Source: Streptomyces hygroscopicus (GTDB taxonomy: Bacteria; Actinomycetota; Actinomycetes; Streptomycetales; Streptomycetaceae). Taken from it: a stretch of 64,000 nt of DNA. Position 1 is the stretch's first letter. Each line of letters starts with the position of its first letter. Made by a program: the position numbers and the translations under genes. The DNA lies in contig CP018627.1 in assembly GCA_002021875.1 (NCBI GenBank), positions 2,356,001 through 2,420,000 of the forward strand, in the 5' to 3' direction. Under the pieces are notes generated by a model. The model ran no database searches. It saw only the letters and a program-made list of their open reading frames with translations, and was not told the DNA's origin. Shown in pieces: positions 1 to 64,000 of this stretch.

Positions 1-278
1 CACCAGCACGGAGCCGCGACCGGCCGAAAAGGGGGAGGCACCGGCAGGACGAACCGGACGATCACGCCATCGGTCGATCCCGAGGAGGACTGACGACCAA
101 AGTCCATCTCGCCTGCGACGGCAAGAGTCGTCCTCTTGCCATTCTCGTGACACCGGGCCAGCGTCACGACAGCATTTGTGCACGGACTCTGCTGGAGCGG
201 ATTCGCGTCCCGCGCACCGGCCTTGGCCGGCCACGCTGCAGGCCCGCCCATGTGATCGCAGACAAGGCATACAGCTGA
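1..278 (+). pseudogene. IS5-family transposase, central fragment
   Basis: One plus-strand frame reads the core of an IS5-type DDE transposase: GGLTTKVHLACDG near 84-122, LVTPGQRHDS near 146-175, and VIADKAYS ending at a TGA at 276-278. The fragment starts before the window edge and has no N-terminus in view. After KAYS the family continues with the remaining catalytic region, but the sequence here changes abruptly, so the copy is truncated by rearrangement. Positions 279-568 hold no gene I can support. Confidence 0.75.
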
Positions 279-1571
279 GCTTCGGGCGGGACGCCTTCGC
301 GCCGCTGGCGACGTCGACGTGGATGTCGCCACGGTCGACGCCGTGGCGGAGGAGCGCGTCGATCTGATGATCAGGGTTCTGGTCGGCCGTCGAGGTGCGG
401 CAGTAGCCGATGAGCATCGTCGAAAACTACCCGAAGGACCGTTCTCCGACGTTGATTCCCGACGCGAGTTACCGACACTGCCCACCTGCGGGTTCCTGTT
501 CAGCAGGGTGAGTGTCGGCAGACGAATGGCACCCTCAAGTGATCAATGCACCACCCACGGATGATCATGTGATCGTGGAGGCACAGGTGCGTGACTACGG
601 GTTTTCGCCAGCTCAACAGGATGAGATCTGGAGACGCTGGCGTGAGGGGCAGTCGTTCAGCTTGATCGGGCGGGCGCTCGGGGCACCGATGCATCACGCC
701 CGCCGGTTCCTGTACCAGACCGGCGGCGTCCGCCTCACCCCGCAGACGCGATCACAGCGGCATCTGACGGACAGCGAGCGCGAGGAGATATCCCGCGGCA
801 TCGCCGCCGGAGAATCTGCCCGACAGTTGGCCCGGCGACTGGGCAGATCACCTTCGACCGTCTCCCGTGAGATCGCCCGCAATGGCGGCCGGGACCGCTA
901 CCGTGCCGCGTCCGCCGATGCGGCTGCCTACGCACGTGGGCGCCGACCTAAGCAGGCCAAGCTCGCCCAACGGCGCGCTCTGCGTGCCCTGGTGGGGGCC
1001 AAGCTGGCTCTGTGCTGGTCGCCTGAACAGATCGCAGGATCTGCGACGTCAGTTCCCCGGTGACGACTCCCTGCAGATATCGCACGAAGCGATCTACCTC
1101 TCGCTCTACGACCCTCGCCGGCGCCACGCGATCGACCGCAACCTCACCCAGCGGCTTCGGTCAGCCAGGCCCATGCGCCGCCCGAAAATCGCCCGCCGAC
1201 CCACCGGGCGGGTCATCATCCGCGGCATGGTGTCCATCAACGCCTGCCCCGCCGAGGTCGAGAACCGCAAGGTTCCCGGCCATTGGGAGGGCGACCTCGT
1301 GATGGGCATCCGGCCCTCGGCGGTCGCCACGCTCGTCGAGCGCACCAGCCGCTACACGGCCATCGTTGCGCTGCCGGACGGCATCAAGGCTGAGCAGGTC
1401 ACTCCGCACCTCACCAGGAGTCTTCTCGACATCCCGCCCCAGTTGCGGCGGACGCTCACCTGGGACCGGGGTCGAGAGATGGCCGAGCACCAGGCCATCA
1501 CCGCCGAGACCGGATTGCCGATCTACCTCTGCAAGCCGCGCAGCCCGTGGCAGCGCGGCACCAACGAGAAC

Positions 1572-1823
1572 GCCTATTGGTGCAGTCTTGGCGGGCCGGC
1601 CTCCTTCGACGGGAGAGGTCCGGTGGGACCGCTGGGTGACTCGGAGAACACGTGCCAGAAGGCTTTCCGTTGATATGTCCACGGCGGTCCACAGGGCGAG
1701 AGCCCTGGCCGGGAGTGACTTGATAGAAGCCTGCTGAGCTGTCAACCCGCAATAGGTCTGTCCCCTGGCCGGGGCCCTCGCATCTGTCCCGTCATCCGTG
1801 GCAACAGACAAGAGGACAACTCG
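1572..1823 (+). ncRNA. Candidate bridge-RNA region of the IS110 element
   Basis: In IS110-group elements the non-coding left end encodes a structured guide (bridge) RNA that pairs with target and donor DNA. This 252-bp stretch is in that position, directly before the transposase start, and contains compact stems such as CAGGGC-gaga-GCCCTG at 1692-1707. The RNA is inferred from position and family only. Target-binding and donor-binding loops were not resolved by eye. Confidence 0.35.
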
Positions 1824-2883
1824 ATGGTGACAGTGGGGATCGACCCGCACAAGCACGTCCACGTTGCCGTAGCAGTCGGCGCCGACGGCAAGCGGCTGAG
1901 TCGGCCGCTGACGGTCAAGAACGACGCGGTCTTGATCAGTGTGCTTTTCAAGTGGATCCGTTCGATCGCCGACGGTATGCCGGTCATCTGGGCTATCGAG
2001 GACGGCCGCGGCTTCGCCCGCGGCCTGGCCGACGACCTGCTGCTGGCCGGCCACGAGGTGGTCTGGGTCCCCACCCGGCTGATGGCCGCTCACCGCAAGC
2101 TGCACGCCGCCACGGGCTCCAAGTCCGACCTCCTCGACGCTGCCGCGGTTGCCCACGCCGCTCTCGCCACCCCTGGCCTGGACCGTCACCGCATCGACGA
2201 CCGCGTCCGCGAACTGCGCGTCCTGGTCGACCTCCGCACCGATCTCGTCAGGCGCCGCACCATGGTGATCAACCAGGTCAAGGCATACACCCACCTCTGG
2301 CTCGACCACACCCCGGGCGACCTGACCCGCACCCCCGGAATGACCGCGCTGACGACATTCCTGGAAAACTTGAACCTCGGCCCGCACGTGCGCCGGGTAC
2401 TGACCGAAATGATCAGCGAGGCAGCCGAGCTCAACCAGCGCATTCGTGATCTTGAATCCACGATCCGGGAACTCGTCACCCCGCTGGCCCCGCCCTGCTG
2501 GAGATCACCGGGATCAGCCATGTCTCGGCGGCGGTCTTGCTCGCTGAAGTCGGCGACATCACCCGGTTCGCCAGCTCAGCCAAGCTCGCCCGCTACACCG
2601 GATGCGCTCCGATCCCCGTCTACTCGTCCGACAAGGAACGCCACCGCCTGCACACCGCGGCGGCAATCGACGACTCAACAGCGTGCTCTACACCATGGCG
2701 ATCGTCCAGCAGAGGTTCCATCCTGGCGCGCGGGAACTACTGGATCGCCACACACCCACGAAGGGCGCCCGAGGCACCCGGCGCATACTCAAGCGCCGCC
2801 TCATCGACGTCATCCACCGCGCAATGGTCCGCGACCGAGCTTCCTGGCGACACCACGTCACGGAGCACCAGCTCATCGTTTGA
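1824..2883 (+). pseudogene. IS110-family transposase with two frameshifts
   Basis: It starts at ATG 1824 with the RuvC-like DEDD domain (GIDPHKHVHVAVAV at residues 4-17, then AIEDGRGFARGL, then GSKSDLLDAAAVA). It continues into the coiled middle part and the C-terminal Tnp domain (LLEITGISHVSAAVLLAEVG, ARYTGCAPIPV, RRLNSVLYTMAIVQ). Two single-base losses break it: one near 2493 (a C lost in the LAPALL codons) and one near 2655, just before RGGNRRLNS. The element is therefore probably immobile unless helped by a relative. Confidence 0.85.
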
Positions 2884-3272
2884 CATAGAAGCATCAACCG
2901 GTTGCTTCGGCAGTACCTCCCCAAGGGGGCGGACCTTCGCACGTTCAGCCAGGCCGCTCTGAACGCCATCGCCCATGACCTCAACCACCGTCCACGCAAG
3001 ATCCATGGCTACCGCACTCCGGCAGAGGTCTACGCTGACCTCCTGAACTGCGGTGATGCAGTGACCGCTTGAGCTCGCCATCGTTTCCCGACACTTACCC
3101 CGGCATCAACAGAGGTCGGAATCGGCTCTCTTTGGTCTCCAAGGCCACCCGGCCCCTACGATGGGCCGCGAGGACCTACGTCGGCCGCTTGCAGGTCGCG
3201 GGCCAAGGAGTCGAGTGGCCGAGGCACCTGAGCGAGCTGGCACTTCGGCTGGTGGTTCAAGTTCGGTCCGTC

Positions 3273-4765
3273 CTACGCGTGGTCCGGCAGTCGGCCGGTG
3301 TAATAGCGGATGTCGTCGCCGTCGCCGTCGAGGCTCGCCGCCCACGCGGCAAGTGTCTCGAGTGAGGAGGCGTCGGCCAATACAGCGGCGGCCAGGCCGG
3401 ACCGTCGGCCGGCGTACTCGGTGAGTTCGTGCCACTGCTCCTCGCGCATCGACAGGTACCGGAGGGCCGGTATTCCGGCGAGCACCTCGATGTCCCTCAC
3501 CTTCGCCCGGGACAGGTCCAGCCCGTACAACTGGGGGCAGTTGCGCAGCGGGGCCAGGGAGAGGGCCTCGACCGTCTCGGCCTGCTGCACTGTCACGGCT
3601 GCCAGTGTGGGGTGGCCGGCCAGCGGCGCCAGTTCCGCGTCGCAGGTCACGTACGCATGGTGCACGGGAGCCTCCGCCGCCGCGTCCACGCCGTCGGATC
3701 CACCGTCGGCGGTGTCCCTGTGAGCCGTGTCGCCGTGGCGCCGGGGCAGCCCCGTCTCGATCCACAGCTGCCCGTCCTCGGCGGCGACGTCACATCGGTA
3801 GTCACCTCGCTCCAGCGCCGCCAGGTGCAGCCGCAGCAGCTCGGTCACCGAGTCGGCCACGTACACGGGGCCGACATCGTGGTGCATCCCCACCCGGATC
3901 ACTTGACCTGGACGCCCGCCTTCGGCCGGGTCCATGTCGACAGCCAGGAAGTCACCACCGGTGCTCTCCGCGAAGACGATCCAGCCGCGGCGGTCGGCCG
4001 AGAACCGCACGGTGGGGCGCGGCATGCCGTCGGAGCGCACCGAATCGAGCGTGTGGTACTTCCAGGTGTTGTCCGCCGCCCACCAGTGGTCCGCGTGGTG
4101 CAGGGAGACCACCTGGGGCAGGTCCAGCCAGATGTGGCGGTCGAAGAGCCGTAGACCGCCGTCCCCGTCGGCCACGGCGTACAGTGCGCGCAGGTCATCC
4201 GGGAGCGGCACGCCCAGCGCCCGCTCGGCGTACTCGATCTCATCGGCCAACTGGGGAACAGGCAGCGTCTCGAGTCCTGGCCCTCGCTCGAAGATCTCTT
4301 CCCGCTTGCGCAGGTACGCCGACAGCAGCCGCACCGCCTCCTGCGGATCCCCCGCCTGCGTCGGGTCCGTGGGGCCGGCCTGAAGATCACCAGCGTCGGG
4401 CGGCCGGACGTCGGGTCGCAGGACATAAACATGGCCCGCCTCGCCTCGCCCGGCTGCCGCACGATCGCCCGGCTGGTCATCGCCTCGAACCGGCCGTCGG
4501 GATGTGCCACAAGTTCGATCGTCAGCTCATCGGCACCGGTGTCGTCCAGCTCGAAAATTCGCCTAAAGTACTCGGGGGTGCGCATGGATCCGGGGCGCGA
4601 CTTGCCGTTGGCGAGAACGTTGACCGCTCCGTGACCGCCCGTGCCGTGCCGGTCGGCATGGGCGCTGATTGACGCCCGCTGCCACCCCTTGGGTGCCCCT
4701 TTGGCCATGCTGTGCGCCATGCGCTGCAACAGTGCGGTGATTTCAGGGTTCTGTGGGCTGGTCAT
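3273..4765 (-). pseudogene. SUKH (SMI1/KNR4) family protein, frameshifted
   Basis: Leftward gene. The ATG at 4765 follows a GAGAG ribosome site, which makes it a better start than an in-frame ATG 69 bp upstream. The N-terminal part (ITALLQRMAHSMAKGAPKGW ... FELDDTGADELTIELVAHPDG) resembles YezG/DUF600-like immunity domains. It is followed by a SUKH domain (ALGVPLPDDLRALYAVADGD, IWLDLPQVV) and a leucine-rich tail (GLDLSRAKVRDIEVLAGIPA). The first part runs into a wrong frame near 4385; the second is open from ATG 4334. One base change would rejoin them into a protein of about 500 residues. SUKH proteins often serve as immunity proteins against polymorphic toxins, but no toxin gene is seen nearby. 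Confidence 0.7.
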
Positions 4766-5016
4766 GCGGCTCTCTTTCGAAAGTCGGGTCACATCGTCCT
4801 GTGTGTGGCTTATTACAGCGTCAGCCACCGACAATGAGCATTATTCAGAAAATATCGCGTCTGATGTTTCGCATCAACCGCCAAGCCGGAAGTTCAGATA
4901 TGCGAAAAAATCTGAGTCGTGTCGGCTGAACTATCTCACCGGATCGGCTTGGGCGTAAAGGTAAAGAAGCGGCCCCTTCGCGTAAGTTCGTCTCCTCTGT
5001 TGGGACGTGGCTTACG

Positions 5017-5573
5017 GTGGGACTGTTGCGGTATCAATCTACTACGGGGCTTGCTGCCGACCAGATCGAGGAGCTCGTCGCCCGCGTCTGGCAAATCACT
5101 TACTGCATCAGGAAACGAGGGCGACCTCCGGTTCTCGGGCTATATCGTGCGGTCGTGCTCACGTTGGTGTACGTCCGACAGAATCTAGATCAGGCCCAGT
5201 GGGTAATCTGATTGGGGTGAGTCAGCCGACCATATCGAGAATTTGCCGGAAGATGCTCCCGCTGATCGGCCAGGCTCTGTGCTTGCATGTCCCGGATATC
5301 GAAGAGGCCATCCGTGGCCGACTCGTGCTGGTCGATGGAACCGATGTCCCGACCGGAAACCGTGCCGGCCACGACGTCAATTACAATGGCAAGCGTCGCC
5401 GTGCCGGGCTGAATATCCAGATTTCCGCTGATGTCAAGGGCGGCCTGCTGGGTATTTCCGTACCTCTGCGTGGGTCAATTCATGACCGCAAAGCGTTCAC
5501 CGAGTGCGGTTGGGAATCCCGCCTGGCAGACACTGCAGTCATAGCTGATCCTACGTACCAGGGAACTCACGCA
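5017..5573 (+). pseudogene. IS5-family (DDE_Tnp_4 type) transposase, copy 1, truncated
   Basis: GTG 5017 opens the N-terminal helix-turn-helix part (YQSTTGLAADQIEELVARVW, then RGRPPVLGLYRAVVLTLVYV). A frame change near 5203 leads into GVSQPTISRICRKMLPLIGQ, LVLVDGTDVPTGNRAGHDV and GLLGISVPLRGSIHDRKAF. The copy stops after DPTYQGTHA at about 5573 and abuts the tail of the recombinase gene on the other strand. Two further relics of the same element lie at 45886-46528 and 61605-62135. Confidence 0.85.
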
Positions 5574-5574
5574 G

Positions 5575-6536
5575 TAGAGCTCGCTGTCCAACCGCAGGTC
5601 TGGCTGGTCAGGGGCAAGATCTTCGATCGTGGACCAGAAATGGCTCGCAAGGTGCCGGGAGAGATTATCCAGTGTCGAATAGTCCAGCTCGGGCTTGCGC
5701 CGGTCCAGGTAGGCGATGAGCAACTGCCGGATGCCGGTGTGCCGGATCTCGTAGCGGTCGACCATCTCCTCGACCGTCAACCGTCCCGTCAGCAGCGCAG
5801 CTTTCAGCGTCGCGGGCCCGTGAGAGGGGAAGTGCCCCATCTCATGGAGCACCTGCCAGGCAAGGTGTCCAGGGAACCGGCTTCCGGCACCGCGTTGGCC
5901 GAGCACCAACCCTTGGCGGCGGCACTCGCACGCGTGGTGCAGAAACGACGACGGCGTCAGGTCTCCCAGCGCGATGCCTTGGGTGGTGAGGGCCACCGTG
6001 ACGTCGAACAGCGCGACCCCGTGGTGGACCGAGTTCACCGGTTTGTCATGGACATCGACCCAGAATTTGTCGAGCAACGGGTCGTTCTGGGCGGTCAGGA
6101 AGCGCTGGCCGTAGCACAAGAACGTGTTCGAGCGAAAAGCTTCAAGGGACGGTTGGATGACCCGCAGGCAGAACAGGCAGGCGGCGCCCACTCCGATCTG
6201 GCTCTTCTCCTTGCGTGTCGATTGCAGACCGGCGACAGGGCGCCCGAGCTCGTTGAAGCCGCTGGCCTCCCACCGCTGCTGCCAGCTCTCGCCGGGGAAG
6301 CCTTCCAGATGCCGGAGGAGGTCCCGGGCGCCGCGGCTTCGGCGCCAACGATTGTCCGCTGACTTCGTTGGCCACGTCGCGCGTATCGCCGCAGCTATTT
6401 CCTCTGCAGAGGCGCAAGAGAGATCACCTTGAGGCCGCGGAGGAAAGGCCGGGGCCGGCGCCGGGGCAGCGTTCAGACTGATGAAGCGGCTGCCGCCCTT
6501 CTTGCTCTGCCGGATCGCGGAGCCGGGCTCAACCAC
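5575..6536 (-). pseudogene. Large tyrosine recombinase (module A, third gene), C-terminus lost
   Basis: GTG 6536 overlaps the end of the preceding recombinase gene by 8 bp, so the two were coupled. The roughly 320 residues present (FPGESWQQRWEASGFNELGR, FCLRVIQPSLEAFRSNTF, DPLLDKFWVDV, ALTTQGIALGDLTPSSFLHH) align end to end with the N-terminal part of the 802-residue recombinase at 40107-42515. The catalytic R-HxxR-H-Y half is missing: the gene is cut at about 5575 by the IS5-type relic. What remains can bind DNA at most and cannot cleave it. Confidence 0.8.
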
Positions 6537-7702
6537 CGAACACCGCCCTGACGTCGCCGGGGTTGTAACCGGTGGCGTAAGTGCGCTGCGGGCGGGGTCG
6601 CGTGTAGTGCTCTTGCAGCTTGTCGTGCATGTCCTCTACCCGCGCGGTCAGGTAGCGGCCGGTCGTGTCGAGATGTGCATGACGCAAGATCGTCTGCACC
6701 TCGGCGAGGGTGAGCCGGTCGTCCCCTGCCATCCGGGTCGCAGCTGTGTGCCTGGCGTCGTGCAGGGTCCAGTCCGTGCCGAGCTTGTCGTTAGCCCGCT
6801 GAAGGATGCGCCGCATCGCCCAGTAGGTCAAAGGTCTGGACTCACCACGGCGCGTGCGCCATATCGGCTGGGCTGGCGTCGGCAGCCCGTCGGAGGCGAG
6901 GTAGCTGCCGAAATAGCGGAAGGCGTTCGGGGAGGCCGGCACGGCTTGGCGGATACGTGTGCCCTTGATCACATAGACGAGCTGCCCCGGCCAGTCGACA
7001 TCTCCGAGACCGACCGCCAACAGCTCGCTCGCCCTGGCCCCCGGAAGAGACGTAGAACTCCAGCAGAGCACGGTCGCGGTCGCAGCCCATCGCGGCGAAC
7101 AGCTCATCCCACTGGTGATCCGGGATCGCCCGCGGAGCCTGGACAGGCACCTTCTGCCGCAGCCGGCCTCGGCGGAAAGTCGGCGCCGGCTCCAGCGGGG
7201 AGCGATGCGCGAGCGCTTGCCTGCGCTCTCTTGACGCCGGAACCGGATTGCTCACCGGGCCGACCCCGAAGCGCGCGTGAAAGGCGTAGAAGCCACTGAT
7301 CACGGTCAGATTATGGTTGATCGTTCTGGGCGCGTAGCCCTCCCGCAGCGACGGTTTACCGGTCTTCAAGTTCACCGCCCCCGGCGGCGGCGAGTCGTTC
7401 CGCTTACGAAGCCGCTGTGGATTGCGGGCCTCTCGCAGCCAGCCCACGAGCAGCGCGACCTCAGCCTCGGTGGCCTTCTCCCACGGCGTCCGCAAGATCC
7501 ACAGCAGCCGGTGCCACCGCAACAGGTCATACCCATAGCTACGGCACGTCAGCGAACTGACGTCCCCCAGCATCAAATCCCGCAGGTAGACACTGACTGG
7601 CTCAACCTCTCTGCCGTCACCGTCCACCACGACGAACGGAAGGTGGGGCGAGGAACCCGTAACCACCGCGCCAACCTCTGGAACCGAGCGCTTTCCCTCC
7701 AT
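6529..7702 (-). pseudogene. Tyrosine recombinase (module A, second gene), frameshifted
   Basis: The start is taken at ATG 7702 because it matches the start of the homologue at 36238 (both read M-x-G then ...VGAVV). It has a SAM-like core-binding domain (VYLRDLMLGDVSSLTCRSYG, YAPRTINHNLTVISGFYAF) and then a catalytic domain. The second half carries the active-site arginine region (ARASELLAVGLGDVDW) and the box LHDARHTAATRMAGD ... ILRHAHLDTTGRYL. A frameshift near 7050, in the codons before ARASELL, separates the two halves. The gene ends in TGA, overlapping the next recombinase start. Confidence 0.85.
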
Positions 7703-7771
7703 CAGGGCACGCCTTACGTCTTCCACCACACCACGCTCCTGGAGAGACCAAGCGGATCGCTTGGTTCACGA

Positions 7772-8017
7772 TCAAGACATGGTGCAGTTAACAGGTCGCC
7801 ACCAGCACAGCAGGTCCATCCCGTACGACCGCAATGTCGAGGCGGGGTTCCCGGACGCTTGCAGATCAGCGAAGTACACCTCCGCCGCCCAGACGCCCCT
7901 GCCGCCGGCGTCGAGCAGCCGGTACGGCTCCCACGCGTCACCGGTCTCGACCAGGCACCCGGCTTCGGGCAGCACGAGACCCCTCAGGTCCCTGCCGGGA
8001 CACTTCACGTCGGCCAT
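7772..8017 (-). pseudogene. Tyrosine recombinase (module A, first gene), N-terminal remnant
   Basis: ATG 8017 starts an 81-codon frame. Its final part (VWAAEVYFADLQASGNPAST, then LRSYGMDLLCWW) is the core-binding region of an actinobacterial tyrosine recombinase, comparable to LTCRSYGYDLLRWHRLLW in the next gene. It breaks off directly after this motif (RPVNCTMS-stop), so most of the enzyme has been deleted. Position and orientation suggest it was the first of three consecutive recombinase genes reading left. Confidence 0.6.
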
Positions 8018-8032
8018 GCCCGGAAGCTAGCA

Positions 8033-8050
8033 GACAAGCCGCTGACCTGC
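8033..8050 (+). repeat. 18-nt motif shared with 46987-47004 (inverted)
   Basis: GACAAGCCGCTGACCTGC at 8033-8050 occurs exactly, in reverse complement, at 46987-47004. Here it lies 16 bp upstream of the first recombinase start (8017). The neighbouring bases are also partly alike (a GCAGA stretch on one side). It could be a recombinase site, a promoter element, or the edge of a shared mobile segment. Confidence 0.5.
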
Positions 8051-8077
8051 GAAGGCGCTTCTTTTAGTTCAGTCAAC

Positions 8078-8290
8078 ATGTCGCCGCGGCCAACGCCGCC
8101 TTGATCGAGGCTCAGGCCCGGGTGCCGATCGTGCACTTCTGGGGCAAAAGGCTGCTCGCCTCTGTCGACGGCCTGCGCTTCGTCGTCCCCGTGCGCACCA
8201 TCAACGCCGGGCCCTCGCCCAAGTACTTCGCGAAGAAGAAGGGAATCACGTGGCTAAACGCGATCAATGATCAGGTGATCGGGATCGCGA
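8078..8290 (+). pseudogene. Tn3-family transposase fragment
   Basis: The frame through 8101 reads AAANAALIEAQARVPIVHFW, then LLASVDGLRFVVPVRTINAG, then GITWLNAINDQVIGI. This is a conserved stretch of the Tn3-type TnpA catalytic domain. Both ends are lost: nothing of TnpA is recognisable before about 8078 or after about 8290. No Tn3 ends were found beside it. Confidence 0.8.
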
Positions 8291-8400
8291 AGTGCCTAGC
8301 TCCGCAGCCGAGCAGCACGAACTCATGCGGCAGCAGAACGTCGGGGCCATGGGCCCAGTCGGCTGCGGCAGCGACTGACCAAAAACTGAGGCATAGCGCG

Positions 8401-8431
8401 GCGGGCCACCGCCATGATGGAGGTGGCCCGC
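8401..8431. terminator. Hairpin before the orphan gene at 8455
   Basis: Perfect 10-bp stem GCGGGCCACC / GGTGGCCCGC with an 11-nt loop, and no T-run. It lies 23 bp before the start codon of the next gene and overlaps its likely leader. It could be a terminator that shields the gene, or a leader structure that controls it. Confidence 0.4.
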
Positions 8432-8454
8432 AGTCGCACAAGAAGGACTATGTG

Positions 8455-8964
8455 ATGAGCGCACTGATGCACGCGACCAGCGCGACGGTGTTCGTGGACG
8501 CTACCACTATCGACCTGGTGGGAGAGTCCACCGTGGTCGAGTTCAAGCCCGACTGGACCAGCAACGCGCTGGTCGCCCCCGACCCGTCCGGCGACGGCGC
8601 CCGCATCCTGACCGGACAGGAGATCGGCGATATGGCGGTGACCGCCCAGCTGTGGGACAGCGAGCCGCCGCTGGTCGACCATCTGGACGACTGGCAGGAC
8701 GTCGCCGAGGTGTCCGTCGCCTGGCGCTCCCCGTACATCGACTTCAGCACGGACAGCGAGGAGCCCACCCCCGCGCAGCGCCTGGAGTTGCCCGACCCCG
8801 GTGACTACCGGCTGCGTGTCCACGGACGGCGCCGCGACGAAGGCGACGACCGCGAGGAAGATGACCCGGAGGAGGAGTACCTGATCCAGGTGTGGCCCGC
8901 CCCCCACGGCATCGAGCGGGTCATCAGGACGACCAGCGCCACGGCCCGCCACTGGTGCAAGTAG
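8455..8964 (+). CDS. Conserved-looking hypothetical protein, acidic, 169 residues
   Basis: ATG 8455 follows an AGAAGGA ribosome site at 8441-8447. The product begins MSALMHATSATVFVDATTID and looks beta-rich (TVVEFKPDW, SVAWRSPYIDFS, YRLRVHGRR). It has an acidic linker near residues 132-146 (RRDEGDDREEDDPEEEY) and ends in RHWCK. I see no signal peptide, membrane segment or catalytic motif and do not recognise the family. It stands alone between a Tn3 scrap and an IS1380 relic. The frame also runs upstream through the Tn3 fragment, but the ribosome site argues against a fusion. Confidence 0.7.
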   Translation: MSALMHATSATVFVDATTIDLVGESTVVEFKPDWTSNALVAPDPSGDGARILTGQEIGDMAVTAQLWDSEPPLVDHLDDWQDVAEVSVAWRSPYIDFSTDSEEPTPAQRLELPDPGDYRLRVHGRRRDEGDDREEDDPEEEYLIQVWPAPHGIERVIRTTSATARHWCK

Positions 8965-9235
8965 ACAGCCGAACCCGAGATTGGTGCGTCTTGCTGCAAG
9001 ACTCCGCCGTACGATCCTGCGCCACCCTCCAAGAGCTCCAGGGCCTCGGCTCGAAGCTGAGGCCGCCAAGCTCCGCGCCGAGCTGGGCCAGGCCCGCACG
9101 GTCATCGAGGTCCCGAGAGGAGTGTCCTTGTGGCTTCGGCAGATGAACCCCTGACAGAGCGGTGCTTCCCGGTAGCGAAGGTTTCCTCGATCGGGTGAAT
9201 CTGTTCCGCGGCTCCGGGTCGTGAAATCGCTGGTG

Positions 9236-9618
9236 AGACAGGGTTCTACCCGGATAACGGTGCCCAGGATGACCGCGCGGCCCGGCTGGAGCAGCTCCCT
9301 GCCCTCGCGGGTGATCTCTCTTTTCCCCCCACGCGCGGGGCACAGCACGATCTCGAAGGCGTAGGTGCCTGCTTCCGGGTCCTCGGACAGCTCCCGGCGC
9401 ACCGTCTCGGCCGTGGGCAGCTCCTCGATCCGCTCCCAGTCCAGTTCCCAGTGGCCGCAGTACGGCGAGTTCCACGCCCACACGGTCACGCCGTGCCGGT
9501 CGGCGAGGCCCTGTGCGAAGGCGCGGACGACGGCGGCCCGGGTCGGGGCGAGCTTGGCGTACTCGCGCAGCGGGCTCGGGGCGCCCTTGGGCTTTGGGGG
9601 GGATCCCCCAACGAACAT
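9236..9618 (-). pseudogene. Hypothetical protein fragment beside the IS1380 relic
   Basis: The leftward frame from ATG 9618 reads a protein-like stretch: LREYAKLAPTRAAVVRAFAQ, ADRHGVTVWAWNSPYCGHWE, WERIEELPTAETVRRELSED, GTYAFEIVLCPARGG. Composition and codon use are those of a real gene, but I cannot name the family. The end past about 9236 decays into unrelated sequence, and the front is cut close to the IS1380 relic. The rest of 8966-9732 shows no other gene. Confidence 0.4.
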
Positions 9619-9732
9619 ACGTGATCTTGCCTGGTTGAAGAGACCAACCTGCACGGTGATATCTGTTGGTTTGCCCAGCTTTACCACGGGTGCGGTTCCG
9701 GTCGGGCCTTGAGGGCGGGGTGGACAGGGGTG

Positions 9733-10690
9733 TCAGATCAGCCCCGGTGGGCCGTGCGTGATGGCGAACATATGCGTCCAGGCTTGCTGCCAGGGCCAGT
9801 TGTGCGGCAGGTGCAGGGTGATGCGCCGTGCGGAGCGGGCGATCCGGGCCGGGACGTGGACCAGGTGGGCCCGGAGTGTGGCGGTGGTTGCCTTCGCGTG
9901 GAAGGCCGAGGTGTGTGCTCCGACGGCCCGCAGCAGGTTGCAGGCCATGGCCCACAGCGTGAGCCAGGCCGAGTTGGCGTGGAAGTGCCCGGAGGGCAGG
10001 TGGGCCAGAGCGCCGGCTTTGCTGTCCGCGATGACCTGTTCCACCACCGCGTGGTGGCGGTGTTCCCGTTCGGCCTGGAGTGTCCCGGCGGGGGTTGTCG
10101 GTGAAGAAGGGGTGGTAGCGCCAGACGGGAAACAGCTCGCCCTGTTCTCCCACGACGGCGGGTTTGGCCAGGTCACGGGCCTGGCGCACGATCAGTCGGG
10201 CCGTAACGCGCTCGCTCTTCTTGCGGCTGGCGAACGCGGTGTATGCGGGGGTCTCGGCGTCCGAGATGAGATCACCGGTGTCTGGATCTTCCACCGCCTT
10301 CGGGTAACTGATCTTCTGCCAAGGATCGTTGGGGATGCTGAGGACGGCCCATTTGATGGACGGGTTCATGCCAGTGGTGATGGAGAAGCTGGCTCCGGCC
10401 CGGCGGCAGGCTGCGATCACACCGGCGTTGTAGAACTGGGAGTCCGCCCGCAGGATCCGCATGCCGGTGCAGCCCGCCTCGACGGCGGTGGCCAGGGCCT
10501 CGCTAACGAGTTTAGGGGCGCCGCGGGCGTCTGCTGCCTTGCCGCGGCGCACCCGGACCGCGGCGATCACCGGCCGGGAGTGCGGAGTGCAGATCGTGGC
10601 GAGCAGCGGGTGCAGGGTGCGGATGCCCCTTGAACCGGCCGTACTCCGCGCCCTGCTTGGCCCGCCCGTAAACCCGTCGTCGACGTCGCC
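9733..10690 (-). pseudogene. IS1380-family transposase, N-terminus lost, two frameshifts
   Basis: Reading left it has VYGRAKQGAEYGRFKG, then IRTLHPLLATICTPHSRPVI, RGAPKLVSEALATAVEAGCT, ADSQFYNAGVIAACRRAGAS, VWRYHPFFTDNPAGTLQAE, HLPSGHFHANSAWLTLWAMA and RITLHLPHNWPWQQAW, ending in TGA at 9733. This is the standard order of an actinobacterial IS1380 transposase. One extra G near 10630 and one extra base in a C-run near 10090 break the frame. About the first 150 residues are absent, and the frame is joined to unrelated coding sequence at about 10690. Confidence 0.85.
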
Positions 10691-11062
10691 TTCCCGGTGT
10701 CGACAGCCATCTCGATCCAGTCCAGTGTCGCGCGAACGCGGGTGACGTTCTCGTCCACGATCGTGCGTTCGTCGTCACCGAGCTGGCGGTCGCGCAGGCC
10801 CGGAACAACCCGGCCCGACGCCGCGACGAACGCGTGGCAGGCGGTGACCAGGTCCAGGAACTCCACCGACCGGTCGATGTTGCGGATCGCCGGGGCGACG
10901 GGGCTGGTCTCCTCAAAGTGCTCGCGGGCCTGCCGGCCCCGCTCGACCTGGGCGTGGTTGACCTGTTGGCGGGCGGTGTCTCTGTTGACCGGACTACCGG
11001 ACGACAGTCCGAGACATTGGAGGGGGCGGGTACTGGCTGACCGATAGATCTCAGGCAGCAAA
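10690..11062 (-). pseudogene. Hypothetical coding remnant fused to the IS1380 relic
   Basis: A coherent leftward frame reads RQQVNHAQVERGRQAREHFE, APAIRNIDRSVEFLDLVTAC, VVPGLRDRQLGDDERTIVDE and RVRATLDWIEMAVDTG, and then runs into the IS1380 remnant. It is helical and charged, with no membrane segment. I do not recognise the family. The C-terminus is lost at the IS1380 junction. Its beginning faces a recombinase fragment on the opposite strand (11081), suggesting a former divergent pair. Confidence 0.4.
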
Positions 11063-11080
11063 CAGAAGGAGAGCTGCGTG

Positions 11081-11230
11081 ATGTCGTTGGATGAGGTGGA
11101 ACGGGATCTCGGTTCGATCCGTCTGCCGCGGTGGGGCAAGGTCGTGCCGTCGGAAGGCGTAGTGCCCTGGCTCATGATCGATCCGGATGGGGCGCCGGTC
11201 GAGCCCGTTCGGCGGGACCTGCGGGACTTA
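11081..11230 (+). pseudogene. Tyrosine recombinase N-terminal fragment
   Basis: ATG 11081, preceded by GAAGGAGAG, opens MSLDEVERDLGSIRLPRWGK, then VPWLMIDPDGAPVEPVRRDL. The DPDGAPVEPVRRDLRDL stretch matches the same position in the recombinases of modules A and B (VDGDGREVEPVSVYLRDL; VDAAGREIEPVSRYLRDL). It is cut after about 50 residues by the IS5 end at 11228. It is the third recombinase remnant of this kind in the window. Confidence 0.7.
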
Positions 11231-12012
11231 CGAGTCCTTGCAGAATGATCTTCATGTGGCACGGTGGAGGGGTAGGTGATCTCGTTCCTCGGGGGTGAGG
11301 ATGACCCGGCCGAAGCCGTGGGAGATCAGTGACGAGCTGTGGGCTGTGATCGAACCGCTCCTGCCCAGACATAAACGCCGCCGCCGGTATCCGGGGCGCA
11401 AACGGATCGACGACCGCAGGACGCTCCAGGGCATCTTGTTCGTGCTCTACACCGGGATCCAGTGGGAGTTCCTGCCGCAGGAGCTGGGGTTCGGCTCGGG
11501 GCCTACCTGCTGGCGGCGGCTGGCCGAGCGGGGGTGAAGCCGCCCAAAAGTCGACCCGAGTCCGGTTGACCGCGCACGGCCGGGCTCGAAACACCATGTG
11601 CTGACCGACGGGAACGGTATCCCGCTGCGGGTGTCGCTGACCGGCGCCCACCGCAACGACGTCACCCAACTCCTGCCTTTGGTCGATGGACTGCCGCTGG
11701 TGCGGGGCAAGTGGGCCGGCCCCGCCGTAAACCCCGCGCGCTGTACACCGACCGCGGGTACGACCACGACATCTACCGCCGACGGCTCCGTGAACGGCGC
11801 ATCACCCCGAAGATCGCGCGTCGCGGACAGGCCCACGGGTCGGGACTGGGCCGCGTCCGCTGGTTCGCCGAATCCGCCCTCGCCCATCTCCACGGCCCGC
11901 GTCGCTTACGTGTGCGCTGGGAGTCCCGGGACGACATACACGACGCTTTTCTCCAACTCGCTCAGTGCATGATCCTCGCCCGCAGATTCCCGGCTTTCTG
12001 AAGCACTCCTAA
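11228..12012 (+). mobile_element. Decayed IS5-family element
   Basis: The ends form an imperfect inverted repeat: TTACGAGTCCTTGCAGAA at 11228-11245 and, reversed, TTAGGAGTGCTTCAGAA ending near 12012. A shortened transposase gene lies between them. It is inserted in the N-terminal part of a recombinase gene (11081-11230). The other half of that gene is not on the right side, so further rearrangement has happened. Confidence 0.6.
11301..12001 (+). pseudogene. IS5-family transposase with internal deletion and frameshift
   Basis: The N-terminal part (PWEISDELWAVIEPLLPRHK, GILFVLYTGIQWEFLPQELG, CWRRLAERG) ends at a stop near 11537. The frame resumes at PSPVDRARPGSKHHVLTDGN with about 35 codons missing, including the first catalytic Asp region. 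A frameshift near 11730 then leads into ALYTDRGYDHDIYRRRLRER, WESRDDIHDAFLQLAQCMIL and a TGA at 11999-12001. It cannot be active. Confidence 0.85.
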
Positions 12013-12136
12013 GGGCCGCATCACCGTCACCGACGCTTTCCTCGACCTCGCTGACAAAATCATCACCCTGCCTAGGGCGACCCAACGGGCACGGACGCCC
12101 CATCGCTGGAACGAACGCCCGGACCGCCGCCCATAA
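12010..12136 (+). pseudogene. Probable transposase C-terminal scrap
   Basis: The frame reads GRITVTDAFLDLADKIITLP, then RARTPHRWNERPDRRP-stop. It resembles the C-terminal end of another IS5-type transposase (a DAFLDLADxxIT...RW..RP tail), out of context and directly after the IS5 right end. Identification is by eye from a short stretch. Confidence 0.35.
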
Positions 12137-12162
12137 ACGCACGCCTATTTGCGTGGTCTCTA

Positions 12163-12496
12163 ATTTGACGCAGTCCTCAAGGACGCAGGGATCAAGGTCA
12201 CATTCAGCGGCATCCAGATGCCGAGAATGAACTCGATCATGGAAAGGTGGGTACAGACCTGTCGCCGCGAGCTCCTGGATCGGGCCTTAACCTGGAGCCA
12301 GCGGCACCTCCTTCGCTCGCTGTGCGAGTTCGAGCAGTTCTACAATACCCACCGACAACACCAGGGCATCGCGAACGCAAGACCGCTGCACCCATTACTC
12401 CCTCCGATCGGCGATCCGGACACGTCAGCCCGCCTCGATATACGAAGACGTGATCGCCTCGCCAGCATCCTCCACGAATGCCAACACGCAGTATGA
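12163..12496 (+). pseudogene. Integrase-core (rve) transposase, C-terminal fragment
   Basis: It reads DAGIKVTFSGIQMPRMNSIM, ERWVQTCRRELLDR, LCEFEQFYNTHRQHQGIANA, LDIRRRDRLASILHECQHAV and a stop at 12496. This is the last third of the actinobacterial rve-type transposase whose more complete relic lies at 15950-17010. The catalytic Glu region is present, but the upstream Asp residues are not. Positions 12497-12754 show no gene. Confidence 0.8.
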
Positions 12497-12754
12497 CCTG
12501 CGCGGACGAGGCGGCAGCCGGTGGACTGCGCGTTGGGATTCAGCTTACCTGCGCCGACGTATGCGATCAGTTTTGCACTATCTGGAATCAAGCAACGCGC
12601 CAGACCCTCCTGTGCATCTCGCTGGCTAGGCTGAAACCAGTCACACCACACACCCACTGGGCTACAGCCCGGGGCCCAGGTGTGCCGAAACCCGTTCTGA
12701 TGCGGCCGGTCTAGCGGCGTTGAAGCACAGAACATAGGATGCTGGGAGTTCCAC

Positions 12755-13159
12755 ATGATCCGTCGCTGGAATCCTGTAGGTGTCGGCTCGCCGATAGGCC
12801 AGTACAGTCATCTGGCATCTGCGCCTGCTGACCGCGAGATCCTCATGGTCTCCGGGCAGGTGGGAGCACTACCGGATAGCGCTCTCTCCGACGCCGACGC
12901 CGACGCCGAGACGCAACAGGCATTCACGAATCTGGAACGGCTGCTCGCCTCCGTCGGTGCCGGCCCTGAACACGTCATGAAGCTGTTCACCATGGTCGCC
13001 GGTACCCATCACGGAGTCCGCGCTGCGAGGCAGAAGGTGTTCGAGAAGTGGTACCCGGAAGGCGACTGGCCCGCGCAATCTCTGATCGTGGTCACCGCGC
13101 TCGCAACTCCTGACCTCGCTGTCGAGGTCGAAGCCGTAGCTGCCGTCCCGACCAGATGA
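12755..13159 (+). CDS. Rid-family (YjgF/YER057c/UK114) protein
   Basis: 134 residues from ATG 12755. Rid landmarks are present: SPIGQYSHLASAP near 12-24, ILMVSGQVGALPD near 29-41, TQQAFTNLERLLASVGAG near 53-70 and VEVEAVAAV near the end. In the archetypal RidA an arginine in the PARS motif binds the enamine/imine substrate carboxylate; here that position is Gln108 (WPAQSLIVV). It therefore belongs to a non-archetypal Rid group and may not deaminate 2-aminoacrylate. Its stop overlaps the start of the next gene by 4 bp (ATGA), so the two are co-translated with a PLP-type enzyme. Confidence 0.9.
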   Translation: MIRRWNPVGVGSPIGQYSHLASAPADREILMVSGQVGALPDSALSDADADAETQQAFTNLERLLASVGAGPEHVMKLFTMVAGTHHGVRAARQKVFEKWYPEGDWPAQSLIVVTALATPDLAVEVEAVAAVPTR

Positions 13160-14238
13160 ACCCCGCCGACTTCCGCAAGCTCTTCCCCGCCCTGCGCGCC
13201 TTTACGTGGCTGGATACTCCCGGATCGCCACCGGGCGCCGCACCTGTCGTCCAGGCTCTGGGAGAGACGGTGGAGGCGTGGTCGACTGGTGTATTCGATT
13301 GGCTCGCATGGGACGCTGCGACGTCCGAGGCGCGCAGTCTGTTCGCCAACTGGATCGGTGTGGAAGCTGACACAGTGTGCACGATGGGGTCACTGGCCGA
13401 AGCCGCCGCGACAGTAGCCGCATCCCTGCCTCAAGGCCGCGTCGTGGTGGCCGCTGAAGATTTCCGTAGCAATCTCTTCCCATGGATGGCGCGCCGCGAT
13501 GTGGTTCCCGTGCCGGCACGGGGAGGAAGGACTTGCACGGAAGATCTCATCGAAGCTCTGGACGAGCGCAGTGTGCTGTTGGCGGTCAGTGAAGTGACCA
13601 GCAAGGATGGGCAACGGCTCGATCTCGCTGCTTTGCGCGCCGCGACGGAACGTGTCGGTGCGAGGCTCTTCGTCAACCTCACGCAATCCCTCGGCGCGCT
13701 GCGTTTCGATGTTGCAGCGGTGCGTCCGGACTACCTGGCCGTGCATGGGTACAAGTGGATGCTCTGTCCCCGCGGCGCAGCCTGGCTCGTCAGCAGGGAG
13801 GACCGCCTCGCCGAGTTGAAGCCTCTCGCTCCCAACTGGAAGTCCGCCGGTCCACCTCACGGTTTCTTCGGGGGGGCTTTGAACCTGCCTGACGTGGGTG
13901 GCAGGCTCGACTCCTCACCAGCCTGGTTTTCCTGGATCGGAGCATGCGCAGCCCTGAGGCTACTTCGCGAGCTCGATCCCATACAGGTCGAACAGCACTG
14001 TCTGGGCCTGGCAAACCAGCTGGTCGAGCGCGCCGGGGATCTCGGCTTCCGGCCTGTCGTTGAGGGGAACCTGTCGCATATTGTCGTGCTGCAGACAGAT
14101 CAGGCCGAGGCTCTTTCCAACAGGTTGTTGGAGAAGGGTGTCCGAGCGACGGCACTGGGTGACCGGATCCGCTTCGGCTTCCACTACTTCAATGACGACC
14201 AAGACGTGCAGCGACTGATCGCTGCACTGAGCGGATGA
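13156..14238 (+). CDS. Class V aminotransferase-fold PLP enzyme
   Basis: 360 residues from ATG 13156. The fold-type I pattern is visible: WLDTPGSPPGAAPVVQAL at 18-35, MGSLAEAAATVAASL near 77-91, AVSEVTSKDGQRLDL near 136-150, and HGYKWMLCPRGAAWL, which contains the probable PLP lysine, Lys200. The C-terminal small domain follows (LSHIVVLQTDQAEALSNRLL, RIRFGFHYFNDDQDV). Relatives include cysteine desulfurase-like, kynureninase-like and isopenicillin-epimerase-like proteins; the substrate cannot be told from sequence. Translational coupling to a Rid protein suggests a reactive enamine/imine intermediate, which is inference. Confidence 0.85.
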   Translation: MNPADFRKLFPALRAFTWLDTPGSPPGAAPVVQALGETVEAWSTGVFDWLAWDAATSEARSLFANWIGVEADTVCTMGSLAEAAATVAASLPQGRVVVAAEDFRSNLFPWMARRDVVPVPARGGRTCTEDLIEALDERSVLLAVSEVTSKDGQRLDLAALRAATERVGARLFVNLTQSLGALRFDVAAVRPDYLAVHGYKWMLCPRGAAWLVSREDRLAELKPLAPNWKSAGPPHGFFGGALNLPDVGGRLDSSPAWFSWIGACAALRLLRELDPIQVEQHCLGLANQLVERAGDLGFRPVVEGNLSHIVVLQTDQAEALSNRLLEKGVRATALGDRIRFGFHYFNDDQDVQRLIAALSG

Positions 14239-14394
14239 CGGGAGGTAGCTGAGAGGCGGGGATACGGCTGCTGCCGCAGGGGCGGACACGCAAGCCATCG
14301 TGGCTCATGCTGAATCGGCTTGGCGATGGTCGTCGAATGCGCCCGCCTTCTCCCCCAGCCCCGGCCTGCCTTCCATGCCGCGAACCGCCGCACT

Positions 14395-14955
14395 CCCGCC
14401 TCTACACGTGGTGGTGGGTCACGGATCTGACGATGATCCCTACCGGTGAGGGCCCACTGTGGCTGTCTGTCGGTGATCCACGACGCCTACTCCCACCGCG
14501 TGGGTGGTCTGGGAAACCTCCGCCCGCGCGGACAGGGACCTGGTCCTCACCACGCTGGAGTACGCCCTGGCCAGCCGCGAGGTCGAGCCAGGACAACTGA
14601 TTCATCATGCGGATCACGGCTGCCAGTGCACATCGATCAAGCTCACAACGCGGCTGCTGCGAGTGTGGGAATTGAGGCATCCATGGGTTCCGTCGGGGAC
14701 TCGTACGATAACGCCCTCGCGGAGAACCTCTGAATACTGATCAAGACCGAGGGTATCCGTGGCCGCACCTTCGCCACCCGGGAGCGAGGCGAACCTCGTG
14801 CTGTTCGAGTACATCGACGGCTTCTATAACAGTCGGCGCATCCAGGAGCGGCTCCGCTGGCTCCCCCGATCGAGTTCGAGGAGAAGTACTACGCCGATCA
14901 GGCAACGGCTGAACAAGCAAACCTGATACCCCTTCAACCTGCTCTGACCAGCTGA
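14395..14955 (+). pseudogene. IS3-family OrfB (integrase core) remnant
   Basis: Frames on the plus strand give WWWVTDLTMIPTGEGPLWL, SVIHDAYSHRVVV, TTLEYALASREVEPGQLIHH, ADHGCQCTSIKL, GSVGDSYDNALAENL, IKTEGIRGRTFATRERG, FEYIDGFYNSRRIQERLRWL and FEEKYYADQATAEQANL. The order of the DDE core (D in TDL, D in HHADHG, E in ALAENL) is that of IS3 OrfB. Several frameshifts and an in-frame TGA after AENL disable it, and the N-terminal third is missing. Confidence 0.8.
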
Positions 14956-15949
14956 TCAGCACCTGTTGCACGGCGGGAGAACCTCACAGCGACGAACGAA
15001 GACGCTGCGAGGGCGGCAAAGTGGTGCGGGTATCCGCCCAGTGGTCCGGCGAGCGACATGCCCCTGCCCGAAGGTGCGACGACTACGGCGATGGCGGCCG
15101 GCACGGCGGGGCGGCGCAACTGTCGGTTCACCAGGTGATCGCGTCGGCTTTCAGGCTCGTGCCGTCGGCCCACACCGGGCGGCCCAGCACACGCCCATTT
15201 TGCGAGGTTCGTGGGCCAGGACTTGCTGGTCGGGAGCCAGGCCCTCGTTGGGCTGGCGACCTTTGGCTTACCAGACCTCTGGGCTGATTGATTGGCAGGC
15301 CAGGGGTGGTGTCCGGCTCGAGGAGGCGTGTGGCCCTCCCGAGCCGGACACCGTTCCTGCCGCCCCCCGGGAGCGGTTCCCCAGGAATCCGGTGGCGGAG
15401 CACCGGCAACCCGTGGTTCCAGCGGCAGGTATATGGCCCTCACGGTCTTGCTGCGCAGGAGCTGAGGGAGCGAAGGGGTAGTGCCCGTGCCCGGCCCTGT
15501 GAGGGCGTCGCCGCAGCTACCTGCATCACAGGCACACGGCCTTGTGTGCACGGGACGGGCACGTGTCCTCGTCACCGGCGAGGTCGGTACGCCGATGATT
15601 CTCGGACATACCCGACCTCGTGGTGGTCCTAGCCAGGAAGGACATGTTCCACGATGCATGCTGCCAGCCCTGTATGCACGTGGATGAATCCATATTTCGA
15701 TTATTCGAATAGCTTGTACGAAGTGGGTAAATGCAGTGCTGCTGCGGGCTGGCCGGCGTTGCGTTCCGTGGTGTGGGAAGCGACGGGTAGACCGCCGTGG
15801 CCGCACCGAGCTGGCGTGGCCACGAGGCTCGATCCGCTGTCGTGGACACCCGATCGGCGAGTCTGCGCACCTCAACGGGGCGGCCCGTCACCAGATCTGC
15901 AACACGCACGGTCACGCCCTGTCCTTGCCGAAATGCTTATCCGTGCAGA
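14956..15949. other. No gene recognised
   Basis: About 1 kb between two transposase relics. Open frames exist on both strands but none shows family motifs, a good ribosome site or consistent codon use. A short AT-richer patch (15680-15740) stands out from the surroundings. It is probably scrambled remains of mobile DNA. Confidence 0.5.
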
Positions 15950-17010
15950 TCAAGCCACGTGTTGGTACTCGTGGAGGATGCCGCTGATCCGGGCGCGTCT
16001 TCGTACGTCGAGGCGGGCGATCCGCTCCGGATCCGTGATCGGAGGGGGCAAAGGATTCAGCGGCCGGGCGTTGACGATGCTCTGATGGGGTCGGTGGGAG
16101 TTGTAGAACTGTTCGAACTCCCGCAAGGTGTGGAGCAGGTGCCGCAGGTTCCAGATCAAGGTCCGGTCCAGCAGCTCACGTCGGCACGTCTACACCCATC
16201 TCTCCATGATCGAGTTCATGCGGGGCACGCGGATCCCGGTGAGCACTCTCTCGATCCCCACGTGCTTGGGGACCTTGTCGAAGAGAGCGGAGTACTTTCC
16301 CGATCCCTGATCATGTAGCGGGCGTGGCAGTCGGCATCCTCGAGATCCGTGACGAGGTTCTTCGCCGCCTGCACCACCCAGGATGCAGTGGGATGGGCGG
16401 TCGCGCCCAGAACCCGGATACGCTGGTTTCGCGTGCTTGATCACCACGAACACGTACAACCGCGCCCCGGACAGGTTGACCGTCCGGAAGAAGTTCTGGG
16501 CCAGGAGGGCATCGGCTTGGGAGCGCAGGAAGTCCGTCCAAGTGCTCGATGCCCGCTCGGGTGCCGGTCCGATTCTGGCTTCCTGCAGGATTTCCCAGAC
16601 CGTGGACGCGGCTACCTTCACTCCGAGAACGGCGAGTTACGAGGTCGCGATGCCACCGCAGGACAGTGTCCGGCCGCACCAGCGGCTGCATCCGGCGCTG
16701 CACATCCCGCGGGAGATGGTGCAGCAGTGCCGCCAGGAACGCCCCCGATCGCCTGCTGTAGAGCTCATCCGCTCCCCATGCAACTGGCGCTCCAGTAACG
16801 AGATCTGATGGCGTAGCGCCAAGATCACTATGCCCTTGTCCCGCTCCCTCATCGGCAGCAGCCGCAGCATCGCGAACGCGTTTGACACACCCAGGTACGC
16901 CAGCCGGCGCACAGGAGAAGGCGGCCGTCGACGGTGACAAGGTCGAAGTCGTCGATTACCCCGGAGGGGATCTGGCTGGAGAGAACGAGTGCTGTCATGG
17001 GCCCGGAGTG
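15950..17010 (-). pseudogene. Integrase-core (rve) transposase, near full-length but multiply broken
   Basis: Reading left, the frames give LAYLGVSNAFAMLRLLPMRE, IVILALRHQISLLERQLHGE, CTISRGMCSAG-type decay, VKVAASTVWEILQEARIGPA, WTDFLRSQADALLAQNFFRT, VNLSGARLYVFVVIKHA, IRVPRMNSIMERWV and LREFEQFYNSHRPHQSIVNA, ending LDVRRRARISGILHEYQHVA. The order matches a complete actinobacterial rve transposase. At least four frame changes and a deletion after the RWHRD motif are present. The C-terminal third matches the fragment at 12163-12496. Confidence 0.8.
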
Positions 17011-17088
17011 TATGAGGGAGGTCTGACACACAACTCGGCTGACGGGTAGGGATAAGACAGACAGCCCCTACCAGTTCCTCAGCTTCTT

Positions 17089-17926
17089 TCAACGAGTCTG
17101 TTTCCACGCGTTGTTGAGGACGAGGGCGGCTTGGGCGATGGTGCCGATTCTGCTCGGGCTGAGGGTGATGCACTGGAGTGCTCGCCAGCGTGGTTTGAGG
17201 GTGGCGGCTGCGCGTTCGCCGATGGCCCGCAAGCCGCGGAGGAGCCGGTCATGGGTGCGGTTGTCCGTGCAGAGCGGCTGAGGCCGGTCGGCGTGGACGG
17301 GGGGTGTGGATGCCGATGCCTGCTCCTTGATAGCCCAGGTCGGCGAGGGTGGGCAGGCCGTCGCGGGCTGCCCGGTAGAGGGCGGGCAGGGCATGGTGGC
17401 GTGCTGTGGTGATGGCCGGTGTGCTGCCGGGTTCGACGTCTCAGACCCACAGCAGGTCGCCGGAGGGGGAGGCCAGGAACTGGAGGTTGCCGCCGGAGCG
17501 TTTGGCTTTGCCGGAGTACCACAGGTCGTTGCCGTGGCCCCGCAGGCCGGCGGTGCGGTCGCTGGGGATGAGAGTGCCGTCCAGCACGATGTCGCTCATG
17601 TCCGCGCGATGGCAGTCTTCGAGGACGGTGTGGATGTCGGGGGCACGGCGGGCCAGGACCTCGATGCCCTCGGCGAGATAGCGGTAGCCGGTGGCCTGGG
17701 AGATCCCGGCGTCCCGGGCCAGGCAGTGCACGCAGGCGCGGGTCCGGAACCAGCGCAGGACCAGCGCGGCCTGGCGGAACGGGCCCAGGGCCCGGCTGCC
17801 GCGCGGAGTGCTGATGCGTCGGCGATGCGCGGCCAGCAGGCGGGACAGGTACACCACTACGTGGCGCGGGACGTCGAGCGTGGCACCATGGTTGACCAAC
17901 GTGAAGCCTCTGGTGGTTATGGACAT
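17089..17926 (-). pseudogene. IS5-type (HTH_Tnp_4/DDE_Tnp_4) transposase, nonsense and frameshift
   Basis: It opens MSITTRGFTLVNHGATLDVP and has LARDAGISQATGYRYLAEGI (helix-turn-helix), DIVLDGTLIPSDRTAGL (first Asp) and DLWYSGKAKRSGGNLQFLAS, then a TGA at 17439-17441 in place of a sense codon. The same frame goes on with DVEPGSTPAITTARHHALPA and LPTLADLGYQGAGIGIHTP. After a frameshift near 17305 it finishes GLRAIGERAAATLKPRWRAL ... AQAALVLNNAWKQTR. It is of the same broad type as the relics at 28518-29340 and 31295-32110. Confidence 0.8.
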
Positions 17927-17940
17927 GATCTTGTGGTGAG

Positions 17941-18370
17941 ACCTGTCCTACCAGGGGCTTTACGTCTGTCCTCAGCCGAGTGCGGCCCGCCCGGCCTGCT
18001 CATACCTGAACTCGCTCACGCCCGTCCGCGTAGATGATTTCGTTGAGAGAACCTGACTCTTCAATCAGCAATCGAAACCGTCACTCAGGTCGCCACCGGC
18101 AGCGATCCTGACAAGGACTATGGCCTGTATGCGACGGCCAGTTGATTAACCTACGAGCTGGTGGCCGATTGCTGATGCGCCAAAACCAGCAGCATCGTTG
18201 CCCGACGGGCGCGCCAGTTGCGATACCCCGGCGCATCGTCTGCTGGCGCTGTTGGCCGTCCTGATCGGTGAGTTTGCACACTCGGACGGGCCCGCCACCA
18301 CACCCGCACCTGGCAAAGTCCACCACCGTGGCCCAGCTGGGAGTTTGTGCCCGTTCACAAGGTAGAGATC
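17941..18370. other. No gene recognised
   Basis: A 430-bp gap between the IS5-type relic and the MocR gene. Short frames on both strands lack ribosome sites and family motifs. Confidence 0.5.
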
Positions 18371-18373
18371 CCT

Positions 18374-19702
18374 TCACTCTTGTCCCGCGTCTTCGGGGGT
18401 GCCGTGGGCAAGCTCGGCCAGAACCTCAAGCGCGTCGGCCAGAACATCCACGGGCGGGGAAGCAAGTGCGAGGCGCACGGCGTTGGGGACGTGTCCTGGC
18501 CCGACGGCGAACGCACCTGCGGGTGTAACAGCGATGCCGCGGCGGGCGGCAGCGGCGACGAACGTATCGGCTCGCCAGGGGGCTGGCAGTTCCCACCAGC
18601 AGTGATAGGCGTGCGGATCGGCTTGGATGGTTTGAGATGCGAGTCGCGCTGCAGCGATTCGCTGGCGTTGGGCTGCATCGCTTCGCTTTGCGTGTTCGAT
18701 GGTGGATGCAGTGCCATCGGTCATCCAGCACGTTGCCGCCTCCAGAGCGAAACGATGAGCCGTCCACGTTCCTGATCTCAGGGCTGCCGCGAAGTGCTGG
18801 GTCATGCCTTCAGGGGTCATCATGAAGCCCAGTGTCAGCCCGGGCGCGAGCCGTTTGGACAGACTGTCGACAACGACGGTGCGTTCCGGTGCGAGGGCTG
18901 CGAGTGGTGTGAGGTCGTTTCGCAGGAAGCTGTAGATGGCATCCTCGATCGCGTAGGTGTCCCTCTGGCGCAGGCTCTCCGCGATTTCCTCGCGACGCTG
19001 ATCCGGCATGGTGATGCCGAGTGGGTTGTGCAGGGCGGGTTGCATGTAGACAGCGCGGAGCGGCGGGACGACACGCAGTGCGTCAGGGGTGATCCCATAT
19101 TCGTCCATTGTCAGTGGGACGAGGGTGACACCGAGGCGAGCAGCGATGCCTTTGACGACAGGGAAGGTGAGCGGCTCGACTCCGAGGCGTTCGCCGGCAG
19201 GGACGAGGGCTGCGATGGACGCGGCGATGGCTTGTTTGCCGTTTCCCGCGAAGAGAAGCCGTCGCGGTTCTGGCGTCCAGGTGCCGCGGGTGAGTAGCGA
19301 AGCAGCGGCATAACGGGCAGGTGGGGTGCCCTCCGCGCCCACAGGTCGAAGTGCCCCGGCCAGTGCTTCCGGGCGCAGTAGATGCTCGAGGCTCTTGGCA
19401 AGCAGGGCGGGGTGCTCCAGGAGTACCGGGAAGTTCAGATCGAGATCGACTCTCGCTTCGCCCGGCTCAGCCAGTGCCGGTTCGATCGAGGGCGTCGATG
19501 TTCGCACGAAGGTCCCTCGTCCGACTTCGCCGACGGTCAGCCCTCGGCGGGTGAGCTCTCGGTAGACCCGGGCGGCGGTCGAACTGGCGATGCCTCGCTG
19601 GCGGGCGAGCCGTCGCAGCGGCGGGAGTCGATCCCCTGGGCTGAGACGGCCGGCGGCGATGTCGGCAGCGAGCTCGTCGGCGATCATTCGGTAGTCATCC
19701 AT
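18374..19702 (-). CDS. MocR-type regulator (GntR HTH + aminotransferase domain)
   Basis: 442 residues from ATG 19702. Residues 1-70 are a GntR winged helix (YRMIADELAADIAAGRLSPG, LPPLRRLARQRGIASSTAAR, GLTVGEVGRGTFVR). Residues about 95-435 form a fold-type I aminotransferase domain with VYMQPALHNPLGITMP, AIEDAIYSFL and DSLSKRLAPGLTLGFM, in which Lys283 is the probable PLP lysine. MocR proteins sense PLP or amino-compound ligands and commonly activate a divergent gene. Here the divergent unit is a hydrolase plus dehydrogenase. Two near-identical 12-bp direct repeats lie in the shared upstream region. The gene appears intact. Confidence 0.92.
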   Translation of the reverse strand: MDDYRMIADELAADIAAGRLSPGDRLPPLRRLARQRGIASSTAARVYRELTRRGLTVGEVGRGTFVRTSTPSIEPALAEPGEARVDLDLNFPVLLEHPALLAKSLEHLLRPEALAGALRPVGAEGTPPARYAAASLLTRGTWTPEPRRLLFAGNGKQAIAASIAALVPAGERLGVEPLTFPVVKGIAARLGVTLVPLTMDEYGITPDALRVVPPLRAVYMQPALHNPLGITMPDQRREEIAESLRQRDTYAIEDAIYSFLRNDLTPLAALAPERTVVVDSLSKRLAPGLTLGFMMTPEGMTQHFAAALRSGTWTAHRFALEAATCWMTDGTASTIEHAKRSDAAQRQRIAAARLASQTIQADPHAYHCWWELPAPWRADTFVAAAARRGIAVTPAGAFAVGPGHVPNAVRLALASPPVDVLADALEVLAELAHGTPEDAGQE

Positions 19703-19713
19703 CGATCACTCCA

Positions 19714-19748
19714 ATATTGCACCGAGAACATTATTTATATTGCACTGA
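19714..19748. promoter_or_regulatory. Direct repeats, probable MocR operator
   Basis: ATATTGCACCGA (19714-19725) and ATATTGCACTGA (19737-19748) match at 11 of 12 positions and start 23 bp apart, so they lie on one face of the helix. They sit 11 bp before the MocR start and 56 bp before the hydrolase start. The stretch is AT-rich against a high-GC background. MocR regulators typically bind direct repeats in such divergent promoters. Confidence 0.65.
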
Positions 19749-19803
19749 AGGATTGCCCCTTATAGCATCGAGAAGTCTAGTCGTAGCAGAAGGGACGACC
19801 ACC

Positions 19804-20622
19804 ATGAGAGCCACCTTTTCCGACGGAATCTCCATCGGGTACGAGGATGAGGGCACAGGGGAACCGCTGGTGCTCATCCACGGGCATCCGTTCAATCGGT
19901 CGATGTGGCGACCTCAGATCGAGCACTTCAGCCGTGCTGGATGGCGAGTGATCGCACCGGACCTTCGTGGCTATGGGGAGAGCACGGTGGTGCCGGGCAA
20001 GACGACGCTGGAGAGGTTCGTGCAGGACATCGCCAGCCTGCTCGACCACCTCAAGATCGATCGGTTCGTCCTTGGCGGCCTGTCCATGGGTGGGCAGATT
20101 GTCATGGAGTTCTACCGGCTGTTCCCGAACCGGATTCAGGGACTCGTGCTTGCCGACACCTTCGCCGCGGCCGAAACGGAGAAAGGCAAGGTCGTGCGCT
20201 ATGGCATGGCCGAGCGTCTGCTCCGGGAAGGCATGGTCGACTACGCCCAGGAGGTGCTGCCCAAGATGGTGGCACCGCACAACATCCGGACGCTTCCCAT
20301 GGTCGCTGATCACGTTCTGCGCATGATGAGTGACACATCCCCTGAAGGAGCAGCTGCGGCACTGCGCGGCCGCGCTGAGCGTCTTGATTACACCGGCATG
20401 CTCCCTCGCGTTTCGGTGCCGACACTGGTCGTAGTCGGGACCGAGGACGAGTTCACCCCTGTGAGCGACGCCCGCATCATGTACGACCTCGTCCCTGGCG
20501 CCACGCTTGAGGTCATCGAGCAGGCAGCGCACATGCCGAACCTGGAACGTCCCATCGAGTTCAATGCAGCTCTCGAGCGCTTCCTCGATTCCTTGCTTGC
20601 GCCAGCCACGGTAGAGCGGTGA
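19804..20622 (+). CDS. Alpha/beta hydrolase
   Basis: 272 residues from ATG 19804, with GAAGGGA 9 bp upstream. It has the oxyanion segment VLIHGHPFNRSMW near 23-35, LRGYGES near 57-63, the nucleophile elbow GGLSMGGQ with Ser94, the acid region VVGTEDEFTPVSD, and the histidine in EQAAHMPNLERP. The overall layout is that of 3-oxoadipate enol-lactonase-like and carboxylesterase-like hydrolases of bacterial catabolic operons. Its stop overlaps the next start (GTGA), so it is co-translated with a dehydrogenase. Confidence 0.9.
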   Translation: MRATFSDGISIGYEDEGTGEPLVLIHGHPFNRSMWRPQIEHFSRAGWRVIAPDLRGYGESTVVPGKTTLERFVQDIASLLDHLKIDRFVLGGLSMGGQIVMEFYRLFPNRIQGLVLADTFAAAETEKGKVVRYGMAERLLREGMVDYAQEVLPKMVAPHNIRTLPMVADHVLRMMSDTSPEGAAAALRGRAERLDYTGMLPRVSVPTLVVVGTEDEFTPVSDARIMYDLVPGATLEVIEQAAHMPNLERPIEFNAALERFLDSLLAPATVER

Positions 20623-21395
20623 GTGTCATGACTTCCCGGCAGAAGACAGTGTTCATCACAGGCGCCAGCAGCGGCTTCGGCATTGCAATCGCACGCCGAT
20701 TCGCGGCGGAAGGCTTCCGGGTCATCGTCGCAGCTCGCAGAGCGGCCAGGCTTGAAGTACTCGCCGCGGAGCTCGGCCCATCTTCCCTCCCTCTTGAGCT
20801 TGATGTACGGGACAGGGAGGCAGTAGGGCACGCAATCCGCACCCTGCCGCATGAGTTCAGCGACATTGACGTACTGATCAACAATGCTGGTCTTGCCCTG
20901 GGTCTCGAGCCGGCCCATCGAGCTGAGCTCGATGACTGGGATCAGATGGTCGACACCAACTGTAAAGGGCTCACCTACTGCACCCGAGCAATTCTGCCGG
21001 GCATGGTAAGCCGAGGACGGGGCCATGTGATCAATCTCGGATCCGTCGCCGGCACCTACCCTTATCCAGGAGGAAATACGTACGGCGCCACCAAGGCATT
21101 CGTGCGCCAGTTCAGCCTCAACCTGCGCAGCGACCTTCACGGCACAGGAGTTCGGGTTACGTGTATCGAACCTGGAATGTGCGGAGGAACCGAATTCTCC
21201 ACCGTGCGATTCGAGGGCGATAAGCGAAAGGCTGAGGCCGTCTACACTGGCATGCAGTCGCTGGAAGCTCGTGATATCGCCGAATCAGTCCACTGGGTGA
21301 CGTCCCAGCCGCCACACGTAAACGTCAACACTATCGAAATCATGCCAACCGACCAGAGCTTCGCGCCGTTCCTAGTACATCGCCAGCACGCCTGA
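20619..21395 (+). CDS. ydfG: YdfG-like NADP-dependent 3-hydroxy acid dehydrogenase (SDR)
   Basis: GTG 20619 overlaps the previous stop; ATG 20628 is an alternative start. SDR landmarks are TGASSGFGIAIA near 13-24 (cofactor), NNAG near 90, a catalytic Ser in INLGSVAG, and YGATK (Tyr and Lys). The C-terminal half is strikingly like E. coli YdfG (GGNTYGATKAFVRQFSLNLR, GGTEFSTVRFEGD, VNVNTIEIMP, FLVHRQ). YdfG oxidises serine, threonine and 3-hydroxy acids such as 3-hydroxypropionate and reduces malonic semialdehyde. It probably acts with the hydrolase on the same short pathway. Confidence 0.9.
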   Translation: MSVMTSRQKTVFITGASSGFGIAIARRFAAEGFRVIVAARRAARLEVLAAELGPSSLPLELDVRDREAVGHAIRTLPHEFSDIDVLINNAGLALGLEPAHRAELDDWDQMVDTNCKGLTYCTRAILPGMVSRGRGHVINLGSVAGTYPYPGGNTYGATKAFVRQFSLNLRSDLHGTGVRVTCIEPGMCGGTEFSTVRFEGDKRKAEAVYTGMQSLEARDIAESVHWVTSQPPHVNVNTIEIMPTDQSFAPFLVHRQHA

Positions 21396-21500
21396 CCACA
21401 TAAGGCCATGCGCTGGTCCTCGACGAAGAGCAATAACTATGACGAGAAGGACTCCCGCCCTCCCGGGTAATTTTGGCGGGACGAAAGACTATGAAAAAGC

Positions 21501-21525
21501 CGCGGAATGCTCGACAGGTTCCGCG
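21501..21525. promoter_or_regulatory. Palindrome before iclR-type gene
   Basis: CGCGGAA (21501-21507) and TTCCGCG (21519-21525) form a perfect 7-bp inverted repeat with an 11-bp spacer, 24 bp before the IclR-family start. IclR regulators usually bind palindromes and repress themselves, so this is a plausible autoregulatory operator. Confidence 0.5.
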
Positions 21526-21549
21526 TAAATCAAGTGAGGACTGTGCGGC

Positions 21550-22329
21550 ATGAATGTGACCGCAGAGAAACCGGCGGCTCTGCTGCAAACGCTGGAGCGC
21601 GGACTGCAAGTACTGGAAGCCATCGCGATTGCCGAACAAGGCGCAACCGCCAAGGCACTCAGCTCCAAGGTCGGCATCAAAATCAGCACCTGCTATCACA
21701 TACTGCGCACCCTGGTGAACAACAACTATGTGATACGCCTCCCCCACGGCCGCTACGGCATCGGGGAGCGCGCCGCAGCCCTCATTCCGCACACACAGCG
21801 CAGCCGGGCAGCACCTCCCCCACTGACCGCCCTGGTCCACCGCCTGCACAACCGGACACAGGAAGACTCATTCCTCACAGGCTGGTCCGACGAAGCCCTC
21901 GTCCTGCGGCAGCGAGTACCAGAGGCCGCGAACGCAGCCGCTACCCAACCCATGGCACTGCACGCATGTGCCGCCGGCAAGGCCGTACTTGCATACCTCA
22001 CGCCAGAACAGGTGGACGCAACACTCACCAGTGGTTTGAGGTCCCTCACTCCGTACACCATCACCGACTACGACTACCTCCGCGCTGATCTCGCCCGGAC
22101 GCGCAGGCGCGGATACGCACTCGACATCGAAGAGTTCAGCCCGGGCGCATGCAGCGCGGCAGCAGCATACTTCGACGCCACCGGCCTTCCTCTGGGCTCA
22201 TTCGCCATCTCAGCCTCCAAACCCCGATTCGAAGCCCATAGAGTCGAACTGGTGAGGCAGGTACAGGAAGTCGCAGCGATGGCGAACTTGATCTTTAACC
22301 CCAGGCATCGGGCGGTTCCTCGTACTTGA
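21550..22329 (+). CDS. IclR-family transcriptional regulator
   Basis: 259 residues from ATG 21550. It has an N-terminal winged helix (LLQTLERGLQVLEAIAIAE, SSKVGIKISTCYHILRTLVN, YVIRLPHGRYGIG) and a C-terminal effector domain (MALHACAAGKAVLAYLTPEQ, TRRRGYALDIEEFSPGACS, YFDATGLPLGSFAISA). It is in the same orientation as the hydrolase/ydfG pair but 150 bp downstream with its own palindrome, so it is probably a separate unit. No truncation is seen. Confidence 0.9.
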   Translation: MNVTAEKPAALLQTLERGLQVLEAIAIAEQGATAKALSSKVGIKISTCYHILRTLVNNNYVIRLPHGRYGIGERAAALIPHTQRSRAAPPPLTALVHRLHNRTQEDSFLTGWSDEALVLRQRVPEAANAAATQPMALHACAAGKAVLAYLTPEQVDATLTSGLRSLTPYTITDYDYLRADLARTRRRGYALDIEEFSPGACSAAAAYFDATGLPLGSFAISASKPRFEAHRVELVRQVQEVAAMANLIFNPRHRAVPRT

Positions 22330-22506
22330 TCACTCGTGCCGGTAACTGCCGTACGCGCGGGCAGCCTCCAGCTGCTCCAGCCAAGGAACACACACGCCCA
22401 GCAAGAAGCCTGTGGGGATGAGTCTGTTGCATCATGCTCTCCGGCAGGAGACGTTCGGGGAACTGTCACGCTTCCAGGATGAACCGCCCCGGGTTCGGTA
22501 GAGATC

Positions 22507-23445
22507 TCAGATTGTGGTGATGACCTGGGGTTTCGTGAGTTCGGTGTAGTAGTTGGCTTCGTATTCGACGGGCGGGATGTGGCCTATCTCGCCGTGGAGT
22601 CTGCGGTGGTTGTACCAGTCGGCCCACTCGGCGGTGGCCAGCTCGACCTGGGAGAGCGTCTTCCAGGGCCGCCGGGGCTTGATCAACTCGGTTTTGAACA
22701 GGCCGATCGTGGACTCCATCAGGGCGTTGTCGTACGCGTCACCGACGGATCCGATGCTCGCCGCGATGCCGGCGGCATCCAGGTGCTCGGCGAGTTTGAA
22801 CGATGTGTATTGCGACCCGGCGTCCGAGTGATGGATCAAGTCTCCTGGCCGCACGGGCTGTTGGTCGCGGTCGCGTTGCCAGATGGCCATCTCCAGGGCG
22901 TCCAGGACGAAGACGGTCTCCTTCACGGTGGCCGCGGACCAGCCGACGATCCGGCGGGAGAAGGTGTCCACGACGAACGCGACGTAGACGGTCGCGGACC
23001 AGGTCTTCACGTGGGTGAAGTCCGCCACCCAGCACCGGTTCGGAGCGATGGCCACGAAGTCGCGGTCGACCAGATCGGGGGCCCGCTGGACCTGTCCGCC
23101 GGGGATCGTGGTGATGACGCTTCTGCCGCGCACCGCGCCCTGGATGCCGAGCTCGCGCATCAGGCGCTCGACGGTGCAGCGGGCCACCGCATGTCCCTGC
23201 CGGTTCAGCTCGCGCCAGATCTTCCGGGCTCCGTAGACACGGTAGTTGGACGCGTAGACGTACTGGATCCTCTCCTTGAGCTCCGTGTCACGCATGCGGC
23301 GGGCGGAGGGCGTCTGGAGGCGTTTCTTGTGGGCGTAGTACGTGGAAGGGGCGATCTTGCAGTCGTGCCCGGTGAGCGTCCTGCAGATCGGCTCGACGCC
23401 GCCGAAGCGGTCCCGGTGCTCGTCGATGAACGTTACGAGCGCGTT
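22507..23445 (-). CDS. IS3 OrfB, integrase-core transposase
   Basis: An ATG lies at 23295, but the frame is open back to about 23445, where it overlaps orfA in the -1 frame. The usual product is therefore an OrfAB fusion made by programmed frameshifting near 23440-23450. It has an HTH_21 region ([32 protein letters not shown]) and an rve core with the DDE residues in [27 protein letters not shown] and [19 protein letters not shown]. It ends at 22507, 27 bp inside the left terminal repeat. Confidence 0.92.
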   Translation of the reverse strand, partial: NALVTFIDEHRDRFGGVEPICRTLTGHDCKIAPSTYYAHKKRLQTPSARRMRDTELKERIQYVYASNYRVYGARKIWRELNRQGHAVARCTVERLMRELGIQGAVRGRSVITTIPGGQVQRAPDLVDRDFVAIAPNRCWVADFTHVKTWSATVYVAFVVDTFSRRIVGWSAATVKETVFVLDALEMAIWQRDRDQQPVRPGDLIHHSDAGSQYTSFKLAEHLDAAGIAASIGSVGDAYDNALMESTIGLFKTELIKPRRPWKTLSQVELATAEWADWYNHRRLHGEIGHIPPVEYEANYYTELTKPQVITTI

Positions 23446-23759
23446 TGTGGCCGGTCGAGCTCGGCCGCGAAGAAACTCGCCGCGGCCTTCAGGATCTCGT
23501 TCGCCCGCTTCAGCTCGGCGTTCTCCTTCTTCAACGCCTTGAGCTGGGCGGACTCCTCCGTCGTCGTCCCCGGACGCTGCCCCGCGTCGATCTCCTGCTG
23601 CTTCACCCAGTTCCGCAGTGTCTCGCGGGAACCGATGCCGAGCTTGTCGGCGACCGCCTGCAGGGCGGTCGTCTCGTTCGGGTAATCGTCGCGCACCTCG
23701 GCGACCATGCGCACCGCACGACGGCGGAGCTCAAGCGGGTAACGGGAGGGTCGTGCCAT
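23433..23759 (-). CDS. IS3 OrfA
   Basis: 108 residues from ATG 23759. It has a helix-turn-helix (YPLELRRRAVRMVAEVRDDY, VADKLGIGSRETLRNWVKQQ) followed by a leucine-zipper-like coiled coil (LKALKKENAELKRANEILKA). It overlaps orfB, which lies in the -1 frame. OrfA alone is normally a DNA-binding regulator of transposition. Confidence 0.92.
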   Translation of the reverse strand: MARPSRYPLELRRRAVRMVAEVRDDYPNETTALQAVADKLGIGSRETLRNWVKQQEIDAGQRPGTTTEESAQLKALKKENAELKRANEILKAAASFFAAELDRPQTRS

Positions 23760-24079
23760 GACTCAATCCTTACATGGAATCGAGCCTCCACCTGACCCGG
23801 GGCGGTTCACTACGCGGACCGACCGACCACCGCTCCGGAGTAATCTCCGGCTAGAAAGTTTTGCCAGAGCCGCTTGCTGGAGTGCACCGACGAGAAGCCC
23901 TTCGCGTGTCCTGCACGTCTGCATGGGGACTTGCAAGGTATGCGGAACGGTCCACAACCGCGGTGAGCATGCGGGCAAGAAGCCTCGGAGGGTGAAACAG
24001 AAAGTCACCGAGACAGCCATATGGCCATGGCAGGAATTCCCGGCTGCCCTTGGGTGAGGAGCATGCCGGACGTCGTGCT

Positions 24080-25525
24080 TCAGACCACGATCTCAAGCGT
24101 TCGGTCGGTGCCGCCGGTGGATTCGAACAGGGCCCAGGCCTCGGCAAGACGCGCGACCGCGGTCTCGATCTCTGCCGGCTCGGCGACGAACGAAATCCGC
24201 AGATGGTCGGCGAACGTCTTGTCGGGGGAGGTCCTGGAGCCCGGCAGGACACGCACCCCGTAGCGGAGTGTGAGCCGGGCGAAAGCCTCCGCATCGCTGT
24301 GGGGGAGTTGGACCCATAGGAATGGTCCACCCTGTGGAAGGAGCCATGACCAGGTGGGGAGCTGTCTATGGAGCAGGTCAGCGAGGAGGTCGCGGCGCTT
24401 GATGAGCTGCAGGCTTCGGGCCGTACTTGCTTCTTCGATCCTCGGCAGCATGCGGATCGCCAATAGCTGGCCTGGGTGTGAGGATCCGAGATCGGCAACA
24501 GCCTTGAGGCGGGCGAGCCTCGTGATGAGCTGCCTCGGCGCCCGGATCCAGCCCACGCGCAAGCCGGCCCAGAACAGTTTGCTGAGCGAACCAACAGTGA
24601 CGACGGTGCCGGTGTCAGCGGTTGCGGCAAACGGAATGCGGGCATGGTCGTCGAACGTGAGGTCGGCGAGGGTTTCGTCGTCGATAATCGGTGTCCCTGC
24701 GGCCTTGGCCAGGTGCGCGACTTCGTGGCGGCGCGCCGCACTCATCACGGCCCCGGTGGGGTTATGGCAGGCCGACATGAGATACATGAGCTGCACTGCC
24801 GATCGATCGAGTGCATCGCGCACCGAGCGCACTGTGACGCCTTCCTCATCGCTTGGCAACCCGATGACGGTTGCGTCGGCGGCTCGGGCGGCATCAAGCG
24901 CTCCAGCGTAGGTGGGGTTCTCGGTGGCAATGGTTCCCCGGTCTTGGCTGAAGAGCCTGAACAGCAGGTTGAGCGCCTGTTGGCCGCCGGTGGTGATCAG
25001 CACTTCGTCGGTGGCTGTGGGCAGCCCGAGCCGTGCATAGCGTGCGGCGATCTCCGTGCGCAGGGCTGGGAGCCCAAGTGGCTCGTAGTCGAAGTTGACA
25101 GCCAGGGTACGGATGTCCGCGGCGGTCAGGCCCAGGGCCTCGTCGGGTAGGCCGTCGAGGCTGGGGAAAACGGATCGCGTGAGGTCGATAGAACCCTCGG
25201 GCGGTTCATCGACCAGTTTGGCGAAGGGCATGACCGAGGCCGGGACGGCGGGCCCGACGCCGGAGCCGGAGGCGGTCACCCGTGTCCCGCTCCCACGGGT
25301 GCTTTCCAGCAGGCCGTCGTCACGGAGCAGCCGGTAGGCAGCAATGATGGTCGTTCGACTGGTACCCAGCGACCGGGCGAGATCACGCTCTGAGGGAAGC
25401 CTTGAACCGGCGCCGAGAACACCGTGACGAATCGAGTTCCGGAGGCTGTCAGCCAGACGCTGGTACAGCGGCCCCTGGCCCGTAGACCAATCGCCGAGCC
25501 CAGCTACCACACTCTGCAGATTCAT
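24080..25525 (-). CDS. MocR/PdxR-type regulator (GntR HTH + aminotransferase domain)
   Basis: 481 residues from ATG 25525. Residues about 19-86 are a GntR winged helix (LYQRLADSLRNSIRHGVLGA, LARSLGTSRTTIIAAYRLLR, GLLESTRGSGTRV). The rest is a fold-type I aminotransferase domain (YEPLGLPALRTEIAARYARL, TTGGQQALNLLF, SACHNPTGAVMS) with Lys316 in GSLSKLFWAGLRVGW as the probable PLP lysine. It is divergent from a PLP-dependent lyase gene 63 bp away, which it probably controls. Confidence 0.92.
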   Translation of the reverse strand: MNLQSVVAGLGDWSTGQGPLYQRLADSLRNSIRHGVLGAGSRLPSERDLARSLGTSRTTIIAAYRLLRDDGLLESTRGSGTRVTASGSGVGPAVPASVMPFAKLVDEPPEGSIDLTRSVFPSLDGLPDEALGLTAADIRTLAVNFDYEPLGLPALRTEIAARYARLGLPTATDEVLITTGGQQALNLLFRLFSQDRGTIATENPTYAGALDAARAADATVIGLPSDEEGVTVRSVRDALDRSAVQLMYLMSACHNPTGAVMSAARRHEVAHLAKAAGTPIIDDETLADLTFDDHARIPFAATADTGTVVTVGSLSKLFWAGLRVGWIRAPRQLITRLARLKAVADLGSSHPGQLLAIRMLPRIEEASTARSLQLIKRRDLLADLLHRQLPTWSWLLPQGGPFLWVQLPHSDAEAFARLTLRYGVRVLPGSRTSPDKTFADHLRISFVAEPAEIETAVARLAEAWALFESTGGTDRTLEIVV

Positions 25526-25588
25526 TAGAGTCCAATCGCCCCCTGGGTGGATATTGAATAGCAGTCCACTTCGGGAAACACTACAGCA
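25526..25588. promoter_or_regulatory. Divergent promoter region with AGTCCA repeats
   Basis: The 63-bp gap between the MocR and lyase genes contains AGTCCAATCG (25529-25538) and AGTCCACTTCG (25563-25573), direct repeats whose AGTCCA cores start 34 bp apart. They could be half-sites for the MocR protein. The match is short, so this is tentative. Confidence 0.35.
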
Positions 25589-26779
25589 ATGGACGCTTCC
25601 ACGACGCTAGAGACGCTTCTCCTGCACGCAGACACCGATCCTGCCGAGTCAAGCATTGCGCCGCCCATCTACCAGTCGGTGCATTTCTCGGCGGCCTCGG
25701 CCGAAGAGTTTGAAGATCTGAACAATCGCGCCAACCCGGAACGCTACTACCGGCGGTACGGCAACCCCTCGCAGGCAAGGCTCGAGAAGATCATGGCCGC
25801 CGCCGAAGGCGCCGAAGCCGGGCTGGCGACCGCTTCAGGCATGGGCGCGATCTCCGCGACCCTCCTCGCACTGCTCGACAGCGGCGACCACGTCGTCGCC
25901 CAACGGAGCATGTACGGCGGAACCTTGTCCCTGCTCCAGGAGGTGGCCCCGCGGTTCGGCATCGAGACGACCCTTGTTGACCAGACCGACCCCACCGCCT
26001 TCGAGAAGGCCACCAAGCCGAATACGAAGCTGATAATGCTCGAAACCCCGAGCAACCCCCTCCTCCAGCTGACCGACGTCGCGACAGTCGCCCGGCTCGC
26101 GCGCGAACGCGGCATCCTCACCTTCGTGGACAACACAGTTGCCACGCCAGTGAACCATCGCCCCATCGACCACGGCGTGGATCTCGTCATGCACAGCGTC
26201 ACGAAATACCTGTCGGGGCACTCGGACGTGCTGGCAGGCATCGTGCTCGGCAAGAAGGAGATGATCGACAAAATCTGGCAGACGCACACCCTGGTGGGCT
26301 CGGTCATCAGCCCCTTCGACGCCTGGCTCGCTCTGCGCGGCCTGCGCACCCTGCCGATGCGGGTGGAGCGGCACAACCGGACCGCCCTCGCCGTCGCGCA
26401 GTTCCTGGCCGGCCAACCAGCCGTGAAGACTGTGAACTACCCGGGGCTGACCAGCCACCCTCAGCACGAGCTTGCGAAACGGCAAATGCACGGCTACGGC
26501 GGTCTGCTGAGCTTTGAACTCCGGGGCGGCTACGCCGCGGCGGAGCAGCTCATCGCCACACTCGGCATCCCGGCCCGCTCGCCGAGCCTTGGCGGTGTCC
26601 GCTCAGTGGTCGTCCAGCCCGCCGCAATGTGGGCCAACGAACTGACCGATGAACAGCTTGCCGAAGCGGGTGTTCCCGCAGGACTCGTCCGACTCGCCGT
26701 TGGTCTGGAGCACGAAGCCGACCTCATAGCCGACCTCACGAACGGGCTCGCCACACTCCCTGACACCACCACCGAGTGA
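25589..26779 (+). CDS. Cys/Met-metabolism PLP enzyme (cystathionine/methionine gamma-lyase type)
   Basis: 396 residues from ATG 25589, the usual family length. Motifs in order: APPIYQSVHFSAASAEEF, RYGNPSQARLEKIMAAAEGA, ATASGMGAISATLLALLDSG, QRSMYGGTLSLLQE, MLETPSNPLLQLTD, FVDNTVATPVNHRPIDHGVD, VMHSVTKYLSGHSDVLAG with PLP lysine Lys206, and SLGGVRSVVVQPAAM. It could be cystathionine gamma-synthase/lyase, methionine gamma-lyase or O-acylhomoserine sulfhydrylase; sequence alone does not decide. The divergent MocR gene suggests control by a sulfur amino acid or PLP ligand. Confidence 0.9.
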   Translation: MDASTTLETLLLHADTDPAESSIAPPIYQSVHFSAASAEEFEDLNNRANPERYYRRYGNPSQARLEKIMAAAEGAEAGLATASGMGAISATLLALLDSGDHVVAQRSMYGGTLSLLQEVAPRFGIETTLVDQTDPTAFEKATKPNTKLIMLETPSNPLLQLTDVATVARLARERGILTFVDNTVATPVNHRPIDHGVDLVMHSVTKYLSGHSDVLAGIVLGKKEMIDKIWQTHTLVGSVISPFDAWLALRGLRTLPMRVERHNRTALAVAQFLAGQPAVKTVNYPGLTSHPQHELAKRQMHGYGGLLSFELRGGYAAAEQLIATLGIPARSPSLGGVRSVVVQPAAMWANELTDEQLAEAGVPAGLVRLAVGLEHEADLIADLTNGLATLPDTTTE

Positions 26780-27219
26780 CCGCAGCCCCGACAGCCGAGT
26801 GACCGCGGCCCCGCCAACATCGACAACGACCGGACGCCTTCCAAGCATGAGAACCGATACGGCTTCCGACTGCGCGCCACTCGCATTCGCCTGCGTTCAA
26901 CACCGACAAAATGCGATGCCATCATCAGCTACCTCGAGCCAGGAGACGAGTCGGACAGAGCGTGTCGGTGCGCACACCCTGAAACCAGTACCCGAGTTTT
27001 CCCCATTACCTTCTTGGTGGCCCCCGCAATAAGCCATTCTCAGTAACGCCAAGTAACTGTGAGTGACTTCTTCTCCGCGACGTAGCGGTTGCGTTGCGTG
27101 ACGGCACCGGAGTGAGGCGGAGCTGCCCCGCCCCAGAAACACGTGCAGCCCCTGGGGGGAAACAGGTCTGCGAAGGACATGTTCCGGACACCAAAAAGGT
27201 TAGACAAGATGCGGCCGAA
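26780..27219. other. No gene recognised
   Basis: Intergenic stretch of about 440 bp after the lyase gene. Small frames lack ribosome sites. The part at 27170-27215 directly precedes a resolvase remnant and could retain a former recombination site, but I cannot show subsites. Confidence 0.4.
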
Positions 27220-27470
27220 AAGGATAGTGGCGCAGTGGGGGCTATGACAGAGGAACGGGTTCGGCACGCGCGGGCCGTGCTCGCGCAGCCGGAGAGCACC
27301 ATTCGATCGACAGGCTACTCGGCGTCTCCCGTACGACCCTCTACAAGTACGTTCCCGCAGTGGCTGCTGGTCGGGACTTCCTGGTGCCCGGTGAAGCGTC
27401 CGCCGTCCTGCCCCACGACGGTGGCCGGCGCAGGGTCCAGACCAGGGCGCGACTGGAAGCGGCCGTTAGG
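27220..27470 (+). pseudogene. Serine recombinase (resolvase) C-terminal fragment
   Basis: It reads MTEERVRHARAVLAQPESTI, then, after a frame change at 27308-27312, RQATRRL-type noise. In the shifted frame it gives IDRLLGVSRTTLYKYVPAVA and AGRDFLVPGEASAVLPHDGG. This is the C-terminal helix-turn-helix of a Tn3-type resolvase. The break is explained by loss of one ATCG unit in the sequence CGATCGATCGAC. The catalytic N-terminal domain is absent. Confidence 0.7.
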
Positions 27471-28224
27471 TGAGCTCCAGGGTGCTGGTTGCCTGGGTGA
27501 AGTCGCCTGCCTGGAGAGCCGGGGTGGGGATCGTAAAGTGCAGCAGCCCCCCGTCGGAATACCCCGGCTCGTCCGGCGGGTACTGGAGCTGCAACAGGTG
27601 GGTATAGGGATCGCCGTTCCCCTTGGGGTGGAGTGGCTGGGAGAGCTCCAGCGTCGGCCAGCCGAACGCCCGATCTTCATAGGAATGCCACTCGAAGCAG
27701 ATCTGCGAGTAGGTCTTGTCAATGTCGTCGTCTGAGGGATCCGGCATGGTTACGACACGTTCAGCGTGAAGCGGTGTGCACAGCTCGGCGAACGCTGGGG
27801 CTGCTATCTCGACGGCGCGCGCAGGATCGGCGGCGATGACACACCCTGCCTCGGGGTCTTGCCAGAACTCACCCTCGAAGAAGCTGTTCACGGCATCCGC
27901 ATCATCCGGGCCCGGCTGTAGATAGAAGAAGTTGAGCAGCCCCGGCCGGCAGGGCAGGATGTCGCCGAGCCACGGCGCGAGCACCTCGGTGTCCAGGACG
28001 GCGGACAGACTCAGGGGCAGCCCGCCGTACTCCGGCCACGGCGTCCCCGGATCCAGTAGCGCCGGGCCGCCCCGGCGGCACAGGCCCGAGGCAGGCTTCC
28101 CCGGCCTCGCGGGCGTCAGCCGAAAACCGGGCAGGGCCATCGCAGCCAGCTTCTCCCCTTCAGCCTCCCCCAACTTTGCTACGCACAACTTCCGTACTCC
28201 ACAGGCTTCTTCAGCGAACTCCAT
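27466..28224 (-). CDS. DUF1963 family protein
   Basis: The ATG at 28224 is chosen because the upstream part of the open frame has no protein-like composition. About 252 residues. DUF1963 features: SRLGG-like opening (FRLTPARPGKPASGLCRRGG), DPGTPWPEYGGLPLSLSAVL, PGLLNFFYLQPG, and a C-terminal HLLQLQYPPDEPGYSDGGLL HFTIP stretch where the family has its conserved DxG. The family (YwqG-like) is cytoplasmic and of unknown biochemical function; some members sit with toxin/immunity genes. It stands alone between a resolvase scrap and an IS5-type relic. Confidence 0.75.
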   Translation of the reverse strand: MEFAEEACGVRKLCVAKLGEAEGEKLAAMALPGFRLTPARPGKPASGLCRRGGPALLDPGTPWPEYGGLPLSLSAVLDTEVLAPWLGDILPCRPGLLNFFYLQPGPDDADAVNSFFEGEFWQDPEAGCVIAADPARAVEIAAPAFAELCTPLHAERVVTMPDPSDDDIDKTYSQICFEWHSYEDRAFGWPTLELSQPLHPKGNGDPYTHLLQLQYPPDEPGYSDGGLLHFTIPTPALQAGDFTQATSTLELT

Positions 28225-28517
28225 GCCTGAATTGCAGCACATGGCAATGATGCTGCGGCGTGTGGCCTTGTGCATGACCACGGAAGCCGGGGACGGCTGG
28301 ACAGCACCACCTCGTCGAACCCGACCGACTGGCCCAACACCCTGCTCGGCGCGATCCACCAGGCCTCGGCCATCAACAACGACCCCACCATGCCAACCTC
28401 CGTGACACTGACGAAACCCGTTGACAGTCGCGCACACACGACAATTCAGCCGCTCAAGATCGCCCTACTATCGCTTCCGGCCGTATCTCGATTGCCCCCA
28501 TCAAGAGGCTCCACGCG

Positions 28518-29340
28518 TTGACCAGTATCACCTACGCCGCTGTGCTCGATGTTCGCCGGGAGACCGCTGAGACCCTGGCTCGGCTCCTGCAACGCACCGA
28601 GACCGGCCCGGCACCCGCAAGAACACTCGCGCCTTGGGCGTCTTCAAGCAGGCCGTGCTGGTGCTGCGGTGGTTCGTCGACGGAACCCGGCTGTCCCAAC
28701 TCGCCCTCGACAACGGGCATCTCGGTCCCCACCGCCTACCGCTACCTGCACGAAGGGCTGGCCGTACTCGCCGACCACGCCCCCGATCTGTCCACCGCAC
28801 TGGAGCGCGCTGCCGCGGCCGGCCACACCCACCTCAACCTTGACGGCACCGTCATCCGCACCGACCGCGTCGCCGCCCCAGGACCGAACGGAGCCGACCT
28901 CTGGTGGTCCGGAAAACACAAGCATTACGGAGGGAACGCGCAGGTCATCTCCGCCCCGGACGGCTGGCCGTTCTGGGTCTTCCCGGTCCGCCCAGGCCGC
29001 GAGCACGACACCACCTGCCCCCGCACACGGCCTGATCGCCGCTCTCGACCGGCTCGCAACCACCCTGGGCATGCCAACCCTGACCGATCTGGGCTACGAG
29101 AACGCCGAGGACGGGTTCCGCCACCCGGTCAAGAAGCGGCAAGACGGCGAACTCACCACCGAACAGCGGACGTTCAACAAGATGGCCCGTGGCATCCACG
29201 GTGTCGCCGAGCGCGCGAACGCCCTGCTCAAGGTCACCTTCAAGGCCCTGCGCCGGGTCAGCCTCGACCCCGGCAGCATCACCCGGATCGCTCGGGCAGC
29301 CCTTGTCCTGCTCCAGCTGGAGCACGGCCACACCACCTGA
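28518..29340 (+). pseudogene. IS5-type (HTH_Tnp_4/DDE_Tnp_4) transposase, multiple frameshifts
   Basis: The pieces in order are VLDVRRETAETLARLLQRTE, FKQAVLVLRWFVDGTRLSQL, ISVPTAYRYLHEGLAVLADH, LNLDGTVIRTDRVAAPGP, DLWWSGKHKHYGGNAQVISA, PGREHDTTC, LTDLGYENAEDGFRHPVKKR, GIHGVAERANALLKVTFKAL and RIARAALVLLQLEHG. The frame changes about three times (near 28625, 28715 and 29010). Closely related in type to the relic at 31295-32110. Confidence 0.85.
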
Positions 29341-29411
29341 CCGAAGATCACCAACCGTCACGAGACATTACCGAGGCTGGCTCATTGACTGCACTGGCAG
29401 GCGCCAGCCGG

Positions 29412-30203
29412 TCACGGGATTGGTGAGAAGTCGACGCGTAGCGGCAGGTGGTCCGAAGGGTCGGTCAGGGACGGCAGCGCGGTGTCGCGGAAGAGCTTGG
29501 GCAGGACACCGGGACGCGGCTCAAGTCGTCCCGTGGAGAACAGCAAGTAGTCGAGCTTGCGTGGTCGGCCGTTGATGGCACAGGTGTCCCACGGCCGCTG
29601 GCTGCGGCAGCTCTCGTCCATCCCCCGCTCCAAGGCGGCCGAGACTACGATGCTCTGCGATATGGCGTTGAAGTCGCCGGCGAAGATCCAGGTGTCGTCT
29701 GGGGCCGTGGCGTCGCGGTGCGCGAGGAGTTCCAGCATCTGACGGTGGCCGACGTGCTCGGCGCGCGGCGTCGACTCGGGTTGCCAGGCCAGGTGAGTGC
29801 AGGCGACATGGAGCGGCCGGTCATCAAGGATGAGCTGGACGATTAGCGCCAAGTCGTCGTCACTGCGACGCTGCGCCTCGAAGTGCAGTTCATGGTGTTC
29901 GAGCCCGCCGAAGAGGGGACGCCGGGCGAAGACGGCCACACCGTCGGGGCGCCGGCTGCGCTGCACGTAAGCCGCACCATGGGTGGTTTCCAGGCGAGTG
30001 CGCAGGTCCTCGTAGATCATGGGCTCAAGCTCCTGCAGGCACAGCAGGTCGGCATCGAGTTCATCGATGCGGCTGAGCAGCAGGGCGCGGCGGCGGGCCG
30101 GGGTGAGGGCCTCGGGAGGGCAGAGGGGGTAGCGATCGGGGTGAGTGAAGGACTGGACGAGAACGTTGTAGGTCACGGCGCTGAAGGTCTTCATACGGCG
30201 CAC
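29412..30203 (-). CDS. Endonuclease/exonuclease/phosphatase (EEP) family protein
   Basis: 263 residues from ATG 30203 (ATG 30194 also possible). The EEP metal-dependent phosphodiesterase motifs are all present: TYNV (Asn13), LQELE (Glu58), HLAWQPE, FAGDFNA (Asp177, Asn179) and SDHLPL (His252). No signal peptide or membrane segment is visible. EEP members include nucleases, phosphoinositide phosphatases and CCR4/nocturnin-type deadenylases, and the substrate cannot be read from the sequence. It starts 44 bp from a divergent helical protein gene, so the two probably share control. Confidence 0.88.
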   Translation of the reverse strand: MRRMKTFSAVTYNVLVQSFTHPDRYPLCPPEALTPARRRALLLSRIDELDADLLCLQELEPMIYEDLRTRLETTHGAAYVQRSRRPDGVAVFARRPLFGGLEHHELHFEAQRRSDDDLALIVQLILDDRPLHVACTHLAWQPESTPRAEHVGHRQMLELLAHRDATAPDDTWIFAGDFNAISQSIVVSAALERGMDESCRSQRPWDTCAINGRPRKLDYLLFSTGRLEPRPGVLPKLFRDTALPSLTDPSDHLPLRVDFSPIP

Positions 30204-30247
30204 GGTAGGGACGAAGACGAGATGCGCGGTAGGACACGATTGCGGAC

Positions 30248-31237
30248 ATGACAGTGAGTGACACCTCCCCGATGGGCTGCACTTGGCAGCACTACCTGGA
30301 ACACCTGACCAGCGAGCACGGTGGGTGGACCGCGCTTACCCACACGCTGATGCGGCGTGCCGGGCCGTGGGTGGGGCTGCCGGTTGATCCGGGAACGATC
30401 GAACGCGGGCTGCGCCGCCTCAAGTCCCGGGGCAACGCGTCCGGCGGGCAGTACGGGCTCTGGTTGCTGCGCTACTTCGGTGTGCCGCAACCGCTCGAAG
30501 ACACCGCGCGCTGGATGGGGCAGTACCACGGTCGCTTCGCGGACCTGCCGCTGTCGCTGCGCGAGGCTCAGCTGTGGCTGTGGGACCGGCCGCCAATCGC
30601 CGAGTCGCCCGCCGCATGCTGGATCCACCTCGGCCTGGCTTCGGTCGCTCTGCGCCGACGCAACCCCCAAGGCACTCGGCTGCGGTTGGTTCATGCCGCC
30701 GGCACGACGCACGTGGCCGTGGCCGCGCAGGTCGAGTCCACACTGTTGGAGGCCCGGCTGGAGATGGACGGCGGTCAGGCGGTCCACGCCGACGAGGCAC
30801 TCACGCGGGCTCAGGCGCAGATCGCGCGGCTGCCACCCGGCGGCGAGCGGGACTGCTATCACGCGCGCTGGGCCGATCAGCGCGCGTATCATCTGATCCA
30901 CGCCGGGCCGCAGCCACGCCTGTTGCCAGCAGCACGGCTGTATCGATCCATCAACGCCCGCAGCCCCGCTGCCTTTGCGCGGTTCCGGCGCGATCACGGG
31001 CTGGCGTACTGCTACTGGAAGCTCGGCGACCGCGACCACGCGATCCACCACGCCCGTGCCGCCGCCGAGCATGCCGGCGATGCCGGCCTGCTTCGCTTCC
31101 GTGTGATGGCGCTCCAGCTCCTGGCCCACATCGAGCCGCGCGAAGCCCACCGATTGCACGGCCGCGCCGACCGCATCATCACCGAACTGGAGCACACGGA
31201 CCTTAGGCCGCGCACCCAGCGATTGACGGGCCGTTAG
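30248..31237 (+). CDS. Helical (TPR-like) protein of unknown function
   Basis: 329 residues from ATG 30248. The N-terminal 75 residues (YLEHLTSEHGGWTALTHTLM, LPVDPGTIERGLRRLKSRGN, YGLWLLRYFGVP) look like a small helical DNA- or partner-binding module. The rest is alpha-helical with repeat-like units (ACWIHLGLASVALRRRNPQG, VESTLLEARLEMDGGQAVHA, RDHGLAYCYWKLGDRDHAIH, HARAAAEHAGDAGLLRFRVM) in TPR style. No membrane segment is seen. It is divergent from the EEP gene. I do not know its function; regulator or scaffold is a guess from the repeats. Confidence 0.75.
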   Translation: MTVSDTSPMGCTWQHYLEHLTSEHGGWTALTHTLMRRAGPWVGLPVDPGTIERGLRRLKSRGNASGGQYGLWLLRYFGVPQPLEDTARWMGQYHGRFADLPLSLREAQLWLWDRPPIAESPAACWIHLGLASVALRRRNPQGTRLRLVHAAGTTHVAVAAQVESTLLEARLEMDGGQAVHADEALTRAQAQIARLPPGGERDCYHARWADQRAYHLIHAGPQPRLLPAARLYRSINARSPAAFARFRRDHGLAYCYWKLGDRDHAIHHARAAAEHAGDAGLLRFRVMALQLLAHIEPREAHRLHGRADRIITELEHTDLRPRTQRLTGR

Positions 31238-31294
31238 CAGCAGGCAAGTTCGGCCAGCCTTTCTCGGTAATGGATCACGCCGTTGTGTGATCTT

Positions 31295-32110
31295 TCAGAT
31301 GGTGCGGTCGTACTCGAGTTGGAGCAGGACGAGGGCGGCCCGGGCGACGCGGGTGATGGCCGCAGGGTCGAGGCTGACCCTGCGCAGGGTTTTGAAGGTG
31401 GTCTTGAGCAGGGAGTTGGCCCGCTCGCAGACGCCGTGGATGCCGCGGATGACCTTGTTGTAGGTCTGCTGCTCCTCGGTCAGCTCGCCTCCGGCGGGCT
31501 TCTTGTACGGGTGGCGGAAGCCGTTGCCGACGTTCCCCTGGCCGAGGTCGACCAGGGTCGGCATGCCCAACTCGGCGGCGATCCGGTTGAGGGCATCGAC
31601 CAGGCCGTGGTTGCGGGCACAAGTGGTGTCGCGCTCCCTGCCCGGGCGGACGGGCGTGACCCAGATCGGCCAGCCGTCCGGGGTGGCGACGACCTGCACG
31701 TTCCCGCCGCGGTGCTTATGCCTCCTGGACCACCACAGGTCCGCGCTGATGGGGCCGGGGAGGGCGACGCGGTCGCTGCGGATGACCGTGCCATCGAGGT
31801 TCAGACGTGTCAGTCCGGCGTCCTTGGCGTGTTCCAGCGCGGTCGCCAGGCCCGGCGCCCTGGCGGCCAGCACGGTCAGCCCTTCGTAGAGATAACGGTA
31901 GGCGGTGGAGGTCGACAGGCCGTTGTCGCGCGAGCTGGGCAAGACGCAAGTCGATGAACCAGCGCAGAAGGAGCACCGCCTGACGGAAGCAGCCCAGCGC
32001 ACGTCGCCCCTTGCGGGTCCCGGCTGCGGTCCGGTGGTCGCGCCGCAACCGGGCCAGGTACTCGGCGGTGGACCGCTCAAGCAGTTCCCCGATCAGGTGG
32101 AAGCTCCACC
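31295..32110 (-). pseudogene. IS5-type (HTH_Tnp_4/DDE_Tnp_4) transposase, one frameshift
   Basis: The N-terminal frame (GELLERSTAEYLARLRRDHR, LGCFRQAVLLLRWFIDLRLA) breaks near 31930. The rest, in the neighbouring frame, is continuous: GLSTSTAYRYLYEGLTVLAA, LNLDGTVIRSDRVALPGP, DLWWSRRHKHRGGNVQVVAT, MPTLVDLGQGNVGNGFRHPY, GIHGVCERANSLLKTTFKTL and ARAALVLLQLEYDRTI-stop. Apart from the one lesion it is close to complete. Confidence 0.85.
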
Positions 32111-32324
32111 GCTGAAGCCGAAAGACGACGCCCTGCTCAATAAGGTGGCTGGCTGGGAGGCGGCTCGCAAGGAGCAGTCCTCCGAGCGGATTCCAGTCGA
32201 GCATGCCATCGCCGAACACAAGCAGTGGCGGCCCCTGCAACACTGGATCGGACGCCGCGAATACTACGACGAGACTTACTTGGCCATCGCCTGCCTGGTC
32301 TCCGACCGAGCCGTCATGCGGTGA
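32110..32324 (+). pseudogene. IS5-type transposase C-terminal scrap
   Basis: The plus-strand frame reads DDALLNKVAGWEAARKEQSS, ERIPVEHAIAEHKQWRPLQH and WIGRREYYDETYLAIACLVS before a TGA at 32322-32324. The PVEHAIAEHKxWRPLQxWIGRRE pattern is the end of a DDE_Tnp_4 transposase different from the one on the opposite strand, so two elements abut here. Confidence 0.65.
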
Positions 32325-32892
32325 CCACCTACCAGCCAACCCGCTAGACCGACATGCCTCGACTCCAATCGCGCACCACGTTGAAAGCCCTCGACCGCGA
32401 CGAGCTTTCCTCCTCTACTACCAGGAAGTCGGCAGGCTGCGCCTGGGTACGGGCAAGGCCTGCCCGTGGCTGTACGCCCACGTCGACCCCGACGCCCCCA
32501 CTACCTCTTTCCAACTCGCCGTCCTTCTACTGACCCAACCTCGACGCATAGCGCCGCTGGTGGTGGCAGTGCCATGTTCTGGTGCGCATGATCGATGGTG
32601 AATGGGTGCGCAGCAGCCTCGCCGTACTGCCGGAGACGTCCGCCCCACCCTCGACCGTGCCTCGCCTCCCACAGCGCAGCCACCTCGCCACTGCCCGCCG
32701 CGCCGAACGGGACATCGGCTTTGGGGGCCGGGGCCACAAGACCTGCGCTCTGGGCAGGTGTGGCTCCGCACCGCCCGACGAGTACCAGAGCGATGACGGC
32801 AAGGGTGCTGAAGGTAGCAGAACGCTTCAGTCTTGGCCCGGCGCTTGGGCCGGGGCCGGGGCCGGAACGAGAGGCAGCTCGCCGTCCGCCGC
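32325..32892. other. No gene recognised
   Basis: About 570 bp between a transposase scrap and a membrane-protein gene. Frames on both strands are compositionally unlike proteins, and no ribosome site or motif supports any of them. Confidence 0.5.
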
Positions 32893-33813
32893 TCAGGAAC
32901 TCGATGAGTTGTCGTAGAGCCGTACGGTGCCGAGGATCTTCCTGACTGTCTCGTCCGGCACCTCCTCCTTCACGCCCCTGGCCCCGAGGAACGTCCAGGA
33001 CACGATGTCGCCATCGGCGTTCTCGAAGGCGAATGTGGTGGCCTTACCATCCGTGTCACACTTGCCCTTCTTGGGGACGCCTGAGGACGCGGCCGTCGCC
33101 ACTGTGCCCCTGAGCCCCGACATTGTGGTGTACGACTCCACCGGACCTGCCTGTATTTTTGCCCTGTCCGGCTGCGTGTACGCACCGTAGACCCACAGGT
33201 ACACGGTGTTGCGGGCGGCCTCTTCTATGTGCCGTGTGCCGTGCTCCCCCCGAGTACCGACGGAGGCGAGGGCGGTGTCCTCCTTGGCACCGTTCAGGCC
33301 GTCGTCGGACTGGCACCATTTTTCCTTGAGCATCGCCGGGGCTGAGAAGCCGATGAGCGGCTTGTCGTCCGGGTCTTTCTCGTCGGTGACGTAGCTCACC
33401 CAGCTTGTTGACTTGACGGCCCACTCGGGCGGTACGTCGAAGGTGATGCCGTCTTTAGGGTTCGTTACGGTCATCCAACCCCGGAGGGTAGGGTCGGTCT
33501 TCTCGGCGACACTTGGATTTCGGGTGGCGGTGATGGGTGCTGTGGTGTCGTTCTTGTCGCCGCCCCGGCCGCCCAGGGCGAGATATCCCGCGACACCAGC
33601 GGCGACGACGACCGCTGCCGCCGCCACTACGGCGACGACCGCGGTGGTGCTGCGGCTGCGACGCGGGACCTGAGGCGCGACCATGGGCTGCGTTGGCACG
33701 TTCCACGGTGCTGGGCCCGGCAGGCTGCTCTGCGGATCCGGACCGTGCTGCTGCTGGTATGGGTTCGCCTGCGGGTTTTGTCTGCCCCCTGGCGGCTGCT
33801 GTTCTGGCCACAT
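32893..33813 (-). CDS. Membrane-anchored protein with Pro/Gln-rich N-terminus
   Basis: 306 residues from ATG 33813. Residues 1-50 are rich in Pro, Gln and Asn (EQQPPGGRQNPQANPYQQQH); residues about 57-80 form one membrane segment (TAVVAVVAAAAVVVAAGVAG). The rest (90-306) is probably outside the cell (ITFDVPPEWAVKS, VKEEVPDETVRKILGTVRLY). This layout of proline-rich cytoplasmic tail, one helix and one extracytoplasmic domain is common among Streptomyces lipoprotein-like and DUF-type proteins. A strong inverted repeat lies 40-76 bp upstream. Its function is unknown. Confidence 0.8.
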   Translation of the reverse strand: MWPEQQPPGGRQNPQANPYQQQHGPDPQSSLPGPAPWNVPTQPMVAPQVPRRSRSTTAVVAVVAAAAVVVAAGVAGYLALGGRGGDKNDTTAPITATRNPSVAEKTDPTLRGWMTVTNPKDGITFDVPPEWAVKSTSWVSYVTDEKDPDDKPLIGFSAPAMLKEKWCQSDDGLNGAKEDTALASVGTRGEHGTRHIEEAARNTVYLWVYGAYTQPDRAKIQAGPVESYTTMSGLRGTVATAASSGVPKKGKCDTDGKATTFAFENADGDIVSWTFLGARGVKEEVPDETVRKILGTVRLYDNSSSS

Positions 33814-33852
33814 GGGACGTCACCCTAGACAGGGCTCAGCCGCCCTCCAGAT

Positions 33853-33889
33853 CCGCGGTGGTCCAAAACGGGGGTTTGGACCACCGCGG
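33853..33889. promoter_or_regulatory. 15-bp perfect inverted repeat upstream of the membrane-protein gene
   Basis: CCGCGGTGGTCCAAA (33853-33867) and TTTGGACCACCGCGG (33875-33889) are perfect complements with a 7-nt loop. The repeat lies 40 bp before the start of the 32893-33813 gene, reading left. It may be an operator, or the terminator of a lost gene to the right; no T-run follows on either side. Confidence 0.55.
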
Positions 33890-34264
33890 CGCCCTTGGGG
33901 CCTGGCAGTGGGAGACAGCGTTGCCTCCAACTACCCACGACTGAAGACTATTTGGTGACCACGAGGATGGACGGGCGCATTTTGCACTATCTGAAATTCA
34001 CATGGGCAGCCTGTCGGTTCACGGCCTTACGGTCCCGCTTCGCCGCCGTGCGCGTCCGCCCCTCCGGTAAGGCCGTCGAGCGTCCGATCAAGGCCGCTGC
34101 TTCGTCCGAGCAGGGCTGGTGGGACGGGGTCCTGCCCGACTGCTGGCTGCTAGTGGCTCGCCTCCCATCGTTGGGCGGGTAATCGACGTGCCATCTCGTG
34201 GTCAGCAGACGCACTCAAGAACCTGATCTCGGCGGTGGTCGTGGGGCGCCGCACCGGGGCCTGG

Positions 34265-34345
34265 CTCCGTACGACACCCCGTCGGCCGACGCCCAGGTGA
34301 TGTGCGTCGACGAGTTCGGCCCTCTCAGCCTTCAACCATGCAAGA
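34265..34345 (+). pseudogene. IS630-family transposase scrap
   Basis: A short frame reads APYDTPSADAQVMCVDEFGP then LSLQP. The CVDEFGPLxLxP segment is the first-Asp motif of actinobacterial IS630 transposases. Nothing else of the element surrounds it. Otherwise 33890-34512 contains no gene I can support. Confidence 0.55.
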
Positions 34346-34512
34346 GCAGGGCAGCACGAACGAGCCGGGCAGGCGAGCTCTTCTTGGGCGCGCCTGTCAG
34401 TGGTGGCGAGAGTGGTCAGCGTGGGTTGAGTAGGGTCGGAGACGGCTCGGCGTCCCACGCGCCGTTTTCCAGCCCCGTCGCTTCCATTGAAGTAGGCCGC
34501 CGCCCGGATCTC

Positions 34513-35214
34513 CTACGGCTTCGGATCGGAGGGGTTCGTCAGTTCCGTGAGATTGGCCCGGGCGGTGTCGTCCCCGGCTTCGATGAGCCGCTGGAACAAA
34601 ATCGCAGCTCTTTTGGTGTCGTGCTTGGCGATGCTGCGTCCGACCCGGTTGAGGGACGCGCTGCCTCCTTCGGCCAGGGCATGGTGAAACAGTCGTGTGA
34701 CCTGGTCATCCGCGCCGCGTTCGGCCAGAAGGTTGGCGAGGTTCGCTATGGCCCATGCGTGGCCGGCTTCTGCTGCCCGGCGGTAGAGAGGTTCCGCCTC
34801 CTCGACTTCTCCTCGTTCGTCGAGGCGTGCCGCCAGTTCGAAGACAGCCTTTGAATTGCCTGCTTCCAGAGCCTGTTGATAGACCGTGTCCACTTCTTCC
34901 TCGTCGCCGACCTGTTCGAGCAACGTGGCCAGGTTGGTACACGCGTCCTCATCACTGTGGTCGAGGTCGAACGCCCGCTGCAGCAGCTCCACTGCCTCCG
35001 GTCCGGGCAACTGCACCAGCGTGGTGAGGAGGACGCCCAGGCCGGTCAGGGCGTCCATGTCATCGGGATTGGTTTCCAGGGTCCTGCGGTAGGTCGCCTC
35101 GAGTTCTGTGCGGAGCGAAACCAGTTCGTCGTAGTCGGCATCGGCGTTGAGGGCGCCGTAATAGGCCTCCTCCTGCAGTCGAATCGCTGTGGCCTGGTCT
35201 GTTTCCTGATGCAT
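34513..35214 (-). CDS. Tetratricopeptide/Sel1-like repeat protein
   Basis: 233 residues from ATG 35214. Helical repeats run through the protein: LEATYRRTLETNPDDMDALT, LLQRAFDLDHSDEDACTNLA, VYQQALEAGNSKAVFELAAR, LYRRAAEAGHAWAIANLANL and LFHHALAEGGSASLNRVGRS. Spacing of about 34-36 residues and the AEAGHxxA pattern fit TPR/Sel1 repeats. There is no signal peptide, so it is probably a cytoplasmic adaptor. An IS630 relic and IS scraps flank it. Confidence 0.82.
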   Translation of the reverse strand: MHQETDQATAIRLQEEAYYGALNADADYDELVSLRTELEATYRRTLETNPDDMDALTGLGVLLTTLVQLPGPEAVELLQRAFDLDHSDEDACTNLATLLEQVGDEEEVDTVYQQALEAGNSKAVFELAARLDERGEVEEAEPLYRRAAEAGHAWAIANLANLLAERGADDQVTRLFHHALAEGGSASLNRVGRSIAKHDTKRAAILFQRLIEAGDDTARANLTELTNPSDPKP

Positions 35215-35265
35215 ACTGTTGCCCCCGGGGTGGCAGACGGTTTTCCCTTGGATGCTTGTAGCTTG

Positions 35266-35733
35266 TCACACGGCCTTGGCCGGGTATTTGGTCCATTGGC
35301 GGATCGGTGAGTCGGGGGCGAAGTTGGTCTTCGGTTCCGTGTGGGAGTTGCGCCAGCGGATGTAGGCGGCGATGGCGGCGTTCTGCTCGTCGTGGTTGCG
35401 GTGGTCGGTGCCGTTGAGCGCGAAATAGCGCAGGGCCGCGAACTCAGCCTCGATCCAGTTCAGCCAGGAGCCGTAGGTCGGCAGAAAGACCAGCTCGACC
35501 CGGTGGTCGGCCGCCCAGGCACGGATGTTGGCGTGCTTGTGCGGGGAGAAGTTGTCCAGCACCACATACAGCTTCTCCCCGGGCCAGCGGACTCGCAGGG
35601 CCTTGAGGAGGCTGAGGAACTCCCGCCATCGCTTGCGCGGGCGGATGCGGTAGTAGAGCTTGCCGGTGGCCAGATCGAGGGCGGCGAGCATGTGCCTCAC
35701 ACCGCCGTAACGGTTGTAGGTGGCCCGCCGGCC
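35266..35733 (-). pseudogene. IS630-family transposase, C-terminal half
   Basis: Reading left: RATYNRYGGVRHMLAALDLA, KLYYRIRPRKRWREFLSLLK, LYVVLDNFSPHKHANIRAWA (second Asp), LVFLPTYGSWLNWIEAEFAA (Glu) and AAYIRWRNSHTEP. The C-terminus is complete (stop at 35266-35268). The N-terminal half and first Asp are missing; the copy joins an IS701 fragment of opposite orientation at about 35733. Confidence 0.85.
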
Positions 35734-35831
35734 GACACCCCGATCGCCGACCTGGTCCGTCTGGCCAAGGTCCGCTGGCGCATCGAACACGATCACCGGG
35801 AACTCAAGCTGAGCTGCCCCGAGTTTCGTAG
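35733..35831 (+). pseudogene. IS701 fragment joined to an IS3-type end
   Basis: It reads DTPIADLVRLAKVRWRIEHD then HRELK, an internal piece of an IS701 transposase that breaks after the bases AAGC (35806-35809). The next bases, TGAGCTGCCCCGAGTTTCG (35810-35828), match the terminal repeat of the window's IS3 (TGAACCGCCCCGGGTTCGG) at most positions. A relative of that IS3 evidently inserted here in IS701. Confidence 0.6.
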
Positions 35832-35886
35832 CGGCCGATCTTGTGTGTTTCGGGCTGCGTTCGGGGTAATCATGGAACGGTTGTGA

Positions 35887-35926
35887 GCCAGGGCCCCGGA
35901 GCGTTCCCGGGATATCCGGTTTGATC
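35887..35926 (+). repeat. Solitary ISAs1-type end
   Basis: The stretch beginning GGCCCCGGAGCGTTCCCG and continuing to GATATCCGGTTTGATC is, with a few changes, the reverse complement of the right end of the ISAs1 element at 45805-45840. No ISAs1 transposase is attached here, so it is an orphan end left by deletion or rearrangement. Confidence 0.6.
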
Positions 35927-36237
35927 CGGTGATCATCGGTGGCGTCTGGACGTGTAACGAGCAGGGCGCTTGTGGATCATGGAGTTCTTCACGCTTCACG
36001 ATCTGCAAGGGTGCCGTGCTCGTCGCTCCATCTTCTCCCATGTCCATCGCGCCTGCGTACGCGCCCTGCCTGACACTTGCGCAGGCTGACGCGGGAGCGG
36101 TCGTCCCCGACGGACTGCTGCAGGCTCTGGTCTGTTGACTGCACCAAGTTGGTGATCCGCTGGCATTCCGGCTGGTGGGTGCCGAGGATCTCGGCATGTC
36201 CTCGTTTCATGGAATGTCCTCCGTACATCGGGATCTG

Positions 36238-37416
36238 ATGGATGGCTGCGGCCGGTTGCCGTCGGTCGGTGCGGTGGTGAAGGGGGAGAGACCTTCGCTG
36301 CCGTGGTTCGTGGTCGATGCGGCCGGTCGGGAGATCGAGCCGGTGAGCCGGTACCTGCGGGATCTGGCGCTCGGCGATGCGAGCGCGCTGACGGGCCGCA
36401 GTTACGGGTACGACCTGCTGCGCTGGTTCCGGGTGCTGTGGGCGGTGGATGTCGGCTGGGAGCAGGCGACCGAGGCGGAGACGACCGCGATGGTCGGGTG
36501 GCTGCGTACGGCGCCGAATCCGCAGCGGCGCCGCTCGCTACCGGACTCGATGCCCGCGGGCGTGGTCAATCTGAAGACGGGCAAGACCACGCTGCTGGAT
36601 GGGTACGCGCCCAGGACGATCGCGCACGCGTTGACCGTGGTGCACGGCTTCTACGCCTTCCACCAGCACTTCGGCCGGGGGCCGGTGGTCAATCCGGTGC
36701 CTGAGAGCCGGGACCGCCGTGCCCGGCTGGCTCACCGCTCCCCGCTGGAGGCGCCAGCCCCCACCAGGCGGGCCCGGCTGCGGCCGAAGGTGCGCGAGCG
36801 CCAGCCCCGGGCGATTCCGGATCGGCTGTGGGACGAGCTGTTCGCGCAGATGAGATGCGATGGGGACCGTGCCCTGCTGGCCTGCTACGTCAGCTCCGGG
36901 GCCCGCGCCAGCGAACTGCTCGGGGTGCGCCTGGAGGACGTGAACTGGTCGGCCGGGCGCTTGTGGGTGATCACCAAGGGCACGGGTCAGCGGGATCCGG
37001 TGCCCGCGTCCCCGCAGGCGTTCGCCTACACGGCGGCCTACCTGGACCAGGCCGGGCTGCCCGAGCCGGGCGGGCCGCTCTGGCGGACCCGTCGTGGTGA
37101 TCCCCGCCCGCTGACCTACTGGGCGATGCGCCGAGTGGTCCAGCGGGCGAACGCCGTGCTCGGCACGAACTACACGCTGCACGACACCCGGCACACCGCA
37201 GCCACGCGAATGGCGCGGGACCCCTCGCTGACGCTGGTGGAGGTGCAGACGATCCTGCGGCACGCGCATCTCAGCACCACCGCCCGCTACACCTCGGTCG
37301 GCCTAGAGGACCTGATGGACAAGCTCGCCGAGCACTACCAGCGCCCCCGGCAGGAAGTCCGCTGGTCGCAGACCTACGATCCGGCCGACGTCGAGGCGGT
37401 GTTCGGTGCCCGGTAG
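36238..37416 (+). CDS. Tyrosine recombinase (module B, first gene)
   Basis: 392 residues if started at ATG 36238, the position conserved with the module A copy; in-frame ATGs at 36196 and 36211 are alternatives. The N-terminal core-binding domain reads PVSRYLRDLALGDASALTGR, SYGYDLLRWFRVLW and YAPRTIAHALTVVHGFYAF. The catalytic domain has SGARASELLGVRLEDVNW (Arg), LHDTRHTAATRMARD (HxxR), LRHAHLSTTARYT (His, Tyr) and ends ADVEAVFGAR. It appears intact. The next recombinase gene began only 25 bp downstream before the IS21 insertion. Confidence 0.92.
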   Translation: MDGCGRLPSVGAVVKGERPSLPWFVVDAAGREIEPVSRYLRDLALGDASALTGRSYGYDLLRWFRVLWAVDVGWEQATEAETTAMVGWLRTAPNPQRRRSLPDSMPAGVVNLKTGKTTLLDGYAPRTIAHALTVVHGFYAFHQHFGRGPVVNPVPESRDRRARLAHRSPLEAPAPTRRARLRPKVRERQPRAIPDRLWDELFAQMRCDGDRALLACYVSSGARASELLGVRLEDVNWSAGRLWVITKGTGQRDPVPASPQAFAYTAAYLDQAGLPEPGGPLWRTRRGDPRPLTYWAMRRVVQRANAVLGTNYTLHDTRHTAATRMARDPSLTLVEVQTILRHAHLSTTARYTSVGLEDLMDKLAEHYQRPRQEVRWSQTYDPADVEAVFGAR

Positions 37417-37627
37417 TACCGCTGGCTACAACGCACGCGGCATGGGTCCGACGACTGTGAGCGATCACGAAATTCCCCAGGTAGGGCGGGTTCCGCGTCA
37501 CGTAATTCCCCACCCCCGCGGTCACGTAATTCCCCATGGGGACGACGGGTGGCGGGCGTCATAGTCCTGGCCGTCGAGAAGACGGACGCTTCCTCGATCA
37601 GTGGTTCGAGGTCGAGGGAAGCGCACG

Positions 37628-39238
37628 ATGGCAAGGAGAACGTTCAACGTGGTCGATGTGACCGAGATCTACGTCCACTGGTATGCGGGCCGCTCGAAGA
37701 GCGAGCTGGCCGCGTCGCTGGGACTGGACCGCAAGACGATCAGGAAGTACCTCGCCCCGGCGGAGGCCGCCGGGATGACCCCGGGCGGCCCGCCGATGGC
37801 CGAGGCGGACTGGGCGGGGCTGATCAAGGGCTGGTTCCCCGAGCTCGCCGACAAGCGGCTGCGGCAGGTGACCTGGCCCGAGATCGACAAGCACGGCGAT
37901 TACATCAAGGGCCTGCTGGGGACGGTGACCGTCTCCACGATCCACCAGCGGCTGCGGGACGAACACGGGCTGTCGGTGTCGGTGTCCAGCTTGCGGCGGT
38001 GGATAGCGGCGACGCTGCCCGAGGAGACGAGGCGGTCGCAGGTCACCGTCCTGCGCGACGAGGTCGAGCCCGGTCTGGAGGCACAGATCGACTACGGCTT
38101 TCTCGGCCAGTGGATCAACCCGCGCTCGGGGAAGCGACACCGAATCTGGGCGTTCGTGATGATCCTGGCCTGCTCGCGGCACATGTTCGTCCGCCCGGTC
38201 ATCCACCTCGACCAGCACGCCTGGACCGAGGCCCACGTCGAAGCCTTCCGGTTCTTCGGCGGTGTCACCCAGCGCCTCGTGCCCGACAACCTGCGCACCG
38301 GGGTCGACAAGCCCGACCTCTACGACCCCAAAATCAACAAGTCGTATGCCGAACCTGCCACGCACTACGGCGCGTTGGTAGATCCAGCTCGCGCAGGCCG
38401 GCCAAAGGACAAGCCTCGCGTCGAGCGCCCTATGCCCTATATACGTGATTCATGGTGGCGGGGTCGGGAGTTCATCTCCCTGGAACACATGCAGACTGAC
38501 GCGATCCGCTGGTCGAGCGAGGTCGCGGGACGGCGGCAGTGCCGGCCGCTCGGCGGGGCGTCCCCGCTGTCGGTGTTCGAGGCTGTCGAGGCCGACACGC
38601 TGCTGCCGCTGCCGAAGACGCCGTTCGTGCTGGCCCGCTGGAGCACGGCTACCGTCGGCCCGGACATCCACATCAAGGCCGGCCGCACCCTCTACTCGGT
38701 GCCGTGGAAACTGATCGGCAAACGCGTCGACGTCCGGTCCACCGCGACCTTCGTGCAGATCTTCCACGACGGTGAACTCGTCAAGACCCATGCGGCACTT
38801 GAGCAGGGCAAACGCACTCACAGCAGTGACTACCCGCCGGAGAAGATCGCTTTCCACCTGCGGACGCCGACCTGGTGCCGCACCCAGTCCGCGCAGGTCG
38901 GCACCGCCTGCCGCGAAGTAATCGACGGGCTGCTGGAGATCAACGCGCTCTACCGGCTCCGCGCCGCCCAGGGGATTCTCGGCCTGCGCAAGAAGTACGG
39001 CGACATGCGGCTGGATGCCGCCTGCGCGAAGGCGATCACGGTCGGCGACCCGTCGTATCGCACCATCAAGGGCATCCTCGTCGCCGGCACCGAGACCGAA
39101 CCCGCCCCCGAAACCTCCGGCGACGGCGGAGCCGCCGCCTTCCTACACGGCCCTCAGCGGCTCTTCGCGACCGCCGGGACCCCCGACATGACGAACGACG
39201 ACCGTGATGACCACCGTCACGAAGAAGGAGTGGCGTGA
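37628..39238 (+). CDS. istA: IstA transposase of IS21
   Basis: 536 residues from ATG 37628, preceded by GAGGG. It has a helix-turn-helix (YVHWYAGRSKSELAASLGLD, RKTIRKYLAPAEAAG) and a catalytic rve core with EAQIDYGFLGQW, RHMFVRPVIHLDQHAWTEAH, LVPDNLRTGVDKP and ERPMPYIRDSWWRGREF. A C-terminal beta-barrel-like domain follows (AGRTLYSVPWKLIGKRVDVR). Its stop overlaps the istB start (TGATG), giving translational coupling. Confidence 0.93.
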   Translation: MARRTFNVVDVTEIYVHWYAGRSKSELAASLGLDRKTIRKYLAPAEAAGMTPGGPPMAEADWAGLIKGWFPELADKRLRQVTWPEIDKHGDYIKGLLGTVTVSTIHQRLRDEHGLSVSVSSLRRWIAATLPEETRRSQVTVLRDEVEPGLEAQIDYGFLGQWINPRSGKRHRIWAFVMILACSRHMFVRPVIHLDQHAWTEAHVEAFRFFGGVTQRLVPDNLRTGVDKPDLYDPKINKSYAEPATHYGALVDPARAGRPKDKPRVERPMPYIRDSWWRGREFISLEHMQTDAIRWSSEVAGRRQCRPLGGASPLSVFEAVEADTLLPLPKTPFVLARWSTATVGPDIHIKAGRTLYSVPWKLIGKRVDVRSTATFVQIFHDGELVKTHAALEQGKRTHSSDYPPEKIAFHLRTPTWCRTQSAQVGTACREVIDGLLEINALYRLRAAQGILGLRKKYGDMRLDAACAKAITVGDPSYRTIKGILVAGTETEPAPETSGDGGAAAFLHGPQRLFATAGTPDMTNDDRDDHRHEEGVA

Positions 39239-40011
39239 TGAGCATCATGGACACCGCCCTGCGGGACGCGCTTCGCACGCTGAAGCTCTCCGGCATGCTG
39301 GAAACCCTCGACGCCCGCCTGGCCCAGGCCCACGGCGGCGAACTCGGGCACCTGGAGTTCCTCCAGATCCTCTGCCAGGACGAGATCACCCGACGTGAGG
39401 CCGTCGCCTTCCAACGCCGCCTGATCCGGGCGAAGTTCGAGCAGCAAGCCACCCTGGAAGAGTTCGACTTCTCGGCCTCGCCGAAGCTGCCCGCCGCCCA
39501 GATCCGCGACCTGGCGGCACTGCGCTGGCTGCACACCGGTGAGTCCGTAATTTTGTTCGGGCCGGTCGGCGTCGGGAAGACACACGTTGCCCAGGCGCTC
39601 GGGCACCTGGCGATCCGTCAAGGCGCGAACGTCCGTTTCGCCAAGACCAGCCGTGTCCTGGCCGACCTGGCCGGCGGGCACGCGGACCGCACCTGGGACA
39701 GGCGGCTGCGCGAATTGGTCCGTCCCGACGTGCTCATCCTCGACGACTTCGCGATGCGCCAGCTCACCGCAGCCCAGGCCGACGACCTCTACGAGCTGGT
39801 CAGCGAGCGGCAGGGGAGGTCGCTGATCCTCACGAGCAACCGGGCGCCGAGCGACTGGTATCCGCTCTTCCCCAACCCCGTCGTCGCCGAGTCGCTCCTG
39901 GACCGGCTGATCAACACCAGTCACCAAGTCATCATGAACGGCCCCAGCTACCGGCCCAACAAGCGCCCCCGAGGAGGCGGCGGGAAGACAGACAAGCCCT
40001 CGATGAAGTAG
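39238..40011 (+). CDS. istB: IstB helper ATPase of IS21
   Basis: The ATG at 39238 is preferred over GTG 39235 because AAGGAG lies 8 bp upstream. About 257 residues. AAA+ motifs are Walker A GPVGVGKTHVAQALG, Walker B VLILDDFAMRQL, and sensor SLILTSNRAPSDWYPLFPN. IstB delivers target DNA to the IstA complex. It is intact and ends 68 bp before the right IS end. Confidence 0.94.
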   Translation: MSIMDTALRDALRTLKLSGMLETLDARLAQAHGGELGHLEFLQILCQDEITRREAVAFQRRLIRAKFEQQATLEEFDFSASPKLPAAQIRDLAALRWLHTGESVILFGPVGVGKTHVAQALGHLAIRQGANVRFAKTSRVLADLAGGHADRTWDRRLRELVRPDVLILDDFAMRQLTAAQADDLYELVSERQGRSLILTSNRAPSDWYPLFPNPVVAESLLDRLINTSHQVIMNGPSYRPNKRPRGGGGKTDKPSMK

Positions 40012-42501
40012 ACATGGACAAGGCCAGGACCTGGGGAATTACGTGATGCCGGGGCCGGGGAATTACGTGATCGTTCACAACGACCGGCCGCATCCAGCGC
40101 AACCCCTTGCGGGAGCAGGCACCGGCGGACCGGGTGAACACCAAAATCATCCAGCCTGCGCCGCCGGAGGAGCCCGCTGATCCGCCGAGGCCAGCGGGCG
40201 ACCTCTCCCGCGCCCCGATAAACAAGGTGGCCGCGGCCGCCATGGACGCCTGGGCCGATGAGAACCCCGAGCGGCGCCGGCTGCGCCACCTCAGTACGGC
40301 GACGATCCTCGAACACCTGGAGCAGTTCCCGGGCAAGACCTGGCAGCAGCGCTGGGTGGAGGCCGGGCTGGACGAGTACGGCACGAATCCCGGCGACCTG
40401 GGCGGCGAGGACAAGAAGCTGCGGAAGCTGTTCATCTCGGGCACCCGCCAGCTGTTCTGCCTGCGAGTGATCCGTCCGAGCATGGACGCCTTCCGAGGGC
40501 ACACCTACCCGAACTACGCCCTCGACTTCCGCCTGGTGGCCAAGGACCCTCTGCTGGACAAGTTCCACGCCGCGGTTGAAGCCTCCGACGCGACCCCGGC
40601 GGCCCGGCGCACGGCGCTGTTCGACGTCGCCTGCGCCCTGACCGTGTTCGGGATCTCCCTGGCCGACCTGACGCCGGAGGTGCTGCTGCACTACTCGCTG
40701 GAGTCGCGACGCAAGCAGCTCACCCGCGGGGCCACCAACCGCGGCCAGGAGTACAACTACGCGGCCATCGCGGCCTGGCACATCCTCTACGAGTCGGGGC
40801 ACTTCCCGCCTTCGGCTCCGCACGTGCTGCGGGCCGCCCTCGTCGGCGGGCAGAAGAGCGTCGAGGAGCTCGTCGACCGGCAGCAGCTGCGCAACACCAA
40901 CGTGCGCAACCTGCTGGTGGACTACCTTCGCCGCCGCGCCGCCGACCTGGACCACTCCTCGCTGCGGCAGCTGGCCCGAATCCTGCCCGGCACCTTCTGG
41001 AGCAACGTCGAGAAGGTCAACCCCGACCAGACCGACCTGCGGCTGAGCGAAGAGACCTACCAGCAGTGGAAGGAGACCATCTCCGTCCTGCCCGGTGGCC
41101 GGCCTCGGCTCGACATGGACGGCGTGCTGCTCAAGGTCCGCACCTTCTACCTGGACTTGCAGAGCTGGGCGGTCGCCGAACCCGAGCGCTGGGCGGCGTG
41201 GTCGGTGCCCTGCCCCGTCCGTGATGCCGAACTGCGCTGGTTCAACGTCCGCCGCCGCGAGATCCACGCCCGGATGGCCGAACGCACCCGCGTCCGCCAG
41301 CCCCTGCTGCCGCTGCTGATCGACCACGTCACCAATCGGTGGATACGGCTGCGCGAGATCCTCACCGCCGCCCAGACCGTCGAACCCGGTGAGCGGTTCA
41401 CCGCCGCCGGCGCACAGTGGCAGCGCACCGCCAGCGAGTACGACCTCAAGCGGGCCAAGACGGAGAAGTCCTTCCCCGTCCGGGCGGTCAACCGGGACAC
41501 CGGCGAGCTGGTCGCCGTCACCCGGGACGAGACCGCGGCCTTCTGGGACTGGGCCGTCATCGAAGTGCTCCGGCATGCCGGCCTGCGGATCGAGGAGCTG
41601 ACCGAGCTGACCCACCTGAGCGTCCGCAACTACCAGTGCCCCAACGGCGAGGTCGTCGCACTCCTGGTCGTCACCCCCTCCAAGACGGACCGCGAGCGGG
41701 TGATCCCGATGTCCGCCGAGCTGTTCCACGTCATCGCTCAAGTCATCCGTCGGCACCGCGGCACCCACGGCGCGGTGCCGATCGCGACCCGCTACGACGT
41801 CCACGAGAAGGTGTGGTGCCCGCCCCTGCCCTACCTGTTCCAGACCCAGACCGGCCTGGAACGACAGGCGATGAGCAACACCACGATCTGGCGGCGCCTG
41901 CGCAAGTGCTGCACTGAGCTGGCCAAGACCCACCCAGAGTTAGCCGGGACGGCGTTCTCCGCCCACGACTTCCGCAGGATCTTCGCCACCGACCTGGTCA
42001 ACTCCGGGCTGCCCATCCACATCGGTGCCGCGCTGCTCGGCCACTTGAACATTCAGACCACTCGTGGGTACGTCGCGGTCTTCGACGACGACATCGTGCG
42101 CCACTACCAGCAGTTCCTCGACCAGCGCCGACAGCTGCGGCCCGAGGAGGAGTACCGGGACCCCACATCCGAGGAGTGGTCGGAGTTCCAGGAGCACTTC
42201 GACAAGCGGAAGGTCGAGCTGGGTTTCTGCGGACGCCCGTATGTAACGCCGTGCGCGCATGAGCACGCTTGCATCAGATGTCCGATGCTCTCGGTCAACC
42301 CGACGATGCTGCCCCGGCTGGACGAACTGGAGGACGACCTGGTCGCCCGCCGCCAGCACGCAATCGCCCAGGGCTGGAAGGGCGAGGTCGAAGGCATCGA
42401 GCTGACCCTGACCTTCCTGCGCTCCAAGCGGGCCCAGGTTCACCGGTCGCAGCAGCTGCCCCCGGTGAACCTGGGCATCCCCTCTGTCCCTCACAGCCGC
42501 C

Positions 42502-42670
42502 TCACACCAGAGTGATCAGCAGAGCGGACACCAGCAGGGCGGTCTGGTGCAGGGCCTGATCGGTCAGATACATGCCGTTCATCCCGGCCGTCTTCAGCTC
42601 CGCGAAGCCCTTCGATCCGACGTGCTCCAGAAGTGTCGGCAGGTTCGGATATTTGGTCGTGAGGAATAGG
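42502..42670 (-). pseudogene. Unidentified C-terminal coding remnant
   Basis: Reading left, a protein-like frame gives LFLTTKYPNLPTLLEHVGSK, GFAELKTAGMNGMYLTDQAL and HQTALLVSALLITLV-stop, overlapping the end of the recombinase gene by 14 bp. No start codon with a ribosome site is visible and I do not recognise the family. It may be the tail of a gene displaced by the recombinase module. Confidence 0.3.
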
Positions 42671-42787
42671 CAGGCGGGGCAGCCGGTTCAGCTAGACGGG
42701 CCACGGAGATGCCTCCATGTCCTTCGTCAAGCTCGCTTCGCGCCTGGGCTGTTTCTTCTTGATCGCCTTGCGGGCCGGATCAAGACG

Positions 42788-42817
42788 CAGGCCCCCGTGC
42801 AGATGCGCGGGGGCCTG
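42788..42817 (-). terminator. Terminator of the esterase gene
   Basis: CAGGCCCCCG (42788-42797) pairs with CGGGGGCCTG (42808-42817): a perfect 10-bp GC stem with a 10-nt loop, 17 bp after the esterase stop in the direction of transcription. Actinobacterial terminators often lack a T-run. Confidence 0.7.
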
Positions 42818-42833
42818 GCAACGGCTGGGCGGG

Positions 42834-43775
42834 TCAGTCGTTGAACGCCGCAGCCACGGTATCTCCGAGCTGGTTCAGGACGTCCCTTGAGAGCTGCACC
42901 GACCCGGTGAATGAGAAGAAGGCGTGGGTGGCGCCCCTCACCGGGAGGTGTTCGACCGGCACGCCGGCGTCGGCGAGCCTTTGCGCGTACCGGTCACCCT
43001 GGTCCCGCAGCGGATCGTGCTCGGCGGTGACGACGACGGCGGGCGGCAGGCCGGCCAGGTCGTCGGCGCGCGCCGGTGAGACGCGTGGGTCGGCCCCTTC
43101 GTCGGGCGTGGTGAGGTAGAGGCCCCAGAACCATTCGAGCCAGGCGCGGGTCAGCAGCGGTCCGGCCATGTTCTCGTACATCGAGGGGCTGTCGTCGAAC
43201 CGGTCGACCGCTGGATACGCCAGGACTTGCAGGGCGATTCGCGGCCCCCCGCGTCGCTGGGCTTCCTGCGCGAGGGCGGCGGCGAGGTTGCCGCCGGCGC
43301 TCTCGCCGAACACCGCGATGTTCTTCCCGTCGCCGCCGAAGCTGTCGGCGTTGGCCGCGACCCAGGTGAGGGCGGCGTAGGCGTCTTCTATCGCTGCCGG
43401 GAAGCGGTGCTCCGGGGCGAGTCGGTAGTCGGCGGAGACCACGATCGTGCCGGAGCGGTTGGCCATGATGCGGGCGATGTGGTCCTGGCTGTCCAGGTCC
43501 CCGAGGACCCACCCGCCGCCGTGGAAGAAGACCGTCACGGGCAACCGCCCGGAGCCCGAGGCGCTGGCGGGGGTGTAGACGCGGACGGGGATTTCGACGC
43601 CTTCGGCGGCGGCCACGGTGTCGTAAACGCTGCCGACCGGCTCGGGGTCACCCGCGAGGGTGGCGAGGCTGCTCGCGAGGGCGCGGCTCTCCCCGACCGT
43701 CTGGCTCTCCGGCGCGGGTCCGCCTCCTTCGGCCAACTGCTCGAGCAAGGCGTCGATCTGGGGGTCAAGGGACAT
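42834..43775 (-). CDS. Alpha/beta hydrolase, hormone-sensitive-lipase (GDXG) family
   Basis: 313 residues from ATG 43775; the frame stays open upstream but has no protein-like composition there. Family motifs: VFFHGGGWVLGDLDSQD (oxyanion HGGGW), SADYRLAPEHRFPAAIEDAY, VFGESAGGNLAAALA (nucleophile Ser in GESAG), AEHDPLRDQGDRYA (Asp) and VRGATHAFFSF (His). These are cytoplasmic esterases for short or medium acyl esters. It is divergent from a TetR gene, with two palindromes between them, so it is probably repressed by that protein and induced by its ligand. Confidence 0.92.
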   Translation of the reverse strand: MSLDPQIDALLEQLAEGGGPAPESQTVGESRALASSLATLAGDPEPVGSVYDTVAAAEGVEIPVRVYTPASASGSGRLPVTVFFHGGGWVLGDLDSQDHIARIMANRSGTIVVSADYRLAPEHRFPAAIEDAYAALTWVAANADSFGGDGKNIAVFGESAGGNLAAALAQEAQRRGGPRIALQVLAYPAVDRFDDSPSMYENMAGPLLTRAWLEWFWGLYLTTPDEGADPRVSPARADDLAGLPPAVVVTAEHDPLRDQGDRYAQRLADAGVPVEHLPVRGATHAFFSFTGSVQLSRDVLNQLGDTVAAAFND

Positions 43776-43813
43776 GGTGGTCACCATCCTGAAGGCTGCC
43801 GCAACACGGCAGA

Positions 43814-43867
43814 TTGGAATCACTGCTCCAATTCCTATGCCCTCCAGAATTGGAATGGCAATTCCAA
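43814..43867. promoter_or_regulatory. Two 18-bp TetR-type operators
   Basis: Operator 1 (43814-43831) is TTGGA-N8-TCCAA; operator 2 (43850-43867) is TTGGAAT-GGCA-ATTCCAA with perfect 7-bp arms. Both are 18 bp and are 36 bp apart centre to centre, in the 111-bp gap between esterase and regulator. The AATTCC half-site recurs between them. This is the expected arrangement for a TetR protein controlling both genes. Confidence 0.8.
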
Positions 43868-43886
43868 CCCTTGGTACGGTGGACGC

Positions 43887-44522
43887 ATGAACTCGCCAGT
43901 GGACGTCGAAGAGCCGGAGCGGCGCCGACTTACCAAGCCCGGCCGAAAGACCCGTGAACGCATCATCGAGGCCGCCGCTGAGCTGATGTTCCACCACGGC
44001 GTCGGGGGCACGAGCATCCCGGACATCCAGGCAGCCGCCGGAGTCAGCGCCTCGCAGATCTACCACTACTTCGGGGACAAACGGGGCCTGGTCCTGGCCG
44101 TGGTCAACTTCCAGACCGACACCAAGCTCGACCAGCAGCGCCCCCTGCTGGACAACCTGGACAGCATCGACGCGCTGCGGGCCTGGTGCGAGACGGCGGC
44201 CGACCGGCAGGACGCCATGGAGTGCGTGGGCGGCTGCGAGATCGGCTCGCTCGCCAGCGAACTCGCCGAAACCGACCCCTCGGCCCGCACCGACCTCTCC
44301 GCCTCCTTCGACCGGTGGGAACTCCCCATCAGGTCGGGCCTCGCCCGCATGCAGACCCGCGGCGAGCTGAGCGAGCACGCCGATGTCACCGCACTGGCCA
44401 CCGCTCTTCTGGCCGCCATCCAAGGCGGCATGCTGCTGTCGCAGGTCCGCCGATCGAGCACCGCGTACCGGCATGCCGTATCGGCAGTGATCGACCACAT
44501 CGAGAGCTACCTCGTCCCGTAA
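43887..44522 (+). CDS. TetR-family transcriptional regulator
   Basis: 211 residues from ATG 43887. The N-terminal TetR DNA-binding domain is clear: GRKTRERIIEAAAELMFHHG, IPDIQAAAGVSASQIYHYFG and DKRGLVLAVV. The C-terminal ligand domain is helical (CETAADRQDAMECVGGCEIG, VTALATALLAAIQGGMLLSQ). CVGGCEIGSLASELAE resembles the TetR_C_6/YxaF-like group. It is divergent from the esterase. Confidence 0.92.
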   Translation: MNSPVDVEEPERRRLTKPGRKTRERIIEAAAELMFHHGVGGTSIPDIQAAAGVSASQIYHYFGDKRGLVLAVVNFQTDTKLDQQRPLLDNLDSIDALRAWCETAADRQDAMECVGGCEIGSLASELAETDPSARTDLSASFDRWELPIRSGLARMQTRGELSEHADVTALATALLAAIQGGMLLSQVRRSSTAYRHAVSAVIDHIESYLVP

Positions 44523-44599
44523 CCACTCAGTGCCGACCGCCGAGGGTTGTTCCGGGCTGCTGTTTGCTCCGGCTCGCCAGGGCTAACCTCCTCGGCTCG

Positions 44600-45807
44600 G
44601 CAGCGCCCTTGTTGGTGCAGAGAAGGTCGAGGTCCCCGACCCGCGTGATCCGCACGGGGTGCGCTACCGGCTGGCGACGCTACTGGCGATCGGGGTCTGC
44701 GCTATGACCACCGTTGGCCACAACTCCCTTGTGGTGATAGGAGAGTGGGCGCGTCGCTGCGATCAGCAGGCCCTGGCCGGCCTCGGCTGTCCTTTCGATC
44801 CGATGACCGGGCGGATGTGGTGCCCCGACGAGAAGACCTTGCGTGACGCCTGCGGCAAGGTCGATCCGGGCGAGTTGACCCGGGCCGGCTACCAGCGCTT
44901 GGCCGCCCTGGTCGAGAAGGAAACGGCAGCGAACGCGCGGACACCCGAGGGGCTGCCCGAACGCGAACAGCGCCGCGCTCACCGCGCCACCGAACGTGAA
45001 CCACCGCCCTGCGTGCGGCGCCGGGCCTTCGCAGCGGACGGCAAGTGTCTGCGCGGGGCCATGCGCCCGGACGGCTCGCCGGTCTACGTCTTCTCCGCGG
45101 GACGCCACCAGGACGTGCTGACCATCGCCGCCCGCGAGGTCGGCGCCAAGACCAACGAAATCCCCGAGTTCCAGCCCCTGATGGAACAGATCCCGGATGA
45201 GGAACTGGAGGACGCCGTGGTCACCCTCGACGCCCTGCACGCCCAGCGCGAGCACGCCCGTAACCTCGTGGAGGAGCCCGACGCCCACTACCTGCTCAGC
45301 GTGAAGGGCAACCAGAAGAACCTCGCCCGGCAGCTCAAGTCCCTTCCCTGAAAGCAGATCCCGGTCCTGCACCAGACCAGCGAGCGCGGCCACGGCCATG
45401 AGGAGATCCGCGAACTCCAGGTTGCCAGCGTGAACGGACTGCTGTTTCCCCACGCTCGCCAGGTCGTCCGCATCCGCCGCCGGCGCCGCCCCCTCGCCGC
45501 GAAGAAGTGGACCGAGGAGATCGTCTACGCGGTCACCGATCTACCCGCCGAGCAAGCAAGCGCCGACGAGATCGCCTCCTGGGCCCGCGATCACTGGAAG
45601 ATCAAGAACTGCGTCCACTGGATCAGGGACGTCGTCTTCGGCGAGGACGCCCGCACCATCCTCACCCGCAACACCCCAGCCGTTATGGCTAGCCTCGGCG
45701 ACATCGTCCGCGGCACCCTCCGCCTGCTGGGCTGGGTCAACACCGCCAGCGCCAGACACGCCCACACCGACCCCGCCACCATCCTCCGACTCCAGGGCAT
45801 CACATGA
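44600..45807 (+). pseudogene. ISAs1-family transposase with one nonsense codon
   Basis: One frame covers VEVPDPRDPHGVRYRLATLL, SLVVIGEWARRCDQQALAGL, AFAADGKCLRGAMRPDGSPV, DAVVTLDALHAQREHARNLV, YLLSVKGNQKNLARQLKSLP, then a TGA at 45349-45351. It continues KQIPVLHQTSERGHGHEEIR, ARDHWKIKNCVHWIRDVVFG and LGDIVRGTLRLLGWVN. The family has Trp at the stop position (LPW), so TGG became TGA. The extreme N-terminus is degraded. The right end at 45805-45840 carries the family's terminal repeat. Confidence 0.88.
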
Positions 45808-45840
45808 TCAAACCGGACATCTCGGGAACAGTCCGGGGCC
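45805..45840 (+). repeat. Right terminal repeat of the ISAs1 element
   Basis: The segment beginning TGATCAAACCGGACATCTCG and ending TCCGGGGCCCTG directly follows the transposase stop. It is nearly the reverse complement of the orphan end at 35887-35926. No matching left end is visible before 44600. Confidence 0.65.
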
Positions 45841-45885
45841 CTGAGGAAACGGAGGTATGAAATCTCCGCACATCAAGGGCGCGCA

Positions 45886-46528
45886 ATTCGGATGACGGTG
45901 GGAAGTTCTGTGAGACGTCCTCGATATCCGTTGGCGAGCATCTTCCAGTTCTTCAGGTGGGCGATGCATCGCTCGACGGCGGATCGTGTTGAGGAGATGC
46001 TCATGTTGTTGGCCTTGTCGCCGACGGAGAGCTCGCCGCCCCGTGGTTTCTTGCGGGGCGTGATCGCGTGAGTTCCCTGGTACGCAGGATCAGCCATGGC
46101 TGGAGTGTTTGCCAGTCGGGATTCCCAACCTCACTCGGTGAACGCTTTGCGGTCATGAATTGCCCCACGCAGAGGTACGGAAATACCCAGCAGACCACCC
46201 TTGATGTCAGCGGCAATCTGGATATTCGGCCCGGCACGGCGACGCTTGCCAGAGAAATTGACGTCGTGGCCGGCACGGTTTCCGGTCGGGACATCGGTTC
46301 CATCAACCAGCACGAGTCGGCCACGGATGGCCTCTTCGATATCCGGGACATGCAAGCACAGGGCCTGGCCGATCAATGGGAGCATCTTCCGGTAAATTCT
46401 CGATACGGTCGACTGACCCACCCCGAACAGATCACTCACAGACTGCCTGATTCAGATTTTGCCGGATGTACACCAACGTGAGCGCGACCGGACGATATAG
46501 CCCGAGAACCGGAGGTCGCCCTCGTTTC
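45886..46528 (-). pseudogene. IS5-family (DDE_Tnp_4 type) transposase, copy 2
   Basis: Reading left: KRGRPPVLGLYRPVALTLVY, DLFGVGQSTVSRIYRKMLPL, LVLVDGTDVPTGNRAGHDVN and LLGISVPLRGAIHDRKAFTE, then an in-frame TGA at 46131-46133 where copy 1 has Cys (ECGWES). It goes on GWESRLANTPAMADPAYQGT, TRSAVERCIAHLKNWKMLAN and GYRGRLTELPTVIRI. Both ends of the gene are missing. Its right edge is fused to the HxlR gene at about 46528. Confidence 0.85.
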
Positions 46529-46843
46529 CGCGTGGGGGACAAATGGGCCGCAATGATCATCCAATGCCTTGAAGGCGACCCCCGGCGTTTCTCCGAACTA
46601 TGGGTCCCGCTGCGGAACATCACCCCCAAGGTGCTCACGCAGTCACTCCGGGCCCTGGAACGTGACGGCTTCATCGTCCGAACAGTCCATGCCCGACCTG
46701 CCCGGAACGTCCAGTGCGAACTGACCTCGCTCGGCCGAAGTCTCCTTGGCCTGCTGGATACGGCACGCGCCTGGGCAGGGTCACATCTGGACGAGCTCAT
46801 CGACGCCCGCGAAACGGCATCGCCCGGCAGCCGCACCAGCTAA
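46527..46843 (+). pseudogene. HxlR-family regulator, 5' end replaced by IS5 sequence
   Basis: From VGDKWAAMIIQCLEGDPRRF through SELWVPLRNITPKVLTQSLR to ALERDGFIVRTVHARPARNV this is a clear HxlR winged helix, with the usual C-terminal tail (YELTSLGRSLL-like QCELTSLGRSLLGLLDTARA). The family normally has 15-30 residues, including a conserved Cys, before VGDKW; here that part is IS5 copy 2 read backwards. The open frame starts at ATG 46466 inside the IS5 sequence, so a chimeric protein is possible. It probably once regulated the oxidoreductase at 47571. Confidence 0.78.
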
Positions 46844-46930
46844 TTCAGCGTTGCCGCCTCACTCATGGTGATCTTCCTCAGTGCCACGGCCGCGAATAAG
46901 CGACACCTCGCGATGCAAGCTTCCGCGAAA

Positions 46931-46980
46931 GCCATGTCGTTTGAGAACGCCCGAGGGCCAGCGCTCTCAAACGACATGGC
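46931..46980. repeat. Strong inverted repeat, 16-bp perfect stem
   Basis: GCCATGTCGTTTGAGA (46931-46946) and TCTCAAACGACATGGC (46965-46980) are perfectly complementary, and after one mismatch the stem continues 3 bp more. The loop is about 10-18 nt. No T-run follows. A copy of the 18-nt motif found at 8033-8050 starts 6 bp after the stem (46987-47004, inverted). Confidence 0.75.
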
Positions 46981-46986
46981 ATCCCA

Positions 46987-47004
46987 GCAGGTCAGCGGCT
47001 TGTC
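46987..47004 (-). repeat. Second copy of the 18-nt motif of 8033-8050
   Basis: The reverse complement of this stretch is GACAAGCCGCTGACCTGC, identical to 8033-8050. It lies beside the 16-bp stem-loop and before a tandem run of an 8-bp unit GTCCTGCC (three copies from 47040). No recombinase gene remains next to it. Confidence 0.5.
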
Positions 47005-47079
47005 ATCTGCCAGATGCACTGCGACGGGACACTGTGCCCGTCCTGCCGTCCTGCCGTCCTGCCGTCCTGGCTGACTGAA

Positions 47080-47290
47080 CCGCTCGCCGTCGCGGATCTC
47101 GGCGCCCGGTTCGGTCGCGAGTGTCCAGGCAGATGCGGGAGCCTTCAAGGCCGCCTGGTAGACGGCATCGGTGATGGTCATGCCGACGAATACGACAGCC
47201 ACCTCCCGTGCTGGGCCAGCAGTCGGTACGGATCAAGGTCCGATGCCCGGCCGGTAGATCTTCGGCAACTGCGCGAGAGCGAGCCGGGCG
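47080..47290 (-). pseudogene. IS1380-type transposase scrap
   Basis: Reading left: LPKIYRPGIGP, then EVAVVFVGMTITDAVYQAAL, KAPASAWTLATEPGAEIRDG. The TDAVYxAALKxPASAWTxAxxPxGExRDG stretch is characteristic of one group of actinobacterial IS1380 transposases. Both sides are unrelated sequence. The remainder of 46844-47570 has no gene I can support. Confidence 0.45.
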
Positions 47291-47362
47291 CTCTGCATGC
47301 GATCGGCGGTTGTTTGGTCTCACCCCCACGCTGCAAGGTGGGGGAGAACTCACCGTTCGTCG

Positions 47363-47382
47363 TTCATTTCAGATAGTTAAAA
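47363..47382. promoter_or_regulatory. AT-rich site shared with 54163-54182
   Basis: TTTCAGATAGTTAAAAAA here and TTTCAGATAGTTGAAAAA near 54165 are the same site with one change. The second copy is a 7-bp inverted repeat (TTTTTCA / TGAAAAA). Each lies upstream of a gene reading right (the oxidoreductase at 47571 and, more distantly, cvnA at 54678), but each could also be an IS edge. Confidence 0.3.
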
Positions 47383-47570
47383 AAGCGATGTTGCTCCCGT
47401 GCAAGCCCGCTGCCAGAGATGCATGGTGACCCTGGGGCTAATGGGCGCGCCACAGCGCCCCATGCCCCTTGCCGTCGCGGTGCTGACCAGCAGGTGGCTG
47501 CCCATGGTCCCAGTGGTCCGACCGCGAACCTGCGTTTCGTCAGTTCGAAGATAATGATCAGGAGCAAGAG

Positions 47571-48566
47571 ATGACATTCGCTTTCACGGCTGTGCATCAG
47601 GTTTCCCGGCCACAGGGGATGCCCACTGCTGAGAACTTTACCTTCGTCGAGGACGGTCTGCCCTCCCTTGCGTCCGGTACGGCCCTCGTAGAGAATCTCT
47701 ATCTCTCCGTGGATCCCTACATGCGCGAATGCATGGACGGTGACTGGACGATGCACGGGCCGCTGGAGGGGCGGTCGGTCGGACGAGTCATTGACTCACG
47801 CGCCCCTGGACTGGCCATAGGGGATCTTGTCTTCCACCGGCAAGGGTGGCGGACGCATGCAGTCGTAAGTGCTGAGGAAGCCCGGGTACTGCCCGATCTC
47901 CCTGGCGTGCCCCCCAGCGCATTCCTCAGCGTGCTGGGCGGAACAGGGCTGAGCGCCTATGTCGCCCTGACTCGCATTGCTCACCTGGGCCCTAGGGAGA
48001 ACATTTTCATCTCTGCCGCGGCCGGCGGCGTAGGGAGCTCTGCGGGTCAGTTCGCGCAGTTGCTGGGCGCGGATCGAGTTATCGGCAGTACTGGTTCGGC
48101 GGACAAGGTCCGGCATCTGACCGAGACCCTAGGGTTCGATGCTGCCTTCAACTACCGTGACGGGGAGGTGGGTGCACTACTGGCTGAGGCCGCGCCGGAG
48201 GGCATAGATGTGTACCTGGACAACGTCGGTGGAGGGCACCTGGAGGGAGCCATCAGCGCCATGCGACCCAATGGCCGAATCGCCTGGTGCGGTGCTGTAG
48301 CTCAGTACAACAGCACTGAACCGCCTGCCGCCCCGCGGAATCTCTACGACATCGTGGAGAAGACTATTCGCCTGGAAGGCTTCCTAGTACGCAAGTACCC
48401 CCACCTTCAAACAGAACTCGAAGAGTTCGCGGCACCGCACATCCGTTCCGGCCGGATCGTCCTCGATCAGACCGTGACGGATGGTTTTCACAGCATTATC
48501 GATGCCTTCCTAGGCATGCTGCGTGGTGAGAACACTGGAAAGATGCTGGTCCGTGCCTCTGACTAA
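47571..48566 (+). CDS. MDR-type NADP-dependent oxidoreductase
   Basis: 331 residues from ATG 47571, preceded by GGAGCAAGAG. It is a zinc-free medium-chain reductase of the leukotriene B4 dehydrogenase/curcumin reductase type: LYLSVDPYMRECMDGD near 43-58, GRSVGRVIDSRAPGLAIGDL, GGTGLSAYVALTRIAHLGPR, FISAAAGGVGSSAGQFAQLL (NADP-binding AAGGVGS) and DVYLDNVGGGHLEGAI. These enzymes reduce the double bond of enones. The stop codon TAA (48564-48566) is also the target duplication of the following IS5 element. A broken HxlR gene lies upstream. Confidence 0.93.
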   Translation: MTFAFTAVHQVSRPQGMPTAENFTFVEDGLPSLASGTALVENLYLSVDPYMRECMDGDWTMHGPLEGRSVGRVIDSRAPGLAIGDLVFHRQGWRTHAVVSAEEARVLPDLPGVPPSAFLSVLGGTGLSAYVALTRIAHLGPRENIFISAAAGGVGSSAGQFAQLLGADRVIGSTGSADKVRHLTETLGFDAAFNYRDGEVGALLAEAAPEGIDVYLDNVGGGHLEGAISAMRPNGRIAWCGAVAQYNSTEPPAAPRNLYDIVEKTIRLEGFLVRKYPHLQTELEEFAAPHIRSGRIVLDQTVTDGFHSIIDAFLGMLRGENTGKMLVRASD

Positions 48567-49428
48567 CACCGTGTCCTACATGGTGAGTTGGTTGTTGGTC
48601 GAGTATGGGGAGTGGACGGTGGGGATGGATCGTGCCGGTGGGGCTGTGGGAGATCGCCAGGCCGTTGCTGCCGTCGGCGCGAGTGCGGCCGCAAGGCGGC
48701 GGGGTGGCCAACATCGATGACGAGGCGGTGTTCGCGGCCATCGTCTACGTGCTGGTCAGCGGCTGTGCGTGGCGGGCTCTGCCGCCCTGTTTCGGTGCCT
48801 CGAAGTCGACGGTGCACCGCCGGTTTCTGATCTGGTCGCGGGCGGGAGTCTGGGGACGGCTGCACCAGAAGGTGCTCGAGATGCTCACCGGCCAGGGCCT
48901 GGTCGACCTGTCCCGGGCGGTACTCGACTCCGCTCACGTCCGCGCCAAAAAGGGGGCGAACACACAGGTCCGTCGCCCGTGGACCGGGGCAAACCGGGTT
49001 CCAGGATGCACGTCCTGTCGGACGCGAACGGACTGCCCCTACGCGTCGGAGTCTCCGCGGCCAACACCCACGACAGTCTCGGGCTGAAGCCGATGGTGGC
49101 GCATTTCCACGTAGGACACGAATCCCACAGCGACCATTCCAAGCTCCAACGGCTGCACGCCGACAAGGCTTACGATCTTCCTGACCTGCGACAATGGCTG
49201 CACAGCCGACACATCGGCGTCCGTATCGCCCGCAAAGGAATCGACTCAAGCGAGCGACTGGGCCGCCGAAGGTGGGTGATCGAGCGCACGATCTCCTGGC
49301 TCACCGGCTACCGTCGGCTGTCACCCCGTTACGAGCGTCACCCACGCAACTACCTTGCCTTCCTCGGCCTCGCCGCCGCCCTCTGCTGCTACAAATGCCT
49401 CCTCAAACTGACCATGTAGGACACGGTG
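48567..49428 (+). mobile_element. IS5-family element inserted at the oxidoreductase stop codon
   Basis: 862 bp. The ends are perfect inverted repeats of 18 bp, CACCGTGTCCTACATGGT at 48567-48584 and its complement at 49411-49428. The target duplication is TAA (48564-48566 and 49429-49431), which is also the stop codon of the preceding gene. It carries one transposase in two overlapping frames, as in the IS427-type subgroup. It looks recent and potentially active. Confidence 0.9.
48605..49419 (+). CDS. IS5-family transposase, two frames with probable programmed -1 frameshift
   Basis: Frame 1 (48605 onward) reads GLWEIARPLLPSARVRPQGG, YVLVSGCAWRALPPCFGASK, STVHRRFLIWSRAGVWGRLH and LDSAHVRAKKGA. 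At the A5G5 run 48947-48956 the -1 frame takes over: GGEHTGPSPVDRGKPGSRMH, VLSDANGLPLRVGVSAANTH, LHADKAYDLPDL, RRWVIERTISWLTGYRRLSP and AALCCYKCLLKLTM. All catalytic parts are present, and the slippery run sits where IS427-type elements shift frame, so I treat it as functional rather than broken. Confidence 0.85.
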
Positions 49429-49588
49429 TAAGAGGACCCCGTTAGGTTCGTCTTGATCTTGGAGTCGAGCAATGCTCAATACCTGTGGATCACTCCTGAC
49501 GGAAGGAGACGTACCTTCCCGATGGATCGATGATCGATAGGTCATCGAGCAAGGCCGACGTTGCAGGGTCGGCCGGGAAGGCACGCCC

Positions 49589-50833
49589 GTGCTTACGGTA
49601 GTCAACGAGGATGGCACCACGCCAAGCGGCAGCTCGCTGCTGGATGGCATCGTTCGGGAAGGCGCGAGACGGATGCTCACCGCCGCACTGGAGGCCGAGG
49701 TCAACGCCTACGTAGCTGAGTTGGCCGACGAGCGCGACGGCAGGGGGCACAGTCTGGTGGTGGGCAACAACGACTATCACCAGCCTCGGCAGGTCGCCAC
49801 CGGGGCCGGCGTGGTCGAGGTGAAGGCACCGCGGGTGAACGACAAGCGCGTCGACAAGGCCACGAGTGAGCGCAAGCGATTCTCGTCGGCGATTCTGTTG
49901 CCGTGGTGCCGCAAGTCGCCGAAGATCAGCGAGGTGCTGCCGCCGCTGCTCTACCTGCACAGTCTGTCCTCTGGCGACTTCGTGCCCGCTCTGGAGCAGT
50001 TCCCCGGTTCGTCCGCTGGGCTCTCGGCTGCGACGGTCACCCGGCTGACAACGCAGCGGCAGGCCGACCATGCCGCTTTCATGGACCGCGACCTCACGGA
50101 GGTCGACTACGGGTACATGTGGGCCGACGGCATCCACCTCAACGTCCGCCTGGAGGAGGCCAAGACGTGCGTCCTGGTACTCATCGGAGTCCGGCCCGAC
50201 GGCTCCAATGAGCTGGTCGCGCTCAAGGACGGCTACCTCGAGTCGGGGGAGTCGTGGGCTGACCTGCTGCGGGACTGCGCCCGCCGGGGCATGCGAGCCC
50301 CGGTGTTCGCGGTCGGGGACGGCGCCCTGGGCTTGTGGAAGGCTCTGGCGGAGGTGTTTCCCGAAACCAGCGAGCAAAGGTGCTGGGTTCACAAAACGGC
50401 CAATGTTCTGGACGCCATGCCGAAGTCCGCACAGCCCGGCGCGAAGAAGGCCATCCCGGACATCTGCAACGCCGAGGCGGCGATCACAACGTTCGCCCAG
50501 CTCTACGGTGCGAAGTTCCCCAAGGTGGTTAAGAAGATCACCGATGACCAGGACCAGCTGCTGGCGTTCTGCGACTTCCCGGCCGAGCACTGGATCCACC
50601 TACGCACCACGAACCCTATCGAGTCGACCTTCTCCACCGTCCGGCTGCGGACCAAGGTCACCCGCGGCGCCGGCTCCCGCACCGCCGCCCTGGCCATGCT
50701 CTTCAAGCTCGTCGAGTCCGCCCAGCAGCGATGGCGGGCCGTGAACGCGCCCCACCTCGGCGCCCTCGTCCGTGCCGGAGCCCGCTTCGAACGCGGCCGG
50801 CTCGTCGAACGCCCCGAGGCGATCGCGGCGTGA
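49589..50833 (+). CDS. IS256 (mutator) family transposase
   Basis: 414 residues from GTG 49589. Conserved blocks are LLDGIVREGARRMLTAALEA, EVNAYVAELADERDGRGHSL, VEVKAPRVNDKRVD, LYLHSLSSGDFVPALEQFPG, YGYMWADGIHLNVRLEEAKT (first Asp), DGYLESGESWADLLRDCARR, PVFAVGDGALGLWKALAEVF (second Asp), QRCWVHKTANVLDAMPKSAQ and HLRTTNPIESTFSTVRLRTK (Glu). It is complete. Its TGA overlaps the GTG of the GNAT gene (GTGA), so the passenger is translated through coupling. Confidence 0.95.
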   Translation: MLTVVNEDGTTPSGSSLLDGIVREGARRMLTAALEAEVNAYVAELADERDGRGHSLVVGNNDYHQPRQVATGAGVVEVKAPRVNDKRVDKATSERKRFSSAILLPWCRKSPKISEVLPPLLYLHSLSSGDFVPALEQFPGSSAGLSAATVTRLTTQRQADHAAFMDRDLTEVDYGYMWADGIHLNVRLEEAKTCVLVLIGVRPDGSNELVALKDGYLESGESWADLLRDCARRGMRAPVFAVGDGALGLWKALAEVFPETSEQRCWVHKTANVLDAMPKSAQPGAKKAIPDICNAEAAITTFAQLYGAKFPKVVKKITDDQDQLLAFCDFPAEHWIHLRTTNPIESTFSTVRLRTKVTRGAGSRTAALAMLFKLVESAQQRWRAVNAPHLGALVRAGARFERGRLVERPEAIAA

Positions 50834-51348
50834 ACACCCTCGTGACGCGCGCCATCAGCACCTGGCGGCTGGACCTGCTGCCGCTGCACGTCGAGCACGC
50901 CGAGGAGATGGCCGCCGTACTGTCCGACCCGGCCTTGCGCACCTTTATCGGCGGCACTCCGGAGACCCCGCAAGCCCTGCGCTCGCGCTACCAGCGCATG
51001 ACCGCAGGCTCTCCCGATCCGGCCCTCTCCTGGCTGAACTGGGTGATCCGGCTCCGTGGTGAGTTCTGCCTAACAGGCACCGTCCAGGCGACAGTCAGCC
51101 CCTCCGGTCACGGCCCTATCGCCGAGATCGCCTGGGTGGTGGGAACCCCGTGGCAGGGAAGAGGCATCGCCAGCGAAGCAGCCCGAGGGCTCGTCGACTG
51201 GCTCAGCCAGCAGCCGGTGCACACCGTCATCGCCCACATCCACCCCGAACATCAGGCATCCGTCGCCGTCGCCACCGCCGCCGGGCTCACACCCACCGAC
51301 GAATGGCACGACGGCGAGATCCGATGGCACCGGAGCATCAGACGATAA
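50830..51348 (+). CDS. GNAT N-acetyltransferase, transposon passenger
   Basis: 172 residues from GTG 50830, sharing GTGA with the transposase stop. Acetyltransferase_3-type pattern: ISTWRLDLLPLHVEHAEEMA, AVLSDPALRTFIGGTPETPQ, WVIRLRGEFCLTGTVQATVS, IAEIAWVVGTPWQGRGIASE (acetyl-CoA loop QGRGIA) and HIHPEHQASVAVATAAGLTP. It resembles RimJ/RimL-like and small-molecule GNATs; the acceptor (antibiotic, protein N-terminus or metabolite) is not readable. It lies wholly inside the terminal repeats, 7 bp before the right end. Confidence 0.9.
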   Translation: MNTLVTRAISTWRLDLLPLHVEHAEEMAAVLSDPALRTFIGGTPETPQALRSRYQRMTAGSPDPALSWLNWVIRLRGEFCLTGTVQATVSPSGHGPIAEIAWVVGTPWQGRGIASEAARGLVDWLSQQPVHTVIAHIHPEHQASVAVATAAGLTPTDEWHDGEIRWHRSIRR

Positions 51349-51389
51349 CTTCGCCGATCCGCAGATCTTGACTATTACTCCTTGGTGTC

Positions 51390-51619
51390 GTGCGTGTCCT
51401 GCTGGGCAGGGGTTGGTGGCAGGCGGTGCAGATGCCGGTCCAGCACCTCAAGATGTCTTGGAGGGCGTCGAGGATCTGGTAGAGAGTGAGCCCGGCCCGG
51501 GACTTTTGGGGCCGGCCGTTGTTCGGTGAGGAAGGCGTGGGCGGCGGTCACGAGGGTGACGTGGCGGTGCCAGCCGGGCCAGGACCGGCCTTCGAAGTGG
51601 TCCAGGCCCAGGCCGTGCT
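51390..51619 (-). pseudogene. IS701-family transposase, C-terminal fragment
   Basis: Reading left from the IS3 edge: [40 protein letters not shown], then a degraded tail. It begins exactly where the IS701 piece at 35733-35809 breaks off (...RIEHDHRELK), both at the bases AAGC. The upstream IS701 part is not on the other side of the IS3. Confidence 0.8.
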
Positions 51620-51646
51620 TGAACCGCCCCGGGTTCGGTAGAGATC

Positions 51647-52585
51647 TCAGATTGTGGTGATGACCTGGGGTTTCGTGAGTTCGGTGTAGTAGTTGGCTTC
51701 GTATTCGACGGGCGGGATGTGGCCTATCTCGCCGTGGAGTCTGCGGTGGTTGTACCAGTCGGCCCACTCGGCGGTGGCCAGCTCGACCTGGGAGAGCGTC
51801 TTCCAGGGCCGCCGGGGCTTGATCAACTCGGTTTTGAACAGGCCGATCGTGGACTCCATCAGGGCGTTGTCGTACGCGTCACCGACGGATCCGATGCTCG
51901 CCGCGATGCCGGCGGCATCCAGGTGCTCGGCGAGTTTGAACGATGTGTATTGCGACCCGGCGTCCGAGTGATGGATCAAGTCTCCTGGCCGCACGGGCTG
52001 TTGGTCGCGGTCGCGTTGCCAGATGGCCATCTCCAGGGCGTCCAGGACGAAGACGGTCTCCTTCACGGTGGCCGCGGACCAGCCGACGATCCGGCGGGAG
52101 AAGGTGTCCACGACGAACGCGACGTAGACGGTCGCGGACCAGGTCTTCACGTGGGTGAAGTCCGCCACCCAGCACCGGTTCGGAGCGATGGCCACGAAGT
52201 CGCGGTCGACCAGATCGGGGGCCCGCTGGACCTGTCCGCCGGGGATCGTGGTGATGACGCTTCTGCCGCGCACCGCGCCCTGGATGCCGAGCTCGCGCAT
52301 CAGGCGCTCGACGGTGCAGCGGGCCACCGCATGTCCCTGCCGGTTCAGCTCGCGCCAGATCTTCCGGGCTCCGTAGACACGGTAGTTGGACGCGTAGACG
52401 TACTGGATCCTCTCCTTGAGCTCCGTGTCACGCATGCGGCGGGCGGAGGGCGTCTGGAGGCGTTTCTTGTGGGCGTAGTACGTGGAAGGGGCGATCTTGC
52501 AGTCGTGCCCGGTGAGCGTCCTGCAGATCGGCTCGACGCCGCCGAAGCGGTCCCGGTGCTCGTCGATGAACGTTACGAGCGCGTT
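51647..52585 (-). CDS. IS3 OrfB, integrase-core transposase (copy 2)
   Basis: Identical in protein sequence to the OrfB at 22507-23445, including the DDE motifs ([41 protein letters not shown]). The ATG at 52435 is internal; the functional product is the frameshifted OrfAB fusion. No lesion separates the two copies, so they duplicated recently or are kept alike by gene conversion. Confidence 0.92.
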
Positions 52586-52899
52586 TGTGGCCGGTCGAGC
52601 TCGGCCGCGAAGAAACTCGCCGCGGCCTTCAGGATCTCGTTCGCCCGCTTCAGCTCGGCGTTCTCCTTCTTCAACGCCTTGAGCTGGGCGGACTCCTCCG
52701 TCGTCGTCCCCGGACGCTGCCCCGCGTCGATCTCCTGCTGCTTCACCCAGTTCCGCAGTGTCTCGCGGGAACCGATGCCGAGCTTGTCGGCGACCGCCTG
52801 CAGGGCGGTCGTCTCGTTCGGGTAATCGTCGCGCACCTCGGCGACCATGCGCACCGCACGACGGCGGAGCTCAAGCGGGTAACGGGAGGGTCGTGCCAT
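52573..52899 (-). CDS. IS3 OrfA (copy 2)
   Basis: 108 residues from ATG 52899, identical to the OrfA at 23433-23759: helix-turn-helix (VADKLGIGSRETLRNWVKQQ) and coiled coil (LKALKKENAELKRANEILKA). It overlaps orfB in the -1 frame. Confidence 0.92.
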   Translation of the reverse strand: MARPSRYPLELRRRAVRMVAEVRDDYPNETTALQAVADKLGIGSRETLRNWVKQQEIDAGQRPGTTTEESAQLKALKKENAELKRANEILKAAASFFAAELDRPQTRS

Positions 52900-52949
52900 G
52901 ACTCAATCCTTACATGGAATCGAGCCTCCACCTGACCCGGGGCGGTTCA

Positions 52950-53580
52950 GGTGACGGTGCGGCTGCTGACGCTCTTGGCCCGCGGGCACAAGGTGGCGAA
53001 GGCCGACCTTGTCAGTTTCGTTGTCTGTAGATGAACGCAGCGCTCGGCTGGGAAGTCCAAGAACGCCAGTAGCCCGGCTTCGTCGTCCGTGATCCGTTTG
53101 ATGATCGTGGAGTGCTGCGCCTGGTAGGTCAGCTCGCACACGGACGGTGTTCAGGCGTGGGGCCTTCACCTTGACCGTCCCAGCTGTAGTGCTGATCTTC
53201 CTCGGGCAGTGAGCGTTTTCCAACCTCACGCTGAAGCGTTGTGGAGGACGAGGACGGCCTTCACGACGTCGGTGATTCGGTTGGTGCTGCAGCGGAGCTT
53301 CCGCACCAACCGAATCACCGATGTGGTGAACGCCGTCCTCGTCCTCCACCACGCACCAGCGTGAGGTTGGAAAAGGCTCAGTGATAGTGATTGCGCACAA
53401 CAAGAGGGCGACCGTTATCACCGAGTTGGTCGACCAACTCGGCCTTGTAGGCGTTGACTTCCATATCCAGGACGGGAGCGAGCATCCCCCCGGGCAGCTT
53501 CCAGGACACTCCCGCCGACCATGGATCCGTTTGGCGTAGGACCATCAGAGTTGACTACCGTGAGCGCAGGCGTTCCTTCC
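52950..53580 (-). pseudogene. IS256-family transposase relic interrupted by a foldback element
   Basis: Reading left: LTVVNSDGPTPNGSMVGGSV, then after a frame change MEVNAYKAELVDQLGDNGRP LVVRNHYH, then the 168-bp foldback. After it the frame continues CPRKISTTAGTVKVKAPRLN TVRV. A large internal deletion follows, then IIKRITDDEAGLLAFLDFPA ERCVHLQTTKLTRSAFATL and degraded C-terminal sequence up to the IS3. It is a relative of, but not identical to, the active-looking IS256 at 49589. Confidence 0.8.
53207..53382. mobile_element. 168-bp foldback MITE with 4-bp target duplication
   Basis: Arms 53211-53287 and 53303-53379 are 77-bp inverted repeats with about 7 mismatches and a 15-nt centre. CAGT occurs on both sides (53207-53210 and 53379-53382). 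Removing 53211-53378 with one CAGT restores the IS256 reading frame (RNHYHCPRKISTTAG), which proves insertion. Each arm, read outward, ends in the C-terminus of an IS5-type transposase (TNRITDVVNAVLVLHHAPA or TNRITDVVKAVLVLHNASA, then stop). The element is thus two inverted copies of one IS end. Confidence 0.88.
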
Positions 53581-54677
53581 CAACCGACGCTGCAAAGCCG
53601 GCCTAGTCGATGGCCTTCAATCTGGTCAGGTTGGTGCATTGGCCAGAATGCAGAGTACGAAGGCTGTACCTGTACTCGCGGCCGTGGCCGCGAGTAGCAG
53701 AGTACGGGAGACGAAGCCAACGGTGAGAGCCCGGCCTGCTGGCGTTGGGGTTTCAGGGTCGCAGCTGAGCTCGGCCTTCCTGCTGTATGCCCGGGCCTCC
53801 GTTGCCTGCGGGTTGGGCACCTGCAGTTCCACGGCTGGCCCGAAGCCGTTCCCTGGATGTCCCGGGACGCCGCTTATCTTAATCTGCACTGTTGCGCTCG
53901 CTGTCAGGCTCGCGCCTCTAAGGGACCGCAGCGATAGGGGCCATCTCGTTCGGCCCCGGACGACCTGCGGACGTGCTGTGTTGAAACGGGCCTTGGTGTC
54001 GTGTCTTTTGCCAGCATGGTTCCCGGTGAGCTGGTTGCTGCTCCATTCGGCATAGAGCGGACGATACGCAGGACGCTTCTATCCAGAGCTGGCGCGTATT
54101 ACGACTAAGCGTGGCAAGGAGATTGACGCTGCGTCATGATCGAGCTAAGCCAAGGGTGCGTTTTTCAGATAGTTGAAAAACCACCTCTGTTCAGGCGTGA
54201 AGTACCCAGTGCGCGGCGCTCCGTTGCTATTGTCGCGGCCTGAACGGAAATGGCGATCAAAGGCCCCCCGTAGCGTGCACCCCCTGTTACTGGGTTGCCG
54301 GGTGAGCTTGAGGCCGACCATGTGTTCAGTTCGAGTGGGGTCCGCTCGCTGGGTTCGGGAGCGCTCCGTAATCGAACCTGCCCGACAGGGATTCAAATTG
54401 CGACAAAATCGATTCCAAGTACGCCATATATTCCTGACGACGTGGCACCCGTTCCCGTCAGCTATACAAGTACCTGAACCTGTTCGACTCTGCTGAAATT
54501 TTTCTGCTGGATAACAAGTTTCATTCACGATTGAAGAGCATGTGTTTTGCCCGCTGTCGCTCGATGAATTCTTCTGCCCGCCATCGGGCCTCACAAGTGC
54601 CCGCTCGGCTAGGTGGGGAACATGCGCTGACGAAACTCTGGGCTCTTGACCGCTACCTTCGCAGTTCGAGGATTTTC
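53581..54677. other. No gene recognised upstream of the conservon
   Basis: About 1.1 kb. A leftward 87-codon frame (53626-53889) has a hydrophobic end (FVSRTLLLAATAASTGTAFV) but no ribosome site, and I do not accept it. The AT-rich inverted repeat TTTTTCA-N6-TGAAAAA lies at 54163-54182. The cvnA promoter should be in the last few hundred bases, but no clear -10/-35 pair stands out. Confidence 0.45.
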
Positions 54678-56015
54678 ATGATCGAAACCCATGTATTGGT
54701 AGAAGCGCTCCTCGTGGGTGGTCTGGCAACCACAGCTGTGGCGCTGATCCAGGAGAGGCGCACCAAGGGCTATCTGATGCGGGCGCGAGGTTCCACAGAG
54801 AGGGAAGCCAGCCGTTTGCGAGATCTTGCAGATCAGAACTGGCACATGTTTGCTGCCGCCGTATCCGAGACTCGTAACCTCGTTGAGCATCGGCTTCCTG
54901 CGGTGATTGATACCGAGGCGCGCGGCTTTCCCGGAGTGGTAGTGCCTACCCTAGTCGAGCCCGACCTCAAGGGTACCTCAATCGAGAGCAGCCATTCTGC
55001 GATCCAGGACTTGATACGGGAGGCTGTGGAAGCTACCCGAACCTCCATCGGCCGGGCTTCGCGCGCGGGAGTACGGGGGGTGACCGATGAGGCGCAGACT
55101 TTTCTGGCACGACTGCAGATGAAGATCGATGAGGAGTTGGACAAATACCCGCAGGCAAGCTCTTACCACCAAAGCCTGACGGACATTGACCACTTTGCAA
55201 CCCGTGCCCTGCACATGCTGCAGCGCTTGCGGATTCTGGCAGGATCTTGGCCCGGAGTGCAGCGCGCGAACTGCACTTTCCGCGAGATCATCGAGAGCGC
55301 CCGTGGCCGTATCGATCCGTATAACCGTGTTTTCTACACGTATCTGCCGCAGACCGCGGAATTGTTCGTGGAGGGGCGGGTGGTCGAGCCGATTACTGTC
55401 ACACTCGCGGAGCTCCTGAGCAATGCCACGTCCTACTCCAGCGACCGGGTAACGGTCTACGTGCAGGAGGTTCAGGCGGGCTACAGCATCGTGGTCGAAG
55501 ATACCGGCCTGGGCATGAACGCCTTCCAACGAGCGGCGGCGGAGCGGTTGTTCTCCAATGGCGCTGTGCTGGACACGACAAATCTGGGTGACGAACATCA
55601 GCTGGGGTTCGCTGTTGTGGGGCGCCTGGCCAACGACTACGGGTTTCGGGTAGATGTCAGTGCCCCCTCTGCCGGCGGTGGAGTGAAGGCGACGCTTTTC
55701 GTGCCGCGCGCCCTGATAGGTGATGCACCTGAGGAGGAGTTCGAGGTGCAAAGCACCTCGAACTCCATAAACGAGTATCTTGATCGGCCGAGCGAAGCTC
55801 CTGGCGAAAGTCCTCCTGCCGCCACGGTGTCAGGCTTGCCAAAGCGGCAGCGTCGAAGGCCGGCTGCAGCTTTTGCTGATGGCACACCCCAGGAAGCTGC
55901 TGCTCATGCTGACGACCTTTCCACCGTCACATCCGGTTTTGACCAGCTGCGCCGCGCATTTAGCGCGGGTTACGCCAACGACACCGACTCCGAGGAAAAC
56001 CACCCTCATGACTGA
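54678..56015 (+). CDS. cvnA: CvnA-type sensor-like ATPase of a conservon
   Basis: 445 residues from ATG 54678, with GAGG 7 bp upstream; the open frame extends 147 bp further but without a ribosome site. Residues about 6-24 form one membrane helix (VLVEALLVGGLATTAVALI). A helical middle part follows, then an HK-like ATPase domain with N-box ELLSNATSYSSDRVTVYVQE near 243-262 and G-box VVEDTGLGMNAFQRAAAERL near 272-291. No phosphoacceptor His box is evident, as in other CvnA proteins. The C-terminal 80 residues are polar. Membrane partner for CvnB-D. Confidence 0.92.
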   Translation: MIETHVLVEALLVGGLATTAVALIQERRTKGYLMRARGSTEREASRLRDLADQNWHMFAAAVSETRNLVEHRLPAVIDTEARGFPGVVVPTLVEPDLKGTSIESSHSAIQDLIREAVEATRTSIGRASRAGVRGVTDEAQTFLARLQMKIDEELDKYPQASSYHQSLTDIDHFATRALHMLQRLRILAGSWPGVQRANCTFREIIESARGRIDPYNRVFYTYLPQTAELFVEGRVVEPITVTLAELLSNATSYSSDRVTVYVQEVQAGYSIVVEDTGLGMNAFQRAAAERLFSNGAVLDTTNLGDEHQLGFAVVGRLANDYGFRVDVSAPSAGGGVKATLFVPRALIGDAPEEEFEVQSTSNSINEYLDRPSEAPGESPPAATVSGLPKRQRRRPAAAFADGTPQEAAAHADDLSTVTSGFDQLRRAFSAGYANDTDSEENHPHD

Positions 56016-56442
56016 GCACACCAGCGACACCGTGGACATGGCCTGGGCCCTGAACGAGCTTACGAAGGAGAAGGGGGTAATCCACGCGGTGCTGTTCTCC
56101 TCCGACGGGATGCTCCTGGCTGCTTCCGACGGGCTCCCCCGTGCGGACGCCGAGCGCACCTCGGCTGCCATCTGCGGGATGCAATCTCTCAACAGGGAGT
56201 TGTCAGGCTTCTGTGGCTTGGACGGCGCGAATATGACGTGGCGTCACATTATCAGCGACATGAAGGACCGAACCGTCCTCGTTTTCGCAGCGGGCATGCG
56301 AACGGGGGTTGGGGTATCGGTGGACGGTGACTCCATGAGCCAAGAGGTCGCTGTCGCTATCAATGCCACCATGAAGATGATCAGAGGGTTGAGGCCGGTG
56401 CTGGAGGCTCGCGAGCGGACCGTCCCGGCTGCAAGGTCATGA
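56008..56442 (+). CDS. cvnB: CvnB-type roadblock/LC7 protein
   Basis: 144 residues from ATG 56008, overlapping the end of cvnA by 8 bp. Roadblock/LC7 fold: WALNELTKEKGVIHAVLFSS, DGMLLAASDGLPRADAERTS, LVFAAGMRTGVGVSVDGDSM and SQEVAVAINATMKMIRGLRP. In conservons CvnB binds the other members and is thought to regulate the CvnD GTPase. Confidence 0.94.
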   Translation: MTEHTSDTVDMAWALNELTKEKGVIHAVLFSSDGMLLAASDGLPRADAERTSAAICGMQSLNRELSGFCGLDGANMTWRHIISDMKDRTVLVFAAGMRTGVGVSVDGDSMSQEVAVAINATMKMIRGLRPVLEARERTVPAARS

Positions 56443-56798
56443 CATCGTCACCGACACACCGGCGCCGGGGAATTGTGCGGTCCTACACCGCCACAGGCGG
56501 CCAGGCCACACCTACGCGCCGCAGCCTAGACGACGCGACGTTGCTCATCGCCGACCCGAAGGTACCGCTGGCCGGCCTGAGCCCACATGCATATCGCGTC
56601 ATGGACCTGTGCCTGCCGGGTGTGCTGTCGGTGGCAGAGGTCGGATTCCACCTCATGCTTCCGGGGGCGGTCACCAAGGTCATCGTCTCTGGATTGGTCA
56701 ACAGCAGCCACCTCATTGCCCGGTCTCCCATACCCGCCGCTCAACAGCATGACACTGTGCTGCTGGAGAGGATCCTGGATGCGCTCCACAAGCTCTGA
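56439..56798 (+). CDS. cvnC: CvnC-type DUF742 protein
   Basis: 119 residues from ATG 56439, overlapping cvnB by 4 bp (ATGA). DUF742 pattern: VRSYTATGGQATPTRR, LSPHAYRVMDLCLPGVLSVA, EVGFHLMLPGAVTKVIVSGL and LLERILDALHKL, a winged-helix-like fold. It overlaps the start of cvnD by 20 bp. Confidence 0.94.
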   Translation: MTSSPTHRRRGIVRSYTATGGQATPTRRSLDDATLLIADPKVPLAGLSPHAYRVMDLCLPGVLSVAEVGFHLMLPGAVTKVIVSGLVNSSHLIARSPIPAAQQHDTVLLERILDALHKL

Positions 56799-57372
56799 TC
56801 GATATCTGCCTACGACGGCAAGAGCGGTCAAGATAGTTGTTCTCGGGCCGTTTGCTGTGGGCAAGACCACCTATGTCGGGTCAGTCTCCGAAATCCGGCC
56901 CATGCGTACCGAAGAACAGATGACTCGGGCTGGGCAGCTCGTGGACGATCTTGGGGGTCTGGAGAGTAAGCAGACCACGACCGTAGCCATGGATTTCGGT
57001 CGGCTCACCCTGACAGACGACATCGTCCTGTACCTCTTTGGCGCTCCAGGTCAGCCGCGTTTCCGCAACATGGTGCGTTCCCTGATGGAGGGCGCCCTGG
57101 GCGGCTTGGTCCTCGCTGATACTCGCCGGCTGGACGAGAGCTTCTCCGCGATCGACCTGCTGGAAGAAGCCAGGCTTCCCTACACAGTTGCTGTCAACAG
57201 CTTCGACGACGCTCCCCGCTACAGCGACGCGGAGCTGCGGGAGTCCATGGACCTCGACGAGGACACGCCGCTGGTGTGGCTGGACGCCCGACATCTCGAC
57301 AGCGCCAAGCAGGGGCTGATTGCCCTGGTGGCAGAGATCCTCCGCCGTCCTACCCTGGAGACCGTCCGATGA
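56779..57372 (+). CDS. cvnD: CvnD-type small Ras-like GTPase
   Basis: 197 residues from ATG 56779, starting inside the cvnC end. P-loop GPFAVGKTTYVGSVSEI at about 23-39, switch region RTEEQMTRAGQLVDDLGGLE, the G3-like LYLFGAPGQPRFRNM and the base-specificity region YTVAVNSFDDAP. It is the GTPase of the conservon complex. Its stop overlaps the start of the first P450 gene (ATGA). Confidence 0.94.
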   Translation: MRSTSSDRYLPTTARAVKIVVLGPFAVGKTTYVGSVSEIRPMRTEEQMTRAGQLVDDLGGLESKQTTTVAMDFGRLTLTDDIVLYLFGAPGQPRFRNMVRSLMEGALGGLVLADTRRLDESFSAIDLLEEARLPYTVAVNSFDDAPRYSDAELRESMDLDEDTPLVWLDARHLDSAKQGLIALVAEILRRPTLETVR

Positions 57373-58604
57373 CCGAGAATTCGCCCGCCCAGTGCCCGGT
57401 GCTCCACGGAGAGGACTTCGCGGCCCGGCCGCACGAGGCCTATGCCGCGTTGCGGGCTGCCGGTCCGGTCGCTTGGGCTGAGATCGCCGCCAGTGTGCAT
57501 GCACTGGTAGTGACCAGCCACCGCGCCGCGGTCGACCTGGTGAACGACACGGGGACCTTCACCAGGGACTCACGTACCTGGGCAGCGTTGTCGTCCGGCC
57601 ATATCCCAACGGACAGTCCGGTCCTCGCACTGATGGCGTGGCGCCCCAGCCTGCTGTACTTGGACGGTCCTGAGCACAAACGACTTCGCCAGGCGATCGA
57701 CGACTGCCTGGCCCGCATCGCCCCTCACGAGTTGCAGGAAACCACCCGCGCTCACGCCACCGCCCTGATTGCCAAGATCACGCCCGTGGGCAAGGCGGAC
57801 CTGGTGGCGGATTTTGCAGACATGGTGCCGTTGCTCGTCCTCGCTGATGTCTTCGGATGCCCTCCAGAGGTCTCCAAACGACTGGTCGTCGCCATGCAGA
57901 AGCTGATCAGCGCCGGGACAGGGGCTGCTCAAGGAGCGGCGGATCTCGCCACCTGCCTTGCTGAGATGATCCAGCTGCGGAAAGCCACACCGGGTCAGGA
58001 CTTCGTCTCTTGGCTACTGTCCCACCCCGCCCAGCTCACCGACGAGGAGATCCTCCACCAGCTCGTCCTCGTGGTCGGAGCCGGCTGCATCCCCACCACA
58101 GCCTGGATCGCCCACGGCCTGCGTCTGCTGCTCAGCGACGATGATTACGCCGGGGGCCTGAACGGCGGCGCCGTCACAGTGCGCCGCGCCATGGAGAAAG
58201 TCCTGTGGACCCACTCCCCCATGGCGAACTTCTCCACCCATTACGCCCGCCGTCACACCCACCTGCACGGCACTCCGATCCCGCCCGGCGTTCCCGTTCT
58301 GATCAGTCACGCCGCCGCGAACACCGACCCAGATCTTCCCGACCTGGGATACGACAGCCGTGCTCACTTGGCTTGGTCCGCAGGGCCACATCGCTGCCCC
58401 GCCGTCAGTCAGGCCACCGTCGTCGCGCAGACCGCAATCGAGACCGTCCTGGACCGGCTCTGGGACGTAAAGCTCACCGGCCACCATGTGCCCAACCGGC
58501 ACGGGCCGTTCCACCAGTGCCCTGCCGCAATTCCCGTCACGTTCCGTCCCCAAACGGCCGAGGCACCTTCCGGCAATGGCACCGCTAAAGGAGGAACCAC
58601 GTGA
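57369..58604 (+). CDS. Cytochrome P450, CYP157-like (no EXXR motif)
   Basis: 411 residues from ATG 57369, overlapping cvnD by 4 bp. The heme loop is WSAGPHRCPAVSQ with the axial Cys; the I-helix region is LVLVVGAGCIPTTAWIAHGL. In the K-helix the usual Glu-X-X-Arg is replaced: AMEKVLWTHSPMANFSTHYA has Leu, then Trp, after Glu. Absence of EXXR is a known property of the CYP157 family, which sits in Streptomyces conservons next to CYP154 members, as here. The substrate is unknown. Confidence 0.9.
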   Translation: MTENSPAQCPVLHGEDFAARPHEAYAALRAAGPVAWAEIAASVHALVVTSHRAAVDLVNDTGTFTRDSRTWAALSSGHIPTDSPVLALMAWRPSLLYLDGPEHKRLRQAIDDCLARIAPHELQETTRAHATALIAKITPVGKADLVADFADMVPLLVLADVFGCPPEVSKRLVVAMQKLISAGTGAAQGAADLATCLAEMIQLRKATPGQDFVSWLLSHPAQLTDEEILHQLVLVVGAGCIPTTAWIAHGLRLLLSDDDYAGGLNGGAVTVRRAMEKVLWTHSPMANFSTHYARRHTHLHGTPIPPGVPVLISHAAANTDPDLPDLGYDSRAHLAWSAGPHRCPAVSQATVVAQTAIETVLDRLWDVKLTGHHVPNRHGPFHQCPAAIPVTFRPQTAEAPSGNGTAKGGTT

Positions 58605-59842
58605 CCATGGCACCGCTTCCCCCCGTGTCCCTCGACAGGAGCGGTCACCTGCTCTACGAACAGACAGACCAGCTGCGCGACGCGGGACCTGCCGTCCGCG
58701 TCCAGCTACCAGGCCAGCTCACTGCCTGGTCTGTCACCCGCGGAGAGGTCGCCAAGCAACTGCTCATCCATCCGCAGATTTCCAAGAATCCACGCACCAG
58801 CTGGCCCGGCTATCAGCCTGGAGCCATTCCATGGCTGACCTCATTTGTCGACGTCACGAGCATGCTCACCCACGATGGCAGCGACCACAAACGCCTACGC
58901 AGCCTGGTCAGCAAGGCATTCACCGCCCACCGCATCAAAGCCCTACGCCCTTCGGTTGAAGCAATCGTCAGCGACCTCCTGGACAACCTGGCAACTTTCA
59001 AAGCTGGCGCCGTGGTGGACCTCCGGACATTGTTCGCCTACCAGGTACCCACACGCTTCATGTGCGACCTGTTTGGTGTCCCCGCAAACCAGCGACCACA
59101 CATGCTCCGTCTAATCGACGCCGTTCTGGACTCCAGCGCCACCGTCGAACAAGCAGCAGCCACCGGACGCGAGTTGTTCCCCGCGATGCGCACCCTGATC
59201 GAGACCAGACGCGCCTCCCCCGGGGCAGACATGACCAGCCTGCTCCTCGCCAACCACGAGGAAGGCGGTGATCAGCTCAGCGAAGACGAACTGATCAGCA
59301 CCCTCATGCTGATGCTCGGTGCCGGCAGCGAAACCACCGTTTCCCTCATCGACCATGGTGTGCACGCCATGCTCACCCACCCCGACCAACTCGCTGCCGT
59401 GCTCGCCGATCCCGACCGGTGGGGCGATGTCATCGAGGAAAGCCTGCGCCTTCACCCACCGATCATGCACCTGCCGCTGCGCTACGCCACCGCCGATATC
59501 GACCTGGGTCAGGGCATCACCCTGCGCGCTGGCGACCTCGTGCTGATTGGGTTCGGCGCACACGGCAGGGATCCCCGCACCCATCACGAACCGGAGACGT
59601 TCGACATCGACCGGCACGACAAACAGCACCTGGCATTCGGCCACGGCATCCACCATTGCCTCGGCGCCCCGCTCGCCCGGATGGAGGCCGACATCGCCCT
59701 GCGCGCCCTGTTTACTCGCTTCCCCGAAACGGCCCTCGCAGCCCCCGACACCAAGATCCCTCCCCAGGCATCGTTCATTGCCAACGATTACCGCGAACTC
59801 CCCGTCGTGCTGAGCCCCTTCGCTGCTGGGTCGCAGAACTGA
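58601..59842 (+). CDS. Cytochrome P450, CYP154-like
   Basis: 413 residues from GTG 58601 (AAAGGAGG just upstream; ATG 58607 is possible). It is coupled to the previous P450 by GTGA. It has the full motif set: I-helix LMLMLGAGSETTVSLIDHGV, K-helix EESLRLHPPIMHLPLRYA (EXXR intact), heme loop LAFGHGIHHCLGAPLARMEA. It is the normal partner of the CYP157-like gene in conservons. CYP154 members hydroxylate macrolides and other hydrophobic substrates; which one is not determined. Confidence 0.92.
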   Translation: MTMAPLPPVSLDRSGHLLYEQTDQLRDAGPAVRVQLPGQLTAWSVTRGEVAKQLLIHPQISKNPRTSWPGYQPGAIPWLTSFVDVTSMLTHDGSDHKRLRSLVSKAFTAHRIKALRPSVEAIVSDLLDNLATFKAGAVVDLRTLFAYQVPTRFMCDLFGVPANQRPHMLRLIDAVLDSSATVEQAAATGRELFPAMRTLIETRRASPGADMTSLLLANHEEGGDQLSEDELISTLMLMLGAGSETTVSLIDHGVHAMLTHPDQLAAVLADPDRWGDVIEESLRLHPPIMHLPLRYATADIDLGQGITLRAGDLVLIGFGAHGRDPRTHHEPETFDIDRHDKQHLAFGHGIHHCLGAPLARMEADIALRALFTRFPETALAAPDTKIPPQASFIANDYRELPVVLSPFAAGSQN

Positions 59843-59876
59843 GCGCAGGCCTCGCCACCGTTCTGGAGAAACCCCT

Positions 59877-61239
59877 GTGCACAAGAAAGGCAGTTCGACG
59901 CTTTCCGTCCGACGAAGAACCGGCCTCGACGAGGCTCCCGCCAACCGTATAGGCGAGCGGAAGCCGAGCAGGCCAGCCGGGGGACGCGGCTGGCCTCCAT
60001 CGACGGACTGCGCCTCGTGGCCGCCCTCGTGGTGGCCGCCTACCACCACGTGGCACGACGACGCCCAACTTCTGGGGCGCCAACGACCCCAAGCAGTTCG
60101 CTCCGGCACTGCACGAGATCAGCCGGTACGGCTGGCTGGGCGTGGAGTTCTTCTTCATGGTCAGCGGATTCGTCATCTGCCTGAGCTGCTGGGGACGCAC
60201 CCCCGTGCAGTTCATCGTCTCCCGCGTCTCACGGCTGTTCCCGTCGTACTGGTGCGCCGTGCTGATGGTCGTCGGCCTGGTCTTCATCACTCGGCTCGTC
60301 CATCTTCAGGCAGCCACACCGCTCGACCCCCGAACAGTCCTGGGGAACCTGACGATGGTCCCCGGGTCGCTGGGGCTCCAGTTGATCGCGGGAGTTGCCT
60401 GGACGCTGTGGGTGGAGGCCCGTTGCTACCTGCTGATGGCGATCATGCTGTACTTCGGGCTCACCTACCGCCGCATGATCGCCGTCTGCGGGACATGGCT
60501 CACCCTTGCGGTCATCGCCCGCGAACTCGACTCGACCGTCCTCGACGAGCTCTTCGTCAGCCAGGACGTGGGCCTCTTCATCACGGGAATAGCGCTCTAC
60601 CTGATGCACCGCTTCGGACGGAACCTCGTACCGTGGCTACTGGCCGGATTCGCCTGGTGCTACGAACTCACTGTACTCAACGACCGGGTGACCGCCCACG
60701 CCGTGAAACCCGCTGACGGGGGTGCCATCTCCTGGGCCGCTTGCGCCGCGATACTGACCTGCTTCCTCGCCGTCCTCGCACTCGCCGGAAACGGCCCACT
60801 CGCCCGACTCCGTTGGCGATGGTTGGTGACCGCCGGCGCGCTCACCTACCCCTTCTACCTGGTGCACCAGAGCATCGGCATACTTGTGGCAAAGGGGCTG
60901 CTACAGACGGTCCCCGCGCTCGGCGTCCTCCCGTCGATGGCTGTGGCGGCCGTCTCGTCCCTGCTGCTTTCGGGCGCCATCTACCGCATGGTCGAAAACC
61001 CCCTCATGCGCGTGCTGCGTCGCCAGCTCACGGACGCGCTCCAGCAGCTCGCCGCCGACGAAGAAGTCGGCGGCCCGGTGCACGGCGTGGTCTTCAAGGG
61101 TCGCCGTTATGACACCGGAGCCCGTGACGACTATCTGCGTGCCATCATCCGCCTCACCGCCGAGCGCGAGGACCTGGGACCCGTCTTCAAAGCCTGGCTC
61201 CGCGAATTCGTCCGAGCCGAAATCCCGGTCGGCAACTGA
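59877..61239 (+). pseudogene. Acyltransferase 3 family membrane protein, two frameshifts
   Basis: GTG 59877 with GGAG upstream begins in one frame (HKKGSSTLSVRRRTGLDEAP). In a second frame from about 59985 come RLASIDGLRLVAALVVAAYH HV, and in a third from about 60050 TTTPNFWGANDPKQFAPALH, EISRYGWLGVEFFFMVSGFV and the rest, open to 61239. Each step is one lost base. The family signature (first helix with R-x-x-x-x-DGLR and the AYHH histidines, then FFFMVSGFVI) is intact across the breaks. About ten membrane helices follow; the C-terminal 80 residues are cytoplasmic. It could be a real null gene or two sequencing errors. Confidence 0.75.
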
Positions 61240-61308
61240 TCATCTCGCTTCAACCACGCCCACCACCGTCGCTTCAGAAAAGAAGCGTATCGAGAAAGAG
61301 CCTTGCAC

Positions 61309-61446
61309 GTGAATGAATCGTTGTCGGACCTGGACGATCCGCAGGACCGGGAATCCGGAGACGACTCCGAGCCAGAATTCCCGCTCGGCCCCATCCTGAT
61401 ACTGATTGCCGCTACTTTGATTGTGCTTGCCGCGTGGTGGAAGTGA
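61309..61446 (+). CDS. Small single-pass membrane protein, 45 residues
   Basis: GTG 61309 with AAAGAG about 12 bp upstream opens an acidic head (NESLSDLDDPQDRESGDDSE) followed by one strongly hydrophobic helix (PLGPILILIAATLIVLAAWW) and a final Lys. It lies 70 bp after the acyltransferase gene, in the same direction, and may be the last gene of the conservon unit. The clean acidic-head-plus-helix design supports a real gene; no family is recognised. Confidence 0.5.
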   Translation: MNESLSDLDDPQDRESGDDSEPEFPLGPILILIAATLIVLAAWWK

Positions 61447-61504
61447 ACATCCACTTCCACCGTCGCGCGAGGACTCACCCCGCCACAGACCATTGAGCTT
61501 CTTT

Positions 61505-61573
61505 CGTCCCCTCGGGCCGCGACTCGTACAGCGCGACCGCGTCCACCTTGAACTGCGGCGGATAGTTCTTCAT
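61505..61573 (-). pseudogene. IS3-family OrfA N-terminal scrap
   Basis: Reading left from ATG 61573: MKNYPPQFKVDAVALYESRP, then EGTKEAQWSVAG-stop. The first 20 residues are the typical start of one IS3 OrfA group; the helix-turn-helix that should follow is missing. Confidence 0.55.
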
Positions 61574-61604
61574 GACCACGAGATGTCCGTCCTCAGATCC
61601 TCAG

Positions 61605-62135
61605 AGCGTTATTCGTAAGGGGTGCCAGCCGAGTCGGTAGAACTCGAGTGCTGTGATGATTCGGATGACGGTGGGAAGTTCTGTGAGACGTCCTCGATAT
61701 CCGTTGGCGAGCATCTTCCAGTTCTCCAGGTGGGCGATGCATCGCTCGACGGCGGATCGTGTTGAGGAGATGCTCCTGTTGTTGGCCTTGTCGTCGACGG
61801 AGAGCTCGCCGCCCCATGGTTTCTTGCGGGGCGTGATCGCGTGAGTTCCCTGGTACGCAGGATCGGCCATGACTGCAGTGTCTGCCAGGCGGGATTCCCA
61901 ACCGCACTCGGTGAACGCTTTGCGGTCATGAATTGCTCCACGCAGAGGTACGGAAATACCCAGCAGACCACCCTTGGTATCAGCGGCAATCTGGATATTC
62001 AGCCCGGCACGGCGACGCTTGCCAGAGAAATTGACGTCGTGGCCGGCACGGTTTCCGGTCGGGACATCGGTTCCATCGACCAGAACGAGTCGGCCACGGA
62101 TGGCCTCTTCGATATCCGGGACATGCAAGCACAGA
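61605..62135 (-). pseudogene. IS5-family (DDE_Tnp_4 type) transposase, copy 3, C-terminal two thirds
   Basis: An uninterrupted leftward frame reads LCLHVPDIEEAIRGRLVLVD, GTDVPTGNRAGHDVNFSGKR, LLGISVPLRGAIHDRKAFTE, CGWESRLADTAVMADPAYQG, TRSAVERCIAHLENWKMLAN, LPTVIRIITALEFYRLGWHP and L-R-I-T-L-stop. It keeps the C-terminus that copies 1 and 2 lost, but lacks the N-terminal HTH region, being cut at about 62135. Together the three relics define the complete gene. Confidence 0.88.
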
Positions 62136-62418
62136 CAGGATGGCTTGGACGGTGGAGTGTGGATGGCGCCAGGCGGCGTTGTGACCGGGATTTCTACTTT
62201 GCGGATGGCTGGTCGGCTACCGTCACTTGCGCTGCTTCAACGCCGACGTCGCTGCCCGGCTACGGGAGTTCTTCGCGGCCCCGGGACTGCTGATGGACGG
62301 CTCCGAGGATGTCGGCGATGCCAGGCTGTCGAGGAGCTCAGGCAGAGCCAGGGCAAGAAGACTCACCGCAGCCCTCTGGCCGTGCGCGGTCACTCCTCAT
62401 AGCCGTCCCCCGTGTGGA
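62136..62418. other. No gene recognised
   Basis: About 280 bp between the IS5 relic and a terminator. A plus-strand frame (RYRHLRCFNADVAARLREFF-like) hints at a gene scrap of unknown type but has no start and no recognisable family. Confidence 0.4.
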
Positions 62419-62452
62419 GAAGCCCCGGCAGACCGTGGCCTGCCGGGGCTTC
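62419..62452 (-). terminator. Strong terminator after the dapF-type operon
   Basis: GAAGCCCCGGCAG (62419-62431) and CTGCCGGGGCTTC (62440-62452) form a perfect 13-bp stem with an 8-nt loop. It lies 41 bp beyond the stop of the leftward gene ending at 62493. It probably ends that operon and separates it from the IS-rich DNA to the left. Confidence 0.8.
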
Positions 62453-62492
62453 TGATGGCCTGCCGCTACGGGGGAGTCGGCAGGCTGCTTTC

Positions 62493-62936
62493 TCAGGCGA
62501 CGCCGGTCTGGTCGATGTGCCGTAGTGCGTCGGACAGCTCGCCGGGGTCAACGAATCGGGGCCGGGTGGGGTGCGGGGTGCTGAGCCAGGTGGCGGAGAG
62601 GGATCCGCGCTGGCCTATCGGCATGAGCAGCCACGAGCCCGTCGTCAGGGAGCGGGTGCCCTGGGCGGTGCACCGGCGGGCAGTGCCGGCGGGGACATGG
62701 ACGATGAGCTCCTGGCGGACGTAGTCCGCCAGGACGGGATAGCCGCGGTCGATCGGGAGACTGAGGCGGGTGAGCGCGGCCATGCCGCGCTCCAGCGGCG
62801 CGATGACGATGGCGTCCCACTCCAGGCCGCAGTCCACCAGCCTGGTGACATACGGCGAGGTATCCCACGAGCTCCGCGCGGCTTCCTCCGGCTCGACCAG
62901 CGCGGACCACTGAGGCTCGGCCTCAGCCTTGGGCAT
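62493..62936 (-). CDS. Hypothetical protein, 147 residues
   Basis: The ATG at 62936 is preferred (GGGGGAG 11 bp upstream); GTG 62945 is too close to that site. The product is compact and soluble: WSALVEPEEAARSSWDTSPY, LVDCGLEWDAIVIAPLERGM, YPVLADYVRQELIVHVPAGT, GTRSLTTGSWLLMPIG and LSTPHPTRPRFVDPGELSDA. The WDAIVIAPLExGxAAL and GSWLLMP segments resemble small Streptomyces proteins related to bifunctional primase/polymerase N-terminal domains, but I am not sure of this. It follows dapF by about 40 bp in the same direction. Confidence 0.65.
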   Translation of the reverse strand: MPKAEAEPQWSALVEPEEAARSSWDTSPYVTRLVDCGLEWDAIVIAPLERGMAALTRLSLPIDRGYPVLADYVRQELIVHVPAGTARRCTAQGTRSLTTGSWLLMPIGQRGSLSATWLSTPHPTRPRFVDPGELSDALRHIDQTGVA

Positions 62937-62976
62937 GTTCGGCACGGCTCCCCCTGAACGGGTCGGTCCCGGATTC

Positions 62977-63879
62977 TCAAGACCCCCGCTGTGCCCATGT
63001 GCCGGATCCCGCCGGGAGCCCGGAGTTGCTGGGCTGGGTGAGGCGGACGGTGCCCTGGGCGGTGATGACGGCGGGACCGGTGAGGTCTATGGCTCCGCTG
63101 GGACGCACGACGATGTGGAGACGGCCGCCGGGCAGGTCGGCGGTGTAGTCGACGGCCAGGGGCGGGGACGGTTGGTGGGCGCGGGCGGCCGCGACGGCGG
63201 CGCAGGCTCCTGTGCCGCAGGCCCGGGTCTCGCCGACACCGCGTTCATGGACCCGCAGCTCGATGTGGTGGGGGCCGCGCGCGGCGACGAACTCGACGGT
63301 GGCTCCGTGCGGGTATGCGGCAGCGGGCGTCACGGTGGGAGCGGTGCGCAGGTCTCCGGCGAGCGCGGTGTCCTCGAGGAAGACCACAGCGTGGGGGTTG
63401 CCCATGTCGACTTGGACTGCGGGCCAGGTGCGGCCCGCCGCGGTGACCTGTATGCCGTCGGCGCCGGAGAGGCGGGGGCGGCCCATGTCGATGGTGACCG
63501 GACCGGTGTGGTCCGGGACGTGGACCCTGCGGGTGCCGGCACGGGTGGCGAGGAGCAGCGCACCGGGGCGGTGCAGGCCGGCGTCGACCAGGTAGCGGGC
63601 CAGCAGACGCAGGCCGTTGCCGCACATGGCGCCGAGGCTGCCGTCGGCGTTGCGGTCGTCCATGAACCACTCGGCCTCCCTCATCGCGGCCGCCTCGGGG
63701 TCGGCGGCGCAGCGCACGGCGCGTAGCACGCCGTCGGCGCCCAGGCCGGTGCGCCGGTCGCACAGGCGGACCACTTCGGCCGGGGTGAGGGTGAGGCGGC
63801 CGTCGGGGTCGGGGAGGATGACGAAGTCGTTCTCGGCGCCGTGCCCTTTGGCGAAGGCGTGGAGTGCTGGGTCGGTCAT
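62977..63879 (-). CDS. dapF: Diaminopimelate epimerase (DapF) homologue
   Basis: 300 residues from ATG 63879. Both active-site cysteines are present: Cys86 in NADGSLGAMCGNGLRL and Cys221 in GVGETRACGTGACAAVAAAR. FAKGHGAENDFVILPDP near 9-25 and VDMGNPHAVVFLED near 157-170 match the family. DapF interconverts LL- and meso-diaminopimelate for lysine and cell-wall synthesis. Linkage to two small unknown genes and closeness to IS-rich DNA make a second, accessory DapF paralogue possible. Its ATG overlaps the stop of the gene before it (ATGA). Confidence 0.88.
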   Translation of the reverse strand: MTDPALHAFAKGHGAENDFVILPDPDGRLTLTPAEVVRLCDRRTGLGADGVLRAVRCAADPEAAAMREAEWFMDDRNADGSLGAMCGNGLRLLARYLVDAGLHRPGALLLATRAGTRRVHVPDHTGPVTIDMGRPRLSGADGIQVTAAGRTWPAVQVDMGNPHAVVFLEDTALAGDLRTAPTVTPAAAYPHGATVEFVAARGPHHIELRVHERGVGETRACGTGACAAVAAARAHQPSPPLAVDYTADLPGGRLHIVVRPSGAIDLTGPAVITAQGTVRLTQPSNSGLPAGSGTWAQRGS

Positions 63880-64000
63880 GAGCGGGTGCCGGTCTCCCGT
63901 GAGATGCGCAGCCAGGCGACCTGGCCGGTGTCGGTGAGGGTCAAGCCGAAGTCGGTGCCGCGGTTGAGAACTTGCAGGGCTTGGTCCCAGTTGCGGGCCA
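63876..64000 (-). CDS. C-terminal end of an unidentified gene (cut by window edge)
   Basis: Reading left, the frame gives ARNWDQALQVLNRGTDFGLT, LTDTGQVAWLRISRETGTRS and a TGA that overlaps the dapF ATG. At most 40 residues are visible, not enough for a family call. The coupling shows it is the gene before dapF in one operon. Confidence 0.6.
   Translation of the reverse strand, partial: ARNWDQALQVLNRGTDFGLTLTDTGQVAWLRISRETGTRS

Follow-up and report, generated by a model that had tools for sequence, protein, structure and literature searches.

Transporter insertion sequences (tIS) are elements with IS-like ends, a transposase and a gene that is dispensable for transposition, according to the available text of two reports (PMC3129680 and PMC7986276). 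The available part of the latter gives a single passenger-bearing member for the IS6 family. The IS256 family transposes via a circular intermediate, and the 109 delimited IS256-family elements surveyed have a plain IS organization, as described in the accessible part of PMC3942029. Passengers in IS256 elements are not mentioned in the accessible parts of PMC7371123 and PMC11092175. A search of the open-access literature by titles and the first lines of abstracts found no recognizable cargo-bearing IS256 element of Streptomyces. Since ISfinder and most of the subscription literature lie outside the scope of that search, our claim of novelty is limited: the transporter IS concept is known, and the new part is an IS256 variant with an exchangeable cargo slot.

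The element described here lies in a 64,000-nucleotide stretch of the Streptomyces hygroscopicus genome (the window), which covers positions 2356001-2420000 of a 12.0-Mb single contig. The element occupies 49467-51380 of the window. Its 25-bp terminal inverted repeats, at 49467-49491 (plus strand) and 51356-51380 (minus strand), pair at 19 of 25 positions; the same left end occurs in relatives, and the right end matches the consensus at no fewer than 18 of 25 positions. When the reverse complement of the right end was compared with the whole 64-kb window, 16 or more matches were found only at 49467. The flanking sequences CTTGGAGTC (49458-49466) and CTTGGTGTC (51381-51389) agree at 8 of 9 positions, a level that none of 3,080 mismatched left and right flank pairs of relatives reached. 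Between the ends are a gene for a 414-aa transposase with a GTG start (49589-50833, plus strand) and a gene for a 172-aa GNAT-family N-acetyltransferase (plus strand), which runs from the GTG at 50830 to the TAA at 51348. The GNAT start codon overlaps the transposase stop in a 4-nt GTGA (50830-50833), and the right end follows the GNAT stop after a gap of 7 bp. An earlier sequence-only reading had described an IS256-family unit with 25-bp ends, a 9-bp target duplication, a shared GTGA and a 7-bp gap, and each of these was borne out when the positions were read again. The element has the transposase family, the inverted ends and the 8- to 9-bp duplications of the IS256 family (prokaryotic Mutator, p-MULT 1), and it resembles transporter IS, as the available text describes them, in its ends, its transposase and a passenger not needed for transposition. 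It is very likely an IS256-derived transporter IS, a single unit composed of left end, transposase, one passenger at the transposase stop and right end, with an exchangeable cargo slot.

The window transposase scored 167.9 bits against Pfam PF00872 (cut-off 21) and 224.2 bits against NCBIfam NF033543 (cut-off 150), which places it in the IS256 family. The motifs that we take to carry the DDE residues are present. The reading frame is still open, and this copy of the element is probably old because its transposase, compared with 25 relatives, differs at 20 columns that are invariant or nearly so, with small indels among the differences.

The passenger belongs to the GNAT family both by profile (PF13302, Acetyltransf_3, 82.2 bits; also PF00583) and by fold, its predicted structure (pLDDT 90.8) giving GNAT fold matches. 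The top fold neighbors of the predicted model, bleomycin acetyltransferase, RimJ/RimL and MccE, are tied, with Z scores within 1 of one another, and do not point to one substrate. With 14 to 21% identity to bleomycin N-acetyltransferase (2zw4), RimJ/RimL, MccE and AAC(6'), the window GNAT differs from all of these and resembles them in fold only. Two other candidate roles were rejected. A GNAT toxin with an adjacent antitoxin has no room at this locus, given the GTGA overlap with the transposase on one side of the GNAT and the 7 bp to the right end on the other; an anti-phage defense gene was discarded after no PADLOC model matched at an E value of 0.01.

Relatives were then collected by similarity to the window element, and they split into different cargo past the C-terminal coding end of the transposase. 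A right end, called at 18 or more of 25 matches to the consensus within 2.6 kb, was recognizable in 70 of the 80 loci scanned, the window locus included, and the second-best match in the stretches scanned was mostly 12 to 15. Of the ten loci without a called right end, L020 lacks the transposase C terminus and nine have no match of at least 18 of 25 within 2.6 kb. Cargo was present in 65 of the 70 elements with a right end and absent from five; copies that at first appeared to end at the transposase contain other genes followed by a distant right end. The cargo of the 65 elements forms 31 sequence clusters by blastn, which may still split distant homologues (three RibD-like and two mycothiol-isomerase-like clusters); a tblastx grouping into 24 clusters merged unrelated cargos and was set aside. 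The GNAT family of the window was carried by 12 of the 70 elements, some relatives having been chosen for this same family. The GNAT is one passenger among many, and elements of this Streptomyces subgroup have an exchangeable cargo slot that extends from the transposase stop to the right end. The sequence-only reading had called a passenger unusual, which does not hold for a subgroup with passengers in 65 of 70 such elements. Passenger genes are generally regarded as exceptional in simple insertion sequences, whereas here a compact type common in Streptomyces carries cargo in most sampled copies. The subgroup differs in this from the plain IS256 elements surveyed in the accessible part of PMC3942029. 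It also differs from described transporter IS in that most sampled members of one IS256 subgroup have a passenger, with 31 clusters, one fixed slot and a repeated NTGA overlap.

The Pfam scan covered one representative for each of 29 clusters and the second ORF of one; GNAT172 was scanned separately, and L254 stood outside the scan. The cargo names obtained were VOC, double GNAT, HAD_SAK_2, PALP, AAA_33, RibD_C (three clusters), alpha/beta hydrolase, DUF5959, two more GNAT types, methyltransferase, HEAT, SDR, SnoaL-like and mycothiol-isomerase-like (two clusters). Matches below the cut-off named a second methyltransferase, a bPH-like and an MTHFR-like cargo, and 8 of the 29 scanned representatives had no Pfam match at an E value of 0.01. 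Several of the cargo enzymes are of a modification or detoxification type. RibD_C (dihydrofolate-reductase-like) proteins occur in three separate clusters (L026, L237, L217, L233 and L255), one of these genes being adjoined by an ArsR-type gene, and GNATs are spread over four. L221 looks like a HAD element that contains foreign DNA. When cargo starts were taken as mechanical ORF starts, the representative ORF began in an NTGA overlap with the transposase stop in 9 of the 31 clusters, and in some other clusters the best ORF was on the opposite strand. The NTGA coupling is therefore not the rule across clusters.

Four elements bear on how the slot is filled. L002, L025, L226 and L242 have, in addition to the distal end, a degenerate proximal right end with 14 to 19 of 25 matches at the canonical place, 12 to 15 nt past the transposase stop; as background, 14 or more matches were found at any position in 2.5% of 1,300 windows. 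The arrangement suggests capture through a downstream right end. This route is unproven because most elements scanned have no proximal right-end remnant and three others (L016, L241 and L253) have right-end matches of 14 to 16 at non-canonical places. In such a capture, the transposase would pair the left end with a right-end sequence beyond a neighboring gene. The old proximal right end would subsequently decay or be deleted, and streamlining would leave the cargo start inside the transposase stop as NTGA. Where the NTGA overlap exists, the cargo could be translated at a low level along with the transposase and would not need its own promoter. The GNAT may acetylate a small molecule, a peptide or a protein N terminus to the benefit of the host, and hosts may for that benefit retain it once the element is dead. 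We give even chances to the full proposal that this Streptomyces IS256 lineage is a one-ended gene-capture transposon, which skips its own right end in favor of a second one beyond a host gene and loses the old end, couples translation through NTGA, has had its slot refilled dozens of times, and has seeded across the genus single-gene cargos that are kept after transposase death.

On the other hand, cargo may be swapped mostly by homologous recombination between elements, through their common transposase 3' end and right end, rather than by new capture. Recombination is a serious rival to capture because the same cargo is found on separate transposase backbones: on a quick tree, in which the truncated rows L013, L016 and L017 form long branches, 25 changes are required for the 14 cargo labels represented by at least two rows, the minimum being 13 and the shuffled mean 37.2. 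The other tree of the analysis was likewise a quick tree. However, recombination explains neither the origin of 31 different clusters nor the fact that in L002, L025, L226 and L242 a remnant right end separates transposase and cargo, and we consider it possible but somewhat doubtful as the main route. With gene capture as the preferred reading, the passage from IS to transposon becomes directly testable, since cargo-free copies, copies with cargo and a remnant right end, and copies with streamlined cargo all exist.

The sequence-only reading had proposed looking for the same junction and ends in other genomes, and they were found in several Streptomyces units. A DNA search with the window element, in which two candidates were scored per genome, gave matches in 252 of 295 same-genus genomes, many of the listed matches covering the transposase part only. 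Among the matches listed, full-length ones beyond the window's own were found in G294 and G234, with near-complete or broken ones in several others. A scan led by the GNAT yielded 80 named loci, the best of 288, and the named relatives listed were mostly Streptomyces. Transposase-GNAT units with both ends were found in S. noursei (two copies), S. reniochalinae, S. rugosispiralis, S. canus, IBSBF 2953 and Streptomyces sp. NBC_01549, the transposase frame of the last being broken. Two of the GNAT elements have perfect 9-bp duplications (GGGCACACC in L087 and GTGCGGATC in L091), L011, L012 and the window copy have 8 of 9, and none was found in L084, L085, L086 and L088. The two S. noursei elements are 99.4% identical over 1923 bp and have unrelated left flanks. 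When the flanks of L087 were rejoined, they formed one ORF, and the rejoined sequence was matched in 22 of 199 same-genus genomes. In all six relatives fetched, the genome of the window included, the L087 site was unbroken (55 to 59% protein identity), so the empty-site comparison proposed from the sequence came out in favor of insertion. The GNAT moves with the IS256-family element.

One degraded form, L038/L095, retains both ends and an intact GNAT, together with 98 of 414 transposase residues and flanks duplicated at 8 of 9 positions. It is in part like a mobile insertion cassette, in which IS ends surround cargo without a transposase, whereas the window copy has an open transposase and is not of that kind. 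By their sequences, L038/L095 look like decay products of a complete element.

The 133 distinct GNAT loci comprise 10 complete units, a class that includes L050 (GNAT split) and L169 (367 of 414 transposase residues), 26 clear IS remnants, 23 loci with only a remnant of the transposase 3' junction and 74 with no IS trace. Among the 59 IS-linked loci, no two-sided synteny was detected within 3.5 kb per side, or less at contig ends. Among the 74 loci without IS trace, 22 have two-sided synteny, and 14 of these form one native group (among L194-L208 and L072-L075), in which the GNAT gene is flanked in 14 of 14 cases by an oligoribonuclease-like gene on one side and a LacI-type regulator on the other, as named from their sequences. 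The sequence-only reading had held that a native GNAT locus with the window's flanks would speak against the transposon. A native locus does exist, with 14 syntenic copies, but its GNATs are only 60 to 69% identical and the window's flanks are absent. A GNAT that is merely the native neighbor of a plain IS was rejected on the lack of two-sided synteny in all 59 IS-linked loci, the outer duplications, the empty site and the duplicate copies in one genome. IS-linked GNAT copies are scattered over different sites and often outlive the transposase.

Decay was followed in 33 loci drawn for a matching GNAT, a choice that favors intact GNATs and includes the duplicate pair L044/L045. In these loci the transposase was complete in 4 and the GNAT clearly disrupted in 4 (L037, L050, L059 and L069); three loci (L051, L056 and L063) have no start codon at the aligned place. 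The median dN/dS of the GNAT to the nearest complete unit was 0.255 for complete units, 0.309 for remnants and 0.297 for junction-only loci; native pairs gave 0.299 and IS-linked degraded copies compared pairwise gave 0.376. Degraded and solo copies, like the native genes, have a dN/dS near 0.3, which indicates that the GNAT is kept under selection after the death of the element. These values, from 0.297 to 0.376 and close to the native 0.299, argue against the idea that cargo is neutral baggage and that GNAT copies persist through recency alone, which we consider unlikely even though 8 of the 29 scanned cargo clusters have no Pfam match.

The GNAT might instead serve the element; transposition could, for instance, be regulated through acetylation of the transposase or of a host factor. 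The GNAT starts in GTGA in all eight complete units counted, which would fit such a role. However, loci that have lost the transposase still have an open GNAT frame under purifying selection, there is a native chromosomal family with no trace of an IS, and unrelated cargo fills the same slot in other elements, all of which make a service to the element very improbable. The degraded copies also bear on the claim of the sequence-only reading that GNAT translation depends on the transposase: with many copies lacking a transposase, and with ATGA at the start in 10 of 45 degraded copies, it need not.

Element-type and native-type GNATs were found together in 2 of 32 genomes, and the native type in 138 of the other 360, among 392 same-genus genomes (naive Fisher p = 1.5e-4, kinship ignored). 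The 32 element-type genomes were hand-picked among the matches listed at about 74% identity or more, with partial matches of at least 84% included; the scoring covered nine candidates in each genome, and counting a truncated copy in G011 would give 3 of 33. We regard the apparent rarity of co-occurrence as a lead and not as a result.

Target duplications were further compared in the 56 elements with both ends and flanks. Twenty are perfect and five match at 8 of 9; 24 of these 25 carry cargo, of 15 classes, and the remaining one (L235) is empty. The other 31 have no duplication of at least 8 of 9, and part of the cargo list therefore rests on the right-end match. In G067, two copies with another cargo are 99.95% identical and have unrelated left flanks. 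The HAD element L225 has a perfect duplication and lies inside an ORF whose unbroken homologue is at 40107-42515 of the window; this open 802-aa ORF reads from its sequence as a tyrosine recombinase. L251 and L252 have common flanks on both sides and probably represent a single insertion. In at least 15 cargo classes, the cargo is inside the transposed unit, as in a transporter IS: outer duplications, an empty site and near-identical copies in unrelated left flanks were all observed. The alternative of a plain IS256 with host DNA next to it as the supposed cargo, with distal right ends that are chance matches or remnants of other insertion sequences and a transposase that alone moves, is scarcely credible: the 31 of 56 two-ended elements without a duplication, the five transposase-only copies and the plain copies outside the genus (UncleRicky, L266, L267 and L268) would be in line with it, but the 24 cargo elements with duplications beyond the distal right end (against 0 of 3,080 mismatched pairs), the near-identical cargo copies in unrelated left flanks of one genome and the unbroken site of a GNAT copy in relatives contradict it, and at least 15 cargo classes already refute it. 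Through the transporter IS of this subgroup, single enzymes could spread among Streptomyces genomes by a simple route that needs no integron, composite transposon or plasmid.

The window's genome contains a second element (L002/L006). We rejected its reading as a plain transposase-only IS (G000:C1:3766189-3767550) when a right end with 22 of 25 matches was found about 1 kb further on. Its cargo is a PALP-fold (threonine-dehydratase-like) enzyme, the ORF ending beside the right end; the proximal right-end remnant has 15 of 25 matches, and the flanks agree at 4 of 9, that is, without a target duplication. Copies that end right after the transposase had been named in the sequence-only reading as evidence against the transposon. 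Five of the 70 elements are of this kind, but they have the look of a plain ancestral form, and the transposon reading stands.

Outside the genus, close relatives (E value of 1e-140 or better) were found in 4 genomes of a class-wide sample of 246, same-genus genomes included. Three of these (L266, L267 and L268) and the element of mycobacteriophage UncleRicky (L262) are transposase-only by appearance, and the plain form is probably ancestral. The UncleRicky element is flanked by a perfect 9-bp duplication (CCGCCGGAG), a sign that it may have entered the phage genome recently; in the relative from phage Eradicator, no clear right end was seen. In L270, located in a genome of another family, the transposase match is broken past residue 347, and a right end with 21 of 25 matches follows about 950 bp on, with a perfect duplication (TTCAACGGA).

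The surroundings of the GNAT element look like an IS-rich region. To its left, at 48605-49419, there is an apparent further transposase in two frames. Directly to its right, at 51620-52949, lies one of two 100% identical 1330-bp copies of IS3 type by appearance, the other being at about 22480-23809. On the minus strand, 53429-53616 matches the 5' region of the same IS256 element at 72% identity and is a decayed relative in the immediate neighborhood.
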